Assembly: GCF_022758295.1 (NCBI RefSeq) | Contig: NZ_JALDWJ010000009.1 | Location: 1 to 64,000 of the forward strand | From: Lysobacter sp. CFH 32150 | GTDB taxonomy: Bacteria > Pseudomonadota > Gammaproteobacteria > Xanthomonadales > Xanthomonadaceae | Reading direction: 5' to 3' | DNA length: 64,000 bases | Shown here: one piece after another, positions 1 to 64,000 of the stretch | Position numbering within the stretch: position 1 is the stretch's first letter | How the letters are laid out: each line of letters starts with the position of its first letter | Position numbers and translations under genes: made by a program | The notes under the pieces: model-generated | What the model saw: only the letters and a program-made list of their open reading frames with translations | What the model was told of the DNA's origin: nothing | The model's database searches: none

Positions 1-381
1 GAAGTCGACACCGGCAGCGAGGGTGGCGTCGTCGCCACTGAGCTTGCCGCCATGGATGTCCGGGCGGGCGCTCGACTTCAGCGTCAGGCTGGTGCCCTTG
101 AGCTGGCCATTACGCGAATGCACGACCATGTCGCCGCCGATCACCGGCAGGCCACGGTAGGTCCGTTCGACGCGGACGTGCTCGGTGCCGTCACGGTCGA
201 CGATCACGTCCTTGACCGAGAAGGCGTCGGCATCGGCACGATGCGCCGCCGCCTTGTTGCCATCGATCAGGCCGAGGGCGCGGCCGGCGGCCGGATGGTC
301 GGCCTTGGCGGCAAAAGCGGGTGCGGCAGCGGCGAGCGCGGCGAGAATGGCGGCGCTGAGCAAACGAGACTGCAAGTGCAT
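1..381 (-). CDS. Secreted metalloprotease precursor, N-terminal part (partial)
   Basis: Runs off the left edge; 127 N-terminal residues are visible. Residues 1-25 are a Sec signal peptide (LLSAAILAALAAAAPAFA, cleavage after AFA). Residues about 50-105 read like an FTP propeptide domain (ERTYRGLPVIGGDMVVH, then a Lys/Thr strand), the inhibitor/chaperone module of thermolysin-type (M4) and fungalysin-type (M36) extracellular proteases. The catalytic HExxH region lies outside the window, so the M4 assignment is inferred from the propeptide. Start chosen because it gives a complete signal peptide. It faces left, divergent from the oxidoreductase at 640. Confidence 0.7.
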   Translation of the reverse strand, partial: MHLQSRLLSAAILAALAAAAPAFAAKADHPAAGRALGLIDGNKAAAHRADADAFSVKDVIVDRDGTEHVRVERTYRGLPVIGGDMVVHSRNGQLKGTSLTLKSSARPDIHGGKLSGDDATLAAGVDF

Positions 382-639
382 TCGTGTAACCCCTGAGAAG
401 TGTTGTCGAAAGATCCGGCCAAAGCCAGACACTAGGCACATACACTTCGTTCGCCCCCAACCGCGGCGCCGAAGTGACCTTGAGGCCATCCGGCGGCTGT
501 CCGTGCAGCGCGGTGCGGGCGTTAGGGCGTACGGAACTTAGGTGTCATCATTCGTTCATGTCATGCTGCTTTGCAGCAAAGGCCGCAAAAAGCGTTTTCA
601 TGAGCCCCTCGGGATCGTTTCAAACGAATCTATGCTGCG
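382..639. other. Divergent intergenic region
   Basis: Spacer of 258 bp between the leftward protease precursor and the rightward FAD oxidoreductase; it must hold both promoters. A short perfect hairpin, TGCTGC-TTT-GCAGCA, lies near 561-575. I see no confident -35/-10 pair and no small reading frame with a good ribosome site. Confidence 0.4.
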
Positions 640-1899
640 ATGCAAAAAATAAATGACGACATCGTGGTGGTTGGGGCCGGGGTGATCGGCCTGTCCTCCG
701 CCCTGGCATTACTCGAATCCGGACGTGGTGTGCGGGTGATCGATGCCGGCCGCATCGGCGGCGGCGCCTCGCACGGCAACTGCGGCACGATCACACCGAG
801 CCACGCGCCACCTTTGGCCGCACCAGGGATGGTCGCGACCGCACTTCGCTGGATGCTGACTCCCGATGCGCCGTTGTATATCCAGCCGCGCATCGATCCG
901 GCGCTGTGGCGTTGGCTGCTGACGTTCGCCGCGCGCTGCAACTCCCGTGACTGGCGTACGAGTGCGTTGGCGAAGTCGGCCATCCTCAACGATTCCCGCA
1001 CGCGACTGGCGGCATGGGTGCGCGATTACGGCCTGGACTGCGAGTTCAGCGAAACCGGGCTCGATTACGTCTATCGCGATCCACGCGCATTCGCCCATGG
1101 GCAGGAGGAGCACGCCGCGCTGCGCGAACTCGGCGTGCAGGTCGAAGCGATCGACGGCGCGACGTACCAGGCGCAGGAACCGGCGCTGCTGCCCGGCGTC
1201 GCAGGCGCGATTCGTTTCGACGGCGACGCGGTGCTGCGTCCGGATCACTACGTCGCCGAACTTGCGCGCGTGGTGCGCGAGCGCGGTGGTGTCATCGACG
1301 AACAGCGTGGGCTGCAATCGCTGGCGACGGAACGCGACGGCGTGCGCATCGGTACCGACGCTGGCGTGCTGCATGCAGGCGATGTCGTGCTCGCGCTCGG
1401 TGCCTGGTCGCCACGGCTCGCCGACGTGATCGGCGCCCCCTTGCTGAAACGCGCGATGCAGCCCGGCAAGGGATACTCGATCACCTATTCCGCGCCGCAG
1501 CTCGTGCCCAGGCGGCCGATCGTGCTGCGTGAGCGCTCGGTCTGCGTGACTGCATGGGGCAGCGGCTTCCGCCTCGGCAGCACGATGGAATTTTCCGGTT
1601 ACGACGATTCGCTCAACGCGCGCCGCCTGGCGGCGCTCGAACGCGGCGCCGCCGAATACCTGCGTGTTCCAGTCGGTCCGGACCTGCGGGAACAATGGTT
1701 TGGTTGGCGGCCGATGAGTTGCGACGACATCCCCATCATCGGTCGTGTCCCCGGTCGCGATGGCCTGTGGTTGGCGACCGGCCACGGCATGATGGGCGTG
1801 AGCATGAGCGCTGGCACCGGACAGCTGGTCGCCGATCTCGTCACGGGGCGTGAGGCTGCGATCGATCCGGCGCCGTATCGCCCGGAACGGTTCGCCTGA
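640..1899 (+). CDS. FAD-dependent amino-acid oxidoreductase (DadA-like)
   Basis: 419 residues, the usual length of the DAO/DadA family of flavin amine oxidases. An N-terminal Rossmann FAD-binding motif (IVVVGAGVIGL, glycines 12, 14, 17) is followed by a substrate-binding middle and a C-terminal FAD-closing segment (GLWLATGHGMMGVSMSAGTG). The family oxidises D-amino acids or cyclic imino acids such as D-hydroxyproline and passes electrons to the respiratory chain. It lies 17 bp before hutG in the same direction, so the pair is probably one transcription unit for amino-acid breakdown. The exact substrate cannot be read from sequence; no racemase or hydroxyproline gene is nearby. Confidence 0.8.
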   Translation: MQKINDDIVVVGAGVIGLSSALALLESGRGVRVIDAGRIGGGASHGNCGTITPSHAPPLAAPGMVATALRWMLTPDAPLYIQPRIDPALWRWLLTFAARCNSRDWRTSALAKSAILNDSRTRLAAWVRDYGLDCEFSETGLDYVYRDPRAFAHGQEEHAALRELGVQVEAIDGATYQAQEPALLPGVAGAIRFDGDAVLRPDHYVAELARVVRERGGVIDEQRGLQSLATERDGVRIGTDAGVLHAGDVVLALGAWSPRLADVIGAPLLKRAMQPGKGYSITYSAPQLVPRRPIVLRERSVCVTAWGSGFRLGSTMEFSGYDDSLNARRLAALERGAAEYLRVPVGPDLREQWFGWRPMSCDDIPIIGRVPGRDGLWLATGHGMMGVSMSAGTGQLVADLVTGREAAIDPAPYRPERFA

Positions 1900-1916
1900 G
1901 CGGCTAAACTTCGCGC

Positions 1917-2696
1917 ATGAACGATGTAGTGACCGTGCACCGCGGCACCGCGCCGCTGCTGATCAGCCTGCCGCACGATGGCAGCGAGATCCCTGCCGCT
2001 ATCGCCGGGCCGATGACCGAATCCGCGCGTCGCGCTCCGGACACCGACTGGCACGTCTCGCGTCTGTACGACTTCGCGCGGGAACTTGGTGCATCGATGC
2101 TGGTGCCGCGCTATTCGCGCTACGTCGTCGACCTCAACCGTTCGCCGGATGATGTTTCGCTGTATCCGGGACAGAACACGACCGGGTTGTGCCCGATCGT
2201 GCAGTTCTCCGGCGAGCCGGTGTATCGCGAAGGCGAGGAACCGACGCCCGACGAAATCGCGTCGAGGGTCGAACGTTACTGGCAGCCATATCACGCTGCC
2301 TTGCACGACGAGCTGGCTCGCATCCGCTCGCTGCACGGCCGCGTCGTGTTATGGGAAGGGCATTCGATCAGGGGCGAAGTGCCATTCCTGTTCGATGGCC
2401 GCTTGCCCGACCTCAACCTCGGTACCGCGGGTGGCGCCAGCTGCTCGCCCGCGTTGCAGGGCCGGCTTGAAGCCGTCGTCGCCGCGCAATCGCGTTACGA
2501 CTGGGTGGTGAACGGTCGCTTCAAGGGCGGTTACATCACCCGTCACTACGGCAATCCCGCGGAGGGCATCGATGCCGTGCAGCTGGAGATCAGCCAGCGC
2601 ATCTATATGGATGAAACAACCTTCGCATGGGACGACGCCCATGCGCCGCGCGCGCAATTGATCATCCGCCGACTGTTGGAAGCCGTGCTCGCATGA
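1917..2696 (+). CDS. hutG: N-formylglutamate deformylase (amidohydrolase)
   Basis: 259 residues matching the HutG/N-formylglutamate amidohydrolase family, which releases formate and glutamate from N-formylglutamate at the end of a histidine degradation route. Recognisable blocks are LISLPHDGSEIP near the N-terminus, WEGHSIRGEVPFLFDGRLP in the middle and FKGGYITRHYGNP followed by QLEISQRIYMDE at the C-terminus; the His, Asp and Glu residues there are the likely zinc and substrate ligands. No other hut gene is adjacent, so it pairs with the upstream flavin oxidase rather than a histidine operon. It ends at the bidirectional terminator at 2751-2783. Confidence 0.88.
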   Translation: MNDVVTVHRGTAPLLISLPHDGSEIPAAIAGPMTESARRAPDTDWHVSRLYDFARELGASMLVPRYSRYVVDLNRSPDDVSLYPGQNTTGLCPIVQFSGEPVYREGEEPTPDEIASRVERYWQPYHAALHDELARIRSLHGRVVLWEGHSIRGEVPFLFDGRLPDLNLGTAGGASCSPALQGRLEAVVAAQSRYDWVVNGRFKGGYITRHYGNPAEGIDAVQLEISQRIYMDETTFAWDDAHAPRAQLIIRRLLEAVLA

Positions 2697-2750
2697 GGAA
2701 CGACATCGGGCGCAGGCACTGGCACGCGTTGGTCGACTGAAAGCGGGACG

Positions 2751-2783
2751 AAAAAAAAGGGCGGCCCGAAGGCCGCCCTTTTT
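2751..2783. terminator. Bidirectional intrinsic terminator
   Basis: Eight A's, a perfect 8-bp stem GGGCGGCC/GGCCGCCC with a CGAA loop, then five T's. A-tract and T-tract flank the same stem, so it can end both hutG from the left and the S9 peptidase from the right. Confidence 0.9.
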
Positions 2784-2798
2784 CGCATCGGTGCGTTT

Positions 2799-4751
2799 TT
2801 ACTGCGCAGGCGTCCCGAGGTGCTTCGCGAGGAACACTTCCATGCGCCGATAGAGCTCAGCGATGTTCTCCGGCTTCGCGAAGCCGTGGCCTTCGCCGGC
2901 TGCAAGGAACTCCTCCGCCGGTTGACCGGCATCGCGCAGGGCCGCCGACATCGCCTTGTGCTGGTTGAAGTCGGCGGTGTTGTCGTCCTTGCCGTGCACG
3001 AGCATCACGGGCACCTTGATTTCCTTCGCACGAAGTGCAGGCGAAATACGCGCCAGGGCCGTCATGTCGGTGCCGAGCGTGCGCTGCCAGAAGCGATCAA
3101 TCCGGTCCGTCTCGCCGTGATTGTTGTCGGTCTTGCGCATGAGCGGCAGGTCGTAGACGCCGACGTAGCCGATGGCGCACTTGTACATCCCCGGATTGAG
3201 GATGGGCTGGACCAGCGCCGAATAGCCGCCGAAACTCGCGCCGTACATGCATACGCGGTTCGCATCCACCAGCTTGTTGTCGATCGCCCACTTCAGGCCG
3301 TCGGTAATGTCTTCCTGGATCTTGCCGCCCCATTCCTTCCAGCCCGAGCGTTCGAACGCCTCCCCGCGGCCGCCGGAACCACGGTAGTTCACCTGGAGCA
3401 CGGCATAGCCGCGGCTGGCCAGGAACTGCACGTCGGACTCGAAACCCCAGGTATCGTTGACGCCGAACGGGCCGCCATGAGGCATGACGATCGTCGGTTT
3501 CGGGCCGGTGCCGTTCGCGGTGTAAAAGGCGAACAGCTTCGTGCCGTCGCGGGCGGTGATGGTGATCGGACGCGTCGGCGCCATCTTCGCGGGATTCACC
3601 CACGGACGGAACTCGATAAGCTTCTGGGCCTTCTTTACGTCACGGTCGTACAGGTACCAATCGCCCGGGCTGCGGTCGGACGACACCGAGAACAACACGC
3701 GGTTGCCGTCGCGGCTGAAGTCATTGAACCAAACCATGTTGCCGGGGAACGTCTTCATCAGGCCCGCGTGCAGCTTGGCCCATTCCGATTCCGGCTTGAT
3801 GTATTGGATCGACGGCTTATCGGTATTGGAGTACACAGCGAACGGCGTGCCGCCGCGGCCTTCGTTGAGCCAGCCCGCCACTTCAGTGTCGGGACTGCCG
3901 GCCAGCTTGGTGCGGGTGCCCGCCGCGAGGTCGATGCGATAGGCCTGCGCGGGTTCGAGCGCATCCGAGACGAACGCATAGAGGGTGTTGTTGTCCGCAT
4001 CCCAGCGGGAGCCCGAGATCATGCGACCCGCGATGGATTTAGGCATGGACTCCCAGGCGCCGCCCTTCGTGCGACGGTAGTGCAACACCGGTTCGTCGCG
4101 GTCGTCGAGGGTGCGGCGGATGCGCGGCTCGCCCGTGCGGTCGAACTGGTACCACGCGAGCTGATCGCCGCGCTCGAGTTCCTTGCGCTCGCCCGTGCGG
4201 GTGTTGACGCGGAAGATGACCGTGTCCGGTTCCTCGCCGCAGGTCGCGCACGTGAAGTCGACGAGCGCCATGCCGGGCTCTTCATCGAGCACCTTCACCA
4301 GACTCGACCAGCCTTCGTCCTTGCGCCTGCCGCGCTTGGTGCCGCTATCGGGCACGTAACCGAACAGGACGTCCTGGTTCTTGCCATTGACGTCGGAGGT
4401 CATCAGCTGACCAGTCGAATACGGCCGGGCCTTGAGTGGTTCGAGGCGCGCGCGCGCGACGACGACCTGGTCGTCCGCGGTCCACGTCACGTCGGACACG
4501 TGTTCCATCCTGCCGAAGCGCAGCACCTGCGTCTTGCCGCTGCCGTCCAGTTTGACGATCTGGAGCTGGGTTTCCAGGCCGTCGGGCGTCGGCACTTCGA
4601 TCGCGGCGTACTCGCCCGTCGGCGAGAGCGTTGCACCCCACGCCTCGGAGCGCTTCGCGAAATCGGTGACCGGGATTTGCTGGGCGGCTGCCGGAATCGC
4701 GGCGATCGCGAACAGCGCGCACGTCCAGTGCGCAATACAGTTGCGTTGCAT
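2799..4751 (-). CDS. Secreted S9 family prolyl-oligopeptidase-like peptidase
   Basis: 650 residues with a Sec signal peptide (about 1-23, ALFAIAAIPAAAQ). Residues about 30-400 resemble the beta-propeller that gates S9 enzymes; the C-terminal third is an alpha/beta-hydrolase domain. The nucleophile sits in GASFGGYS (Ser506); the other members of the triad are most likely Asp590 (HGKDDN) and His622 (GEGHGF). HGGPFG supplies the oxyanion region. Such periplasmic enzymes cut short peptides, often dipeptidyl-peptidase or acylaminoacyl-peptidase style. An upstream in-frame start would add 24 residues; the chosen ATG follows an AAGGGA ribosome site and opens directly into the signal peptide. Confidence 0.9.
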   Translation of the reverse strand: MQRNCIAHWTCALFAIAAIPAAAQQIPVTDFAKRSEAWGATLSPTGEYAAIEVPTPDGLETQLQIVKLDGSGKTQVLRFGRMEHVSDVTWTADDQVVVARARLEPLKARPYSTGQLMTSDVNGKNQDVLFGYVPDSGTKRGRRKDEGWSSLVKVLDEEPGMALVDFTCATCGEEPDTVIFRVNTRTGERKELERGDQLAWYQFDRTGEPRIRRTLDDRDEPVLHYRRTKGGAWESMPKSIAGRMISGSRWDADNNTLYAFVSDALEPAQAYRIDLAAGTRTKLAGSPDTEVAGWLNEGRGGTPFAVYSNTDKPSIQYIKPESEWAKLHAGLMKTFPGNMVWFNDFSRDGNRVLFSVSSDRSPGDWYLYDRDVKKAQKLIEFRPWVNPAKMAPTRPITITARDGTKLFAFYTANGTGPKPTIVMPHGGPFGVNDTWGFESDVQFLASRGYAVLQVNYRGSGGRGEAFERSGWKEWGGKIQEDITDGLKWAIDNKLVDANRVCMYGASFGGYSALVQPILNPGMYKCAIGYVGVYDLPLMRKTDNNHGETDRIDRFWQRTLGTDMTALARISPALRAKEIKVPVMLVHGKDDNTADFNQHKAMSAALRDAGQPAEEFLAAGEGHGFAKPENIAELYRRMEVFLAKHLGTPAQ

Positions 4752-4883
4752 GGGGTTCCCTTCGAGTTGGTTCGCCTCTCCCCGAGGCCGGCACAGGTTA
4801 CCGACTCGGCCCATAGCGACCAATAGGCCATGAGTGGGGAAAGCTGAATAGCGGCGCGTTTTCGATGGCCATGCCTCTGGCCG

Positions 4884-6773
4884 TCAGACTTCCAGCGTCG
4901 CCAGATCGCCCTTCGCCTCCAGCCACGACTTGCGATCACCCGCGCGCTTCTTCGCCAGCAGCATGTCCATCAGCGAGCGGGTTTCGCCGTCGTCGTCGAC
5001 GGTGAGCTGCACGAGCCGGCGGGTGTCGGGGAGGATGGTGGATTCGCGCAGCTGCTGCGGGTTCATCTCGCCCAGGCCCTTGAAGCGGGTGACATGGACC
5101 GCGCCCCGGAGCTTTTCGCGCTCGATCCGCTCCAGCAGCAGTCGCTTCTCTTCCTCGTCCAGGGCGTAGAACACCTGCTTGCCCACGTCGACGCGGAACA
5201 GTGGCGGCATCGCCACGAAGATGTTGCCGGCAGCGACCAGCGCGGGGAAGTGCCTGAGGAACAAGGCGGTCAGCAACGTGGCGATGTGCAGGCCGTCGGA
5301 ATCGGCGTCGGCGAGGATGATGACCTTGCCGTAGCGCAAACCCGAGATGTCGTCCTTGCCGGGATCGCAACCAATGGCCACGGCAAGATCGTGCACTTCG
5401 GTCGAAGCCAGCACGCTGCCGGAGGCGACTTCCCACGTATTCAGAATCTTGCCGCGCAACGGCAGGATCGCCTGGAAATCCTTGTCGCGCGCCTGCCGAG
5501 CCGAGCCGCCGGCCGAATCGCCCTCGACCAGGAACAGTTCGGTGCGCGAGAGATCCTGCGAGATGCAATCGGCGAGCTTGCCGGGCAGGGCGGGACCCTG
5601 GGTGACCTTCTTACGGGTGATCTGCTTTTCAGTCTTCAGGCGCGCGCTGGCGCGTTCGATCGCGAGTTGCGCGATTTTTTCGCCCATCTCGGTGTGCTGG
5701 TTCAGCCATAGCGAGAACGCGTCGTGTGCAGCGCCCTCGACGAAGCCCGCGGCCTGGCGCGATGACAATCGTTCTTTCGTTTGCCCGCTGAATTGCGGGT
5801 CGGTCATCTTCACCGACAGCACGAAGGCGACCCGGTCCCACACGTCTTCCGGCGCCAGCTTGATGCCGCGCGGCAACAGGTTGCGGAAGTCGCAGAATTC
5901 ACGCAGCGCATCGGTGAAGCCGGTGCGCAGGCCGTTGACATGGGTGCCGTGCTGCGCGGTCGGGATCAGGTTGACGTAGCTTTCCTGCACCAGTTCGCCA
6001 TCTGGAACCCAAGCGACCGCCCAGTCGGCGATCTCGGTGTCCTTGTTCAATTGGCCGACAAACAGATCCGGCGGCAGCAGCTCGCGCCCTTCGAGTTCGC
6101 CGCGCAGGTAATCGCGCAGGCCGTCTTCGTAATGCCATTCGATGCGTTCGTCGGTGGCCACGTCGTGCAGGCGCACGGTCAATCCCGGGCACAGCACGGC
6201 CTTGGCGCGCAGCAGGTGCTTCAGTGCGCGCAGGTTGAACTTGGGCGTATCGAAGTATTTCGGATCCGGCCAGAAGCGAAGCCGGGTGCCGGTGTTTTTC
6301 TTGCCGACGCTACCGACGACTTCGAGCTTCGACGTGCGATCGCCGTGCGCGAATTGCATCCGGTATTCATTGCCGTCGCGCTTGATGAACACATCGACCT
6401 GCTTCGACAGCGCATTGACCACGCTGACGCCAACGCCGTGCAGGCCGCCGGAGAAGGTGTAGTTCTTGTTGCTGAACTTGCCGCCCGCGTGCAGGCGCGT
6501 GAGGATCAGTTCGACGCCCGGGATTTTTTCTTCGGGGTGGATGTCCACGGGCATGCCGCGGCCATCGTCGGACACCTCGCATGAACCATCGGCATGCAGC
6601 GTGACTTCGATCTCGCTGGCGTGGCCGGCCAACGCTTCATCCACGGCGTTGTCGACGACTTCCTGCGCCAGGTGGTTCGGGCGCGTGGTGTCGGTGTACA
6701 TGCCTGGGCGGCGCTTGACCGGGTCCAGGCCGGAGAGGACTTCGATATCGGCGGCGTTGTAGCGACTGCTCAT
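4884..6773 (-). CDS. parE: DNA topoisomerase IV subunit B
   Basis: 629 residues, normal for gammaproteobacterial ParE. The GHKL ATPase domain is N-terminal (GLDPVKRRPGMYTDTTRPNHL, then DDGRGMPVDIHP and the glycine-rich GLHGVGVSVVNAL lid). The transducer follows, then the TOPRIM domain (ELFLVEGDSAGGSA, with DADSDGLHI as the acidic metal pair) and the C-terminal KRFKGLGEMNP-type block. With ParC (not in the window) it decatenates daughter chromosomes using ATP. Start set at MSSRYNAADIE, where family similarity begins; a longer frame upstream is not homologous. It lies 132 bp upstream of the S9 peptidase and is probably separate from it. Confidence 0.96.
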   Translation of the reverse strand: MSSRYNAADIEVLSGLDPVKRRPGMYTDTTRPNHLAQEVVDNAVDEALAGHASEIEVTLHADGSCEVSDDGRGMPVDIHPEEKIPGVELILTRLHAGGKFSNKNYTFSGGLHGVGVSVVNALSKQVDVFIKRDGNEYRMQFAHGDRTSKLEVVGSVGKKNTGTRLRFWPDPKYFDTPKFNLRALKHLLRAKAVLCPGLTVRLHDVATDERIEWHYEDGLRDYLRGELEGRELLPPDLFVGQLNKDTEIADWAVAWVPDGELVQESYVNLIPTAQHGTHVNGLRTGFTDALREFCDFRNLLPRGIKLAPEDVWDRVAFVLSVKMTDPQFSGQTKERLSSRQAAGFVEGAAHDAFSLWLNQHTEMGEKIAQLAIERASARLKTEKQITRKKVTQGPALPGKLADCISQDLSRTELFLVEGDSAGGSARQARDKDFQAILPLRGKILNTWEVASGSVLASTEVHDLAVAIGCDPGKDDISGLRYGKVIILADADSDGLHIATLLTALFLRHFPALVAAGNIFVAMPPLFRVDVGKQVFYALDEEEKRLLLERIEREKLRGAVHVTRFKGLGEMNPQQLRESTILPDTRRLVQLTVDDDGETRSLMDMLLAKKRAGDRKSWLEAKGDLATLEV

Positions 6774-6967
6774 GCGTAATGGATGTGTACGTCCTGCGAA
6801 GACAGGCAGGATAGCGTGAACGCACGCTGATCTCGCGCTGAAGGCTGGGTGAAAGTCCCCATGCGTGAATTCAGGCGTGAGTCGGGCGCGATTGCCTACG
6901 GTCACTGCGTCGCACTCGCTTCATATCGAAGTGCAGGCGGCGCAACAAGACCTGCAGGAGATAGGAC

Positions 6968-7714
6968 ATGCGCAAGACTCTTCTAACCGCCATGATCGCG
7001 AGCGCCATTGCGTTGCCGGTCGCGTACGCCCAGGTGGGTGTCAGGATCGGCGGCAATACCGGCGTCGGCGCTCAAGTGGGCCCGGTCGGCGTCGGCGTCG
7101 GCGCCCGCACCGACATCAACGCCAATACCGGCATCGACACCGGTCTCCAGACCAACACCCGACTCGACGCGCGTGCACGCGCGAAGGCGAAAGCCAAGGC
7201 CGAGGCGGACGCCCGTGCCCGGGCCGAGGCGGAAGGCAACGGCCAAGCGACGACGCACGGCGGACTGGTCAGCGGCGTCGCGCACACGGCGCAGGGCACG
7301 GCGGCACAGGTTGGCGGTGCCGTGAGTGGCGGCGTCGACGCCAGTACGCAAGTGGGCAGCCAGGTTGGCGCGACAGTGCGCGGTGCCGCACGTACTGGGG
7401 CACAGGCGACGACCCACGCCGCCGCGCAGGCCACCGAAACGATCAGCGGCAACGCCAATGCCGCCGCCAACTCGGCCTTGGGTGCGGCTGCCCAGGTTGG
7501 CGCGGCCGGCTCGATTGCAGCTGATGCCGCCGCTGCGACAGGCGCTGCGGTGGGAGCGAATGCCGATGTGGCCGGGCAGGCCACGGTAGACAACACTGGC
7601 GCTACGGTGGATGCCGCCGCGCAGGGCCAACTCCAAGGGCAAACCGGTGCTCAGGAGAAGCCGCGCAAGTCGAAGACCCGCAGTAAGCGTCCGGATGCAT
7701 ACGATCGCCGTTGA
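6968..7714 (+). CDS. Secreted Ala/Gly-rich low-complexity protein, function unknown
   Basis: 248 residues with a clear signal peptide (MRKTLLTAMIASAIALPVAYA) behind a strong ribosome site (CAGGAGATAGG). The mature protein is almost only Ala, Gly, Val, Thr, Gln, Asn and Asp: a Gly-Val part with GVG steps (about 23-60), an Ala/Arg/Lys block (about 65-90), a long Ala-rich stretch of hydrophilic imperfect repeats (GAQ, TQVGSQVG, AAQ), and a short basic tail (KPRKSKTRSKRPDAYDRR). Composition suggests an extended or fibrous envelope protein; no catalytic motif is visible. It stands alone, followed by its own terminator, divergent from parE. Confidence 0.75.
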   Translation: MRKTLLTAMIASAIALPVAYAQVGVRIGGNTGVGAQVGPVGVGVGARTDINANTGIDTGLQTNTRLDARARAKAKAKAEADARARAEAEGNGQATTHGGLVSGVAHTAQGTAAQVGGAVSGGVDASTQVGSQVGATVRGAARTGAQATTHAAAQATETISGNANAAANSALGAAAQVGAAGSIAADAAAATGAAVGANADVAGQATVDNTGATVDAAAQGQLQGQTGAQEKPRKSKTRSKRPDAYDRR

Positions 7715-7742
7715 TCCAGGCGAACGCGGCTCGCGACAGCAA

Positions 7743-7770
7743 ACGCCCCGGCTTGCCGGGGCGTTTTTTT
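7743..7770 (+). terminator. Intrinsic terminator after the Ala/Gly-rich protein
   Basis: Perfect 10-bp stem ACGCCCCGGC / GCCGGGGCGT with a two-base TT loop and six further T's. It separates the small secreted protein from pyrG. Confidence 0.9.
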
Positions 7771-7821
7771 GCATACAGGAACAAGGATTTGCATCGCCAT
7801 AGTCGCGGCCCGCGCGCCTAG

Positions 7822-12571
<4,750 letters not shown>

Positions 12572-12580
12572 CGTCCGTCG

Positions 12581-12901
12581 ATGCGCGTGCTCCGGATGCT
12601 GGTATTGCTGCTGATCGCGCTGCTGGCGTGGCTGCAGTACCGGCTCTGGTTCGGCAGTGGCGGCAACCGCGAAGTTGCCGCCCTGCAGCAGCAGGTGCAG
12701 CAGCAGACTCGCGACAACGCGGGCCTGAAACAGCGCAACGAAGCACTCGCAGCTGAAGTCGAAGACCTCAAGTCTGGTGAAGCCGCGGTCGAAGAACGTG
12801 CGCGTAGCGAGCTGGGCATGATCAAGCCGGGCGAAACGTTCTACCGGGTGGTCGAGACCGAACCGGCACCGCAAGCCGACGCCGACAAGGACACGCAGTG
12901 A
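12581..12901 (+). CDS. ftsB: Cell division protein FtsB
   Basis: 106 residues. One N-terminal membrane anchor ([22 protein letters not shown]) followed by a periplasmic coiled coil (about 30-75, [16 protein letters not shown]) and the conserved [20 protein letters not shown] block. FtsB forms the FtsQ-FtsB-FtsL complex that activates septal peptidoglycan synthesis at the division site. Placed between eno and ispD as in E. coli. The last bases overlap the ispD GTG. Confidence 0.95.
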
Positions 12902-13581
12902 TCTGGGCGATCGTGCCGGCCGCCGGCCGCGGCTCGCGTTTCGGCAGCGAAGTGCCGAAGCAGTACCTCGACGTCGCCGGCCAGCCACTGATCGTACACG
13001 CGCTGCAGGCCTTGCTCGCACACCCGACCGTGCAGGGCGCTGTCGTCGTGCTCGCCGAAGGCGATACGCGCTGGCCGGGTTGGCAGAGCCTGTCCGACAA
13101 ACCACTTGTCACCTGCATCGGCGGCAGCGAACGCGCCGACTCGGTGCTGGCCGGGCTCGCGGCATTGCCAGAAAGCGTCCGCCCGGACGATTTCGTACTG
13201 GTGCACGACGCCGCGCGCCCCAACCTGCGTCGCGATGATCTGGACCAGCTCCTGAATCGCGGCCGCATCGATCCTGTCGGCGCGATCCTAGCTGCGCCAG
13301 TGCGCGACACGCTCAAGCGTGCGGGCGACGACGGCGGCATCGATGGCACCGAGCCGCGCGAACGCCTGTGGCGTGCGCTCACCCCGCAGTTGTTCCGTCG
13401 CCTGCAACTGACGCGTGCGCTCGAAGCTGCGCGCGATGCCGGCGTCGCCGTCACCGACGAGTCGATGGCGATGGAACGACAGGGTCATCGACCGTTGCTG
13501 GTCGAAGGCAGCGACGACAACTTCAAGGTCACCACGCCTGCCGACCTGGCGCTGTTCGAGTTCATACTCTCGAAACGATGA
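12898..13581 (+). CDS. ispD: 2-C-methyl-D-erythritol 4-phosphate cytidylyltransferase
   Basis: 227 residues. Transfers CMP from CTP to methylerythritol phosphate, the third step of the non-mevalonate isoprenoid pathway. The N-terminal nucleotide site is [19 protein letters not shown]; the conserved LVHDAARPN metal/ribose block and the C-terminal VTDESMAME and [14 protein letters not shown] blocks are intact. Starts with GTG overlapping the ftsB stop (GTGA) and ends overlapping ispF (ATGA), so ftsB-ispD-ispF are translationally coupled. Confidence 0.95.
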
Positions 13582-14072
13582 GCATCACGCCTTTCAACAT
13601 CCGTATCGGTCAAGGCTTCGACGTCCACGCATTCGGCGATGGCGATCACGTCATGCTCGGCGGCGTGCGCGTGCCGCATGACAGGGGTGTGCTCGCGCAT
13701 TCCGACGGCGACGTCGTTATCCATGCACTGTGCGATGCCATGCTGGGGGCGTTGGCGTTGGGCGATATCGGCAAGCACTTTCCGCCGGACGATCCGCAAT
13801 GGAAAGGCGCGGACAGCCGTGCTTTCCTGCGTCATTGCAATGCACTGATCCGCGAACGGGGTTGGACGCTCGGCAACGCCGACGTCACCGTGATTTGCGA
13901 GCGCCCCAAGGTCGGGCCGCATGCTGGGGCGATGCGCGAGGTGCTGGCTGCAGACCTGGGCGTCGCCGTCGACGCCGTCAGCGTAAAGGCGACCACGACC
14001 GAAAAACTCGGTTTCACCGGCCGTGGCGAGGGCATCGCCGCGCAGGCGGTGTGTCTGGTGTTCCGGGCATGA
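13578..14072 (+). CDS. ispF: 2-C-methyl-D-erythritol 2,4-cyclodiphosphate synthase
   Basis: 164 residues, normal length. Cyclises CDP-methylerythritol 2-phosphate with release of CMP, the next step after IspD and YchB/IspE. Metal ligands are in GQGFDVHAF (Asp and His) and the following His; [25 protein letters not shown] is intact, as is the C-terminal [22 protein letters not shown] overlap with ispD. Confidence 0.96.
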
Positions 14073-14082
14073 CTGTGCGCGC

Positions 14083-15117
14083 ATGAGCACGCAGCCACCT
14101 GCGCATGGCGCGGCGGTGCTGTCCGCGCGTATCCGCACGACTCCGGAAGATTTCATCGTCGAGGAAATCGATGGCTTCGAGGCCAGCGGCAGCGGGGAAC
14201 ACCTGTTGCTGACGGTCGAGAAGCGCGGCATGAATACCGCCTTCGCCGCCAAGCGCATCGCGCAATGGGCGGGCATCCCGGAGATGGGCGTCAGTTACGC
14301 CGGGCTGAAGGATCGGCATGCCGTCACCCGTCAGCGCTTCAGCGTGCATTTGCCGAAGAAAATCGCACCCGATGTCGCCACGCTCGAATCCGCCGATCTT
14401 CGCGTCCTCGGACACGCGTGGCACGCGAAGAAGCTGCCGCGGGGTGCGCTGGCCGGCAATCGGTTCGAATTGCTCCTGCGCGACGTGCAAGGCGGGCGCG
14501 ACGCGATCGAAGCGCGATTACGCGCCATCGCCGCACGCGGCGTGCCCAACTACTTCGGTGAACAGCGTTTTGGTCGCGATGGCGACAACGTGGCCAATGC
14601 ACTTGCCATGTTTTCTGGCCGACGCGTGCGTCGCGAACAGCGCACGATTTTCCTTTCCGCTGCGCGTTCGGAGCTCTTCAACCAGGTGCTGGCAGCACGC
14701 GTGGCCGATGGTTGCTGGGATCAGCAGCTCGAAGGCGAGGTCTGGGTGCTCGATGGCAGCCGCAGTGTGTTCGGTCCGGAGCCGTGGAACGAAGTCTTGC
14801 AGCAGCGCCTGGCCGCGTTCGATATCCATCCGAGCGGGCCATTGTGGGGTTCCGGCGAGCTGCGCACGACCGGTGCGGCACGCGCGCTCGAGGAAGCCGT
14901 GCTCGCCGATGCGCAGGCATTGGCCTTGCGCACGGGCCTCGAAGCGGCCGGTTTGAAACAGGAACGCCGTGCGTTGCGATTGCGCCCCGACGCAGTCGAG
15001 TGGGAGTGGCGTCCCGAGGGCCTGTGCCTGTGTTTCGCCTTGCCGGCAGGCAGTTATGCGACGGTCGTGCTGCAGGAATTGGGCGACATCGCCGACGCGA
15101 GCACGCGAGCATTATAG
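14083..15117 (+). CDS. truD: tRNA pseudouridine(13) synthase
   Basis: 344 residues. Isomerises uridine 13 of tRNA-Glu. The catalytic Asp lies in [15 protein letters not shown] (Asp77), with the [14 protein letters not shown] block that follows in TruD; the TRUD insertion domain lies in the second half. Start set at the ATG giving MSTQPPAHG, 10 bp after ispF; a longer frame upstream lies inside ispF. Followed by a REP pair in the gap to the convergent smr gene. Confidence 0.94.
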
Positions 15118-15132
15118 GGGCGGCTTGTAGCT

Positions 15133-15204
15133 GTAGGAGCGGCTTACAGCCGCGAGCTCTTGATGTTGGAAGGACAAGCTCGCGGGGCTATAAGCCGCTC
15201 CTAC
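15133..15204. repeat. REP pair (inverted repeat), family GTAGGAGCGGCTT
   Basis: Two facing copies of GTAGGAGCGGCTT with an adjoining CAGCCGCGAGCT-type half, at 15133-15158 and 15177-15204, separated by about 18 bp; the arms match imperfectly. A further partial copy (GGGCGGCTTGTAG) lies just upstream. The same unit recurs at 37111-37169. It sits in the convergent gap between truD and smr and could act as a transcription end or mRNA-stability hairpin. Confidence 0.88.
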
Positions 15205-15211
15205 GAAAAGC

Positions 15212-15787
15212 TCACCGCTTGGCTAGCAGCACCAGCACTGCCCCGGTCCCACCCTGCGCCGGTGGTGCCGAATGGAATGCGAGCACATCGGCGCGATGCC
15301 GGAGCAGCCGATCGACCAGGTTCTTCAGCACCGGCGTTCCGCTATCGCCGTGCAGGCCCTTGCCATGGACGATGCGGACACAACCCAGGCCGGCATGCCG
15401 CGCATCGGTGAGGAAGCCGCGCAGCATGGTTTCGGCCAGCGCCGCGTCGGCATGGTGCAGGTCGAGTTCGTCCTGTGCCGAGAATTGGCCGCGTCGCAAC
15501 TTCTGCAGCGTGCGCGGCGGGACCGAATCGCGGCGATAGCTGAGCGCGTCGCCGGCTTCCAGGGCATCGGCAGACAGCATGCGGCGGAATTCGTGGCGTG
15601 CCTCGGCATCGTCACGCTGGGCCATGCGCGGGGTAGGGCGTGGTTTCGGCTTTGCCGGAGGTGGTGCGGTCGCGGGTAGTTCCCGCACCGGCCCAATGGC
15701 GTCGCGGAACAGCGCGGCGTCGTCGCGGCGGTCATCATGAACGCCGTCATCGTGAACGCGGTTGTCGCTGCGCGGCGGTTTGGCCAT
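15212..15787 (-). CDS. Smr domain protein (putative endonuclease)
   Basis: 191 residues. The C-terminal half is an Smr domain with the signature LDLH (108-111) and HGKG (141-144) motifs; the N-terminal half is Pro/Ala-rich and likely disordered, ending with an Arg-rich helix. Smr domains nick DNA or cut RNA; stand-alone proteins of this size correspond to SmrA/YdaL or SmrB. Convergent with truD and divergent from surE, which begins 123 bp away. Confidence 0.88.
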
Positions 15788-15910
15788 GCGTCACAGCCTA
15801 ACGCGTGCGCGGTGGCATGCAATGTCATCGATGCGCGTGCGGCTTCGGCTATCATGGCCCGGCAACCGTTCCATGCCGCGCACATTCGTCCGCGGCGTCG
15901 CAAGGAAACC

Positions 15911-16705
15911 ATGCGCGTACTCGTTAGCAACGACGACGGCGTCGACGCCCCCGGAATCAAGATCCTGGCCGCAGGCCTGCGCAGCGCCGGCCATGAAGTG
16001 CTGGTGGTCGCGCCCGATCGCGACCGCAGCGGTGCCAGCAATTCGCTGACGCTGGATGCCCCGGTGCGGGTGGTGCAGCTCGATGCACAGACCTGGCGCA
16101 TCCACGGCACGCCCACCGACTGCGTGCACGTGGCGATCACCGGCATGTTCGAGGTCGAGCCCGATATCGTCGTCTCCGGCATCAACACCACCGCCAACCT
16201 CGGCGACGACGTGATCTATTCCGGGACCGTCGCCGCGGCGATGGAAGGCCGCTTCCTCGGCCTGCCGGCGGTGGCGATGTCGCTGGCGACGGCCGATCAC
16301 GTCGGCAGGCATTACGAAACCGCGGCGCGCGCGGCGGTGGAGATCATCGCCCGCCTGAAGACCGATCCACTGCCGGCCGACACCATCCTCAACGTCAATG
16401 TGCCCGACGTGGCGTGGGACGAAGTCGCCGGCTTCGAGGTCACGCGCCTGGGCCATCGCCATCGCGCCGAGGCCTGCATTCCGCAGCAGGATCCGCGCGG
16501 CCGCCAGTGGTGGTGGATCGGCGCTGCCGGCCCGGAGGCCGACGCCGGTGCCGGCACGGATTTCCATGCCGTGCGCGCTGGCTATATTTCGATCACCCCG
16601 ATCCACGTCGATTTGACGCGTTACCAGGCGCTGGACCAGGTCGCGAGTTGGGTTGGCGGCCTTGCAGCTTCGCTGGAGGCCAGCGCCATGGAAGGCAACC
16701 CATGA
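15911..16705 (+). CDS. surE: 5'/3'-nucleotidase SurE
   Basis: 264 residues. Metal-dependent phosphatase acting on nucleoside monophosphates and short polyphosphates. The N-terminal acidic motif [12 protein letters not shown] (Asp8, Asp9) binds the metal; [26 protein letters not shown] and [25 protein letters not shown] are the other family blocks. Start at the ATG that gives [10 protein letters not shown], with AAGGA eight bases before it. Its stop overlaps pcm (ATGA), the pairing seen throughout proteobacteria. Confidence 0.96.
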
Positions 16706-17382
16706 CCGCGCGCATCCGCCTACAGCCGGAAGCGATTGGGATGGGGATGACCTCGCAACGCGTCCGCGATCGGCTCATCGACCGCCTGCGCGAGACCGGT
16801 ATCCGCGACGAGCGCGTGCTGAACGCGATCCGCACCGTGCCGCGCCACTTGTTCGTCGATGAAGCTTTCGCCACGCGCGCCTACGAGGACACCGCGCTGC
16901 CGATCGGCCACGGCCAGACCATTTCGCAGCCTTGGGTCGTCGCCAAGATGACCGAAGCCCTACTGCAGGACGCGCAGCCCAAGCGCGTGCTCGAAGTCGG
17001 CACCGGTTCCGGCTATCAGGCGGCGATCCTCGCCGCGCTTGGCCTGGAAGTGTTCACCGTCGAACGCATCGGCGAACTGCTGCGCACCGCGCGCAAGCGA
17101 TTCCGCACGCTCGGCATGAACATCCGCAGCAAGCACGACGACGGCCGCATCGGCTGGCCAGAATTGGGGCCGTTCGATGCGATCATCGTCACCGCCGCGG
17201 CGCCGGCCCTGGTGTCGGCGTTGACCGATCAGCTCGCGCCTGGCGGCACCCTCGTCGCGCCGGTCGGCGGGGCCGCCTCGCAATCGCTGCTGCGCCTGCG
17301 CAAGGATGCCGACGGCGTGATCGAGGAGACCAATCTCGCGCCGGTGGTGTTCGTGCCGCTGCTGTCAGGGATGATCGACTAG
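16702..17382 (+). CDS. pcm: Protein-L-isoaspartate O-methyltransferase
   Basis: 226 residues. Methylates isoaspartyl residues with S-adenosylmethionine so that aged proteins can be repaired. The substrate motif [15 protein letters not shown] (TISQP 73-77) and the SAM site [15 protein letters not shown] (98-104) are intact; [11 protein letters not shown] and [12 protein letters not shown] follow. Coupled to surE by a 4-bp overlap and followed after 16 bp by a DedA/YqaA membrane protein. Confidence 0.95.
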
Positions 17383-17398
17383 CGATGAACCCGTTCCC

Positions 17399-18013
17399 AT
17401 GAAACTCTTCGGCCCCTTATACGAACGCGCGTTGACCTGGGCCCGGCATCCGCGCGCGCCGGCATTGCTGACCGTGCTGAGCTTCGCGGAAGCCGTGATC
17501 TTCCCCATCGTTCCGGAAGTGATGCTGGCGCCGATGTCGCTGTCGCAGCCGAAACGCAGCTTCTGGTTCGCGACGCTGAGCTTGTTTGGTTCGCTGGTCG
17601 GCGCGGTGGTTGGATACCTGCTGGGCCACTACGCGTATGAATTGATCAAGCCATTGTTCGAATCGCTGGGCTGGATCGACAACATCGACAAGTGGGTGGT
17701 GTACCTGCGCGACATCGCGGCCGAGTCGCCATGGAAGGCGTTCTGGGCGCTGGTGATCGCCGGGTTCCTGCCGATCCCGCTGAAGTTCTTCACCTGGGCC
17801 GCGGGGATAGTGGGGGTGCCGATGCTGCCGTTCCTCGCCAGCATGGCGGTGGGCCGCGGCAAGCGTGTCTACCTGATCGCCGCCGCCGTCCGCATCGGCG
17901 GCGCGCGTGCGGAAGCGGCGTTGCACCGTTACATCGAACCGATCGGCTGGGCCGCGACAGCGGTGGTGGTGGCCGGCATTGGTTGGCTCGTGTTGCGGGC
18001 GCAGGCGGCATGA
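17399..18013 (+). CDS. yqaA: YqaA/DedA-family inner membrane protein
   Basis: 204 residues with hydrophobic segments at about 20-40, 55-80, 115-150 and 175-200. It has the DedA/SNARE-associated layout: an E-x-x-F/P region (FAEAVIFPIVPEVMLAPMSL) and a conserved AGFLPIPLKFFTWAAG re-entrant segment. Family members are thought to move phospholipids or polyprenyl carriers across the membrane; the YqaA subgroup is uncharacterised. Its placement between pcm and nlpD is usual in xanthomonads. The stop overlaps the nlpD start. Confidence 0.88.
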   Translation: MKLFGPLYERALTWARHPRAPALLTVLSFAEAVIFPIVPEVMLAPMSLSQPKRSFWFATLSLFGSLVGAVVGYLLGHYAYELIKPLFESLGWIDNIDKWVVYLRDIAAESPWKAFWALVIAGFLPIPLKFFTWAAGIVGVPMLPFLASMAVGRGKRVYLIAAAVRIGGARAEAALHRYIEPIGWAATAVVVAGIGWLVLRAQAA

Positions 18014-18777
18014 TGCGGCGCATGCGCCAAGTCCTGATGATCTTTTCCGTCGTGCTGCTGGCCGCTTGCGGCAGCAGTCGTGTGATCCGCGAAGGCGGGG
18101 CTGCGCGCTCGACACCACGCATGTCGACGCCGAAATACGGCGCGACCGCGGTCGTGCGACGCGGCGACACGTTGTACGGCATCGCCTTCCGCAATGGCAT
18201 CGACGTGCGCGATCTCGCCGCATGGAACGGTATCGCTCCGCCGTACACGATCTATCCCGGGCAGAGCCTGCGCTTGTATCCGCGCGGCGGTGCGCGGCCG
18301 GTTGCGACGACGCGACCATCCACCAGCGTGCCTGCAGGTTCTCGTCCGTCCGTACCTACGCCAGTGCGTCCGATGCCACCCGTGGTTTCAATGCCGGTGG
18401 CAAGCCCGATCGCTTGGCGCTGGCCCGCCGATGGCGAGCTGATCGCCCGCTATGTCGCCGGCGAGCCGACGAAGCAGGGCATTGATGTCGCCGGCAACAG
18501 CGGCGCCCCCGTGCGTGCGGCCGCCGATGGGGTGGTGGTGTATTCCGGCTCCGGCCTGGTCGGCTACGGCGAACTGATCATCGTCAAGCACAACGACGCC
18601 TGGCTCTCCGCTTACGGCCACAACCGTGCGCGCCTGGTCAACGAAGGCCAACTCGTCAAAGCCGGCCAGCAGATCGCGGAGCTCGGCCGCACCGGCGCGG
18701 CGCGCGAGATGCTGCATTTCGAGATTCGCTATAACGGCAAGCCGGTGGATCCACTGCAGTATCTGCCGAGGAAATGA
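18010..18777 (+). CDS. nlpD: Lipoprotein NlpD, amidase activator (LysM + LytM)
   Basis: 255 residues. Lipobox LLAAC (Cys20); LysM domain at about 42-90 (VVRRGDTLYGIAFRNGI, then PPYTIYPGQSLRLYP); Pro/Thr linker; LytM/M23 domain in the last 120 residues. In the LytM domain the first zinc His is absent (KQGIDVAGNSG) while LHFEIRYNGKPVDPL is kept, the degenerate form seen in NlpD, which activates the AmiC amidase at the septum rather than cutting peptidoglycan. Starts at the first of two adjacent ATGs, overlapping the yqaA stop. Confidence 0.93.
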   Translation: MMRRMRQVLMIFSVVLLAACGSSRVIREGGAARSTPRMSTPKYGATAVVRRGDTLYGIAFRNGIDVRDLAAWNGIAPPYTIYPGQSLRLYPRGGARPVATTRPSTSVPAGSRPSVPTPVRPMPPVVSMPVASPIAWRWPADGELIARYVAGEPTKQGIDVAGNSGAPVRAAADGVVVYSGSGLVGYGELIIVKHNDAWLSAYGHNRARLVNEGQLVKAGQQIAELGRTGAAREMLHFEIRYNGKPVDPLQYLPRK

Positions 18778-19661
18778 CCTACAGCGCCACCATCTCGGGG
18801 TCTTGTCGCAGCATCGTGGTGCTGTTGCTGGCGCTGCTGCTCGTGGCCTGCCGTTCGACCACACCGAGTCCGCGCGGGCTTGATGCAGCGGAGGCAACGT
18901 CCCTGGATACCGTCACGCTGAATATCTGGCACGACCGCAACGACTGGCCGCGGCGGCAGATGCTGATCGTCGATGCGCTGCGTCGGCTGGACCCGGACGT
19001 GATCCTGCTGCAGGAGGTGCTGCAGGACGCGACGCTGCCTAATCAGGCCGAAAGCCTGGCGCAACAACTCGGTTACTCCTGGCATTTCGTTTCGGTCGAT
19101 CCTCCCGATCGCGTCCGCCGCTACGGCAACGCGATCCTGACGCGGCAACCACCGCAGGCGCGGGGCGATCGATCGTTGCAACCATTGGACGACTACCGCG
19201 TGGCCGGCTGGGTGCGTGCGTCGGTGCACGGCCGGCCGCTCAACATCTATGTCGTCCATCTGAACGTCACCGATCGCAGCGGCGCGACGCGTGCGCGGCA
19301 GATCAGCGACCTGTTGGCCTTCGTCGAGGCGACCCGCGGCGATGCGCCAGTGTTGATCGGTGGCGACTTCAACACCACCGCGGGCAGTGCCGAACTTGCG
19401 CCGTTGCGCGCCGGCTACATCGACAGCTACGCCGCCGGCCATCCCGGCGTCGATCCCGAAGGCCCGCAGCACGTGACGTTGAATCCCCTCTACAACGAGC
19501 CGGCCCGCATCGATCACCTCTTCGCACAGACCGATGCGTTCCGGCCGATCCAGGCGAGGCGCATCCTCGACGAGCCCGAAGCGGATGGCGTTTGGGCTTC
19601 CGACCATTTCGGCGTGTGGGCACGACTGCAATGGCTGCCGGCGTCCCGGCCAGCACGCTAG
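18774..19661 (+). CDS. Endonuclease/exonuclease/phosphatase-fold lipoprotein
   Basis: 295 residues. A lipobox ends the signal (LLALLLVAC, Cys26), so the protein is probably membrane-tethered in the periplasm. The EEP fold is complete: TLNIWHDRND, the metal Glu in DVILLQEVL, GNAILTR, VHLNV, GGDFNTT, RIDHLFAQ and the terminal catalytic SDHFGVWARL. Members hydrolyse phosphodiesters in DNA, RNA or lipids; the substrate cannot be told. Coupled to nlpD by ATGA overlap, in the position that rpoS holds in enterobacteria. Confidence 0.85.
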   Translation: MTYSATISGSCRSIVVLLLALLLVACRSTTPSPRGLDAAEATSLDTVTLNIWHDRNDWPRRQMLIVDALRRLDPDVILLQEVLQDATLPNQAESLAQQLGYSWHFVSVDPPDRVRRYGNAILTRQPPQARGDRSLQPLDDYRVAGWVRASVHGRPLNIYVVHLNVTDRSGATRARQISDLLAFVEATRGDAPVLIGGDFNTTAGSAELAPLRAGYIDSYAAGHPGVDPEGPQHVTLNPLYNEPARIDHLFAQTDAFRPIQARRILDEPEADGVWASDHFGVWARLQWLPASRPAR

Positions 19662-19665
19662 ATCG

Positions 19666-20034
19666 CTAGATCAGGAAACCCGCCACGACGCGCCGCCCTT
19701 CGCCGGCGAGCACGCTGAACGTGCGCGCGGCGGCGGCGTTGTTCATCACTTCGATGCCGATGCCGCGCGACAGGCAAGCCGCCATGACGGCGGCAGCGGG
19801 AAAAACCTGGTTCGCGCCGGTGCCAAGTACGATCAGCTCGGGGTTCAGGGCGAGCAACGGGTCGAGCTCGGTGGGCGTCATCGCCTTGGCGTCGCGCACT
19901 GCCCAGTCTTCGATCAGGGTGTCAGGCGCGATGATGAAGCTGCGCGTCAGGGTGCGATCGTTGACCAGCGCCTGCGCACCGTCGGCGCCGCGGAGGAAAT
20001 AGGTGTAATCGGGGCGCTCGAGGTTCAGTTGCAT
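19666..20034 (-). CDS. Mth938-like domain protein (DUF498)
   Basis: 122 residues, single Mth938/NDUFAF3-like domain, recognisable by [19 protein letters not shown], then [15 protein letters not shown] and [29 protein letters not shown]. The biochemical role is unknown in bacteria; the mitochondrial relative is an assembly factor of complex I. It ends 4 bp from the convergent exonuclease-like gene and lies downstream of yhbY on the same strand. Confidence 0.85.
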
Positions 20035-20068
20035 CGAAGGTCACGGCTTCCGCCGGATTGACGAGCCC

Positions 20069-20374
20069 TTATGCCCGCGGCAGCACGATCTGCCGCTTGT
20101 CCTTGCTCGGCCGGTACAGGATCGCGGTATGGCCGATGCGCTGCACCAGCGCGGCGTCGGCGCGTTGCGCCAGTTCGTCGACCATGGCGTCGCGGACTTC
20201 GCGATCTTCGGCCGCGACCTTTACCTTGATCAGCTCGTGCTGTTCCAGCGCGAAGCCCACCTCGGCCACCAGCGCATCGGTGATGCCCTTGCCGCCGACC
20301 TGCAGGATCGCCTTGAGTTCGTGCGCCTGACCTCGCAGGAACCGGGTCTGGGCATTGGTCAAGGCGATAGGCAT
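20069..20374 (-). CDS. yhbY: Ribosome assembly RNA-binding protein YhbY
   Basis: 101 residues, one CRM domain. Shows the CRM core [20 protein letters not shown], with the GxxG loop, and [12 protein letters not shown]. It associates with pre-50S ribosomes. Start at MPIALTNAQ, where family similarity begins. Divergent from rlmE with a 66-bp shared promoter region, as in E. coli. Confidence 0.93.
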
Positions 20375-20440
20375 GGCGAACGACGGCAGGTGAATGGGGG
20401 TGCTCAGGGTATCATGGCGTTCCCACAGGCCCGCTCCGAC

Positions 20441-21085
20441 ATGGCGACCCGCAGCAAATCCAGCCAACGCTGGTTGAAGGAGCATTTCGCCGATCCCTAC
20501 GTGAAGAAGGCGCAGGCGGAAGGCCTGCGCTCGCGTGCGGCTTACAAGCTGGAGGAACTGGTCGAGCGTGACCGGCTGCTCAAACCGGGCATGGTCGTGG
20601 TCGATCTCGGCGCGGCGCCGGGCGGCTGGTCGCAATGGGTGCGGCAGGCATTGGGCGACAGTGGCCGCGTCATCGCGCTGGACATCCTGGAGATGCCAAC
20701 CCTGGCCGGGGTCGAGTTCCTTCATGGCGATTTCAGGGAGGATGCCGTCTTATCAAGCCTGGAAGCCTCGCTAAACGGCCTGCCCGTGGACCTTGTGCTG
20801 TCCGACATGGCCCCCAATAAGAGCGGTATGGATGCGGTCGACCAGCCGCGGATGATGCACCTGGCGGAACTGGCGATGGATTTCGCCGACCACCATCTGC
20901 GTCCCGACGGTACGTTCCTGATCAAGCTGTTCCAGGGCGTGGGATCCGACGATTACATACGGGAGCTGCGCCGTCGCTATGCGAAGGTGTCGATCCGCAA
21001 GCCGGCGGCGTCGCGCAAACGTTCGCCGGAAGTCTATGCCCTGGCGCAGGGTCGGCTTGCAAAAATGAAGCCGGGCGCAGATTAA
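20441..21085 (+). CDS. rlmE: 23S rRNA (uridine-2'-O)-methyltransferase
   Basis: 214 residues. Methylates U2552 of the 23S rRNA A-loop late in 50S assembly. The SAM site is [14 protein letters not shown] (about 54-66); catalytic residues by family comparison are Lys36, Asp122 (LSDMAPN) and Lys162 (LIKLFQG). An in-frame ATG at 20414 would add nine residues; the chosen start matches the family N-terminus [12 protein letters not shown]. ftsH follows after 37 bp. Confidence 0.95.
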
Positions 21086-21122
21086 GTAGCATGCTCCTTA
21101 GTGATTTGGATCAATTAACCGG

Positions 21123-23018
<1,896 letters not shown>

Positions 23019-23067
23019 CTGACGGGTTCGGCCGCAATCTGCGGTCGCGTTGTCCGGAACCGGCAAG

Positions 23068-23093
23068 ACCCCCACCCAGTGTGGGGGTTTTTT
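23068..23093 (+). terminator. Intrinsic terminator of ftsH
   Basis: 8-bp stem ACCCCCAC / GTGGGGGT with a 5-base loop followed by TTTTTT. Ends the rlmE-ftsH unit. Confidence 0.9.
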
Positions 23094-23164
23094 GTTGTAC
23101 GGCAGTCATCGCCGCGGACCGCGTGTAGCATGCGCATGGGCCCGGAAGGGAAGGAAGTTCGCAG

Positions 23165-24820
23165 ATGCGCGATTGGAGCGTCTCGGTCAAGCGCGCGTTC
23201 GCCGAGTTTCGACGGCGGCGGATTTTCCGTGCCATCGCGGTCTACCTGGTGGTCGGCTGGCTGCTGATCCAGATCGCCGATGCGACTTTCGCGCCGCTCG
23301 GGTTTCCGGCATGGACGATGAAGCTGCTGATCGTGCTGCTTGGCCTGGGCTTCGTCCTCGCGCTGTCGCTGGCATGGATCTACGACCTCGGCCCGCGCGG
23401 GCTCGAGCGAACGGCGGCGACGGACAGCGAAACCCTGCCGCGCCGTCGCGCCGCCGATAGTGCGGCGGTGGAGCAGCCGATAGCGGCACAACCTGCACCC
23501 GCACCCGAAGCCTCCGTGGCGATCCTGCCATTCGCCGACATGAGCGAATCCAAGGACCAGGATTACTTCTGCGACGGGCTTGCCGAGGAAATCCTCAACG
23601 CGCTCGCCGCCGTGCGCGGGCTGCGCGTCGCCTCGCGCACTTCGTCGTTCCGCTTCCGCGATGGCGCGACCGATGCACGCGACATCGGGCGGGCGCTCAA
23701 CGTCGCGGCGATCATGGAAGGCAGTGTGCGCAAGGCGGGCGAGCGCGTGCGCGTCACCGCACAGCTGATCGACGCGGGCAACGGCTACCACCTGTGGTCC
23801 GAGAATTTCGATCGCCGGCTGGAGGACATCTTCGCGATCCAGGAGGAGATCGCGCGCAACGTAGTACAGGCCCTGCGCTTGTCGTTGAAGACGCCTGAGG
23901 CGCTGGACTTCGAGCGCAACGCTCCACGCGACATGCACGCCTACGATTTCTACCTGCGCGGTCGCCAATTGCAGGCAAAGAAGGCCACGGACACCTGGTT
24001 GAGCGCGCCCGAGATGTTCCGGCGCGCGATCCAACTGGACCCGGACTACGCACAGGCGCACGCCGGCCTGGCTGATGCGATAGTGCATTTGCTGTTATGG
24101 CGGATGGCGCGCCCCGAAGACGTGCCGTTGGACGAGGCGCTCGCAGCCAGCCGCCGTGCGCTCGCGCTGGCGCCGGACCTGGCCGAAGCGCACGTCGCGC
24201 AAGCCAACATCCTGTCGCTGACCGGCGACAACACTGCAGCGGTCGCCGCGTTCGAATCCGCCATTGCACTGAATCCGCGTTTGTACGAAGCGCATTACTA
24301 CCTGGCGCGGCACTGCTTCGCGCGCGGGTTGTACGCCCGGGCGCGGGATGAATTCGAAGCGGCGCATTCGGCTCGGCCCGACGAGTTCCAGGCACTGGGC
24401 CTGGCGGCCTTGGCTGCCAATACCCTTGGCGAAAAAGCCCACGCCGACGCGATGTCCCGCCGCGCGCTGCAATTGGCGCTGGAAGAAGCCGACGCCGATC
24501 CGGGCAACGGTCGTGCGCGCTATTACGCCGCGCTGCTGCAGCAGCGCCTGGGCGATGTGGAAGGCGGGCGAAGCAATATCGAGGCGGCGCTGCGTTTGCG
24601 CCCGGACGAGTTTGGCACGCTGTACAACGCCGCCTGCTTCTATGCCCACCTCGGGGAGACCGACCGCGCGCTGGATCTGCTCGATCGCGCGGTCGCGACG
24701 GGACATGGATTCCGCGACTGGATCGAGCACGACTCCGACCTCGAAAGCCTGCGGAGCCTGTCGCGGTTCCAGGACATCCTGGCGAGACTGGGTCAGCCGG
24801 CGACCGCGAGGGCAGGGTAA
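23165..24820 (+). CDS. TPR membrane protein with TolB-like N-domain
   Basis: 551 residues. Two N-terminal membrane helices (about 22-42 and 50-75) are followed by a Pro/Ala linker, a domain of the TolB-like type found in CadC/adenylate-cyclase relatives (SVAILPFADMSESKDQDYFCDGLAEEIL through LIDAGNGYHLWSENFDR), and a long TPR array (about 270-545). Many relatives carry an N-terminal winged helix or a cyclase domain; neither is present here, so it is more likely a membrane scaffold than a sensor-regulator. Good ribosome site (GGGAAGGAAG). Stands alone between ftsH and folP. Confidence 0.82.
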   Translation: MRDWSVSVKRAFAEFRRRRIFRAIAVYLVVGWLLIQIADATFAPLGFPAWTMKLLIVLLGLGFVLALSLAWIYDLGPRGLERTAATDSETLPRRRAADSAAVEQPIAAQPAPAPEASVAILPFADMSESKDQDYFCDGLAEEILNALAAVRGLRVASRTSSFRFRDGATDARDIGRALNVAAIMEGSVRKAGERVRVTAQLIDAGNGYHLWSENFDRRLEDIFAIQEEIARNVVQALRLSLKTPEALDFERNAPRDMHAYDFYLRGRQLQAKKATDTWLSAPEMFRRAIQLDPDYAQAHAGLADAIVHLLLWRMARPEDVPLDEALAASRRALALAPDLAEAHVAQANILSLTGDNTAAVAAFESAIALNPRLYEAHYYLARHCFARGLYARARDEFEAAHSARPDEFQALGLAALAANTLGEKAHADAMSRRALQLALEEADADPGNGRARYYAALLQQRLGDVEGGRSNIEAALRLRPDEFGTLYNAACFYAHLGETDRALDLLDRAVATGHGFRDWIEHDSDLESLRSLSRFQDILARLGQPATARAG

Positions 24821-24853
24821 AGTTACGCGCGATAGCGCTGACTTCGGGCCTCC

Positions 24854-25753
24854 ATGTTCGACACCACTCCGCAACTCGACTGTGCCGGCCGCGTGCTGAA
24901 ACTCGATCGCCCGCGCGTGCTCGGCATCGTCAACGTCACTCCGGATTCGTTTTCCGATGGCGGCGAGCACGCCACGCTGGAAGCCGCGATCGCACACGGG
25001 TTGCGGCTGGTGGAGGAGGGCGCGGATGCGCTCGACATCGGCGGCGAAAGCACGCGACCGGGTGCCGAGGATGTCAGCGTCGAGGAAGAGCTGCGTCGCG
25101 TGATCCCGGTGATCGAAGCCTTGGCGAAACAGGTCGGCGTGCCGATCAGCATCGACACTTCGAAGCCGGAAGTCATGCGCGCTGCCGTCAAAGCCGGCGC
25201 CAGCATGATCAACGACGTCTACGCACTGCGTCGAGATGGCGCGCTGGAAGCCGCTGCGGAACTTGGCGTGCCGGTCGTACTGATGCACATGCAAGGCGAG
25301 CCGCGCTCGATGCAGGCCACGCCGCAATACGACGACGTGGTCGGCGAAGTGCACAGCTTCCTTGCGCAACGCATTTTCTCCGCCGAGATGGCAGGCATCG
25401 GCAAGAAGAACATCGTCGTCGATCCCGGCTTCGGTTTCGGCAAGACACTCGCGCATAACCTTGCGCTGCTGGCACAACTAGAGCGTTTCACCGAACTCGG
25501 CGTGCCGCTGCTCGCCGGCCTGTCACGCAAGAAAAGCATCGGCGAACTCACCGGCCGCGACGATCCGCACGATCGGGTGCATGGCTCCGTCGCTGCCCAT
25601 CTGATCGCCGCGCAGCGTGGCGCAAGACTGCTGCGCGTGCACGATGTCGCAGCCACTGTCGATGCCCTCAAGGTGTGGCAGGCGGTCGCCACACAAACCG
25701 TGCCGAAGGGAAAGCCGGCCGCGCCTGCGATCCGCTGGCCAGACGAGGATTGA
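24854..25753 (+). CDS. folP: Dihydropteroate synthase
   Basis: 299 residues. Joins p-aminobenzoate to dihydropterin pyrophosphate in folate synthesis; the sulfonamide target. Shows VLGIVNVTPDSFSDGG at the N-terminus, DIGGESTRPGA, ISIDTSKPEVMRAA, GASMINDV, VVLMHMQGEP, DPGFGFGKT and GLSRKKSIG. In E. coli it lies directly after ftsH and before glmM; here a TPR gene is interposed and glmM is not adjacent. Confidence 0.95.
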   Translation: MFDTTPQLDCAGRVLKLDRPRVLGIVNVTPDSFSDGGEHATLEAAIAHGLRLVEEGADALDIGGESTRPGAEDVSVEEELRRVIPVIEALAKQVGVPISIDTSKPEVMRAAVKAGASMINDVYALRRDGALEAAAELGVPVVLMHMQGEPRSMQATPQYDDVVGEVHSFLAQRIFSAEMAGIGKKNIVVDPGFGFGKTLAHNLALLAQLERFTELGVPLLAGLSRKKSIGELTGRDDPHDRVHGSVAAHLIAAQRGARLLRVHDVAATVDALKVWQAVATQTVPKGKPAAPAIRWPDED

Positions 25754-25854
25754 TTGCAGGCTCGATTCGGTGGCTGAAAGCGCTTTCCACCCTTGCGTGC
25801 GGCGCATCCGCGGCCGTACCCTCCGGATAGGGGATCCGGGAGGATGGTTGTCGA

Positions 25855-27912
25855 ATGAGCCACGCACCCGAGCCAACGGCCTCGCTCGAGGTCGCATTGG
25901 CTCACGCTTCCCGTCTCCTGGCCACCGATCCCGCGCTTGCGGGTGAACAGGCCACGGAAATCCTGAGGGTCGTTGGCAGCCATCCGATGGCCTTGCTGTT
26001 GCTTGGCGCATCGCATACCGCTCGCGGCAATGCCTCCCAAGCCACCGAAATCCTGGCCCCGCTTGCGCAAGCGCAACCGCAGTGGGCCATGGCGCAATAC
26101 GAACTCGGCCTCGCGCTCGGTCGCGCCGGGCGCGGCGACGAGGCGGTCGCCGCGCTGCATCGCGCAGTCGCGCTCAAGCCAGATCTGCCACAGGCGTGGC
26201 TGGTGCTGGCGGATCATCTCCGCGCCATCGACGATGTCGCAGGCGCCGATGCGGCCTATGCGGCGCACATCAAGTTCTCGACTCGCGATCCGCGCCTGCT
26301 GGCCGCCGCCACGGCGCTGTACGAAAACCGTATCCCCGAAGCCGAAACGCTGTTGCGCCAGCACCTGAAGCAGGTGCCGACCGACGTGCCCGCCATCCGC
26401 ATGCTGGCGGAGGTGGCGGCGCGGTTGGGACGCAATGAAGACGCCGAGCATCTGCTGGAGCGCTGCCTTGAACTGGCACCGAGCTTCCATGCCGCGCGGC
26501 AGAACTACGCGCTGGTACTGCACCGGAGCAACAAGCCGGCCGAGGCCCTGGTCCAGATCGAGACGCTGCTGAAACTCGAGCCTGCCAATCCGAGTTATCG
26601 CAACCTGAAGGCGGTCGTCCTCTGTCGCACGGGCGACTACAGTCCAGCCATCGAACTGTATGCCGACATCCTCGCCGAGTATCCGCAACATCCGAAGATC
26701 TGGCTGAGTTACGGCCATGCATTGAAGACGGCGGGTTTCCAGGATCGCGCCATCGATGCCTATCGCAAGAGCATCACGCTGGATCCAGGTTTCGGCGAGG
26801 CCTATTGGAGCCTGGCCAACCTCAAGACGTTCCAGTTCAGCGCCGACGAAGTGCAGACGATGCGCCTCCAGCTGCAGCGGGCCGACCTCGATACCGAGCA
26901 TCGCTATCACCTGGAATTCGCGCTTGGCAAAGCGCTGGAGGACAACAGCGACTACGCGGAATCGTTCCAGCACTACCTCGAGGGCAATGCGCTGCGCCTT
27001 GCGAAGGTCCCCTACAAGGCGGACGACACGTCGGCGCGCGTCAGGCGCTCGAAGCAGGTTTACACCAGGGAATTCTTCGGCCAGCGCGCGGATTTCGGCA
27101 GCGATGCGCCGGACCCGATCTTCATCGTCGGTTTGCCACGCGCCGGGTCGACGCTGCTCGAGCAGATACTGTCGAGCCATTCCGCGGTCGAGGGGACGAT
27201 GGAATTGCCCGAGATCATTTCGACCGCGCGGATGCTGCGCCAGCAAGGTAGCTCTGATCAGGCAACGTCAGATCATGCGACGCCTTATCACGACGTACTG
27301 GCGACGCTCGATGCGAAAGCCGTACGCGAGCTGGGCGAGCATTACATCGAGCGCACGCGCATCCATCGCAAGACCGGCGCGCCGTTCTTCATCGACAAGA
27401 TGCCGAACAACTTCGCGCACATCGGCCTGATCCACCTGGCGCTGCCGAAGGCGAAGATCATCGATGCGCGCCGGCATCCGCTGGCGTGCTGTTTTTCTGG
27501 CTTCAAGCAGCACTTCGCGCGCGGGCAGAACTTCAGCTACAACCTCGACGACCTCGGCCGCTATTACCGCGACTACGTCGAGCTGATGGCGCATTTCGAT
27601 ACGGTGCTTCCCGGCCGCATCCATCGCGTGATCTACGAAACGATGGTGGATGACACCGAAGCCGAGGTGCGACGGCTGCTGGATTACTGCGGATTGCCGT
27701 TCGAGGCGCAGTGCCTGCGCTTCTTCGAGAACGAGCGTCCGGTACGTACTGCCAGTTCAGAGCAGGTGCGCAAACCGATCTATCGCGAAGGCATCGACCA
27801 TTGGCGTCACTTCGATGCATGGCTCGGGCCGCTGAAGGCGGCGCTGGGGCCGGTGCTCGATGCCTATCCGGGCGTTCCGGAGTTCGCTGCGGGCGACGAT
27901 AGCCTTACTTGA
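25855..27912 (+). CDS. TPR-containing sulfotransferase
   Basis: 685 residues. An N-terminal array of TPR repeats (about 10-400) is fused to a sulfotransferase domain. The PAPS 5'-phosphosulfate loop is FIVGLPRAGSTLLEQ (starting near residue 423); the 3'-phosphate region follows around IDARRHPLACCFSGFKQ. It should transfer sulfate from PAPS to an unknown acceptor; the TPR part probably binds a protein or peptide. No signal peptide, so cytoplasmic. Strong ribosome site (GGGAGG). A TonB-dependent receptor starts 25 bp after its stop, suggesting one operon. Confidence 0.86.
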   Translation: MSHAPEPTASLEVALAHASRLLATDPALAGEQATEILRVVGSHPMALLLLGASHTARGNASQATEILAPLAQAQPQWAMAQYELGLALGRAGRGDEAVAALHRAVALKPDLPQAWLVLADHLRAIDDVAGADAAYAAHIKFSTRDPRLLAAATALYENRIPEAETLLRQHLKQVPTDVPAIRMLAEVAARLGRNEDAEHLLERCLELAPSFHAARQNYALVLHRSNKPAEALVQIETLLKLEPANPSYRNLKAVVLCRTGDYSPAIELYADILAEYPQHPKIWLSYGHALKTAGFQDRAIDAYRKSITLDPGFGEAYWSLANLKTFQFSADEVQTMRLQLQRADLDTEHRYHLEFALGKALEDNSDYAESFQHYLEGNALRLAKVPYKADDTSARVRRSKQVYTREFFGQRADFGSDAPDPIFIVGLPRAGSTLLEQILSSHSAVEGTMELPEIISTARMLRQQGSSDQATSDHATPYHDVLATLDAKAVRELGEHYIERTRIHRKTGAPFFIDKMPNNFAHIGLIHLALPKAKIIDARRHPLACCFSGFKQHFARGQNFSYNLDDLGRYYRDYVELMAHFDTVLPGRIHRVIYETMVDDTEAEVRRLLDYCGLPFEAQCLRFFENERPVRTASSEQVRKPIYREGIDHWRHFDAWLGPLKAALGPVLDAYPGVPEFAAGDDSLT

Positions 27913-27937
27913 TACATCCACCATGGGAGGGGAACAG

Positions 27938-30367
27938 ATGCACAAGTTGAAGAAGGACATGGCGCGTTGCCGGCCGCTGGCTTTGCGGAGACTACCGCTG
28001 GCTGCGGCGATCTACCTCGCGTTCGGCTCAGTGTCGTTCGCGCAGGACGCCAAACCCGCCGATACGGCGCCAGCGCAGGAGCAGACGGCTCCGACGCTGG
28101 ACACCATCGTGGTTACCGCGCAGAAGCGCGAGGAAAACCTGCAGAAGGTGCCGATCAGCATCCAGGCGCTCGGGCAGGCGCAACTGGAGCAGCAGAACGT
28201 CTCCGACTTCGACGACTACGCCAAGCTGATCCCGAGCCTGTCGTACGGTACCGCGGGCGGCGGCGTGTTCTCCGGCCCCGGCTTCCTGCAGGTCTACATG
28301 CGCGGCGTTGCGAGCGGTGGCGATGGCAACCATTCCGGTTCGCAGCCGAGCGTCGGCGTCTATCTCGACGAACAGCCGATCACTTCGATCACCGGCTCGC
28401 TCGATGTCCACATGTACGACATCAACCGCGTGGAAGCGCTCGCGGGGCCGCAAGGCACGCTGTATGGCGCCAGCTCGCAGGCCGGCACATTGCGCATCAT
28501 CACCAACAAGCCCGATCCCACCGGGTTCGCGGCCAGCGTCAGCGCCGAGCTGAACGTGATGGATGGCGGCGGGATCGGCAATGTCACCGAAGGCATGGTC
28601 AACATGCCGATCAACGACCACACCGCGATCAGGCTGGTGGGCTGGCAGAAACACGACGCCGGCTATGTCGACAACGTGTATCGCACGCGCACGTTTCCAA
28701 CCTCGGGCATTGTGGGCGACAACAGCACATTGGCCGAAAACGACTACAACACCGCCGACGCCGTCGGTGCGCGCGTGGCCTTGAAGATCGATCTCAACGA
28801 CAACTGGTCGATTACACCGATGGTGATGGGCCAGAAACAAACTGCTTCGGGCAGCACCGGTTACGACCCGAGCGTTGGCGATCTGCAGGTGTCGCACGGT
28901 TATCCGGAGTCGTCCGACGACCGCTGGATGCAGGCGGCGCTGACCGTAGAGGGCAAGATCGGCAACTTCGATCTCACCTACGCGTTCGCGCATCTCAAGC
29001 GCGATGTCGATTCCGAGGCCGACTACAGCGATTACGGTTTCTGGTACGACACCTTATTCGGGTACGGCACTTACTTCTACGACGACAATGGCGACTTCAT
29101 CAATCCGTCGCAATACATCCAGGCCAGGGACGAATACTCCAAGACGAGCCACGAACTGCGCATCGCCTCACCCAAGGAGCATCGCCTGCGCTTTGTCGGC
29201 GGCGTGTTCTGGCAGGAGCAGGACCATGACATCCTGCAGCGTTACAAGGTCGATGGCCTGGCGTCGTCCATTTCCGTTCCTGGCTGGGAAGATACGATCT
29301 GGCTGACCGCACAAGCGCGTCAGGACCGCGACGAAGCGGTGTTTGGCGAATTGTCGTTCGATATCACCGACAAGCTGACCGTTACCGGCGGTGCGCGCTA
29401 CTTCCGCGCGAACAACAGCCTGAAGGGCTTCTTCGGTTTCGGCGATGGATACAGCGGGTCCACTGGCGTGGCCGCATGCTTCTCGCCAGAACAGTTCCAC
29501 GGCGCGCCTTGCGTCAACCTCGACAAGAGGGTGAAGGAAAGCGACTCGATCGCGCGCGTCAACCTCACCTATGAAATCAGCGACACGAAACTGGTCTACG
29601 CGACGTGGTCGGAAGGCTTCCGCCCTGGCGGCATCAACCGCCGAGGTACGCTCGCACCGTATACGTCCGACTTCCTGACCAACTACGAGCTCGGTTGGAA
29701 GACGTCATGGGCGAACAACCGCCTGACGTTCAACGGCGCGATCTTCCGTCAGGATTGGGACGACTTCCAATTCTCCTACCTGGGCCAGAACGGACTTACG
29801 GAAATCCGCAACGCCGCGCAGGCGCGCATCGACGGTGTGGAACTGGAACTGAACTGGGCGGCAACCTACAACTTCAACCTTTCGGGCGGAATAGCCTGGT
29901 ACGACGCGAAGCTCATGAAGGACTATTGCGAGCAGACCGATGCGAACAACATGCCGGTACCAAGCTGCTATGACCCTGCCCGGCCCTTCGACGTTGCCTT
30001 CGAGGGAGATCGGTTGCCGATCACGCCGAAGATCAAGGCCAACCTGACCGGTCGCTACACCTGGGATATCGGCCAATACGAGGCTTACTTCCAGGGTGCC
30101 GTGTTCCATCAGGGCGATCGCGTGAGCGATTTGCGCGAGGCGCAGCGGAACCTGCTCGGCGACCTCGATGCCTACACGCTGGTCGATCTGTCGGCGGGTT
30201 GGCGTCGTGGCAGCTGGACGCTGGACTTCTTCCTGAAGAATGCGTTCGACAAGCGGACGGAGCTGACCAAGTTCGCGGAATGCGCCACGCTGGTCTGCGG
30301 CAACCAGCCGTACATCGTGTCGACGCCACCACGCACGCTGGGTGTCCGGTTCTCGCGCGAGTTCTGA
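27938..30367 (+). CDS. TonB-dependent outer-membrane receptor
   Basis: 809 residues. Signal peptide (about 1-38, ending SVSFAQ), a TonB-box-like DTIVVTAQKREENLQKVP, a plug domain (about 65-185) and a 22-strand barrel ending in RTLGVRFSREF with a terminal Phe as required for outer-membrane insertion. The QKREENLQKVPISI type belongs to the large group common in xanthomonads and sphingomonads whose ligands include sugars, siderophores and vitamins; the ligand here is unknown. Start at 27938 because GGAGGGG lies just before it; another in-frame ATG at 27923 would overlap that site. Confidence 0.9.
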   Translation: MHKLKKDMARCRPLALRRLPLAAAIYLAFGSVSFAQDAKPADTAPAQEQTAPTLDTIVVTAQKREENLQKVPISIQALGQAQLEQQNVSDFDDYAKLIPSLSYGTAGGGVFSGPGFLQVYMRGVASGGDGNHSGSQPSVGVYLDEQPITSITGSLDVHMYDINRVEALAGPQGTLYGASSQAGTLRIITNKPDPTGFAASVSAELNVMDGGGIGNVTEGMVNMPINDHTAIRLVGWQKHDAGYVDNVYRTRTFPTSGIVGDNSTLAENDYNTADAVGARVALKIDLNDNWSITPMVMGQKQTASGSTGYDPSVGDLQVSHGYPESSDDRWMQAALTVEGKIGNFDLTYAFAHLKRDVDSEADYSDYGFWYDTLFGYGTYFYDDNGDFINPSQYIQARDEYSKTSHELRIASPKEHRLRFVGGVFWQEQDHDILQRYKVDGLASSISVPGWEDTIWLTAQARQDRDEAVFGELSFDITDKLTVTGGARYFRANNSLKGFFGFGDGYSGSTGVAACFSPEQFHGAPCVNLDKRVKESDSIARVNLTYEISDTKLVYATWSEGFRPGGINRRGTLAPYTSDFLTNYELGWKTSWANNRLTFNGAIFRQDWDDFQFSYLGQNGLTEIRNAAQARIDGVELELNWAATYNFNLSGGIAWYDAKLMKDYCEQTDANNMPVPSCYDPARPFDVAFEGDRLPITPKIKANLTGRYTWDIGQYEAYFQGAVFHQGDRVSDLREAQRNLLGDLDAYTLVDLSAGWRRGSWTLDFFLKNAFDKRTELTKFAECATLVCGNQPYIVSTPPRTLGVRFSREF

Positions 30368-30382
30368 TCACATAGTGAGTCG

Positions 30383-30415
30383 GGGCCGGGACGTTCGCGT
30401 CCCGGCCCTTCTTTT
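30383..30415 (+). terminator. Intrinsic terminator of the receptor gene
   Basis: Perfect 11-bp GC stem GGGCCGGGACG / CGTCCCGGCCC closed by a stable TTCG tetraloop, followed by TTCTTTTT. Confidence 0.92.
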
Positions 30416-30487
30416 TGGAAGTGACCGAAGCTGGCCGATGGTGTCCTCACGGTAAGCTTGCGGCCAAAGCATCCTGGGATCCTGTGC

Positions 30488-31981
30488 ATGACCGCCAGTA
30501 CACCGCTCATCGTCACCTTTGCCATCTACCTGCTTTTGATGGTGGGGATTGGTTTCGCCGCATGGCGTTCGACCAAGAATTTCGACGACTACATTCTCGG
30601 CGGACGCTCGCTCGGCAGTTACGTCACGGCGTTGTCGGCCGGCGCATCGGACATGAGCGGCTGGTTGCTGCTCGGTTTGCCCGGCGCGTTGTACGTCGGT
30701 GGGATGTCGGAAGCGTGGATCGCACTCGGACTGATCGCCGGCGCGTGGTGCAATTGGAAATTCGTTGCCGGGCCGCTGCGCGTCTACACCGAGCGCACCC
30801 GCAACGCACTCACGCTGCCGGATTACTTCACCCATCGCTTCGCCGACGAGAGCAAGTTGTTGCGCATCCTGTCGGCGCTGGTGATCCTGGTGTTCTTCGC
30901 CGTGTATTGCGCCAGTGGCATTGTCGCTGGCGCGCGCCTGTTCGAAAGCGTGTTTGGCGTGCCGTACGAACAGGCGCTGTGGTGGGGCGCGGCGGCGACG
31001 ATCCTGTACACGTTGATCGGCGGCTTCCTCGCAGTGAGCTGGACCGACACCGTGCAGGCGTCGCTGATGATCTTCGCGCTGGTGCTGACGCCGATCGTGG
31101 TGGTCATCAGCAACGGTGGCATTGGCCCGAGCCTGGCCCTGGTCGAACAGGTCGATCCGGTCCGTCTCGACTGGTTCAAGGGCGGTTCGTTGGGCTTCGT
31201 CGGTATCGTTTCGCTGCTGGCGTGGGGGTTGGGCTACTTCGGCCAGCCGCACATCCTCGCGCGGTTCATGGCGGCGGATGACCTGCAGACGATTCCCAAG
31301 GCGCGCCGCATCGGGATGACCTGGATGGTGCTCTGCCTGTTCGGCGCGATGGCCGTTGGTTTCTTCGGCATCGCGTATTTCGCCGCGCATCCGGAGCAGG
31401 GCGGCATGGTGCGCGAGAATCCGGAACGCGTGTTCATCGCACTATCAACACTCTTGTTTAATCCGTGGGTAGCGGGCGTACTGCTGTCGGCGATCCTCGC
31501 CGCGATCATGAGCACGCTGTCGTGCCAGTTGCTGGTGTGTTCGAGCGCACTGACCGAGGACTTCTACAAGGGCTTCGTGCGCAAGCACGCGAGCCAGCGC
31601 GAACTGGTGTGGTTCGGTCGCGCGATGGTGCTGGCGGTGTCGCTGGTGGCGATCTGGATCGCGCGTGATCCGGAGAGCCGCGTGCTCGGCCTGGTGTCGT
31701 ATGCATGGGCCGGCTTCGGCGCCGCGTTCGGGCCGGTGGTGCTGATCTCGCTGTTCTGGCAACGCATGACCCGCAATGGCGCGCTCGCCGGCATGATCGT
31801 GGGTGCGTTGACGGTGATCCTGTGGAAGCAGACCGGTAGCGCGTTGTATGAAATGGTGCCGGGCTTCTTCGCTGCGTCGATCGCGATCGTGATCGCCAGC
31901 CTGCTCGATCGCGTACCAACGGCGGACATGCAGGCGACGCACGCGCAGGTGCAGGCGGCGCTGCAAGAGAATGGATATTGA
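30488..31981 (+). CDS. putP: Sodium/proline symporter
   Basis: 497 residues, about 13 hydrophobic segments, sodium:solute symporter (SSS) family. The PutP subgroup is supported by the N-terminal FDDYILGGRSLG, the ALSAGASDMSGWLLLGLPGA helix, LPDYFTHRF and FGQPHILARFMA. It takes up proline with Na+. No putA nearby. Start at MTASTPLIV; an upstream in-frame codon is less likely. The stop abuts an inverted repeat. Confidence 0.92.
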   Translation: MTASTPLIVTFAIYLLLMVGIGFAAWRSTKNFDDYILGGRSLGSYVTALSAGASDMSGWLLLGLPGALYVGGMSEAWIALGLIAGAWCNWKFVAGPLRVYTERTRNALTLPDYFTHRFADESKLLRILSALVILVFFAVYCASGIVAGARLFESVFGVPYEQALWWGAAATILYTLIGGFLAVSWTDTVQASLMIFALVLTPIVVVISNGGIGPSLALVEQVDPVRLDWFKGGSLGFVGIVSLLAWGLGYFGQPHILARFMAADDLQTIPKARRIGMTWMVLCLFGAMAVGFFGIAYFAAHPEQGGMVRENPERVFIALSTLLFNPWVAGVLLSAILAAIMSTLSCQLLVCSSALTEDFYKGFVRKHASQRELVWFGRAMVLAVSLVAIWIARDPESRVLGLVSYAWAGFGAAFGPVVLISLFWQRMTRNGALAGMIVGALTVILWKQTGSALYEMVPGFFAASIAIVIASLLDRVPTADMQATHAQVQAALQENGY

Positions 31982-31983
31982 AC

Positions 31984-32041
31984 GTAGGGCGGGTCTCGAC
32001 CCGCCGCTGAACGTCCGACCGCGGGTCAAGACCCGCCCTAC
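31984..32041. repeat. Inverted repeat, GTAGGGCGGGTC type
   Basis: Two 21-bp arms, 31984-32004 and 32021-32041, match with one mismatch around a 16-bp spacer; the outer ends read GTAGGGCGGGTC. It fills the whole gap between the putP stop and the miaA start. Different sequence from the GTAGGAGCGGCTT family but the same architecture. Confidence 0.88.
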
Positions 32042-32044
32042 GCA

Positions 32045-33001
32045 ATGACCTCCGACAAACGCCCACTTGCCATCGCCGTCATGGGGCCGACCGCCTCGGG
32101 CAAGTCCGCGCTGGCGCTGGAGTGGGCGGAACGCTTGGGTGGCGAGATCGTCAGCGTCGATTCGGCGCTGGTGTATCGCGGGCTCGACATCGGTGCAGCC
32201 AAGCCGGATGCGGGCGAACGTGCGCGCGTGCCGCATCACCTGCTCGATCTGCGCGAGCCGTGGCAGACGTATTCGGCGGCCGAATTCGCCAACGATGCAC
32301 GCGCCGCGGTCGACGCCATCGTCGCGCGCGGCAAGTTGCCGATCCTCGCCGGTGGCACCAGTCTGTATTTCCATGCGCTGCTGCATGGCCTGTCGCCGAT
32401 GCCGGAAGCCGACCCCGAACTGCGTGCAGTCATCACCGCTGAAGCAAAGGAACGTGGCTGGCCCGCACTGCATGCCGAATTGGCCGCGATCGATCCGGTC
32501 GCCGCAGCGCGCATCCATGTCACCGATCCACAGCGGATCCAGCGTGCGCTGGAGGTCTATCGAGCAAGCGGACGCCCGATCAGCGAGTGGCAACGCGAAA
32601 GCCGGCAGTCGCGCCTTCCTCTGCGCGTGCTCAAGCTGGTGCTGGCCCCGCACGACCGTGGTGTGTTGCACGAGCGCATCGCCCGCCGTTTCGATGCGAT
32701 GCTGGCTGCGGGATTCCTCGATGAAATGCAGCGCCTGCGCGCGCTCCCGCAATTGCGCGCAGTTGCCCGCCCGCTCGATCTACCGGCGTTGCGCGCCGTC
32801 GGCTACCGGCAGGCCTGGGAACACCTCGATAACGCCGCCACCGCCGGGGAGTTCCGCGATCGCGCCATTTTCGCCACGCGCCAGCTCGCCAAGCGCCAGT
32901 TGACCTGGCTGCGCGGAGAACTCGATGCGCGCTGGTTCGATCCTGCCGCCGACCGGCCGGCGCTGGAGGCGGCATTGGCCCTCTTCGTGAACGGGGACTA
33001 G
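32045..33001 (+). CDS. miaA: tRNA dimethylallyltransferase
   Basis: 318 residues. Adds a dimethylallyl group to A37 of tRNAs reading UNN codons. P-loop GPTASGKS at 14-21, then [19 protein letters not shown], the [13 protein letters not shown] block and the C-terminal [14 protein letters not shown]. The start is only 3 bp after a palindromic repeat and lacks a visible Shine-Dalgarno. mutL, its neighbour in E. coli, is not present; putP precedes it. Confidence 0.95.
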
Positions 33002-33122
33002 CTACCTCCCAAGCTTGCCGGGGTTGTGTAACATCGAGCGGTTGCCGCCGCGGGGAGTGCGGGTCGGGCAATGCGGCTTTGGGCCGGAATAACAAAACAA
33101 CATCCAAATTGGGGATACACCA

Positions 33123-33407
33123 ATGTCCAAGGGGCAATCTTTACAGGACCCGTTCCTGAACGCGCTGCGCCGCGAGCGCGTACCGGTCTCGATTTACCTG
33201 GTCAACGGCATCAAGCTGCAGGGCACGATCGAATCCTTCGACCAGTTCGTGGTCCTGTTGCGCAATACCGTCAGCCAGATGGTCTACAAGCACGCGATTT
33301 CGACCGTGGTGCCGGCGCGCAACGTGCGCGTGGGACCGGGCGGCGGTTACGTGCAGTCCGCCGGGGACGGCGAAGAAGGCCAGCCCGACAGCGACGAGAC
33401 CGAGTGA
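33123..33407 (+). CDS. hfq: RNA chaperone Hfq
   Basis: 94 residues. Hexameric Sm-like protein that pairs small RNAs with mRNAs. Sm1 runs through [20 protein letters not shown] and [15 protein letters not shown]; Sm2 contains [15 protein letters not shown]. The C-terminal tail is short, Gly-rich then acidic. GGGGA lies ahead of the ATG. First of the hfq-hflX-hflK-hflC run. Confidence 0.97.
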
Positions 33408-33491
33408 CGGCCGCGGGTGACGGCTTGGGTTTTGCCCGGGCCGGCACCATCTGGATGACAATGCCCGGCATCCGCCGCACGAGCCACGCCG

Positions 33492-34808
33492 TTGTTTGAA
33501 CGTTCCCGCAAGGGCGAAAACGCTTTGCTCATCCAACCCCACGCCGGTGGTCCACCGGATGAAGGTGCGGTGGAGGAATTCGCTGATCTGGCCAAGTCCG
33601 CCGGCGCCAGCGTCGCGGCGCTGCTGACCGCCCGTATCGACCGACCGAACCCGGCCACGCTGATCGGCAGCGGCAAGCTCGAGGAAGTGAAGGCCGCGGC
33701 CGACGCCACCGGCGCCGACCTGATCCTGGTCAACCATCCGCTCAGCCCGGGGCAGGAGCGCAACCTCGAGAAGGCGCTGCAGCGACGCGTGGTCGATCGC
33801 ACCGGCCTGATCCTGGACATCTTCGCGCAACGCGCCCGCAGCCACGAAGGCAAGCTGCAGGTGGAACTGGCGCAGCTCAAGCACATGGCCACGCGTCTGG
33901 TACGTGGCTGGACCCACCTGGAACGCCAGCGCGGTGGTTCGATCGGCCTGCGTGGCCCTGGTGAAACGCAGCTCGAAACCGACCGCCGCCTGCTGCAGAA
34001 ACGCGTCGAACAGTTGCAGAAGCGCTTGGAAAAAGTCGAAGTCCAGCGCACGCAGATGCGCCGTGCGCGCGTACGCAGCGAACTGCCGAGGGTGGCGCTG
34101 GTCGGCTATACCAATGCCGGCAAGTCGACGTTGTTCAATGCGCTGACCGGTGCCGACGCCTACGCCGCTGACCTGCTGTTCGCGACGCTCGATCCGACTG
34201 TGCGCCGGATCGCACTGTCGGGCGGTGGCGTGGTCCTGGCCGATACCGTCGGTTTCGTGCGCGACCTGCCGCACGAACTGGTGGCCGCTTTCCGTTCGAC
34301 CTTGTCCGAGGCGCGCGAAGCCGATCTGCTGTTGCATGTGATCGACGCTTCCGATCCGTTGCGCGACGAACGCATCGCCCAGGTCGATGCGGTGCTGGAA
34401 GAAATCGGCGCCGGCGACATCCCGCAATTGCTGGTCTACAACAAGATCGACCGCGTGGAAGGCGCGTCACCGCGACGGGATGTTCCGGATGGCGAACTCA
34501 TTGACACCATGCGCGAGCGGGTCTGGATCTCCGCGCGCGATCGCCTTGGCCTCGACCTGTTGCGCGAGGCGCTGGGCGCACGCCTCGGCCTGCGCCGGAT
34601 CGCCGGCGAAGTGCAGTTGCCGCCGGGCGCGGGCCGCCTGCGCGCGCGGCTGCACGAACTCGGTGCAGTGCGCTCGGAACGCCATGACGAACACGGCTGG
34701 ATCCTGCACCTGGACCTGGCCGAAGCCGACGCCGCGCGGTTGGTAGCGCATGCGTATGGTGAGCCGTTGAAACCGCTCTTGCTTGAGGCAATGGGCACCC
34801 CCACCTAG
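33492..34808 (+). CDS. hflX: GTPase HflX
   Basis: 438 residues. Ribosome-associated GTPase that splits stalled or heat-damaged ribosomes. N-terminal HflX domain (NPATLIGSGKLEEVKAA and NHPLSPGQERNLEKAL), coiled region with IGLRGPGETQLETDRR, then the G domain with GYTNAGKST (205-213), DTVGFVRDLPHELVAAF and the NKID motif. Starts with TTG, giving the family N-terminus FERSRKGENALLIQPH; no ATG fits better. Confidence 0.94.
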   Translation: MFERSRKGENALLIQPHAGGPPDEGAVEEFADLAKSAGASVAALLTARIDRPNPATLIGSGKLEEVKAAADATGADLILVNHPLSPGQERNLEKALQRRVVDRTGLILDIFAQRARSHEGKLQVELAQLKHMATRLVRGWTHLERQRGGSIGLRGPGETQLETDRRLLQKRVEQLQKRLEKVEVQRTQMRRARVRSELPRVALVGYTNAGKSTLFNALTGADAYAADLLFATLDPTVRRIALSGGGVVLADTVGFVRDLPHELVAAFRSTLSEAREADLLLHVIDASDPLRDERIAQVDAVLEEIGAGDIPQLLVYNKIDRVEGASPRRDVPDGELIDTMRERVWISARDRLGLDLLREALGARLGLRRIAGEVQLPPGAGRLRARLHELGAVRSERHDEHGWILHLDLAEADAARLVAHAYGEPLKPLLLEAMGTPT

Positions 34809-34872
34809 AATCGACTGCGCATTCATTGCGTTTCGGGCCGTCGGCCTGCGCAATCCAACCTTTGGAGCAGGC

Positions 34873-35970
34873 ATGGCCTGGAACATACCCGGCGGTTCAT
34901 CCGGCAAGGATGGCCGCAATCCCTGGCAACGCAAGGGCGGTGGCGGTGGCTTCGACAAGCTGCTCGATCCGTTGCGCGGCGTCTTCGGCGGCGGCGGTGG
35001 CGGCATCGGCCGCTGGGTCGGCATCGTGGTGGCGCTGTGGCTGGCGTTCAACTGCTTCGTGCTGATCACCGAGCAGCAACGCGGCGTGGTGCTGCGCTTC
35101 GGCCAGTTCGCGCGCGTCATGCAGCCTGGCCCGCACTTCAAGTTGCCGTGGCCGGTCGAGCGTGTGATCAAGGTCAACGCGACCCAGAGCCAGGCTTTCA
35201 ACGATACCGTGCCGGTGCTGACCAGCGACGGGAACATGGTCAGTGTCGAGGTCAACGTGCAGTATCGCGTGGATGACCCGAAGCTCTATCTGTTCGGTAC
35301 GCGTGACGCCAAGGCAATGTTGGAACAGGCTGCACTCAGTACTGTCCGTGAGCTTGTCGGCCGCTCCAAACTGGACACGGTCCTCAATGCTCGCGGAGAG
35401 TTGACTGGTGCAGTCACTCAGCGCCTCCAGCAATCGTTGAACGTATATAGAACTGGCCTGATCGTGTCGGGTCTGACTCTGCAGAATGCCCGTGTCCCAG
35501 AACAGGTCAAGGACGCGTTCGACGAAGCACAGCGCGCCGATGCGGATCGGAAAACCGCAATCAACCAGGCGGAAGCCTACGCCGCCAAGATTGTTCCCGA
35601 AGCACGAGGTGAAGCAGCGCAGCTCAGGACATCAGCCGAGGGCTATAAGACAACGTCGATCGCGCGCGCTACCGGCGACGCACAGCGCTTCTCGCTTCTG
35701 CTGGAGCAATACCAGGGAGCCCCGGAAGTCACGCGCAAGCGCCTGTGGCTGGAGACGCTACAACAGGTACTGTCAGAGAACCGGAAGGTGGTTGGTGGTG
35801 ATGGTCGCCAGCTGATCTACGTGCCGATGCAAGGTGGTCGCGCGCCTGCACCGGCCACGCCACCACTGCTGTCGCCTGAACTGATTTCACCGGCTGTCAA
35901 TGCTACGAACAACGATGTCCGTCCGGAGCGCAGTCCGCGCCCGAGCGGTCGTGAAGAGGGGACACGATGA
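34873..35970 (+). CDS. hflK: FtsH protease modulator HflK
   Basis: 365 residues. A Gly-rich cytoplasmic N-terminus (GGGGGFDKL) precedes one membrane helix (about 52-70) and an SPFH/band-7 domain in the periplasm, followed by a long helix (about 230-310). Forms the HflKC complex around FtsH. Start at MAWNIPGGSSGKDGRNPWQRK, where family similarity begins. Codons from about 35280 on are less GC-biased than those around them. Its stop overlaps hflC. Confidence 0.94.
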   Translation: MAWNIPGGSSGKDGRNPWQRKGGGGGFDKLLDPLRGVFGGGGGGIGRWVGIVVALWLAFNCFVLITEQQRGVVLRFGQFARVMQPGPHFKLPWPVERVIKVNATQSQAFNDTVPVLTSDGNMVSVEVNVQYRVDDPKLYLFGTRDAKAMLEQAALSTVRELVGRSKLDTVLNARGELTGAVTQRLQQSLNVYRTGLIVSGLTLQNARVPEQVKDAFDEAQRADADRKTAINQAEAYAAKIVPEARGEAAQLRTSAEGYKTTSIARATGDAQRFSLLLEQYQGAPEVTRKRLWLETLQQVLSENRKVVGGDGRQLIYVPMQGGRAPAPATPPLLSPELISPAVNATNNDVRPERSPRPSGREEGTR

Positions 35971-36830
35971 AATTTTCTCCGTGGATGATGGCTGTCGCCG
36001 TTGGCCTGCTCGCCTTTCTGGGTTCGATCTATACAGTCGGCGAGGGCCAGTCGGCGATCGTGCTCAATCTGGGTAAGGTCGTGCGCACTGATGTTGGTCC
36101 CGGCCTGCACTTCAAATGGCCATTGATAGAATCCGCACGCGTGTTCGACCGTCGCCTGCATGTACTCGATGCCGAGCCTGAGCGCTCGATGACCACCGAT
36201 AAACAGGACATCAGCGTCGACTTCTTCGCTGTCGGCAGGATCGATAACATCCGGGCCTACTACCGCGCCACCGGCGGTGACGAGACCACGGCCGTATCTC
36301 GATTGGCACCGATCATCAAGAGCGCGTTGCGCAACGAGATCAACTCGCGCACCTTGCAGCAAGTCGTCGCTGGTGATCGTTCTCAGGTAGTCCGCGATCA
36401 GCTGGAAACGATCAACCGCGGTGCAGCGACTTTGGGTGTGAAAATCGTGGATGTCCGCATCAAGCGGATTGATGTGCCACAAGACAGTAATGTTCTGGAC
36501 TCGGTGTACAACCAGATGCGTTCGCAACGTCAACAGGTCGCGAGCAAATTGCGGGCCGAGGGCGTGGAGCAGGCACAGACCATCCGTGCCCAAGCCGAGC
36601 GCGAGCAGGCCGTCATCGTGGCCGAGGCCGAGCGCGACGCGCAGAAACTGCGCGGCGAAGGCGACGCCGAAGCCGCGCGCATCTACGCCCAGGCCTATGG
36701 TCGCGACCCGAGTTTCTATGCCTTCCACCGCAGCCTGGAGGCCTATCGCAGGTCGTTCTCCGACGGCAACGCGGTGATCGTCCTCGAGCGCAACGACCCG
36801 TTCCTGCAGTACCTGCGTAACGACCGATGA
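35967..36830 (+). CDS. hflC: FtsH protease modulator HflC
   Basis: 287 residues. N-terminal membrane helix (MMAVAVGLLAFLGSIYTVGEGQ), SPFH domain (about 20-180) and an Ala/Glu/Arg-rich helix (EGVEQAQTIRAQAEREQ). Partner of HflK. ATGA overlap at both ends, so hflK-hflC and the next small gene are coupled. Confidence 0.95.
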   Translation: MKFSPWMMAVAVGLLAFLGSIYTVGEGQSAIVLNLGKVVRTDVGPGLHFKWPLIESARVFDRRLHVLDAEPERSMTTDKQDISVDFFAVGRIDNIRAYYRATGGDETTAVSRLAPIIKSALRNEINSRTLQQVVAGDRSQVVRDQLETINRGAATLGVKIVDVRIKRIDVPQDSNVLDSVYNQMRSQRQQVASKLRAEGVEQAQTIRAQAEREQAVIVAEAERDAQKLRGEGDAEAARIYAQAYGRDPSFYAFHRSLEAYRRSFSDGNAVIVLERNDPFLQYLRNDR

Positions 36831-37015
36831 GCGATTTGTGGGCCGCGCTCTGCCTGGTGGCAGTGCTGGAGGGGCTGCTCCTGTTCGCCGCCCCCGGTGG
36901 CTGGAAGCGCGCCGCGGAGCAGCTGCAGGGGCTGCCGGACCGGCATCTACGCGCGGTCGGTGGTGCGGTGGTGATCCTGGGCCTGCTGTCGCTGCATTTC
37001 GTGCGCAACCTGTAG
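36827..37015 (+). CDS. DUF2065 family small membrane protein (YjeT-like)
   Basis: 62 residues with two membrane helices (LWAALCLVAVLEGLLLFAAP and AVGGAVVILGLLSLHFV) joined by a short loop, matching the YjeT/DUF2065 proteins that sit between hflC and purA in many gammaproteobacteria. Function unknown; position suggests a link to HflKC. Overlaps the hflC stop by 4 bp and is followed by a terminator. Confidence 0.9.
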   Translation: MSDLWAALCLVAVLEGLLLFAAPGGWKRAAEQLQGLPDRHLRAVGGAVVILGLLSLHFVRNL

Positions 37016-37055
37016 GTCAGGGTGGCCCCGATGGGGCAAAACCCGGATAATGCAT

Positions 37056-37097
37056 AAAAGCCGGACGGGCAGCTCTTGAGCAACCCGCCGGCTTTTT
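37056..37097 (+). terminator. Intrinsic terminator after hflC-DUF2065
   Basis: Stem AAAGCCGG (with one bulge) CGGG / CCCG CCGGCTTT around an inner GCTC-TT-GAGC hairpin, ending in TTTTT. Closes the hfq-hflX-hflK-hflC unit before the REP pair and purA. Confidence 0.82.
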
Positions 37098-37110
37098 CCG
37101 TGTCTGCCCT

Positions 37111-37169
37111 GTAGGAGCGGCTTTAGCCGCGACATGGCGTGACACGGTCGCGGCTAAAGCCGCTCCTAC
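37111..37169. repeat. REP pair, family GTAGGAGCGGCTT
   Basis: Two perfectly matching 23-bp inverted arms, 37111-37133 and 37147-37169, with a 13-bp spacer; each arm begins GTAGGAGCGGCTT and contains a small internal GGCT-TTAGCC hairpin. Same unit as at 15133-15204. It ends 24 bp before the purA start. Confidence 0.92.
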
Positions 37170-37187
37170 AAGAAGCTGTTGGAGTGA

Positions 37188-38486
<1,299 letters not shown>

Positions 38487-38510
38487 GCGCACTGGCAAGC
38501 GATGAACACA

Positions 38511-38536
38511 AGAGGCCCCGCAACGCGGGGCCTCTT
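38511..38536 (+). terminator. Intrinsic terminator of purA
   Basis: 10-bp stem GAGGCCCCGC / GCGGGGCCTC with an AAC loop followed by TTCACTTT; the T-run is short but the stem is strong. Confidence 0.8.
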
Positions 38537-38668
38537 CACTTTCATGTACTGGATGGAAAGTCGACGGAGCACTTTGGTTTACATGACTTCCGGGGGTGGG
38601 TCGCCAGCCCGCGAGCCGCCACTATCCGACGGTCGGCCCTGGTGGGCCATGTTTTCCGAGGAAATGTC

Positions 38669-41326
38669 ATGCGTCGTTCCCTGGTTTCCGCGATCGCGCT
38701 GGCGCTTGCCGGCCTGTCCATCACCGCCGTGGCGCAGTCGCCGGCCGCAACCGCCGCCGTGCAGGCCACCACGCAATTGCCGCGCAACGTGCGGCCGACG
38801 CATTACGACGTGGCGTTCGTGCCGCATGCGGAGACGCTCAGTTTCGATGGCAAGGTGACGATTGCGGTCGACGTGTTGAAGCCCACGACACGCATCGTCC
38901 TCAACGCGGTCGACATGAAGTTCGCCTCGGTGCAACTGACGCCTGCCAGCGGCAACGCGACGTATGCCGCCGCGCCCCAGGTCAGCGTCGATGCCGCGGC
39001 GCAGACGGCGACCTTCACCTTCGCACAACCAGTGCCGGTGGGCAGCTACAAACTGTCCATGGACTACACCGGCAAGATCAGCACACAGGCCAACGGGTTG
39101 TTCGCGATCGACTACGACACCAAGGCCGGCAAGCAGCGCGCGTTGTTCACGCAGTTCGAAGCCCCGGATGCACGTCGCTTCATCCCCTCGTGGGACGAGC
39201 CCGCGTACAAGGCCACCTTCACCCTCGAAGCCACCGTGCCGAGTGCGCAGATGGCGATCAGCAACATGCCGGTGGCGGACACCTCGGATCTGGGCAATGG
39301 CAGCAAGCGCGTCCGCTTCGCGGCGTCGCCGAAGATGTCGACCTACCTGCTGTTCTTCAGCGCGGGCGATTTCGATCGCGCCACGGCGAAGATGGGCGAC
39401 ATCGAGGTCGGTGTCGCCACGCAGAAGGGACTGGTCGACCAGGCCCGCTTCGCGCTGGATTCGTCCGTGGATGTGCTGCGCGATTACAACGATTACTTCG
39501 GCGTGGATTACCCGCTGCCCAAGCTGGACAACATCGCCTCGCCGGGCGGCAGCCAGTTCTTCAGCGCGATGGAGAACTGGGGCGCGATCCTCACCTTCGA
39601 ACACACGCTGCTGATGAACCCCACGATCTCCACGCCGTCGGACAAGCAGCGCGTGTTCGGCGTCGCCGCGCACGAGATCGCCCACCAGTGGTTCGGCAAC
39701 CTGGTGACGATGCAGTGGTGGGACGATCTCTGGCTCAACGAAGGCTTCGCCACGTGGATGGCGGGCCGCACCACCGAGAAGATGCACCCGGAGTGGAACA
39801 CCGGGCTGTCGGCGGTGGGGGCCCGTGATTTCGCGATGAGCCTGGATGCCGTCGCGACCACGCACCCCGTGGTGCAGCGCGTGCAGACGGTGGAACAGGT
39901 CAGCCAGGCCTTCGATGCCATCACCTACCAGAAAGGTTCGGCGGTGATCCGCATGCTGGAGGGCTATGTCGGCGCGGATGCGTGGCGCGATGGCGTGCGC
40001 AGCTACATGAAGAAGCACGCTTACAGCAACACGGTGTCGGACGATCTGTGGCGCGAGATTCAGGCCGCTGCCGGCAAGCCGGTGCTCGACATCGCCCACG
40101 ACTTTACGCTGCAGCAGGGCGTGCCGCTGATCCGCGTCGCAGCGTCCGGATGCGTCGACGGCAAGACCGCACTGGCACTGACGCAAGGCGAGTTCACCAA
40201 GGACCGGCCGGAAAAGAAATCGCTGTCGTGGCGCGTGCCCGTGATCGCGTCCGTGGTCGGCAGCAACACCGATGCGCGCACGCTCGTGGACGGTGGCAGC
40301 GGCACGCTGGAAGTGCCGGGCTGCGGCCCGGTCGTCGTCAATGCCGGGCAGACCGGTTACTACCGGACGCTGTATGCGCCGGCGCAGTTCGCGGAGGTCC
40401 GCAACGGTTTTGCGAAGCTGTCGTCGATCGACCAGCTCGGCATATTGAACGATGCGTGGGCGCTCGGCATGACCGGCCAGCAGCCTGCGTCGGATTACCT
40501 CGATCTCGCTTCCGCTACGCCCATCGACGCCGATCCGCAGATCTGGGGCGACATCGCCGGCGCGTTCTCCAGTCTCGATGCGTACTACGCGGGTGACGCG
40601 GCGCGGCGGGCGAAATTCCGCAAATTCGCCATCGCGCGACTGGCGCCGGTGTTCGCGAAGATCGGCTGGACCGCAAAACCGGGCGAGGCCGATCCGGTCG
40701 CGATCCTGCGCAGCGACCTGATCGGTACGCTGGGCTCGCTTGGCGACGCGGAGGTCATCGCGGAAGCGCGCCGCCGCTATGCCGCGCAAGCCACCGATCC
40801 GACGGCGATGCCGGCCGACCTGCGTCGCACCATCCTTGGTGTGGTCGCGCTCAATGCCGACAAGGCAACGTGGGACCAACTGCACGCCGATGCGGTCGCG
40901 GAGAAGACGCAACTGGTCAAGGACATGTTGTATTCGCTGCTGTCGATCGCGAAGGACAAGGCGCTGGCGCAGCGTGCTCTCGAACTCGCGCTCACCGACG
41001 AGCCGGGTGCGACCAACAGTGCGTCGATGATCAGCACGGTGGCGGGGCAGCACCCCGAACTCGCCTTCGATTTCGCCGTCGCGCACCGCGCGCAGGTGGA
41101 CAAGAAGGTCGATACGAGTTCCCTCAGCCGCTATTACCCGGGCCTGGGCAGCAACTCGCTTGAACCGGCGATGGTCGGCAAGATCAAGGCCTATGCGGAT
41201 GCGCACATCGCCGCAGGATCGCGTCGTCCGGCTGAAACGGCCATCGCCAACGTGCAGTACCGCATCAAGGTGCGCAACGAACGACTTCCGGCGATCAGTG
41301 CGTGGCTGGACAAGAACGGCGGTTGA
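38669..41326 (+). CDS. Exported M1 family aminopeptidase
   Basis: 885 residues with a Sec signal peptide (about 1-24, ending ITAVAQ). The M1 catalytic domain has HEIAHQWFGNLVTMQWW (His335, Glu336, His339) with the third zinc ligand Glu358 in LWLNEGFATW. The exopeptidase motif normally written GAMEN reads SAMEN (299-303). The C-terminal ERAP1-like helical domain follows. Removes N-terminal residues from peptides, in the periplasm given the signal. GAGGAAA lies before the start; a long in-frame extension upstream overlaps purA and is not real. Ends at a multi-hairpin repeat. Confidence 0.93.
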   Translation: MRRSLVSAIALALAGLSITAVAQSPAATAAVQATTQLPRNVRPTHYDVAFVPHAETLSFDGKVTIAVDVLKPTTRIVLNAVDMKFASVQLTPASGNATYAAAPQVSVDAAAQTATFTFAQPVPVGSYKLSMDYTGKISTQANGLFAIDYDTKAGKQRALFTQFEAPDARRFIPSWDEPAYKATFTLEATVPSAQMAISNMPVADTSDLGNGSKRVRFAASPKMSTYLLFFSAGDFDRATAKMGDIEVGVATQKGLVDQARFALDSSVDVLRDYNDYFGVDYPLPKLDNIASPGGSQFFSAMENWGAILTFEHTLLMNPTISTPSDKQRVFGVAAHEIAHQWFGNLVTMQWWDDLWLNEGFATWMAGRTTEKMHPEWNTGLSAVGARDFAMSLDAVATTHPVVQRVQTVEQVSQAFDAITYQKGSAVIRMLEGYVGADAWRDGVRSYMKKHAYSNTVSDDLWREIQAAAGKPVLDIAHDFTLQQGVPLIRVAASGCVDGKTALALTQGEFTKDRPEKKSLSWRVPVIASVVGSNTDARTLVDGGSGTLEVPGCGPVVVNAGQTGYYRTLYAPAQFAEVRNGFAKLSSIDQLGILNDAWALGMTGQQPASDYLDLASATPIDADPQIWGDIAGAFSSLDAYYAGDAARRAKFRKFAIARLAPVFAKIGWTAKPGEADPVAILRSDLIGTLGSLGDAEVIAEARRRYAAQATDPTAMPADLRRTILGVVALNADKATWDQLHADAVAEKTQLVKDMLYSLLSIAKDKALAQRALELALTDEPGATNSASMISTVAGQHPELAFDFAVAHRAQVDKKVDTSSLSRYYPGLGSNSLEPAMVGKIKAYADAHIAAGSRRPAETAIANVQYRIKVRNERLPAISAWLDKNGG

Positions 41327-41332
41327 TCTTCC

Positions 41333-41462
41333 TTCTCCCCGCATCAGCGGGGAGAAGGTGCCCGAAGGGCGGATGAGGGGTACCGCTTTTCGCGTACCCC
41401 TCACCCTGCTTCGCTGCGCGAAGCTGTCCCTCTCCCCGCTGCGGGGGCGAGGGGAAAGGTCT
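41333..41462. repeat. Multi-hairpin intergenic repeat
   Basis: Four successive hairpins fill the convergent gap between the M1 peptidase and the hydrolase: CTTCTCCCCGC / GCGGGGAGAAG (41333-41357), GAGGGGTA / TACCCCTC (about 41375-41403), CTTCG / CGAAG (about 41409-41424), and CCTCTCCCCGC with GCGGGGGCGAGGGG-type right arm (about 41430-41456). It resembles composite palindromic repeats common between xanthomonad genes; at least one hairpin could act as a transcription stop. Confidence 0.75.
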
Positions 41463-41476
41463 CGCATTGCGGGGCT

Positions 41477-42460
41477 CTAAGCAGCGCCCCACAACCGGCG
41501 TGCCTCTTCGGCGATCACGTCCGGGCGTTCTTCCGGCCAGAACAGCTTGCTGCCTTCCAGTCGCCGCACGCCGCGCGAGTTGCCGAAGCTGCGGTCGAGG
41601 TAGTCCGGACTCGCCGGCGAGAAGATCGTGTCGCCCATGCCCCACACGATCCGCGTCGGCACAGGGCAGCGCTTGAGTGCCGCCTCGATGCCGGCCAGCG
41701 GGTTGTGCTCGAGCGCGATGGCGTACGCATGTGCCAGCGCCTTCCGTCGCGGCGAACTCAGCAGCGGTGAGAAATAGGTTTCGATGGCCTCGTCGGTCGG
41801 ATGCAACGGATCGGCGAAGCACATCCCGCCGATGCCTTCCGCGGAACGCGCGAGGGCCTTGTCGGCACGCCATGGCGCGAGCCATTGGTCCACGAACTTC
41901 CCTTCCTTCGACAGCGCGATGACAGGCAGCATCGCCGGCGGTGGGCTGTCGGTCTCGGCGTCGCAGTTCGTCAGCAGCAGCGTGCGGACGCGCTCTGGGT
42001 GCCGCACCACGAAGAGCTGGGCGACCTGGCCGCCGCTATCGTTCGCAATGAGGTCGACGGTCGGGATCGAAAGCGTGTCCAGCAACGCCACTAGCATCGC
42101 AACCTGCGCATCGGGTGCGACGCTCTGTCCCTCGGCGACTTCCGTGTAGCCCATCGCCAGGAAATCGGGCGCGATGCAGCGACGATAGGGCGACAGGCGA
42201 TCGATCGCGCCCCGCCACTGGAAGCTGTTGAGCGGAAAGCCATGCAGGAACAGTGCGACATCGCCAGCGCCACGGTCGATGTATGCGATGTTGCCGAAGG
42301 AGGTCCTGGCGAAACGTCGTGCGGCGTGGAAAGCCGCGGCATCCATCGTTCCACCCGCCATGGCCGAGGTGATGCCGCCGGCCACGCGAGGCATGCATCC
42401 GGTGAGTACGCCTGCCGCAAGTGCACCGCCAGCCATTCCAATGAAACTCCTGCGATTCAT
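41477..42460 (-). CDS. Tat-type lipoprotein alpha/beta hydrolase with altered catalytic residues
   Basis: 327 residues. The N-terminus NRRSFIGMAGGALAAGVLTGC has a twin-arginine pattern and a lipobox (Cys22). The alpha/beta-hydrolase fold shows the oxyanion block ALFLHGFPLNSFQW, a nucleophile elbow reading IANDSGGQ, where Asp141 occupies the nucleophile place as in haloalkane dehalogenases and epoxide hydrolases, and a likely acid Asp277 (GMGDTIF). At the usual catalytic His (GHF/GHW pattern) the sequence reads SKLFWPEERP, with no His. It may be inactive or use different chemistry. Clear AGGAGATG ribosome site. Divergent from an XRE regulator. Confidence 0.82.
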   Translation of the reverse strand: MNRRSFIGMAGGALAAGVLTGCMPRVAGGITSAMAGGTMDAAAFHAARRFARTSFGNIAYIDRGAGDVALFLHGFPLNSFQWRGAIDRLSPYRRCIAPDFLAMGYTEVAEGQSVAPDAQVAMLVALLDTLSIPTVDLIANDSGGQVAQLFVVRHPERVRTLLLTNCDAETDSPPPAMLPVIALSKEGKFVDQWLAPWRADKALARSAEGIGGMCFADPLHPTDEAIETYFSPLLSSPRRKALAHAYAIALEHNPLAGIEAALKRCPVPTRIVWGMGDTIFSPASPDYLDRSFGNSRGVRRLEGSKLFWPEERPDVIAEEARRLWGAA

Positions 42461-42527
42461 GTCATCTCCTGAGTGATTACTGCCGTTCGATGGGTGACGA
42501 TGATTCGCTGGCAGCAACATTCAATCA

Positions 42528-42544
42528 ATGACCTGGGAGATCAT
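42528..42544. promoter_or_regulatory. Operator half-palindrome 1 (imperfect)
   Basis: ATGACCTGGGAGATCAT, an imperfect 17-bp palindrome related to the perfect one 23 bp downstream. Lies between the divergent hydrolase and XRE regulator genes; probable regulator-binding site. Confidence 0.65.
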
Positions 42545-42550
42545 GGATGC

Positions 42551-42567
42551 ATGACCTGTCAGGTCAT
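42551..42567. promoter_or_regulatory. Operator palindrome 2 (perfect)
   Basis: ATGACCTGTCAGGTCAT, a perfect 8-1-8 palindrome. With site 1 the start-to-start spacing is 23 bp, about two helical turns, so a dimer at each site would lie on nearly the same face. Most likely bound by the adjacent XRE protein, controlling both divergent genes. Confidence 0.75.
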
Positions 42568-42594
42568 GGTTTTGCCTGTGGACGGAACCGTAAA

Positions 42595-43446
42595 ATGACG
42601 ACGATGGACACCATCGCCTCGCATTCGTCATCGCCATCAACGCCTGCCCACGTCGGCGTGCTGTTACGCGAGTGGCGCGCAGCCCGGCGCCTGAGCCAGC
42701 TTGATCTTGCGCTCGATGCGGGCTTGTCCACGCGCCATCTCAGCTGTGTCGAAACCGGGAAGGCGCAACCCAGCCGCGACACGATCGCGCGGCTCGCCGA
42801 CGCGCTCGAGATGCCGCTGCGCGAACGCAACGCGTTGCTCATGGCCGCGGGCTACGCTCCCAAGTACCCGGAAACGGCGCTGGCCACGCCCGAAATGGCG
42901 CAGGTCCGCCGCGCGATCGAGTTCATCCTCGCGCAGCAGGAACCGTACCCGGCGTTCGTCCTCAACCGGCGCTGGGACATTCTGATGGCCAACCCTGCTG
43001 CACTACGGGTCAACGGCTTCGTGATGCGCGGCCGCGCCAGCGCGCACAAGAACATGATCCGGCAAATCTTCGATCCCGATGACCTGCGTCCGGCCGTCGC
43101 GAACTGGGATGAGGTCGCCGGCGACCTGATCCGCCACCTGCACGACGAAGTCGCGGCCGCGCCCACGGATGCCGCCGCGCGCGCCTTGTTGGACGAAGTG
43201 CTGGCGTATCCAGGCGTACCGACGCGCTGGCGCACGCGCGAGCTGGGCACCGCGCCTTCACCGTTGCTGACGACGGTGCTGCGCCGTGACCACCACGAGC
43301 TGCGTTTCTTCTCGACCATCACCACCTTCGGCACGCCGCGCGACGTCACCATCGACGAACTGCACATCGAATGCTGCTTCCCGGTGGACGATGCGACCAC
43401 GGAACTTTGCCGAGCGCTTGCTCGCGACGACATGCAAGCAGGTTGA
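42595..43446 (+). CDS. XRE-family regulator with MmyB-like ligand-binding domain
   Basis: 283 residues. N-terminal Cro/CI-type helix-turn-helix (about 20-78: LREWRAARRLSQLDLALDAGLSTRHLS, ETGKAQPS), then the MmyB-like domain (about 95-280) marked by YPAFVLNRRWDILMANPAA and WRTRELG near the C-terminal third, with HHELRFFSTITTFGTPRDVTIDELHIECCFP. The MmyB domain is thought to bind a fatty-acid-like small molecule. Start set at ATG 42595; the upstream frame would run through the operator, and ATG 42604 is an alternative. Probably autoregulatory through the two palindromes. Confidence 0.86.
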   Translation: MTTMDTIASHSSSPSTPAHVGVLLREWRAARRLSQLDLALDAGLSTRHLSCVETGKAQPSRDTIARLADALEMPLRERNALLMAAGYAPKYPETALATPEMAQVRRAIEFILAQQEPYPAFVLNRRWDILMANPAALRVNGFVMRGRASAHKNMIRQIFDPDDLRPAVANWDEVAGDLIRHLHDEVAAAPTDAAARALLDEVLAYPGVPTRWRTRELGTAPSPLLTTVLRRDHHELRFFSTITTFGTPRDVTIDELHIECCFPVDDATTELCRALARDDMQAG

Positions 43447-43595
43447 AACCGGTGGACGGACGCCACGGGCCCGCCAGTCCGATTTCATACTCCTCTCACG
43501 CCAATCGCGATAACGATGCACCGCCGCTGAAGTGGCAGCCAGTCGGCTGATGAAGATTTCGTGACTTTTGCATCTCCTGTTCCAAGAAGGGATGG

Positions 43596-44900
43596 ATGCC
43601 CGCAAGTACCGTCATGCCGAACTGGAACCGAAAACGCCTGCTCTGGATCGTCTGTACCGCGTTGCTGACGGCGCTCGCGGTGGTCCTCGCCTTGAACTTC
43701 GTCGGCCCGGAAAAGAAGATCGAGCGCAAGATCGAGCATCGTTATGCGATCGCCGACGCACAGTACCGTCGCGAGATGGGTGTGCTGCTGGGTCCCTCCA
43801 TCGTTCATGGGAACCGCGTGACGGCGCTCCAGAACGGCGACGAGATTTTCCCGGCAATGCTCGGGGCCATCCGCTCGGCGCGCCGTACTATCACGTTCGA
43901 AACCTATGTCTACTGGTCTGGCCAGGTTGGTGAAGCGTTCGCGCAGGCGCTGAGCGAACGTGCACAGACGGGCGTTGCGGTCAACGTGATCATCGACTGG
44001 GTCGGTAGCGTCAAGATGGACGAGGCACTGCTGGATCGCATGGGGAAAGCCGGCGTTCGCATCCACCGCTACCGTCCATTGCACTGGTACAACCTGAGCC
44101 GGCTCAATCACCGCACTCATCGCAAGTTGCTGGTAGTGGATGGCCGCGTCGGCTTCACCGGGGGCGTCGGCATCGCAGATCCGTGGCTGGGGCACGCGCA
44201 GGATCCCGACCACTGGCGCGAAACGCACTTCCGGTTGGAAGGTCCGGCGGTCGCGCACATGCAGTCGGCGTTCAACGACAACTGGATCAAGACGACAGGC
44301 GAAATACTGAACGGCGCCGACTACTTTCCTCCACTGGAAGCAGTCGGCAACGCGGACGCACAAATGTTCATCGCTTCGCCGTCGGGCGGAAGCGAGAGCA
44401 TGCACCTGATGTACCTGATGACGATCGCGGCCGCCTCGCAATCGATCGACCTGGCGATGTCGTATTTCGTACCCGACGAGCTGGCGATCAAGGCCCTGGT
44501 GGCGGCGCGCCACCGTGGTGTCCGCATCCGTATCCTGCTGCCGGGACCGCACACTGATTCCGATACCGGGCGTCTGGCGTCGAAGGCCGAGTGGGGCCCG
44601 TTGCTGCTCGCCGGCGTGGAGATCCACGAGTACCAACCGACGATGCTGCACACCAAGCTGCTGATCGTCGATCACGAGCTCGTATCGGTAGGCTCGACCA
44701 ATTTCGATCCACGCTCATTCCGACTCAACGACGAAGCCAACCTCAACATCTACGACCACGACTTCGCCCAGGCGATGACCGAGGTATTCGAAACCGACCT
44801 GAAGCAAAGCAAGCCATATTCCTACGAACTCTGGCGGCAGCGTCCCTGGCAGCAGAAAATGGCAGAGAAGTTCATCTATCCGCTGAAATCCCAGCTGTAG
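43596..44900 (+). CDS. Phospholipase D-family / cardiolipin synthase-like protein
   Basis: 434 residues. An N-terminal membrane helix (LLWIVCTALLTALAVVLALNFVG) and two HKD motifs: His175-x-Lys177-Asp182 (HRKLLVVD) and His352-x-Lys354-Asp359 (HTKLLIVD, followed by GSTNFDPRSFRLNDE). The two-motif layout with SRLNHRTHRK matches bacterial cardiolipin synthases such as ClsB, which join phosphatidyl groups, though phosphodiesterase activity is possible. Ribosome site AAGAAGGGA. Alone between the XRE regulator and the MocR gene. Confidence 0.87.
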   Translation: MPASTVMPNWNRKRLLWIVCTALLTALAVVLALNFVGPEKKIERKIEHRYAIADAQYRREMGVLLGPSIVHGNRVTALQNGDEIFPAMLGAIRSARRTITFETYVYWSGQVGEAFAQALSERAQTGVAVNVIIDWVGSVKMDEALLDRMGKAGVRIHRYRPLHWYNLSRLNHRTHRKLLVVDGRVGFTGGVGIADPWLGHAQDPDHWRETHFRLEGPAVAHMQSAFNDNWIKTTGEILNGADYFPPLEAVGNADAQMFIASPSGGSESMHLMYLMTIAAASQSIDLAMSYFVPDELAIKALVAARHRGVRIRILLPGPHTDSDTGRLASKAEWGPLLLAGVEIHEYQPTMLHTKLLIVDHELVSVGSTNFDPRSFRLNDEANLNIYDHDFAQAMTEVFETDLKQSKPYSYELWRQRPWQQKMAEKFIYPLKSQL

Positions 44901-45076
44901 TTACCGCATCAATCGGTTATGCATCACAGCCGCGATGCCAGGTCAGCACATCGCTGGGCAATAGCGGCTCCAGATCGATCCCCAATGCCCTGTAGGCATC
45001 CAAGTCATCCATCAATGTTCCGGCAAGGTTCGTTGACCATGCGCTGGCTCCTCGACCGCTTGTTCCAATACATTCG
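44901..45076. other. Intergenic, possible small coding remnant
   Basis: 176 bp between the convergent PLD-like and MocR genes. On the minus strand 44917-45012 encodes 31 residues (MDDLDAYRALGIDLEPLLPS, then DVLTWHRGCDA) that read like the C-terminal end of a protein, without a ribosome site. It may be a gene remnant or chance; no terminator is obvious. Confidence 0.3.
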
Positions 45077-46531
45077 CTACCGACGCTTGAGTGAGACCGC
45101 CAGCCTTCGCAAAGCGTCGCGAACGGCGTCCGCTTCGATGCATCCAATGCCGAAGACGATGCCCATGTCGTGAGTGTTATTCATCGCGAAGTCGCTGATG
45201 GATTGCGCGCCAGACGCATGCTGTCGAACCTTCGACATGATCCATCTAGTGGCTTCGACATCTCCTGCGTCCCGATAGCTAGTGGATAGATGGATGCCAG
45301 CTTCGGATGGAATCGGCTGCAACCAGGGATGCAGCTCCTGCGCAAGACCGTCGAGCATCGCCTGGCGACGTTCCGCATACACCTTGCGCATCTTGCGCAC
45401 GTGGCGCGCGAGGTGGCCGTCGAGGATGAAGTGGGCAAGTGCGTCCTGCACCTGCACGTTGCCGGTGGTATCGGCGCATTCCTTCACTGCCGCCAGCGCC
45501 TCGCGCGCCCACGCCGGAGCTGCGACGTAGCCTACGCGCAGCGAGGGGAACAGGCTCTTGGAAAAGGTGCCGACGTAGAGCACGCTCGCGTCGCGATCGA
45601 GCGTCTGCAGGGCGTCGAGTGGACGGTTGCCGTAGCGGAATTCGCCGTCGTAGTCGTCCTCGATGATGACCGCGCCGTGCCTGCGTGCGAACGCCAGCAA
45701 TGCCGTGCGTCGCGGCATCGACATCGCCACCCCCGTCGGAAACTGGTGGGACGGCGTGACATAGACAATGCGCACGTCGTTAGGCAGCTGATCCACGCGC
45801 AGCCCTTCGTCATCCACCGGAACGGGCACCAACTGCGCACCCGCCGCAGCCATCGCGGTGCGCAGTGGCGGATAGCCCGGGTCTTCGATCGCGACCTTGG
45901 TACGGCCGGGCGTCACCAGCACGCGCGCCAACAGATCGAAGGCCTGCTGCGCGCCGGACGTGACGACTACATCGTCGGCGCTGCAGGCGACGGCGCGTGC
46001 AAATGACACGTGCTGGGCGATTGCCGCGCGCAGCCGCGGACGGCCGTGTGGATCCTGATAGCCGAACGAGGCGGGGTGGCGGGAGTTGAAGGCGCGCGCC
46101 AGTAGTCGACGCCAGATATCGAAGGGGAAGTGACGATGCTCGGGCGTGCCGAGCCGAAATCCGGGCGTCCACGCGTCCGTCGCATGACTTGTCGTCGTCC
46201 ACGCCGGCAGCCGCCACTGCGGATTGAGTCGATCGTCCTCCAGGCGTGCGCGGCGACGTGCCGCCGGCCTCGCACCGAGGTCCGCCACCACGGCCTTCGC
46301 GCCGGCGCGCGTTACGACGTAGCCCTCGGCTACCAACAAATCGTAGGCGGCGATGACGGTATTGCGGGCGATGCCGTAAGCCGTAGCGACGCGGCGGGTC
46401 GAAGGCAGTTCTGCGCCGGGCAGCAGGCGCTGGTCGAGGATGGCGGCGCGCAATTGCTCATGCAGCCGATGCATCCGGCCGTTAGGACCAACACTCGCAA
46501 AGTCGATCGAAAACTCAAAAACTGGTTCCAT
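45077..46531 (-). CDS. MocR/PdxR-type transcription regulator
   Basis: 484 residues. A GntR winged helix (about 10-80: RLHEQLRAAILDQRLLPGAELPSTRRVATAYGIARNTV) is fused to an aminotransferase fold I domain (about 115-480). The PLP lysine lies in VGTFSKSLFPSLRVGYV; the PLP-phosphate and ring contacts GAQQAFDLLARVL and VTPSHQFPTG are present. MocR proteins sense PLP or an amino acid and bind DNA. It is divergent from a cupin-TlpA-DsbD operon, its likely target. Start at MEPVFEFSIDF; a Met three codons earlier is possible. The longer frame upstream overlaps the cupin gene and is not real. Confidence 0.9.
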   Translation of the reverse strand: MEPVFEFSIDFASVGPNGRMHRLHEQLRAAILDQRLLPGAELPSTRRVATAYGIARNTVIAAYDLLVAEGYVVTRAGAKAVVADLGARPAARRRARLEDDRLNPQWRLPAWTTTSHATDAWTPGFRLGTPEHRHFPFDIWRRLLARAFNSRHPASFGYQDPHGRPRLRAAIAQHVSFARAVACSADDVVVTSGAQQAFDLLARVLVTPGRTKVAIEDPGYPPLRTAMAAAGAQLVPVPVDDEGLRVDQLPNDVRIVYVTPSHQFPTGVAMSMPRRTALLAFARRHGAVIIEDDYDGEFRYGNRPLDALQTLDRDASVLYVGTFSKSLFPSLRVGYVAAPAWAREALAAVKECADTTGNVQVQDALAHFILDGHLARHVRKMRKVYAERRQAMLDGLAQELHPWLQPIPSEAGIHLSTSYRDAGDVEATRWIMSKVRQHASGAQSISDFAMNNTHDMGIVFGIGCIEADAVRDALRRLAVSLKRR

Positions 46532-46628
46532 CGAAATCATAGAAACTGGCGCATCTTGAGAACCAGTCAAAGCGTACGGTATCCACCACGGGCCGCCAAG
46601 ACCCGCTGCCACCCGCGGAGCCTGCGCC

Positions 46629-47108
46629 ATGACCAGCCCATTGCTGCCCCAACCGAAATCGCTCATCGAATATCTGCCGGCGCGCATCTGCAGCAGCGCC
46701 GACCTGCCGTGGATTCCCGACTCGCCGGAAAAATCGTGGAAGCCGCTGCGTTTCTTCGCCGACGGCCGCGGCTTCGTCGAACTGCTGCGCATGGCGCCAG
46801 ACGCGGTGATGCCGCTGCATCGCCACACCGGCGAGATCCATGCGTACAACCTCAGCGGCCAGCGCCAGTTGTGCACGGGTGAAGTCCTCGGCCCGGGCGA
46901 TTACGCGTACGAGCCGCCGGGCAACATCGATTGGTGGAAGGTGGTCGGCGATGAACCGATGACCGTGCTGGTAGTGGTGATGGGCACGGTGGAGTTCCTC
47001 GGCCCCGGCCAGGTAGTGAAGGCGCGCGCGTCTGCGCAGACGCAACTCAAGGCTTATCACGACTACTGCCAGCAGCACGGCCTGCCGCTGCTCGACCTCG
47101 TAGATTGA
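46629..47108 (+). CDS. Cupin-domain protein (dihydroxyacetophenone-dioxygenase-like)
   Basis: 159 residues. Single cupin barrel; metal ligands likely His64, His66, Glu69 and His71 in MPLHRHTGEIHAYNLSG, with the second motif around GDYAYEPPGNIDWW. Sequence layout (AYNLSGQRQ, YEPPGNIDWW) resembles the small iron cupins annotated as 2,4'-dihydroxyacetophenone dioxygenase, but many in that group have no known reaction. First gene of a rightward operon, divergent from the MocR regulator; 10 bp to the next gene. Confidence 0.8.
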   Translation: MTSPLLPQPKSLIEYLPARICSSADLPWIPDSPEKSWKPLRFFADGRGFVELLRMAPDAVMPLHRHTGEIHAYNLSGQRQLCTGEVLGPGDYAYEPPGNIDWWKVVGDEPMTVLVVVMGTVEFLGPGQVVKARASAQTQLKAYHDYCQQHGLPLLDLVD

Positions 47109-47118
47109 GGAATTTCGG

Positions 47119-48225
47119 ATGTCCGCCATTCTTTCTTCTTTACACCGCCATGCGTGGGCACGGCGATTGGCGGCCGCCGGCGTGTCGGCCGTGATGTTGT
47201 TGTCGCACGGTGCACCGACCGCGCGCGCCGAAACCGGCCAGGACTACGCCAAGCAAGCCGGCACGCGCCTGGTTGGCCGCGTGGCGCCGACGCCCAGGCT
47301 CGCAACCATCGATGGCAAGACGATTGATCTGGCTGCATTGCGCGGACGCAAGGCCGTGTACCTGAAGTTCTGGGCGACCTGGTGCGTGCCGTGCCGCGAC
47401 CAGATGCCGCATTTCGAAAAAGTGAAGCGCACCGCGGGTGATGATCTGGAAGTCGTCGCCATCAATATCGGCTTCGACGACACGCTGGCGCAGATCGAGG
47501 CATATCGCCGCGAGCACGGACTGACCATGCCGATCGTGCGCGACGACGACGGACGCCTGGGCGAGCTGTTCGGCCTGCGCGTGACACCGCAGCATGTGGT
47601 CATCGGCAAAGAGGGTCGAATTCAATACGTAGGTCATCTGGCCGATGCCCGGCTGGACGCGGCGCTGGCCAGTGCGCGCCAATCGTCCGCGTCCGATTCC
47701 AGGACGGCTGCGATGTCGCCACCTTCGTCTGGGCAGCAAGCCGCACCGGTTACTGCACGCATCGGTGATGTCGTGCCATCGCTGACAGTGAAAACCCTGG
47801 AAGGCTACGAGATCGCGCTCAAGGATCCTGCTGGAAAGCGCGAGACCGTACTGGCGTTTCTGTCGCCCTGGTGCGAGGGCTATTTCGAGAAGACGCGCCC
47901 ACGCTCCTCCAAGCGATGCCGCTCATTGCGCGAGCAACTGGTCGCGCTCGGCCGTGACCGCAGCGTCCGATGGGTGGGCATCGCGTCGGGCCTGTGGGCG
48001 TCGGAACAGGACCTGCACAACTACCGCAACGAGCACGGCATTCCCGTGCCGCTGACGCTGGATCGCGAAGGTGCGCTGTTCCGTCGCTTCGGTATCCATC
48101 GCGTGCCGGCGGTGATCGTGGTGGATGCGGGCGGGAGGATCGTGGGGCAGGTCGATGTGGACGAACTCAAGGGCGGCCACCTGCAGCAGTCCGCCCGCGC
48201 AACACGTGCGCGTGGCCATCGTTGA
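47119..48225 (+). CDS. Periplasmic protein with two thioredoxin-like domains (TlpA-like)
   Basis: 368 residues. Signal peptide about 1-38 (ending PTARA). Domain 1 (about 52-190) is a TlpA/ResA-type thioredoxin with the active WCVPC (Cys89, Cys92). A low-complexity linker leads to domain 2 (about 213-360), again redoxin-like (RIGDVVPSLTVKTLEG), but its active site reads SPWCEGYFEKTRP with Cys252 and a possible partner Cys267, not CxxC. It likely passes electrons in the periplasm, receiving them from the DsbD homologue encoded 16 bp downstream. Strong GAGGAA site. Confidence 0.85.
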   Translation: MSAILSSLHRHAWARRLAAAGVSAVMLLSHGAPTARAETGQDYAKQAGTRLVGRVAPTPRLATIDGKTIDLAALRGRKAVYLKFWATWCVPCRDQMPHFEKVKRTAGDDLEVVAINIGFDDTLAQIEAYRREHGLTMPIVRDDDGRLGELFGLRVTPQHVVIGKEGRIQYVGHLADARLDAALASARQSSASDSRTAAMSPPSSGQQAAPVTARIGDVVPSLTVKTLEGYEIALKDPAGKRETVLAFLSPWCEGYFEKTRPRSSKRCRSLREQLVALGRDRSVRWVGIASGLWASEQDLHNYRNEHGIPVPLTLDREGALFRRFGIHRVPAVIVVDAGGRIVGQVDVDELKGGHLQQSARATRARGHR

Positions 48226-48241
48226 TATCTGGAGCACCGGT

Positions 48242-49975
48242 ATGAATCGGATGAACCGTTGGACGGCATCGGCGCGAGTGATCTGGCTCGTACTACTGAT
48301 GCTGATGGGCTCACTGGCGGCGGCGGCAATGCCGGATGCACCCAAGCCATCCGCCGAGGTCGAACCACTTCCAGTGGAAGAGGCGTTTGTCTTGTCGTCG
48401 CGTGTGCTGGACGACGGCACGCTGGACGACGGCATGATCGTGTTGCAGTGGATCATGCCGCCGCACTACTACCTGTATCGCGACCGCTTCTCGCTCATTG
48501 CCGTCAACGCGCCCGATGCATTGGGTGCGTTGCAGTGGCCTGCTGGCCGCCGGCATCTGGATCCACAGTTCGGTAACGTCACCGTGTTTTACGACCGCGT
48601 GCAGTTGCGGGTGCCAGTGAAGGCGGCATCGTTGTCCGAGCCGCTTGAACTGAAGGTCACCTTCCAAGGCTGCCTCGAAAACAGCGTGTGTTATCCGCCC
48701 ACCACGCGACGCTTGTCGTTCTCCCTGCCGACATCGCTTCGGCACGACACCGTGGATGCCAGTGTGCCGTGGCAATGGCTTCTGGTCCTACTGACTGCGT
48801 TCGTTGGTGGCGTCGTGCTGAACCTGATGCCCTGCGTATTGCCAGTGTTGTCGCTGAAGGTGTTGTCGGTGCTACAGGCCACCGACGACACGATCGGTGC
48901 GAAGAAACGGGCACTCGCGTACACCGCTGGCGTAATGCTGTCGTTCGCCGCATTGGGCGTGATCGTGCTCGCCTTGCGCGCCAGTGGTGCCGTGGCGGGG
49001 TGGGGCTTCCACATGCAACAACCGGGGGTGGTTGCAGCGTTGGCCCTGGTGATGCTCGCCATCGGCTTGGGGTTATCGGGCGTGGTGCATTTCGGCGCGG
49101 GACTGACAGGCATCGGCGGTCGTCGCATACCGGATCGCGGACTGCGCGGCGACTTCCTGGTTGGCGTACTGGCCTGTGTAGTCGCCAGTCCGTGCACGGC
49201 ACCGTTCATGGGGGCCGCGCTGGCTTACGCGCTTGCATCAACGCAACCCGCGGCTGCGCTATCGGTGTTCCTTGCGCTTGGTTTTGGACTCGCTTCGCCG
49301 TTCCTCATCATGGCGTTCGTACCGGCCACGGCGCGTTGGCTGCCTAGGCCTGGCGCGTGGATGGAAACGCTGAAACAGCTGCTGGCTTTCCCGATGTATG
49401 CCACGGTGATCTGGCTGCTGTGGGTGCTGGGCAAGCAGCGCGGCGTCGATGCGATGGCGCTGCTGCTGCTCGCGGCGGTGACATTGGTGCTGGGCTTGTG
49501 GTGGTTCGAGAAGAAACGTTTCGCCAACGCCCGGCACCGCGTCGTTGCGGTGGCGATCGTGGTCTTGTCCTTTCTGCCGGTATTGACGCTCGCAACCACG
49601 CCAGCACAGTCGACGACGGCACACGCACTCCCGGCCGGTGCCGAACGTTTTACGCCCGCGCGTCTCGCCGAACTACGCCAGCAAGGGACGCCTGTGTTCG
49701 TCAATGTGACCGCCGACTGGTGCCTGACGTGCAAGGTCAACCAGACGGCGGTGCTGGGGCGCGATGAATTCCGCAAGTTGTTGGCAAAAACTGGCGCCGT
49801 GTATCTGGTTGCCGACTACACGCAACCCGACCCGGCGATCGGCGCACTGCTGAAAGAGCAGGGGGCGGTGGGCGTGCCGCTGTATGTCAGCTACCCGGGT
49901 AACGGACAGAGTGCAAAACTACCCAGCGTGTTATCGCTGGCAGCGATTGCTCACTCGCTCAGTCGTGGTGGATAA
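48242..49975 (+). CDS. dsbD: Thiol:disulfide interchange protein DsbD
   Basis: 577 residues. Signal peptide, then the periplasmic N-domain with Cys144 and Cys150 (FQGCLENSVCYPP), an eight-helix membrane core with the paired cysteines in NLMPCVLPVLSLK (Cys198) and ACVVASPCTAPFMGAAL, and a C-terminal thioredoxin domain with DWCLTCK. All six electron-relay cysteines are kept, so it can carry electrons from cytoplasmic thioredoxin to the periplasm. Start at MNRMNRWTA behind GGAG; the upstream frame overlaps the TlpA gene. Third gene of the cupin operon. Confidence 0.93.
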   Translation: MNRMNRWTASARVIWLVLLMLMGSLAAAAMPDAPKPSAEVEPLPVEEAFVLSSRVLDDGTLDDGMIVLQWIMPPHYYLYRDRFSLIAVNAPDALGALQWPAGRRHLDPQFGNVTVFYDRVQLRVPVKAASLSEPLELKVTFQGCLENSVCYPPTTRRLSFSLPTSLRHDTVDASVPWQWLLVLLTAFVGGVVLNLMPCVLPVLSLKVLSVLQATDDTIGAKKRALAYTAGVMLSFAALGVIVLALRASGAVAGWGFHMQQPGVVAALALVMLAIGLGLSGVVHFGAGLTGIGGRRIPDRGLRGDFLVGVLACVVASPCTAPFMGAALAYALASTQPAAALSVFLALGFGLASPFLIMAFVPATARWLPRPGAWMETLKQLLAFPMYATVIWLLWVLGKQRGVDAMALLLLAAVTLVLGLWWFEKKRFANARHRVVAVAIVVLSFLPVLTLATTPAQSTTAHALPAGAERFTPARLAELRQQGTPVFVNVTADWCLTCKVNQTAVLGRDEFRKLLAKTGAVYLVADYTQPDPAIGALLKEQGAVGVPLYVSYPGNGQSAKLPSVLSLAAIAHSLSRGG

Positions 49976-50059
49976 AGCTCGCATTTTGATAGTGCTTGAA
50001 ATCGAACAGTGACACGCTTGTGCCGGCGTTCTGACGGAAACCCTTGGCGAGGTTCTGAC

Positions 50060-50866
50060 ATGCCCCTCTATATCTGTGAGACCTGCGGTACCCAGTATTC
50101 GGAAACGACCACGCCGCCCGCGCAATGCCCCATATGCGAGGACGACCGCCAATACGTCGGATGGAATGGACAAACCTGGACGACGCACGCTGCGCTGGCT
50201 GCGAAGTACACGTTGCGGATCGAAGACGATGCCGGCCTGCTAGGCATCGGCCTGCCATCGGACTTCGCCATCCCGCAACGCGCGCTGTATCTGCCGACGG
50301 ACGCGGGCAACATCCTCTGGGAGTGCGTCAGCCTGGTCACCGATGCGGCGGTCGCTGCGTTGAAGGCACGCGGCGGTGTGGACCAGATCATCATCTCGCA
50401 CCCGCACTTCTATACCTCGATGGTGGAGTGGAGCGAGGCGTTGGGCGGCGTTCCCATCCTGCTGCACGAAGCGGACAAGGCATGGGTGCAGCGGCCGTCG
50501 TCGCGCATCGAGTTCTGGAGCGGCGACGAACACAAGTTGTCCGACGCCGTGACGCTCCTGCGCTGCGGCGGTCATTTCCCGGGTAGCACGGCCTTGCATT
50601 GGCGGGATGGCCCGCGTGCCGGCGGTGCTTTGTTCCCGGGCGATGCGTTGCAGGTCGTGTTCGACCGGCGCCATGTCACCTTCATGTACAGCTATCCCAA
50701 CTACATTCCGATGAAGCCCAGCGACGTCCGACGCATGCGGTCATTGCTTGAGGGTTACGAGTTCGATGATGTCTTCGGCTACACCTGGGGGCGCAATATC
50801 ATCGGCGGGGGGCGTGCGGCGGTGGATGCATCGTTCGATCGCTATCTGCAGGCAGTAGCTGGCTGA
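50060..50866 (+). CDS. Rubredoxin-like / metallo-beta-lactamase-fold protein
   Basis: 268 residues. An N-terminal zinc-ribbon/rubredoxin-like knuckle (Cys6, Cys9, Cys23, Cys26: CETCGTQY, CPICEDDRQ) is fused to an MBL fold. Of the MBL metal motif HxHxDH only His114 and His116 remain (SHPHFYTSM; Tyr118 and Thr119 replace Asp-His), while His172 (GGHFPGS) and Asp195 (FPGDALQ) are kept. This resembles a family of uncharacterised MBL-fold hydrolases; with one metal site incomplete the activity may be different or mononuclear. Probable separate transcription unit after dsbD. Confidence 0.8.
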   Translation: MPLYICETCGTQYSETTTPPAQCPICEDDRQYVGWNGQTWTTHAALAAKYTLRIEDDAGLLGIGLPSDFAIPQRALYLPTDAGNILWECVSLVTDAAVAALKARGGVDQIIISHPHFYTSMVEWSEALGGVPILLHEADKAWVQRPSSRIEFWSGDEHKLSDAVTLLRCGGHFPGSTALHWRDGPRAGGALFPGDALQVVFDRRHVTFMYSYPNYIPMKPSDVRRMRSLLEGYEFDDVFGYTWGRNIIGGGRAAVDASFDRYLQAVAG

Positions 50867-50968
50867 GGCGTCGGTTTCCCCCGAATTCGCTGCGCATGGC
50901 CTGATTCAAACACGGCCGAGATTGATTTCATGTTGAAGCTGGATTAGCCGTCAATCGGGAGATGCGTC

Positions 50969-51355
50969 ATGCGTAGATCGATAGTGCGATGGTTGATGGG
51001 TCTCGGGGCAATGGTCGCTTTGTCCGGCTGTGTCGCCGCGGATAAGCAGACGTCTGAGACGGCGCCTGCTGGATCGGGTCAGGCATACGCCGGTTGGTAC
51101 ATGCAGCACGCGGGGCAGGGCACGTTCCAACTCTGTGGGCAGTCGCAGCCGCTGCAAGTGTCGGCGCCTGCGGATCTTCCGGCGCGCGCCAGGGCTTTTG
51201 GTCTGGACGAGGACACGCCCATCTACGTTCGCGTCACAGGCTCGGTGAGTGGCAGTGAGATTGCTGTCTCGCGCGTCGATCAATTCGGTTCGCCGACCCC
51301 GGTGCGAAATTGCGCAATGAACGGTGTCGTCATTCCTGCGCCGACAGGACAATGA
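50969..51355 (+). CDS. Small lipoprotein of unknown function
   Basis: 128 residues. Lipobox ALSGC (Cys21) after a basic, hydrophobic signal; ribosome site GGGAGA. The mature part (about 100 residues) contains two Cys (FQLCGQSQPL and VRNCAMNG) likely forming a disulfide and beta-strand-like stretches (TPIYVRVTGSVSGSEIAVSRVDQF), compatible with a small OB- or lipocalin-like barrel. Related small proteins of stress or copper-resistance (NlpE-type) show similar layout, but I cannot assign a role. Confidence 0.72.
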   Translation: MRRSIVRWLMGLGAMVALSGCVAADKQTSETAPAGSGQAYAGWYMQHAGQGTFQLCGQSQPLQVSAPADLPARARAFGLDEDTPIYVRVTGSVSGSEIAVSRVDQFGSPTPVRNCAMNGVVIPAPTGQ

Positions 51356-51365
51356 TCGACCACGA

Positions 51366-51391
51366 AAAACGCCGGGAAACCCCGGCGTTTT
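51366..51391. terminator. Bidirectional intrinsic terminator
   Basis: 11-bp stem AAAACGCCGGG / CCCGGCGTTTT with an AAAC loop; A and T tracts are part of the stem, so it works for both the lipoprotein (+) and the metzincin (-) that face each other here. Confidence 0.88.
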
Positions 51392-51413
51392 CTGGACCAG
51401 GAAACGACCGGGC

Positions 51414-52187
51414 CTAATCGAGCAGTTCTGTGTGTTCGTGGCCAGGTGCCAGGGTGACGTGATGTACCCAGATGCCGCCCTTGCCATCCGGTGCCGCCCA
51501 CATTTCGTCGAATACGCCCTTGCGGACGCGGATGCCCATGGGCGGCACGTCTTTCGACTCGGCCGTGAGAGCGGCGCCGATGGCGTAGCTGTTGTAGCTG
51601 TCGAGATGGTTGTAGATCGCTTCCAACTGCGCGTAATCGTGCTGATTGGGTGCGGTGCTCTGCGGATCGGTGGAATAGTCCATGCAGGTCTGCTGGCTGC
51701 TGCCATCTTCGCTGGTATGGCCAAGCCCAAAGAGATGGCCGACTTCCTGGCACATCACGTGACGGCGTTCGTCCTGGCTGGCGAAGTACGACGAGTAGCT
51801 GTCGTTCATCTTCGCCGTGCCGCGGGTGATGTGACCCTGGCTGTCGATGTTGATCGACGCCAGACCGAGCCAGCCGTTGAAGCCATAGGCCGCGTTGCAG
51901 ACCTTGATCTTGCCGGCGACCGCACGGCACTGCTTGCGCGCGCGCGTGGAATCGTCGGAACCGGTGATCTGAAGATCGAGTTTCTGTGATTGCGACCACT
52001 GCGAGAGCGAAAGACTCAACTCGTCGTTCCAGTCGGAGGACACGCTGTCGATGACCTGGAGCGTGAACGAGGAAGTCGTACGCGCCCAGTGATAGTTGTT
52101 CCAGCTGTGGCTGGCATAGGCGGCGATGGAAACGGTGGCGATCGTCGCCGCGAGCGCGCATTGGCGCAGGATATGCTTGGAGACCAT
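51414..52187 (-). CDS. Secreted metzincin-like protein with QExxH motif
   Basis: 257 residues. Signal peptide about 1-26. Shows a matrixin-like core: CQEVGHLFGLGH (Gln147, Glu148, His151, His157) followed by a CMDYS Met-turn (Met169). The canonical HExxHxxGxxH begins with Gln here, so one zinc ligand is missing. Cys at 87, 97, 146 and 168 suggest disulfides. It may be a protease with an altered site or a non-catalytic relative. GGGGGAG ribosome site. Convergent with the lipoprotein at 50969. Confidence 0.78.
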   Translation of the reverse strand: MVSKHILRQCALAATIATVSIAAYASHSWNNYHWARTTSSFTLQVIDSVSSDWNDELSLSLSQWSQSQKLDLQITGSDDSTRARKQCRAVAGKIKVCNAAYGFNGWLGLASINIDSQGHITRGTAKMNDSYSSYFASQDERRHVMCQEVGHLFGLGHTSEDGSSQQTCMDYSTDPQSTAPNQHDYAQLEAIYNHLDSYNSYAIGAALTAESKDVPPMGIRVRKGVFDEMWAAPDGKGGIWVHHVTLAPGHEHTELLD

Positions 52188-52319
52188 GAGTAACTCCCCC
52201 ATTTAAGTAGGTGAACTACGGGATCGGTCCGCCCAGCACCCTGTTTACTGGGCGGGATGACGCTATTCCTTCGCTTGTGTTCTCCAACAAACGTCCGTGC
52301 CTGTTGGATACGGCCACTT

Positions 52320-52661
52320 TCAGTTGTCCAGAATGGCCAACCCGCGCCGCGTCTCCACGCCGCAGTCCTTCGGACACGACTGTGCCGTCTCGCCGCACTG
52401 CGGCGTGCACCGGCCGTCGCCGCATTTGCCGCACACCAGTTGCTCCGATTCCACTCCGCAATCCTTGGGGCAGGTGGCTGGGGTTTCGCCGCAACTCTTG
52501 ACGCACTGACCATCCCCACAGCGGCCGCATGCGGCGACTTCGGTAGCGCAGGCTTTGCCGGAAGTTGGCTGTTTGGCCACGGCTACGGGTACGGCGAAGC
52601 CGATCGCAAGGACGAGCGCGCACAGTCCTGCGATTGAAAACGAACCCTTTCGAATCTTCAT
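52320..52661 (-). CDS. Cysteine-rich secreted protein with duplicated module
   Basis: 113 residues. Signal peptide about 1-29; strong ribosome site (GGGAGGAG). The mature part is two copies of a 25-residue module, at 45-69 and 77-101, each with six Cys in the pattern CGxCGDGxC-x3-CGET-x3-CPxDCG, plus Cys38. All could pair as disulfides. The CGDGxC...CGETxxxCPxDC signature recurs in extracellular proteins of myxobacteria and other predators, where its function is unknown. Too small for an enzyme; perhaps a binding or protease-related knot. Same strand as the metzincin, 132 bp apart. Confidence 0.72.
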   Translation of the reverse strand: MKIRKGSFSIAGLCALVLAIGFAVPVAVAKQPTSGKACATEVAACGRCGDGQCVKSCGETPATCPKDCGVESEQLVCGKCGDGRCTPQCGETAQSCPKDCGVETRRGLAILDN

Positions 52662-52872
52662 GAACTCCTCCCAATCAATGGTATGCCGGCGAAGACGCGG
52701 GGCCGGTACGGCAGGCGGCCAGCCCACGCCAGGGTGGACAGTGGACCGCCCGGGCAACCTAATCCTGCATGTGCTTGGAAGGCGTGAAATCCAGCCAAAA
52801 ACCGCCAGGGGGAGGACCCGGCGTCAGGAGTGCCAATACAGGCGTTCGGTTAGCCAAGCAACTCGGTGTGTA

Positions 52873-53706
52873 TTAGCCTTCCAGCGGGATCCATAGCGTC
52901 AGGCCGCCTTCACCGCTACGCGTATCAAAGGTCGGATTGTGTCGCTCGATGGTAGGTGCCTCCGCGAGCGTCCAGCCGCGTGACGGCAACGCCTCGTTCC
53001 AGATCGTGGAATAGCTTTCGTACAAGGTCGACACGTGACCGCGATGCTCGAACACCGCGTATTTCCGTGGCGCGATCTCGAGCTGCAGCAGTTCCTTCGG
53101 ACTCTCGCCGAAAGCCGAGACCTCGACGGCGCACATGTACTGGAACTGGCCTTCGTCGTCCGCTGGCTGGCTCACGCCGACCGGGATGCGATCGAGTTTC
53201 GCCGGGATGGCGTCGTAGTACGCCATGAAGCGCTGCCATTGCGCCGGGATCTTGATCGTCGTCTCGAAGGAACGGAGTTCGGAGAGGCCGACCACGCGCA
53301 CGAGTCCCTCGTCGACGAGATGCGGCGGATCGAGGTGGCGTTCTGCAGTTGCCTTCAACTCGAGCGGCTCGACGAGCGCGATGCCATCGAGGCTGCGGCG
53401 ATCGCGCACGCTTTCAGGTGTCAGCACGAACTGCTCGCGGAAGGCACGGGTAAAGGCCTCGTGCGAGCCGTAACCGGCATCCAGCGCGACTGCGAGGATG
53501 TCGGGCGCGCCGTCCGCGAGCGCGCGCGCGGCCGCGCTCAAGCGCCGGCCGCGCAGGTATTTCATCACCGATAAGCCGGTCGCCGCGCCGAAGGCGTTGG
53601 CAAGGTGCGACCGCGATACGCCGCAGGCCTCGGCGATGGCGTTGAGCGTCAGGGGGCGTCCCGAGTTGCGTTCGATGACCCAAACGGCTTTATCCGCGAT
53701 CGACAT
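52873..53706 (-). CDS. AraC-family regulator with GyrI-like effector domain
   Basis: 277 residues. Two N-terminal helix-turn-helices (about 5-105: LTLNAIAEACGVSRSHLANAFGAATGLSVMKYLRGRRLSAAARAL and the second at DAGYGSHEAFTRAFREQF) followed by a GyrI/SOB-like small-molecule-binding domain (about 115-277: CAVEVSAF, KYAVFEHRGHVSTL, LTLWIPLE). Same layout as Rob and SoxS/MarA relatives fused to GyrI, which respond to amphipathic drugs. Its target is unknown; the sigma and membrane genes lie upstream. Confidence 0.88.
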   Translation of the reverse strand: MSIADKAVWVIERNSGRPLTLNAIAEACGVSRSHLANAFGAATGLSVMKYLRGRRLSAAARALADGAPDILAVALDAGYGSHEAFTRAFREQFVLTPESVRDRRSLDGIALVEPLELKATAERHLDPPHLVDEGLVRVVGLSELRSFETTIKIPAQWQRFMAYYDAIPAKLDRIPVGVSQPADDEGQFQYMCAVEVSAFGESPKELLQLEIAPRKYAVFEHRGHVSTLYESYSTIWNEALPSRGWTLAEAPTIERHNPTFDTRSGEGGLTLWIPLEG

Positions 53707-53817
53707 GCTGGTGTCCTCGTTGAAGATTCGACCCCAACCTATCAACGCCTGCGGCGTGCGACTTGATCGATCGTCCAGTAATGCCGGGAGCTCATGGGGC
53801 CTTTCATTACGGCGACT

Positions 53818-54246
53818 CTACGCCGGCGGATGCTTCGCCACCCCGATGCCATGTGCATACACGAGCTTTCCACCAAACCAGCCTGCAATGCCCAGGCACA
53901 CGAAACCGGCAAGACTCAATCCGATGTCGACTGCATCAGGCCGGGTCAGGGTGGTGCCCTGCAGGCGCAGGAACAGGCTCGCTGCATAAAAACTCCAAGC
54001 GGTCATGACCAGGATCATGTGCCGGTTGAGGTCGCGAGTTGCAGGGTGTTCGGCATCGACTTTCAACAGTTCGATGAAGCCGGTCGCCATCGCGGCGATC
54101 GCGGTCACGACGCCCACGGCGAGCAGCACGCCCGCCAGCATCCACGCCGTTTTGCCCCACAGCAGGCTGGCCAGGTCGGCCATCGTGGCCAGCGACCAGC
54201 ATGCAATCGGGAAGTGGACCAGCGCTGGATGCAGCGGGTGCTTCAT
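53818..54246 (-). CDS. DUF2231-type small inner membrane protein
   Basis: 142 residues, four hydrophobic segments. The N-terminal MKHPLHPALVHFPIACWSLATMADL carries the conserved His/Pro pattern of DUF2231 (possible heme or metal contacts). Start at ATG 54246 with family N-terminus. Lies 10 bp after the preceding gene, same strand, apparently in an operon headed by the ECF sigma factor. Confidence 0.8.
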   Translation of the reverse strand: MKHPLHPALVHFPIACWSLATMADLASLLWGKTAWMLAGVLLAVGVVTAIAAMATGFIELLKVDAEHPATRDLNRHMILVMTAWSFYAASLFLRLQGTTLTRPDAVDIGLSLAGFVCLGIAGWFGGKLVYAHGIGVAKHPPA

Positions 54247-54256
54247 GCGATGCGCC

Positions 54257-54598
54257 CTAGGCCAGCACGGCACTCAACAAGGTGAGGAAGCCGGTGACCG
54301 CGACGCCGGCATGGATGAACACAACGGCCTTCGGTGCGATGCGTCCGCGCAGGTGCAGCGACGCGAGGTAAAACCCACCCAGTGCCGCCACAACCAGCAG
54401 GCCCAGTGCAGCAGTGACGCGGCCGGCGGCTGCGCCCTGCAGCACGATGTAAACCAGCATGACCAGGCCGGTTGCGCCCAGCAACGCGTGCCCGATCGAG
54501 AGTGCCCATGGGGCCAATTTACCCCTGAGTACATGGGAGGCAAGCAGCATTCCGCCGACGGCGGCAATTGCAAACACCACAAGCGCATAAGTCAGCAT
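54257..54598 (-). CDS. Small four-helix membrane protein, unknown function
   Basis: 113 residues, almost entirely hydrophobic, with four predicted membrane helices in two similar halves (LASHVLRGKLAPWALSIGHA and LASLHLRGRIAPKAVVFIHA), indicating an internal duplication. Ribosome site GAGGG. Sits between the sigma factor and the DUF2231 gene. No catalytic motif; the repeated His in each half might bind heme or a metal. Confidence 0.75.
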   Translation of the reverse strand: MLTYALVVFAIAAVGGMLLASHVLRGKLAPWALSIGHALLGATGLVMLVYIVLQGAAAGRVTAALGLLVVAALGGFYLASLHLRGRIAPKAVVFIHAGVAVTGFLTLLSAVLA

Positions 54599-54650
54599 GT
54601 CGAATCCCTCTTGGTTGGCGCATCGAGTGGAGCGGAACCAGGCATCGCAC

Positions 54651-55373
54651 TCACGACGAGTGGATATCCTGTGCGGCAAGAACGGGGTCCAGCCGCTTCA
54701 GCACGGCGTCGGTCATGCGATCGCAGCGCGATCCGAGGAAAGGGAATGCCTCCGTCAGCGTCGACGCGAGGGTGTCCTGCAACGCCGTGCGCAACAGCCG
54801 GCGCGCGCGGTGCAGGCGGGTCTTGACCGTTTCCGGACGCAGGTCGAGGCCGGATGCGGTTTCCTCGACCGTGCACTCTTCGATCTCGCGCATGACGAAG
54901 ACGATCCGGAAGGGCTCAGGCAGATCGTCGATGGCGTGTTCGACGAGTTTGCGGATCTGCTCCCGCGCAGCCGCCGCGGCCGGATCCTCGCTGCCGAACT
55001 TCGACGGGAATGGCACGATCCGGCCGCCATCGGATTGCGCCACGTCGATCTGCTCGATGCCCACGCTCGGGCGGCGTTGCCGCAGCCGCCCGCAGGCCTC
55101 GTTGAGGACGATCCGCGTCATCCAGGTGAGCAACGTCGCCTCGCCGCGGAACGTCGCGAGTTTTTCGAACGCGTGCACGTACGCCTCCTGCACCACGTCT
55201 TCGGCTTCGGCATCGTCATTGACCACGCCGCGCGCAACGCGGAACAGGCGCTGGTTGCAGCGCTGCATGATGTGGCGGAACGCCTCGCGGTGACCGCCTT
55301 GCGCCAAGGCAACCAGTGCCATGTCCTCGAGCGAGGCATAGTCGATCGCTAGCGCGTTGTCCGGCATGGCCAT
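54651..55373 (-). CDS. RNA polymerase sigma factor, ECF type
   Basis: 240 residues. Sigma-70 region 2 (about 25-95: HIMQRCNQRLFRVARGVV, DAEAEDVVQEAYVHAFEKL, TLLTWMTRIVLNEA) and region 4 (about 150-205: LPEPFRIVFVMREIEECTVEETASGL, then VKTRLHRARRLLR). The extra C-terminal 35 residues end in an Asp/Arg-rich stretch. Ribosome site AAGGGA seven bases before ATG 55373; a second ATG two codons on is possible. No anti-sigma factor is recognisable nearby; the two membrane proteins downstream are the only operon partners. Confidence 0.9.
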   Translation of the reverse strand: MAMPDNALAIDYASLEDMALVALAQGGHREAFRHIMQRCNQRLFRVARGVVNDDAEAEDVVQEAYVHAFEKLATFRGEATLLTWMTRIVLNEACGRLRQRRPSVGIEQIDVAQSDGGRIVPFPSKFGSEDPAAAAAREQIRKLVEHAIDDLPEPFRIVFVMREIEECTVEETASGLDLRPETVKTRLHRARRLLRTALQDTLASTLTEAFPFLGSRCDRMTDAVLKRLDPVLAAQDIHSS

Positions 55374-55565
55374 GGTGTTTTCCCTTCTATCACTGATCGG
55401 ATGCGCCAGTGCGCATGAGGTTCCCGGAACCCGTGGTGCGCCAGCGGCATGTCCGCCCCCGACCGTAAACGGCGTTTACCCCGTTGCATGCCGGTCACAG
55501 CCGATCGGGTCGCCCATAGGCTCGCGATCCGCATTCGGTCGGCAGGTGCACAGGGAGGTCGCGCC
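55374..55565. other. Divergent intergenic region before the trypsin-like gene
   Basis: 192 bp between the leftward sigma factor and the rightward protease. Contains the sigma factor's ribosome site and promoter and the promoter of the protease operon. A possible upstream start for the protease frame (55449) has no ribosome site. I see no inverted repeat. Confidence 0.4.
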
Positions 55566-56576
55566 ATGGGAAGCCGCTTCAAAGGCTGGTCCGCTGACGA
55601 ACTGCATGACGATTACCGGGCGGGGAAGGGCGAGGCCGTGCGCCTGCTGCTGCGCGGAGCGCCGAAGCGTGGAGCCGTCCGTGCGCGCTATGTCGCCTCG
55701 CCGCGCCAGGACACGAACATCGTCGGCGTCGGCATTGGCCGCCGGTATTGCGATAACAAGGGCAGCAGCGAACATGCGGTACGCGTCTACGTGCGCCGCA
55801 AATTGCCGAAGTCGCAGGTGGGGAAGCACAAGATCCCCGAGCATTTCGATGGCATCCGCACCGATGTGATCGAAACGGGGGCTTTCCGCGCACTGGGCAA
55901 AGGGATCAAGGCGGCCCAGGCGCGGACTCGCCCGCTTCGCAGCGGCCTGTCCATCGGGTTCGCCAGTGCAGAAGATTTCGTGGTTGGCACGATCGCCGCG
56001 ATCGTGCTGCGCGGTGCCGACCGCTTCGTCCTCGGCAACAACCACGTGCTTGCCTTCGAAAACAGCTTGCCTCCGGGCACTCCCATCCTGCAACCGTCCA
56101 GGCTCGACAATGGACAGAACGGCACGGATCGGATCGGCGCGTTGACCGAGTTCGTTCGGCTGGAACCCTTCGGAAACAAAATGGATGCGGCCATCGCACG
56201 CATCGCCCCGCAGATCGCGGTGACCGCCGGCTTTGCCCACGGCCCGCGCCTGGCGTCCGGCCTGTCGCTGCCGGCCGTCACCGGGATGCGCATCACCAAG
56301 CTGGGGCGCACCACCGGGCGCACCGACGGCCGCATCGACGACATCAGCGTGGATGTGGCCGTCGACTTCGGGAGCGGACAGTTCGTGTTCGAGGATCAGC
56401 TCATGCTGCGTGCGAGCAGCGCTTCATTTTCGGACGACGGGGATTCGGGCGCGCTGGTGGTGGCGACAACGCAAAAGCGACCTGTGGGTTTGCTCTTTGC
56501 CGGTGCGGAGTCGCATGCGCTGGCCACGCCCATCGACCGTGTGCTGGCGGCTTTTGGCGTCACGATCCTTGCGTAG
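55566..56576 (+). CDS. Trypsin-like serine protease without signal peptide
   Basis: 336 residues. After about 40 residues an unusual beta-rich N-domain (NIVGVGIGRRYC, AVRVYVRRKLPKSQV, DGIRTDVIETG) precedes a chymotrypsin-fold peptidase with the triad His160 (LGNNHVLA), Asp207 (MDAAIARI) and Ser294 (DDGDSGALVV). No signal peptide or membrane helix, so cytoplasmic. This family of bacterial trypsin-like peptidases has been noted among effector-type proteins in conflict systems, but no role is proven. Ribosome site GGGAGG at 55553. A lipoprotein follows 40 bp later. Confidence 0.8.
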   Translation: MGSRFKGWSADELHDDYRAGKGEAVRLLLRGAPKRGAVRARYVASPRQDTNIVGVGIGRRYCDNKGSSEHAVRVYVRRKLPKSQVGKHKIPEHFDGIRTDVIETGAFRALGKGIKAAQARTRPLRSGLSIGFASAEDFVVGTIAAIVLRGADRFVLGNNHVLAFENSLPPGTPILQPSRLDNGQNGTDRIGALTEFVRLEPFGNKMDAAIARIAPQIAVTAGFAHGPRLASGLSLPAVTGMRITKLGRTTGRTDGRIDDISVDVAVDFGSGQFVFEDQLMLRASSASFSDDGDSGALVVATTQKRPVGLLFAGAESHALATPIDRVLAAFGVTILA

Positions 56577-56616
56577 GGATCGTGGTCACTGCAACAAACC
56601 AACAGGAGCAGGTGTC

Positions 56617-57663
56617 ATGTCCGAGTTTGTGCGAACCACCTTGGCGGCAGTCCTGCTGGCAATCCTTGCGGCCTGCGCCACCCGCGGTACGCGCGACGTT
56701 GCGCCCGAAGGCGTCGCACCCGAAGGCGCCGTCCTCGAAGAGGAACAGACGCTGCGATCCGATGGCGCTGTCGTCACCAAGCGCGAGACGACCCTGCGCC
56801 TCCGGCCAGCGCCAGGCGCATGGACGCTTGCGCGCCTGCCTGCCGGGACACGCCTGAAATGGGTTGGCGGCGAAACGGCGCACGCATTCTCCCTGGTGGT
56901 GCAACTCGACAAGGGGCCTTCCGGCTGGGTGCGCAGTTCCGATCTGGAGGTCGTGCAACCACCCGTGCTGGCGGGATTCGAATCGGAGGCGGCATGCGCG
57001 ACCGATCTCTCGACCTGTCCGACCCGGGGCTGCGCGGTCAACAACACGCCCGCAGCGATCTTCAACAAGATGAAGCGGCACGTGCCGACTGGTGATCCGG
57101 TCGTAACACTCGGCTTCGACGATTTTGCGTTCCTGCAGCAGCAGGCCGATGTCCTCGTCGGCCAGCGCAAGGATCTCGACGCGGACGAACGCGCCAAGCT
57201 GACGGATCTCGATGTGATCGAAGGCAAGGTCTCCGAGGGCGACAAGATCAAGCTGATCGCCTACCTGACCCAGGATTCCAGCGGACCGCACGCCAACAGT
57301 GGCGGCGAATCGGTCAACTGCAAGCTCAAGGGATCGGCGTTCAACGATTTCCACATCCCGGTGTCCGAAGACGCGGCGTATTCCGAATTCGATGCGATCG
57401 TGATCGAGATGATCCCGCAGCGCCGGCCCGCGACCTGGACCACCGCCGAGCTGCGGAAGGTGCAACGGGAAGGATGGGCGGTGTGGATCGAAGGCGGCTT
57501 GTTCTACGACAACACCCACGTCGTCAACAACGATCCCGACCACCCGCTCCACGGACAACCCAAGCGGTTCTCGCTATGGGAAATCCACCCGGTCACCAAG
57601 TTCCTGGTTTGCCGCCAGGAGGAGTGCGATACGTCCGACGAATCGCAGTGGTCGCCGCTGTAG
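56617..57663 (+). CDS. Lipoprotein with SH3-like domain, unknown function
   Basis: 348 residues. Lipobox ILAAC (Cys20); ribosome site AGGAGCAGG. Residues about 45-110 look like a bacterial SH3 (ETTLRLRPAPGAWTLARLPAGTRLKWVGG, WVRSSDLEVV). The rest (about 120-345) contains Cys pairs and a C-terminal beta-rich block with VEMIPQRRPATWTTAELRK, EGGLFYDNTHVV and RFSLWEIHPVTKFLVC, similar to uncharacterised domains that end in WEIHPV. Outer-membrane-anchored, likely peptidoglycan-associated. Co-directional with the protease; convergent with the MalT-like gene, whose stop is 5 bp away. Confidence 0.76.
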   Translation: MSEFVRTTLAAVLLAILAACATRGTRDVAPEGVAPEGAVLEEEQTLRSDGAVVTKRETTLRLRPAPGAWTLARLPAGTRLKWVGGETAHAFSLVVQLDKGPSGWVRSSDLEVVQPPVLAGFESEAACATDLSTCPTRGCAVNNTPAAIFNKMKRHVPTGDPVVTLGFDDFAFLQQQADVLVGQRKDLDADERAKLTDLDVIEGKVSEGDKIKLIAYLTQDSSGPHANSGGESVNCKLKGSAFNDFHIPVSEDAAYSEFDAIVIEMIPQRRPATWTTAELRKVQREGWAVWIEGGLFYDNTHVVNNDPDHPLHGQPKRFSLWEIHPVTKFLVCRQEECDTSDESQWSPL

Positions 57664-57668
57664 TGCTC

Positions 57669-60350
57669 CTAGTGGACCAGCAATCCCAGGAGCCGGGCGC
57701 GATCTACGGCATGTTTCCGGGTGCCTGCAGCGAGTTTGAGAAACAGGTTCTTGATGTGCCACTTCACCGTTTCGTCGCTGATCTCCATCGCGCGTGCGAT
57801 CAGCTTGTTCGACATGCCCTTGTCGAGCAGGATGAGGACTTCGGTTTCCTTGGTCGTCAGCAGGCCACTGCGGGAAGCGGCCGCTCTTTCGGGTAGCGCC
57901 GAATAGGGTTGCTGGCCTGGCTCGGTTTCGGTTCGCCGTGCCTTCGCATCCGCTGGCGCAGCATGCAACGCGGCGCCCATCTGCACGGCCAGCGGATGGG
58001 TATCGGCGAGCAGGCGGTCGCACCCGCGGATGGCGGCGAGGCCCACCGCCTCGGCCAGCAGCGGCATCGCGTTGTCGGCGTGGCGCCGCTGCACAACCAC
58101 CGCGCGCAAAACCCGGATCGTCAGGGCATCGCGACCCCGGTGCAGCTGGTTCGCCAGCGCGTCCGCCGCTTCCAGTTGCCGATCGCATTCGTCCAGATCG
58201 TTCCGTGCGAGTGCGGCGTAGGTCGTGGCGATCGCGCGCGTCAGTTTGTAGAGCGATTGGAACGAGGAAAACGATGTCTGGCCAAACACGTCTTCGAGTT
58301 CCGCCATCGCCTGGAGCAGGGACTCCACGGTCTCGGAACGGCCGCGTAGTGAATGCAGGCGGATCCGTTCGGCGAAACCATGCAGCATCAATCGCGGCAG
58401 CTGTCTTCGTTCGCCGAGTTCGCCGAGGCTTTCGAGGATGTTCAAGGCGCGCCGCTCGTCGCCCTGGCTGAGAGCGACATAGGCGAGCGTGCGGTAGGCA
58501 AGCAGGATGACGTCGGGAGCACCGTGCCGCTCGATGACATCAAGACGATGTGCGAGCAGGGCTTGTGCCGCCGTTGGCTGGTCGCGCTCGAGCAGAGCCG
58601 CGGCGACCATCGCGGCATACATGCTGGCGACCATGCTGCGACGGCCCGCGATCCGTTCGGCGCTGACCAGCGCCGGCCACAGCGCTGCTTCGGCACGGGA
58701 TGCTTCTCCGTCCCAGAGATGGCTGAGTCCCACGATCATGAGCCGGTGTGCGATGGGCAGTCGCAACGAATCATTGTCCACGTTCGCAGGCACTTGGCCG
58801 ATCAGCTGCCGTACGCGTTGCGTTTCGCCAGCATGCAAGGCCATGAACGCAACGCCGTTCGCATAGGCCAAGGCCTGGATCGGATCCTCGATCGATGCCG
58901 ACGGTTCCGGCCTGTAGGCGAGCCAGTCCGCGAGGATGGCCGGCATCAGCCCTAGTCGATCGCCGTAGGCGGCGGCACTGAACGCTGCTCGCGCGGCCAC
59001 GAACCGCCGTTGTGGATTCGTCGCCGGATCGAGCAGGATCGCCTGCGAAATTTCCAAGGCCTCGGCGTTGCGCTCGCCGATCGCCATGATCCAGGCACCG
59101 ACCAGGCGCAGGTCGACATCCGCCGCCACGACTTCGGGCGGGATGCGATCCAGCCATTCGCGCGCTTCCAGCAACTTGCCCTGGAGGGTCAACGTCCATA
59201 GCGCCCGCTCGGCGTAAGCGTGGGCAAGCGATTCATTACCCGACGCCAGGGCGTGGCAGGCCGCTTCGTGGAAACGTTGACGTTCGGCGAACCAGTGCGA
59301 TGCGCGAGCATGGAGTTCCTGTTGCTCGGCCATCGGCAGCTGTTCGAAGCGGCTCAGCAGGAAGTCGCGCACGAGTGGATGCAGGCGCACCCAATCCTGC
59401 AACCCCGCCACGCTCAGGATCGGCGTTTCCACCATCAATCTGGCGATGTATTGGCCTGCGGATGCATGGCCGGTGACCGCTTCGCACAAGTCGGCAGCCA
59501 GATGATCAAGGATGGCAACGCGGATCAGGAAATCGGTCATCGGCGCCGGCAGGCGGGTCAGCAACGATTCGAAGAAATAGCGTTCGATATCGCCACGTCG
59601 CGCCGAGAGTGAATCGATCGCGACTGCCAGGTCCGGTTCGCGTTCGATCGTGGCCGCCACCAGTTGCAGGCCGAGTGGCCAGCCCCCCGTGAGTTCGTGC
59701 AGTCGGGTGCATTGATCGAGGTTCAGGCGTTGCCCGAAGTGCTTCCCGAGCACCGCCGTCGACTCGTCGAGTTGCAGATGCAGGTCATCCGGACCGATGG
59801 TCGCGAAATTTCCCTTCGCGGCCAGCTCCCAGGTCTGCAGGGGCAGCGGCACCCGCGAACTCACCACGACGTGCAGGTTCGGCGGCGCGTTGTGCAGCAG
59901 GTACTGGAGCGAAGTTCGTACGGTCGCATCCGGCAATCGCTCGGCGTCATCGATCATCAGCACTGTCTCCGTGCCGAGAAAAGCGATCTCGGCCAGCAGT
60001 CCGGTCAGTGCGTCGATATCGTGATCGCTCTCCGCCGCGTATTGCGCCATCAGCGCGTCGAACGCGGGACGACCACTCGCGGAGCTCACCGCAGACAGCA
60101 GCGCCAGGGTGAACCGGGTTGGATCGTCCTGGGCATCGACACCGAGCCACGCGACCAGCGCGCCCTGTTTCAGCCAGTTGCGACGCCACTGTGCCAACAA
60201 GGTCGTCTTGCCGAAGCCTGCGGGTGCGATGACGACGATGGTTGTCCGCTCGCGGACATTGGCCCAGATCCGCTGCAGTGGTTCGCGCTCGAGCGCAGTG
60301 CGGGGTATGCGTGGCGGCGTGGTCTTGAGGATGAACTCTGGCGCGGACAT
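57669..60350 (-). CDS. LuxR-family ATP-dependent regulator (MalT-like)
   Basis: 893 residues, STAND-type. N-terminal NB-ARC-like ATPase with P-loop VVIAPAGFGKTTLL (about 39-52), Walker B ETVLMIDDAERL and sensor region, then a long helical repeat scaffold (about 330-800) and a C-terminal LuxR helix-turn-helix (about 825-885: LLTTKETEVLILLDKGMSNKLIARAMEISDETVKWHIKNL). MalT-type regulators multimerise on ATP and inducer to activate transcription. Large and alone on its strand; its nearest possible targets are the protease-lipoprotein operon it faces. Confidence 0.9.
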   Translation of the reverse strand: MSAPEFILKTTPPRIPRTALEREPLQRIWANVRERTTIVVIAPAGFGKTTLLAQWRRNWLKQGALVAWLGVDAQDDPTRFTLALLSAVSSASGRPAFDALMAQYAAESDHDIDALTGLLAEIAFLGTETVLMIDDAERLPDATVRTSLQYLLHNAPPNLHVVVSSRVPLPLQTWELAAKGNFATIGPDDLHLQLDESTAVLGKHFGQRLNLDQCTRLHELTGGWPLGLQLVAATIEREPDLAVAIDSLSARRGDIERYFFESLLTRLPAPMTDFLIRVAILDHLAADLCEAVTGHASAGQYIARLMVETPILSVAGLQDWVRLHPLVRDFLLSRFEQLPMAEQQELHARASHWFAERQRFHEAACHALASGNESLAHAYAERALWTLTLQGKLLEAREWLDRIPPEVVAADVDLRLVGAWIMAIGERNAEALEISQAILLDPATNPQRRFVAARAAFSAAAYGDRLGLMPAILADWLAYRPEPSASIEDPIQALAYANGVAFMALHAGETQRVRQLIGQVPANVDNDSLRLPIAHRLMIVGLSHLWDGEASRAEAALWPALVSAERIAGRRSMVASMYAAMVAAALLERDQPTAAQALLAHRLDVIERHGAPDVILLAYRTLAYVALSQGDERRALNILESLGELGERRQLPRLMLHGFAERIRLHSLRGRSETVESLLQAMAELEDVFGQTSFSSFQSLYKLTRAIATTYAALARNDLDECDRQLEAADALANQLHRGRDALTIRVLRAVVVQRRHADNAMPLLAEAVGLAAIRGCDRLLADTHPLAVQMGAALHAAPADAKARRTETEPGQQPYSALPERAAASRSGLLTTKETEVLILLDKGMSNKLIARAMEISDETVKWHIKNLFLKLAAGTRKHAVDRARLLGLLVH

Positions 60351-60762
60351 GTTCTCGTTTCAACCGACGCGCAAGGGAACCCTCCGCTAGTTGTCCCATA
60401 GCGTAGCCCAATATCGACGGCCCGCAGGCCGCGCCGGCGGGTCCGTCAGTGGCCGGGAACCGGACCCGATGACCGGTGGATGTGGACGAAGCACTCCGCC
60501 CCCCCAAGGCGGGGGGGAGGCTGCGCGGCCCAGATCCAAGAGTATCGGCAGCGCGTTAGCCGGAGCTCCAAGCGGCGAGGACAGCACGCGCGGCGTCGGC
60601 TATGGCATGGGCTGGTAATTAGGGGGCCAGCTACAGCCTTATTCCGCCGCGGATCTCCCCGAGAGTCCGCGGCGTTCCTTTTACTGTGTTGGATAGTGTC
60701 TTGCAGGGGCGTCGCTGGAACAACGCCCCGATCACGGGGCATTGCGGCGGCGAGCGCAGTCG
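60351..60762. other. 412-bp gap without a gene; possible small RNA
   Basis: The longest gene-free stretch. It contains the MalT-like promoter on the left, a hairpin CCCCCCC-AAGGC-GGGGGGG at 60499-60517, and a terminator-like hairpin near its right end, while the only nearby genes read leftwards. A 75-codon rightward frame (60391-60618) has no ribosome site and low coding quality. A small rightward transcript is possible. Confidence 0.4.
60645..60682 (+). terminator. Orphan terminator-like hairpin
   Basis: Perfect 9-bp stem CGCCGCGGA / TCCGCGGCG with a CTC...GAG-closed loop, followed by TTCCTTTTAC on the + strand only. No rightward gene precedes it. Confidence 0.55.
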
Positions 60763-61575
60763 CTACTCCCGCGCTCCCATCAGCCGCCGATACTGCGACA
60801 TGTGGCGGATGGCCTGCTTCGGTTGATCCAGTTCTTCGTACAGCAGCGCGAGGTTGTAGTGGCAATCCGCAAGCTGCGGGTCGAGGCGTAGCGCCGCTTC
60901 GTACGCCTGCATGGCCTCCGGCTTGCGGTCCGCGTCGTCGAGCAGCACGCCGAGGTTGAAGAAGAGCAGGGGATCGTCGTTGCGAATCGCGATCGCGTCG
61001 CGATAGACCTGTTCGGATTCGTCGAAGCGATGCAGTTCGTGCAGGAGTCGTCCGAGATTGATGCGCGCATCCAGCCGCGACGGATCGGCGGCGATGGCGC
61101 GCTCATAGGCGCGTCGCGCCGCGTCGGTGTCCGAGCTTTCCAGCTCGATGCCTTGCAGGGTCCATGTGCCTGTTTCGACCGGCACCTGCGCCTGCTCGAT
61201 GACACGCAGGGAACCCGTGGCGGGATCGCCTTCGAACGCGAGCACGTATTGCCCGGATTCGGCATGCCAGCGGTTGCCGCCTTCGCGCACCACGACGTGA
61301 TCGGCAATCGCGCTGATGCTCAGTCCCGAGAGCGGCATCGTTTCAGGCAAACGGCTGCGCAGTTCCTTGAGCGATTTGACGATGCGGCGGTGCGGGATGT
61401 TCGCGGTTGCCAGGGACTGTGCCGTGCGCAGCACGATCAGGTCCTGGAACGAGAACAGCCACGCGTTGCGCGGGCCGCGCGCCGGCGTGACGAAACCCGC
61501 GGTGATCAGTGCGCGGATCGTGCTGCGGGGCAGGCGGAGCAGCTTTTCGACGTCGCGCACGCCGTAAGAATGCAT
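60763..61575 (-). CDS. MerR-like DNA-binding protein with TPR domain
   Basis: 270 residues. N-terminal MerR-type winged helix (about 1-72: YGVRDVEKLLRLPRSTIRALITAGFVTPARGPRNAW, FSFQDLIVLRTAQSL), a connecting beta part, and three to four TPR repeats (about 140-265: AARRAYERAIAADPSRLDAR, LLFFNLGVLLDDADRKPEA). Such proteins often lie next to ku/ligD in xanthomonads, so it may regulate or assist end joining; this is inference from position. Start ATG 61575 lies 3 bp outside the long inverted repeat. Confidence 0.82.
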   Translation of the reverse strand: MHSYGVRDVEKLLRLPRSTIRALITAGFVTPARGPRNAWLFSFQDLIVLRTAQSLATANIPHRRIVKSLKELRSRLPETMPLSGLSISAIADHVVVREGGNRWHAESGQYVLAFEGDPATGSLRVIEQAQVPVETGTWTLQGIELESSDTDAARRAYERAIAADPSRLDARINLGRLLHELHRFDESEQVYRDAIAIRNDDPLLFFNLGVLLDDADRKPEAMQAYEAALRLDPQLADCHYNLALLYEELDQPKQAIRHMSQYRRLMGARE

Positions 61576-61578
61576 GTC

Positions 61579-61770
61579 AGGGCCTGCCGATGCGCTTGCA
61601 ACAGATCACGCCGGGCATAAAGATGCCCGGCCCTCCGGGTTGCTCCTCAGTGGCTGCCCTGCGGTGCCGCGCGGCTTGGCCTTGCAGGCAGCAAGGCGCG
61701 GCGCCACGCAACACTACCTGACAGCCACTGAGAAGCAACGCGACCTGTTCCATGCGCATCGGCAGGCCCT
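61579..61770. repeat. Long inverted repeat between ku and the MerR/TPR gene
   Basis: Fills the whole 194-bp gap. Outer 17-bp arms AGGGCCTGCCGATGCGC (61579-61595) and GCGCATCGGCAGGCCCT (61754-61770) match perfectly; inner 18-bp arms (61639-61656, 61722-61739) match with one mismatch; a lesser GC-rich pair lies nearer the centre. The left arm carries an extra hairpin, CCGGGCAT-AAAG-ATGCCCGG (about 61611-61631), that the right arm lacks. The right end overlaps the ku stop codon. Confidence 0.85.
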
Positions 61771-62660
61771 TATTTCGCCCGCTTCGCGCCCTTGCGCTTG
61801 GGTGCTTCGGCCTCTTCGACTTCCAATGCCGGTACCTGTTTGGCCGGTTTGCGCGTGGCCTTGGTGGCGGCCTTGCCCTTCACCGCGCCCTTCTTCTCCA
61901 GGCTGGCGCGCAATGCCTCCATGAGGTCGATGATCTGGGCGCCGCCTTCGGGCTCCTCGGCCATCGTGATTTCCTGGCCTTCCACTTTCTGCTGCACCGC
62001 GGCTTCGACGCGCTCGGCGACGTCGTCCTTGTACTGGCTCGGATCGAAGGTGCTGCTGCTCTGCGCATCGATCAACTGCTGCGCGAGTTTCAATTCCGCC
62101 GGCTTGACGTCGGTCTTGGGGATGTCGATCTCGCTGATCGCGCGCACTTCGCTGTCGTACAGCAGCTGCTGCATGACCAGGCCGTCCTCGACCGGGCGGA
62201 TCATCACGATGTAGGACTTGCCGCGCGCGGCCCAGTGGCCGATCGCGCAGCGGCCCGATTCGCGCAACGCCTTCGCCAGCAGCGCATAGGGTTTGGCGCC
62301 GCCCTTGTCCGGGGCGAGGTAGTAGGCCTTGTCGAAGTACACCGGATCGATCGCGCTGATCGGCACGAACTCGGTGATGTCGGCGCTGTGCGTACCGGTT
62401 TCTTCGAGCGCCTTCAGTTCCTCCGGCGTGAACATCACGTACTGGTCCTTGGCGAACTCGTAGCCCTTGACCATGTCCTCGCGCGAGATCGGGATGTTCT
62501 CCCGCGCGCAGAAGTACTGCTGCTTCACCCGCGACCCGCAGGCCTTGTGCAGGAAGTTGAAGGCAATGCCGCCCTTGGACTCGGTGGCGGAATAGAGCTT
62601 GACCGGGATGGCCACCAGGCCGAATGAGACGGTCAGCGATGCGATCGAACGTGCAGCCAT
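61770..62660 (-). CDS. ku: Non-homologous end-joining protein Ku
   Basis: 296 residues. Homodimeric ring binding DNA double-strand ends and recruiting LigD. Bacterial Ku core: MAARSIASLTVSFGLVAIPVKLYSA at the N-terminus, KGYEFAKDQYVMFTPEELKAL, GKSYIVMIRPVEDGLVMQQL and PAELKLAQQLI. A Lys/Ala-rich C-terminal tail (about 255-296) is typical of the DNA-binding extension. Start 18 bp after the ligD stop, same strand, so ligD and ku are one operon. Confidence 0.95.
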   Translation of the reverse strand: MAARSIASLTVSFGLVAIPVKLYSATESKGGIAFNFLHKACGSRVKQQYFCARENIPISREDMVKGYEFAKDQYVMFTPEELKALEETGTHSADITEFVPISAIDPVYFDKAYYLAPDKGGAKPYALLAKALRESGRCAIGHWAARGKSYIVMIRPVEDGLVMQQLLYDSEVRAISEIDIPKTDVKPAELKLAQQLIDAQSSSTFDPSQYKDDVAERVEAAVQQKVEGQEITMAEEPEGGAQIIDLMEALRASLEKKGAVKGKAATKATRKPAKQVPALEVEEAEAPKRKGAKRAK

Positions 62661-62678
62661 GACTGCTTCTCCGATGGT

Positions 62679-64000
62679 TCAGGCCTTGCCGCCCTTCAGG
62701 GCTCGCGCCAGGTCCTGCTTGTGTTTGAGGGCATCGCTCCAGCGATCGCCCGTGCGGGAGAGCCGCTTTATCACATTCGTCATGCGGAAGTCGAGTGGAT
62801 GGGCCTTGGCCAGCTCATCCCAGTCCAGCGGCATCGACACCGGCGCCCCGGGTGCGCCGCGCGGGGAATAAGCCACGTTCAAGGTCTTCCCGCGCACGTT
62901 CATGTTGTGGTCCATGAAGATCTTGCCGGTGCGCTTGGGCACGCTCCACTCCATGGTGATGTCCTTAGGGTGCAGGCGCATCAGGTGCCGGCTGACCAGT
63001 TCGGACACATGGCGCGCCTCGTCGAAATCGAGCGTGCGCTTGATCGGGACGAACACGTGCAGGCCGGTCTTGCCCGATGTCTTGACGATGGGTTCCAGTT
63101 TCATGCCTTGCAGCAGTTCCCGCAGGGCAAAAGCAATGTCCTTGCCCTTTTCGAACGCGACCGTGTTGAGCTCCGGTTCCGCACCTTTCGCTTCCTTGCC
63201 GGAGTAGATGTAGGGATCGATGTCGAACACGACGTAATCGGGATAGTTCAGCACCGAGGCTTCCAGCGACTCGATCGAACTCGAATAGTCGGTGGACTTC
63301 GACTTCGCATCGGGGCCGGGTTTCGCGCGCGAATGCCAGACATGGAATTCGAGCGTCCCTGACTGCGCCAGCCACAGCAGCGAGGGCAGGTTGTTGCACA
63401 GCAGGTACTCGTGGCGTTCGTCCTTGTGTTCCGAGAACACGGTGACGGTCTCGGTGAATGCCGGGCGTTCCTGCGTCCAGTGTTTCTGGAAGAAACGTTG
63501 TCCATCGATGCCGTCCGGCATGCGGATCATGGTGAGCGGGCGGTCGGCCAGGTGCGGCAGCATCAGCGGCGACACCTGCGCGAGATAGCGCAGCAGGTCG
63601 CGCTTGGTCAGCGCGGGTTGCTGCAAGGCTTCGTCGGCGGGCCAGTAGACGCGATCGAGGTTGCTGAGGCGGATGCTGTGCTGGCCGACAGCGAGTTCGA
63701 TGGCCTTCTTCGTGTTGTCGAGTTGGGCAAGGACTTCGTCGATTTCCTTCGTGCCGGGGGCTGCCTTCTTGCTCTTTTTCTGTTCGTCATTCGCGGGCAG
63801 TGGAGCTGCCTGCTTTGTTTTCAAGGCACTGGATCCCTGCTTCCGCAGGGATGACGATGACGTACTCGAAGGTTTATGGCTCTCGATGCGGTGCACGGTC
63901 TTCGGATCGACGTCGTCGCGCAGCCTCAGGAAGATCGGTGCGCGCAGGGATCCGTCTTCCGTCCATTGCTGGAAATTCACTTCGACAACCAATTCTGGCT
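62679..64000 (-). CDS. ligD: ATP-dependent DNA ligase D, C-terminal part (partial)
   Basis: Cut by the right edge; 440 C-terminal residues. The first 30 (VEVNFQQWTEDGSLRAPIF) are the end of the ligase OB-fold. A Ser/Lys-rich linker follows, then a primase-like polymerase domain with the metal motif VVFDIDP, the HVFVPIKRTLDF strand and the MDHNMNVRGKTLNVAYSPRG block. The order ligase-then-polymerase is that of many proteobacterial LigD proteins. It fills gaps and seals ends with Ku. The linker contains a translated REP-like palindrome (see repeat at 63833). Confidence 0.95.
   Translation of the reverse strand, partial: PELVVEVNFQQWTEDGSLRAPIFLRLRDDVDPKTVHRIESHKPSSTSSSSLRKQGSSALKTKQAAPLPANDEQKKSKKAAPGTKEIDEVLAQLDNTKKAIELAVGQHSIRLSNLDRVYWPADEALQQPALTKRDLLRYLAQVSPLMLPHLADRPLTMIRMPDGIDGQRFFQKHWTQERPAFTETVTVFSEHKDERHEYLLCNNLPSLLWLAQSGTLEFHVWHSRAKPGPDAKSKSTDYSSSIESLEASVLNYPDYVVFDIDPYIYSGKEAKGAEPELNTVAFEKGKDIAFALRELLQGMKLEPIVKTSGKTGLHVFVPIKRTLDFDEARHVSELVSRHLMRLHPKDITMEWSVPKRTGKIFMDHNMNVRGKTLNVAYSPRGAPGAPVSMPLDWDELAKAHPLDFRMTNVIKRLSRTGDRWSDALKHKQDLARALKGGKA
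63833..63852. repeat. REP-like palindrome inside ligD coding sequence
   Basis: Perfect palindrome ATCCCTGC-TTCC-GCAGGGAT, flanked by CACTGG and GACGATGACG, the form of a repeat family widespread between genes in xanthomonads and other bacteria. It is read in frame on the minus strand as SSLRKQGSSA in the LigD linker. Confidence 0.78.

Follow-up and report, generated by a model that had tools for sequence, protein, structure and literature searches.

A repeat between ku and a MerR/TPR gene of Lysobacter sp. CFH 32150 is very probably a shortened copy of a MITE-like palindromic element from a family widespread in Xanthomonadaceae

ERIC, NEMIS (Correia) and RUP are short, dispersed and intergenic repeats of about 100–200 bp with terminal inverted repeats that form a long stem, TA termini and a target duplication, as described in the part of the source available to us (PMC2229807). 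The element analyzed here shares these characteristics, with a target duplication suggested at one site, but differs in its length of 267 bp and in a pair of hairpins enclosed by the terminal stem, in arms that vary between copies and yet match within a copy, and in being GC-rich, having a CTAG site and often lying on a stop codon. With the CIR elements of Caulobacter, it shares the build of two arms and a linker, whereas CIR elements lack a stem from end pairing in the accessible part of the same source, a comparison of descriptions and not of sequences (PMC2229807). REPINs are palindromic mobile units for which the portion of the study at hand reports compensatory stem changes and signs of excision (PMC3116915), and our element resembles them in these aspects but is much longer, has no adjacent Y1 gene that we could find, and is bordered left and right by CTAG at one site. 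The latter is reminiscent of IS5, which duplicates a Py-T-A-Pu target, most often CTAG, as stated in the accessible section of PMC5493358; unlike the IS5 group, the element has no identified transposase domain, and its own genome has no PF05598 gene. A description of the family was not found in the open-licence PMC literature as far as these texts were accessible, and in a MITE review (PMC10969869), a term search found none of the names Xanthomonas, Lysobacter and Stenotrophomonas.

The window, which is the whole analyzed stretch of 64,000 nucleotides, contains a repeat between ku and a MerR/TPR gene. We regard this repeat as very probably derived by shortening from a MITE-like mobile DNA element that is non-autonomous and targets CTAG. 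The features are as follows:

61579–61770, plus strand: whole element, a one-hairpin deletion derivative of 192 bp, recognized by its inverted repeat and its match to the family profile
61579–61610, plus strand: left terminal arm, 88% complementary to 61739–61770, with the outer 17 positions perfect
61610–61631, plus strand: left-hairpin stub with a 9-bp perfect stem and a 4-nt loop, assigned by comparison with full copies
61636–61742, plus strand: complete right hairpin with the arms 61636–61675 and 61703–61742, common to other copies
61739–61770, plus strand: right terminal arm, ending on the base with which the ku stop codon begins in plus-strand coordinates
61770–62660, minus strand: ku, 296 aa, lying upstream with respect to transcription (Pfam Ku, E 2.4e-49)
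60763–61575, minus strand: gene with a MerR-type HTH and TPR, 270 aa, the next gene downstream (TPR_11 E 1.1e-19, MerR_1 E 8.1e-05)

A previous sequence-only reading had described a 192-bp inverted repeat that exactly fills this gap, and this repeat is real. Its claim of a perfect 17-bp outer match holds for the outermost 17 positions of the 32-nt arms, and the extra hairpin (61610–61618 paired with 61623–61631, 22 nt) is indeed confined to the left half. The inner arms, which had been called almost perfect, are so for a part of the helix but not for the whole, as complementarity is 75% over 40 nt in an ungapped comparison. The coordinates at both borders agree as well: ku extends from 61770 to 62660 on the minus strand, which places its TAA stop codon at 61770–61772 with one base inside the repeat, and 3 bp separate the repeat from the start of the MerR/TPR gene at 61575. 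A fold far more stable than chance was also computed: as minus-strand RNA, region 61560–61790 reached −163.7 kcal/mol, whereas shuffled sequences averaged −105.11 (sd 4.95; z −11.84) and none of 200 was equally stable. Further downstream of the TPR gene, positions 57669–60350 encode a large LuxR-type regulator of 893 aa with an AAA domain.

The search for the element in its own and in related genomes, which the earlier reading had proposed, identified a family. Stretches with up to 90% identity to 61625–61770 are present elsewhere in the own genome, which has 3.5 Mb on 17 contigs, a full copy as query found more places there than the window part, and comparison with the consensus revealed 15 full copies of 263–287 bp among the fetched stretches, in addition to partial ones. 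A full copy of about 267 bp consists of terminal inverted repeats of about 31–33 bp that enclose two long hairpins. The terminal arms mostly start with AGGGCCTG. The left hairpin of about 95 nt contains the conserved internal-loop blocks GGCAAGGAAGAGCGAGG and GAGCGATGACGC, and a short linker joins it to the right hairpin, which has about 100 nt; one misaligned row (L136) had been removed from an alignment behind this description. The window copy has retained both arms and the right hairpin, and its left hairpin is reduced to its base, a 22-base stub; model positions 120–267 of the family profile align to window positions 61623–61770 (E 1.1e-33). Other one-hairpin copies that retain both ends exist: L285, L286 (both in genome G417) and L287 (G093) lack the left hairpin, and L288 (G093) lacks most of the right hairpin. 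L308 and L313 seem to have only the left hairpin according to the profile. At L323:3296-3705 (G085), a copy is apparently interrupted by about 155 bp lying between the hairpins.

Judged by its matches, this palindrome family of about 267 bp is widespread in Xanthomonadaceae. In a family-wide sample, 102 of 395 genomes and 33 of 54 genera gave matches at E <= 0.001, and since this number includes matches of only 25–50 nt, the stricter count at E <= 1e-10 is 69 genomes in 23 genera (counted by hand); the survey scored two candidates per genome, and copy numbers cannot be read from it. Plasmid and phage collections contained no element match, and phages and plasmids were thus rejected as carriers; two viral contigs with one common 17-mer gave nothing with the element profile at E 0.01. 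An origin of the two hairpins by inverted duplication was also rejected, as the left hairpin scores 12 against the reverse complement of the right one and shuffles score 11.5 (sd 1.7). The longest stop-free frame has a median of 88 of 89 codons over 125 copies, which is often expected in GC-rich DNA. The usual full-copy length of 267 is a multiple of three, and a stop-free frame spans most copies (for example L018:1671-1937).

The earlier reading had also considered that the repeat may mark a site related to Ku/LigD. Among 80 other ku loci (849 kb), the element profile detected no copy, and the other copies in the own genome adjoin other genes; a tie of the element to DNA repair is therefore not supported by these comparisons, and its position at ku appears incidental. 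An influence of the repeat on expression of the downstream gene is conceivable. The order of ku and then the MerR/TPR gene (window positions 60763–62660) is itself a conserved neighbourhood in several phyla, with a MerR/TPR match in 69 of the 80 ku loci, which come from named records. The gap between both genes is at most 33 bp in 51 of these 69 loci and at least 100 bp in 8, and it is 3–25 bp in three Lysobacter records and in Luteimonas gilva; the best-matching ku among the named records is that of Lysobacter sp. Root494 (87%). In L034, L061 and L104, which come from other species, gaps of 77, 145 and 153 bp hold other palindrome-like repeats, which are unrelated to the window element by profile.

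Mobility of the element is well supported by comparisons of orthologous sites that are filled, empty or in part-deleted states, and by a duplicated CTAG. In G347 and G112, 7 nt separate the matched flanks at a position that is occupied by a copy in genome G270. At the L270 site, which was compared in 20 genomes of genus g7, G006 and G306 carry a full element, G073 has a one-hairpin form, G315 has the arms alone, and 16 genomes lack the element, with the state of G286 resting on site-survey rows. When the target duplication was checked as the earlier reading had proposed, the empty sites of G253, G168 and G100 read CTAG once, and the filled ones of G006 and G306 read CTAG, element, CTAG, which was seen at this one orthologous site only. 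This would correspond to a duplication of CTAG, and a 2-bp TA duplication would fit equally well. At the L258 site, again in 20 genomes, four carry a full copy (G253, G315, G073 and G100), 10 have no trace, three are unreadable (G201, G185 and G241), and three contain a one-end remnant of 8–9 nt, which is identical in G006 and G306 and different in G168. These remnants may be excision footprints, and other deletions would look alike. Similar flanks can hold quite different elements, as at the orthologous sites L234/L295 (flanks 93/95%, elements 65.5% identical) and L399/L401 (flanks 94/92%, elements 66.3% identical), which suggests that sites may be reused. With dispersed copies, terminal inverted repeats and empty as well as filled orthologous sites, the term MITE-like element was right in kind.

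The flanks of 76 copies (of 83; copies with a low arm match or unclear ends were left out) show the tendency CTA/GGG...CCC/TAG. TA was found at the left flank in 46 and at the right flank in 43 of these copies, and the 27 copies with TA on both sides are in line with the 26.3 predicted for independent ends; direct 2-mers occurred 28 times where shuffles averaged 26.26, and these flanks gave no sign of a longer duplication. The association with stop codons was examined with full copies that have at least 300 bp on each side (n = 111, among which orthologous copies are non-independent). In 65 of the 111, the stop of the upstream gene lies within 12 nt of an element end, and in 53 a T of the host and AG of the element together form an upstream TAG stop codon, whereby single gene calls may be wrong because the codon scores were trained on only four genes of the window. 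The 58 ends at TAG stops are evenly distributed (29 left, 29 right), with both ends involved in 5 copies. As a control, stops of this kind were found at 8 of 44 CTAG sites that lie in the same loci outside the elements. The neat fit at the ku stop is, as far as these gene calls tell, a frequent behaviour of the family. The copy in the window completes TAA and not TAG. Within the window (1–64000), CTAG is scarce, with 22 sites as compared to 209.7 expected from base composition.

An unusual feature of the family is pairing without a fixed sequence. In 125 full copies, 90 well-paired positions form Watson–Crick pairs in 92.6% of cases within a copy and in 66.1% across copies, and in the variable part of the arms these values are 92.1% and 50.4%; the selection of well-paired positions works in favour of the value within copies, whereas the difference seen in the arms gains nothing from it. 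Three or four Watson–Crick types occur at 39 of the 90 pairs. Double Watson–Crick changes increase with divergence, whereas single ones reach a plateau at about 6–9 per copy pair. Orthologs with at least 94% identity (one pair per added copy, summed by hand) showed 33 single and 2 double Watson–Crick changes, and non-orthologous pairs with at least 93% identity showed about 798 and 189 (from rounded means), a contrast with a Fisher p of 0.046 for pairs that are non-independent. Eight duplicates had been removed from this comparison, and L030/L235, L234/L295, L272/L395 and L399/L401, whose elements are 62–76% alike in similar flanks, were left out as possible independent insertions; counting these four pairs would add 59 double changes. 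One ortholog pair at 92.5% has 8 single and 4 double changes. The idea that resident copies might decay uncompensated while moving copies covary has thus been weakened by more data.

Our explanation for the window repeat is that a transposase encoded elsewhere would insert the element at CTAG-like sites, thereby duplicating CTAG or its TA. Copies would gather at stop codons because insertions inside genes would be lost, with the element end restoring TAG. The matching of arms and hairpins would be kept at the DNA level and not by an RNA function, either via recognition of shape in transposition or via template-switch correction. Template switching is known to create and to mend perfect stems according to the part of PMC8794818 that was available, and compensatory changes are among the REPIN features in the corresponding part of PMC3116915. 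The window copy would have landed at the end of ku and would have had its left hairpin cut to a stub, and either event may have been the first. Several points stand against this explanation: the arm sequences vary, which is uncommon where a transposase recognizes its terminal repeats; neither a transposase nor an autonomous copy turned up in the searches described below; TA on both sides is about as frequent as independent ends would give; and most copies are crossed by a stop-free frame. One rather improbable but conceivable solution for the arms is that the element would rebuild its terminal inverted repeats each time it moves: a folded, hairpin-ended intermediate would be repaired or copied with one arm templating the other. 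The arms of each new copy would then match from the outset, regardless of their sequence, and the enzyme would read the shape and a few fixed end bases in place of a constant terminal sequence.

On this reading, a structure apparently linked to ku is a single member of a set of small mobile palindromes that have turned over recently in one bacterial family. These palindromes are unusual in having terminal repeats that are unlike between copies yet matched within them, and in frequently completing upstream stop codons. With more than 100 copies at hand, they bear on whether selection on shape or template-switch correction keeps inverted repeats matched over time. It also calls for caution, as a neat fit between two genes is no proof of function.

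A structured RNA in the ku–TPR transcript could instead set relative expression by stability, RNase III processing or attenuation, the family then being a dispersed RNA regulator, and we consider this unlikely. The fold is very stable, the internal-loop blocks of the left hairpin are conserved, and in the right hairpin (window 61636–61742), A-C mismatches exceed G-T on the plus strand (173 vs 69, in a test run without a known-RNA control), as minus-strand RNA with G-U pairs would give; a minus-strand effect is therefore possible there and is a further counterpoint to our explanation. However, G-T and A-C are nearly equal in the outer stem (81 vs 110) and in the left hairpin (83 vs 87), and plus-strand RNA is therefore not indicated. 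Of 13 tandem copies in the own genome, 10 share one orientation, but this minus-strand bias is gone over 111 copies, where the flanking genes are both on the plus strand in 39 and both on the minus strand in 33, and there is therefore no general orientation. No Rfam family reached the gathering threshold at seven loci, and the window region gave three matches to plant or animal microRNAs, all far below threshold.

The preferred reading, a mobile DNA element, raises the question of its enzyme. An IS5-like enzyme is suspected, and no more, by analogy, because IS5 mostly duplicates CTAG. No transposase or autonomous copy was found in the own genome, in 20 half-matching loci or among PF05598 genes in 10 genomes: the own genome contains no paired ends 0.7–3.5 kb apart with up to 2 mismatches, the 20 loci yielded no autonomous copy, and PF05598 is present in 5 of the 10 genomes and absent from the own one (G000). 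Genome G306 contains 11 almost identical copies (L406, L410, L412, L414–L421) of a 1210-bp IS5-group (PF05598) element. Their ends are AGGGCACCTC, and the gac/gtc-type palindromic sequence around them would suggest that one repeat is targeted. This IS5-group element was rejected as partner; its ends begin with AGGGC like those of our element, but the rest of the ends and the target differ.

It is very unlikely that the element belongs to the REPIN/RAYT system, in which a REP doublet would be moved by a Y1 transposase. Compensatory changes and single-stranded DNA hairpins have been described for REPINs in the part of PMC3116915 at hand, the own genome has three Y1_Tnp (PF01797) genes, and the end remnants at one site resemble reported REPIN excision reads. 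But none of these three genes lies within 10 kb of a listed element copy in the own genome, the element has 267 bp and two hairpins in contrast to REP doublets with a spacing of about 71 bp, and CTAG is duplicated at one site.

An intrinsic terminator between ku and the TPR gene, which the earlier reading had named as a simple alternative, is hardly credible: the one terminator-like match (minus strand, 61639–61626) equals the 1.0 expected in shuffles and involves the stub, not the long stem, which has no subsequent T run. Finally, a chance local duplication beside ku, for which we found no supporting point, can be dismissed, as homologous copies with up to 90% identity occur elsewhere in the own genome and others in further genera.
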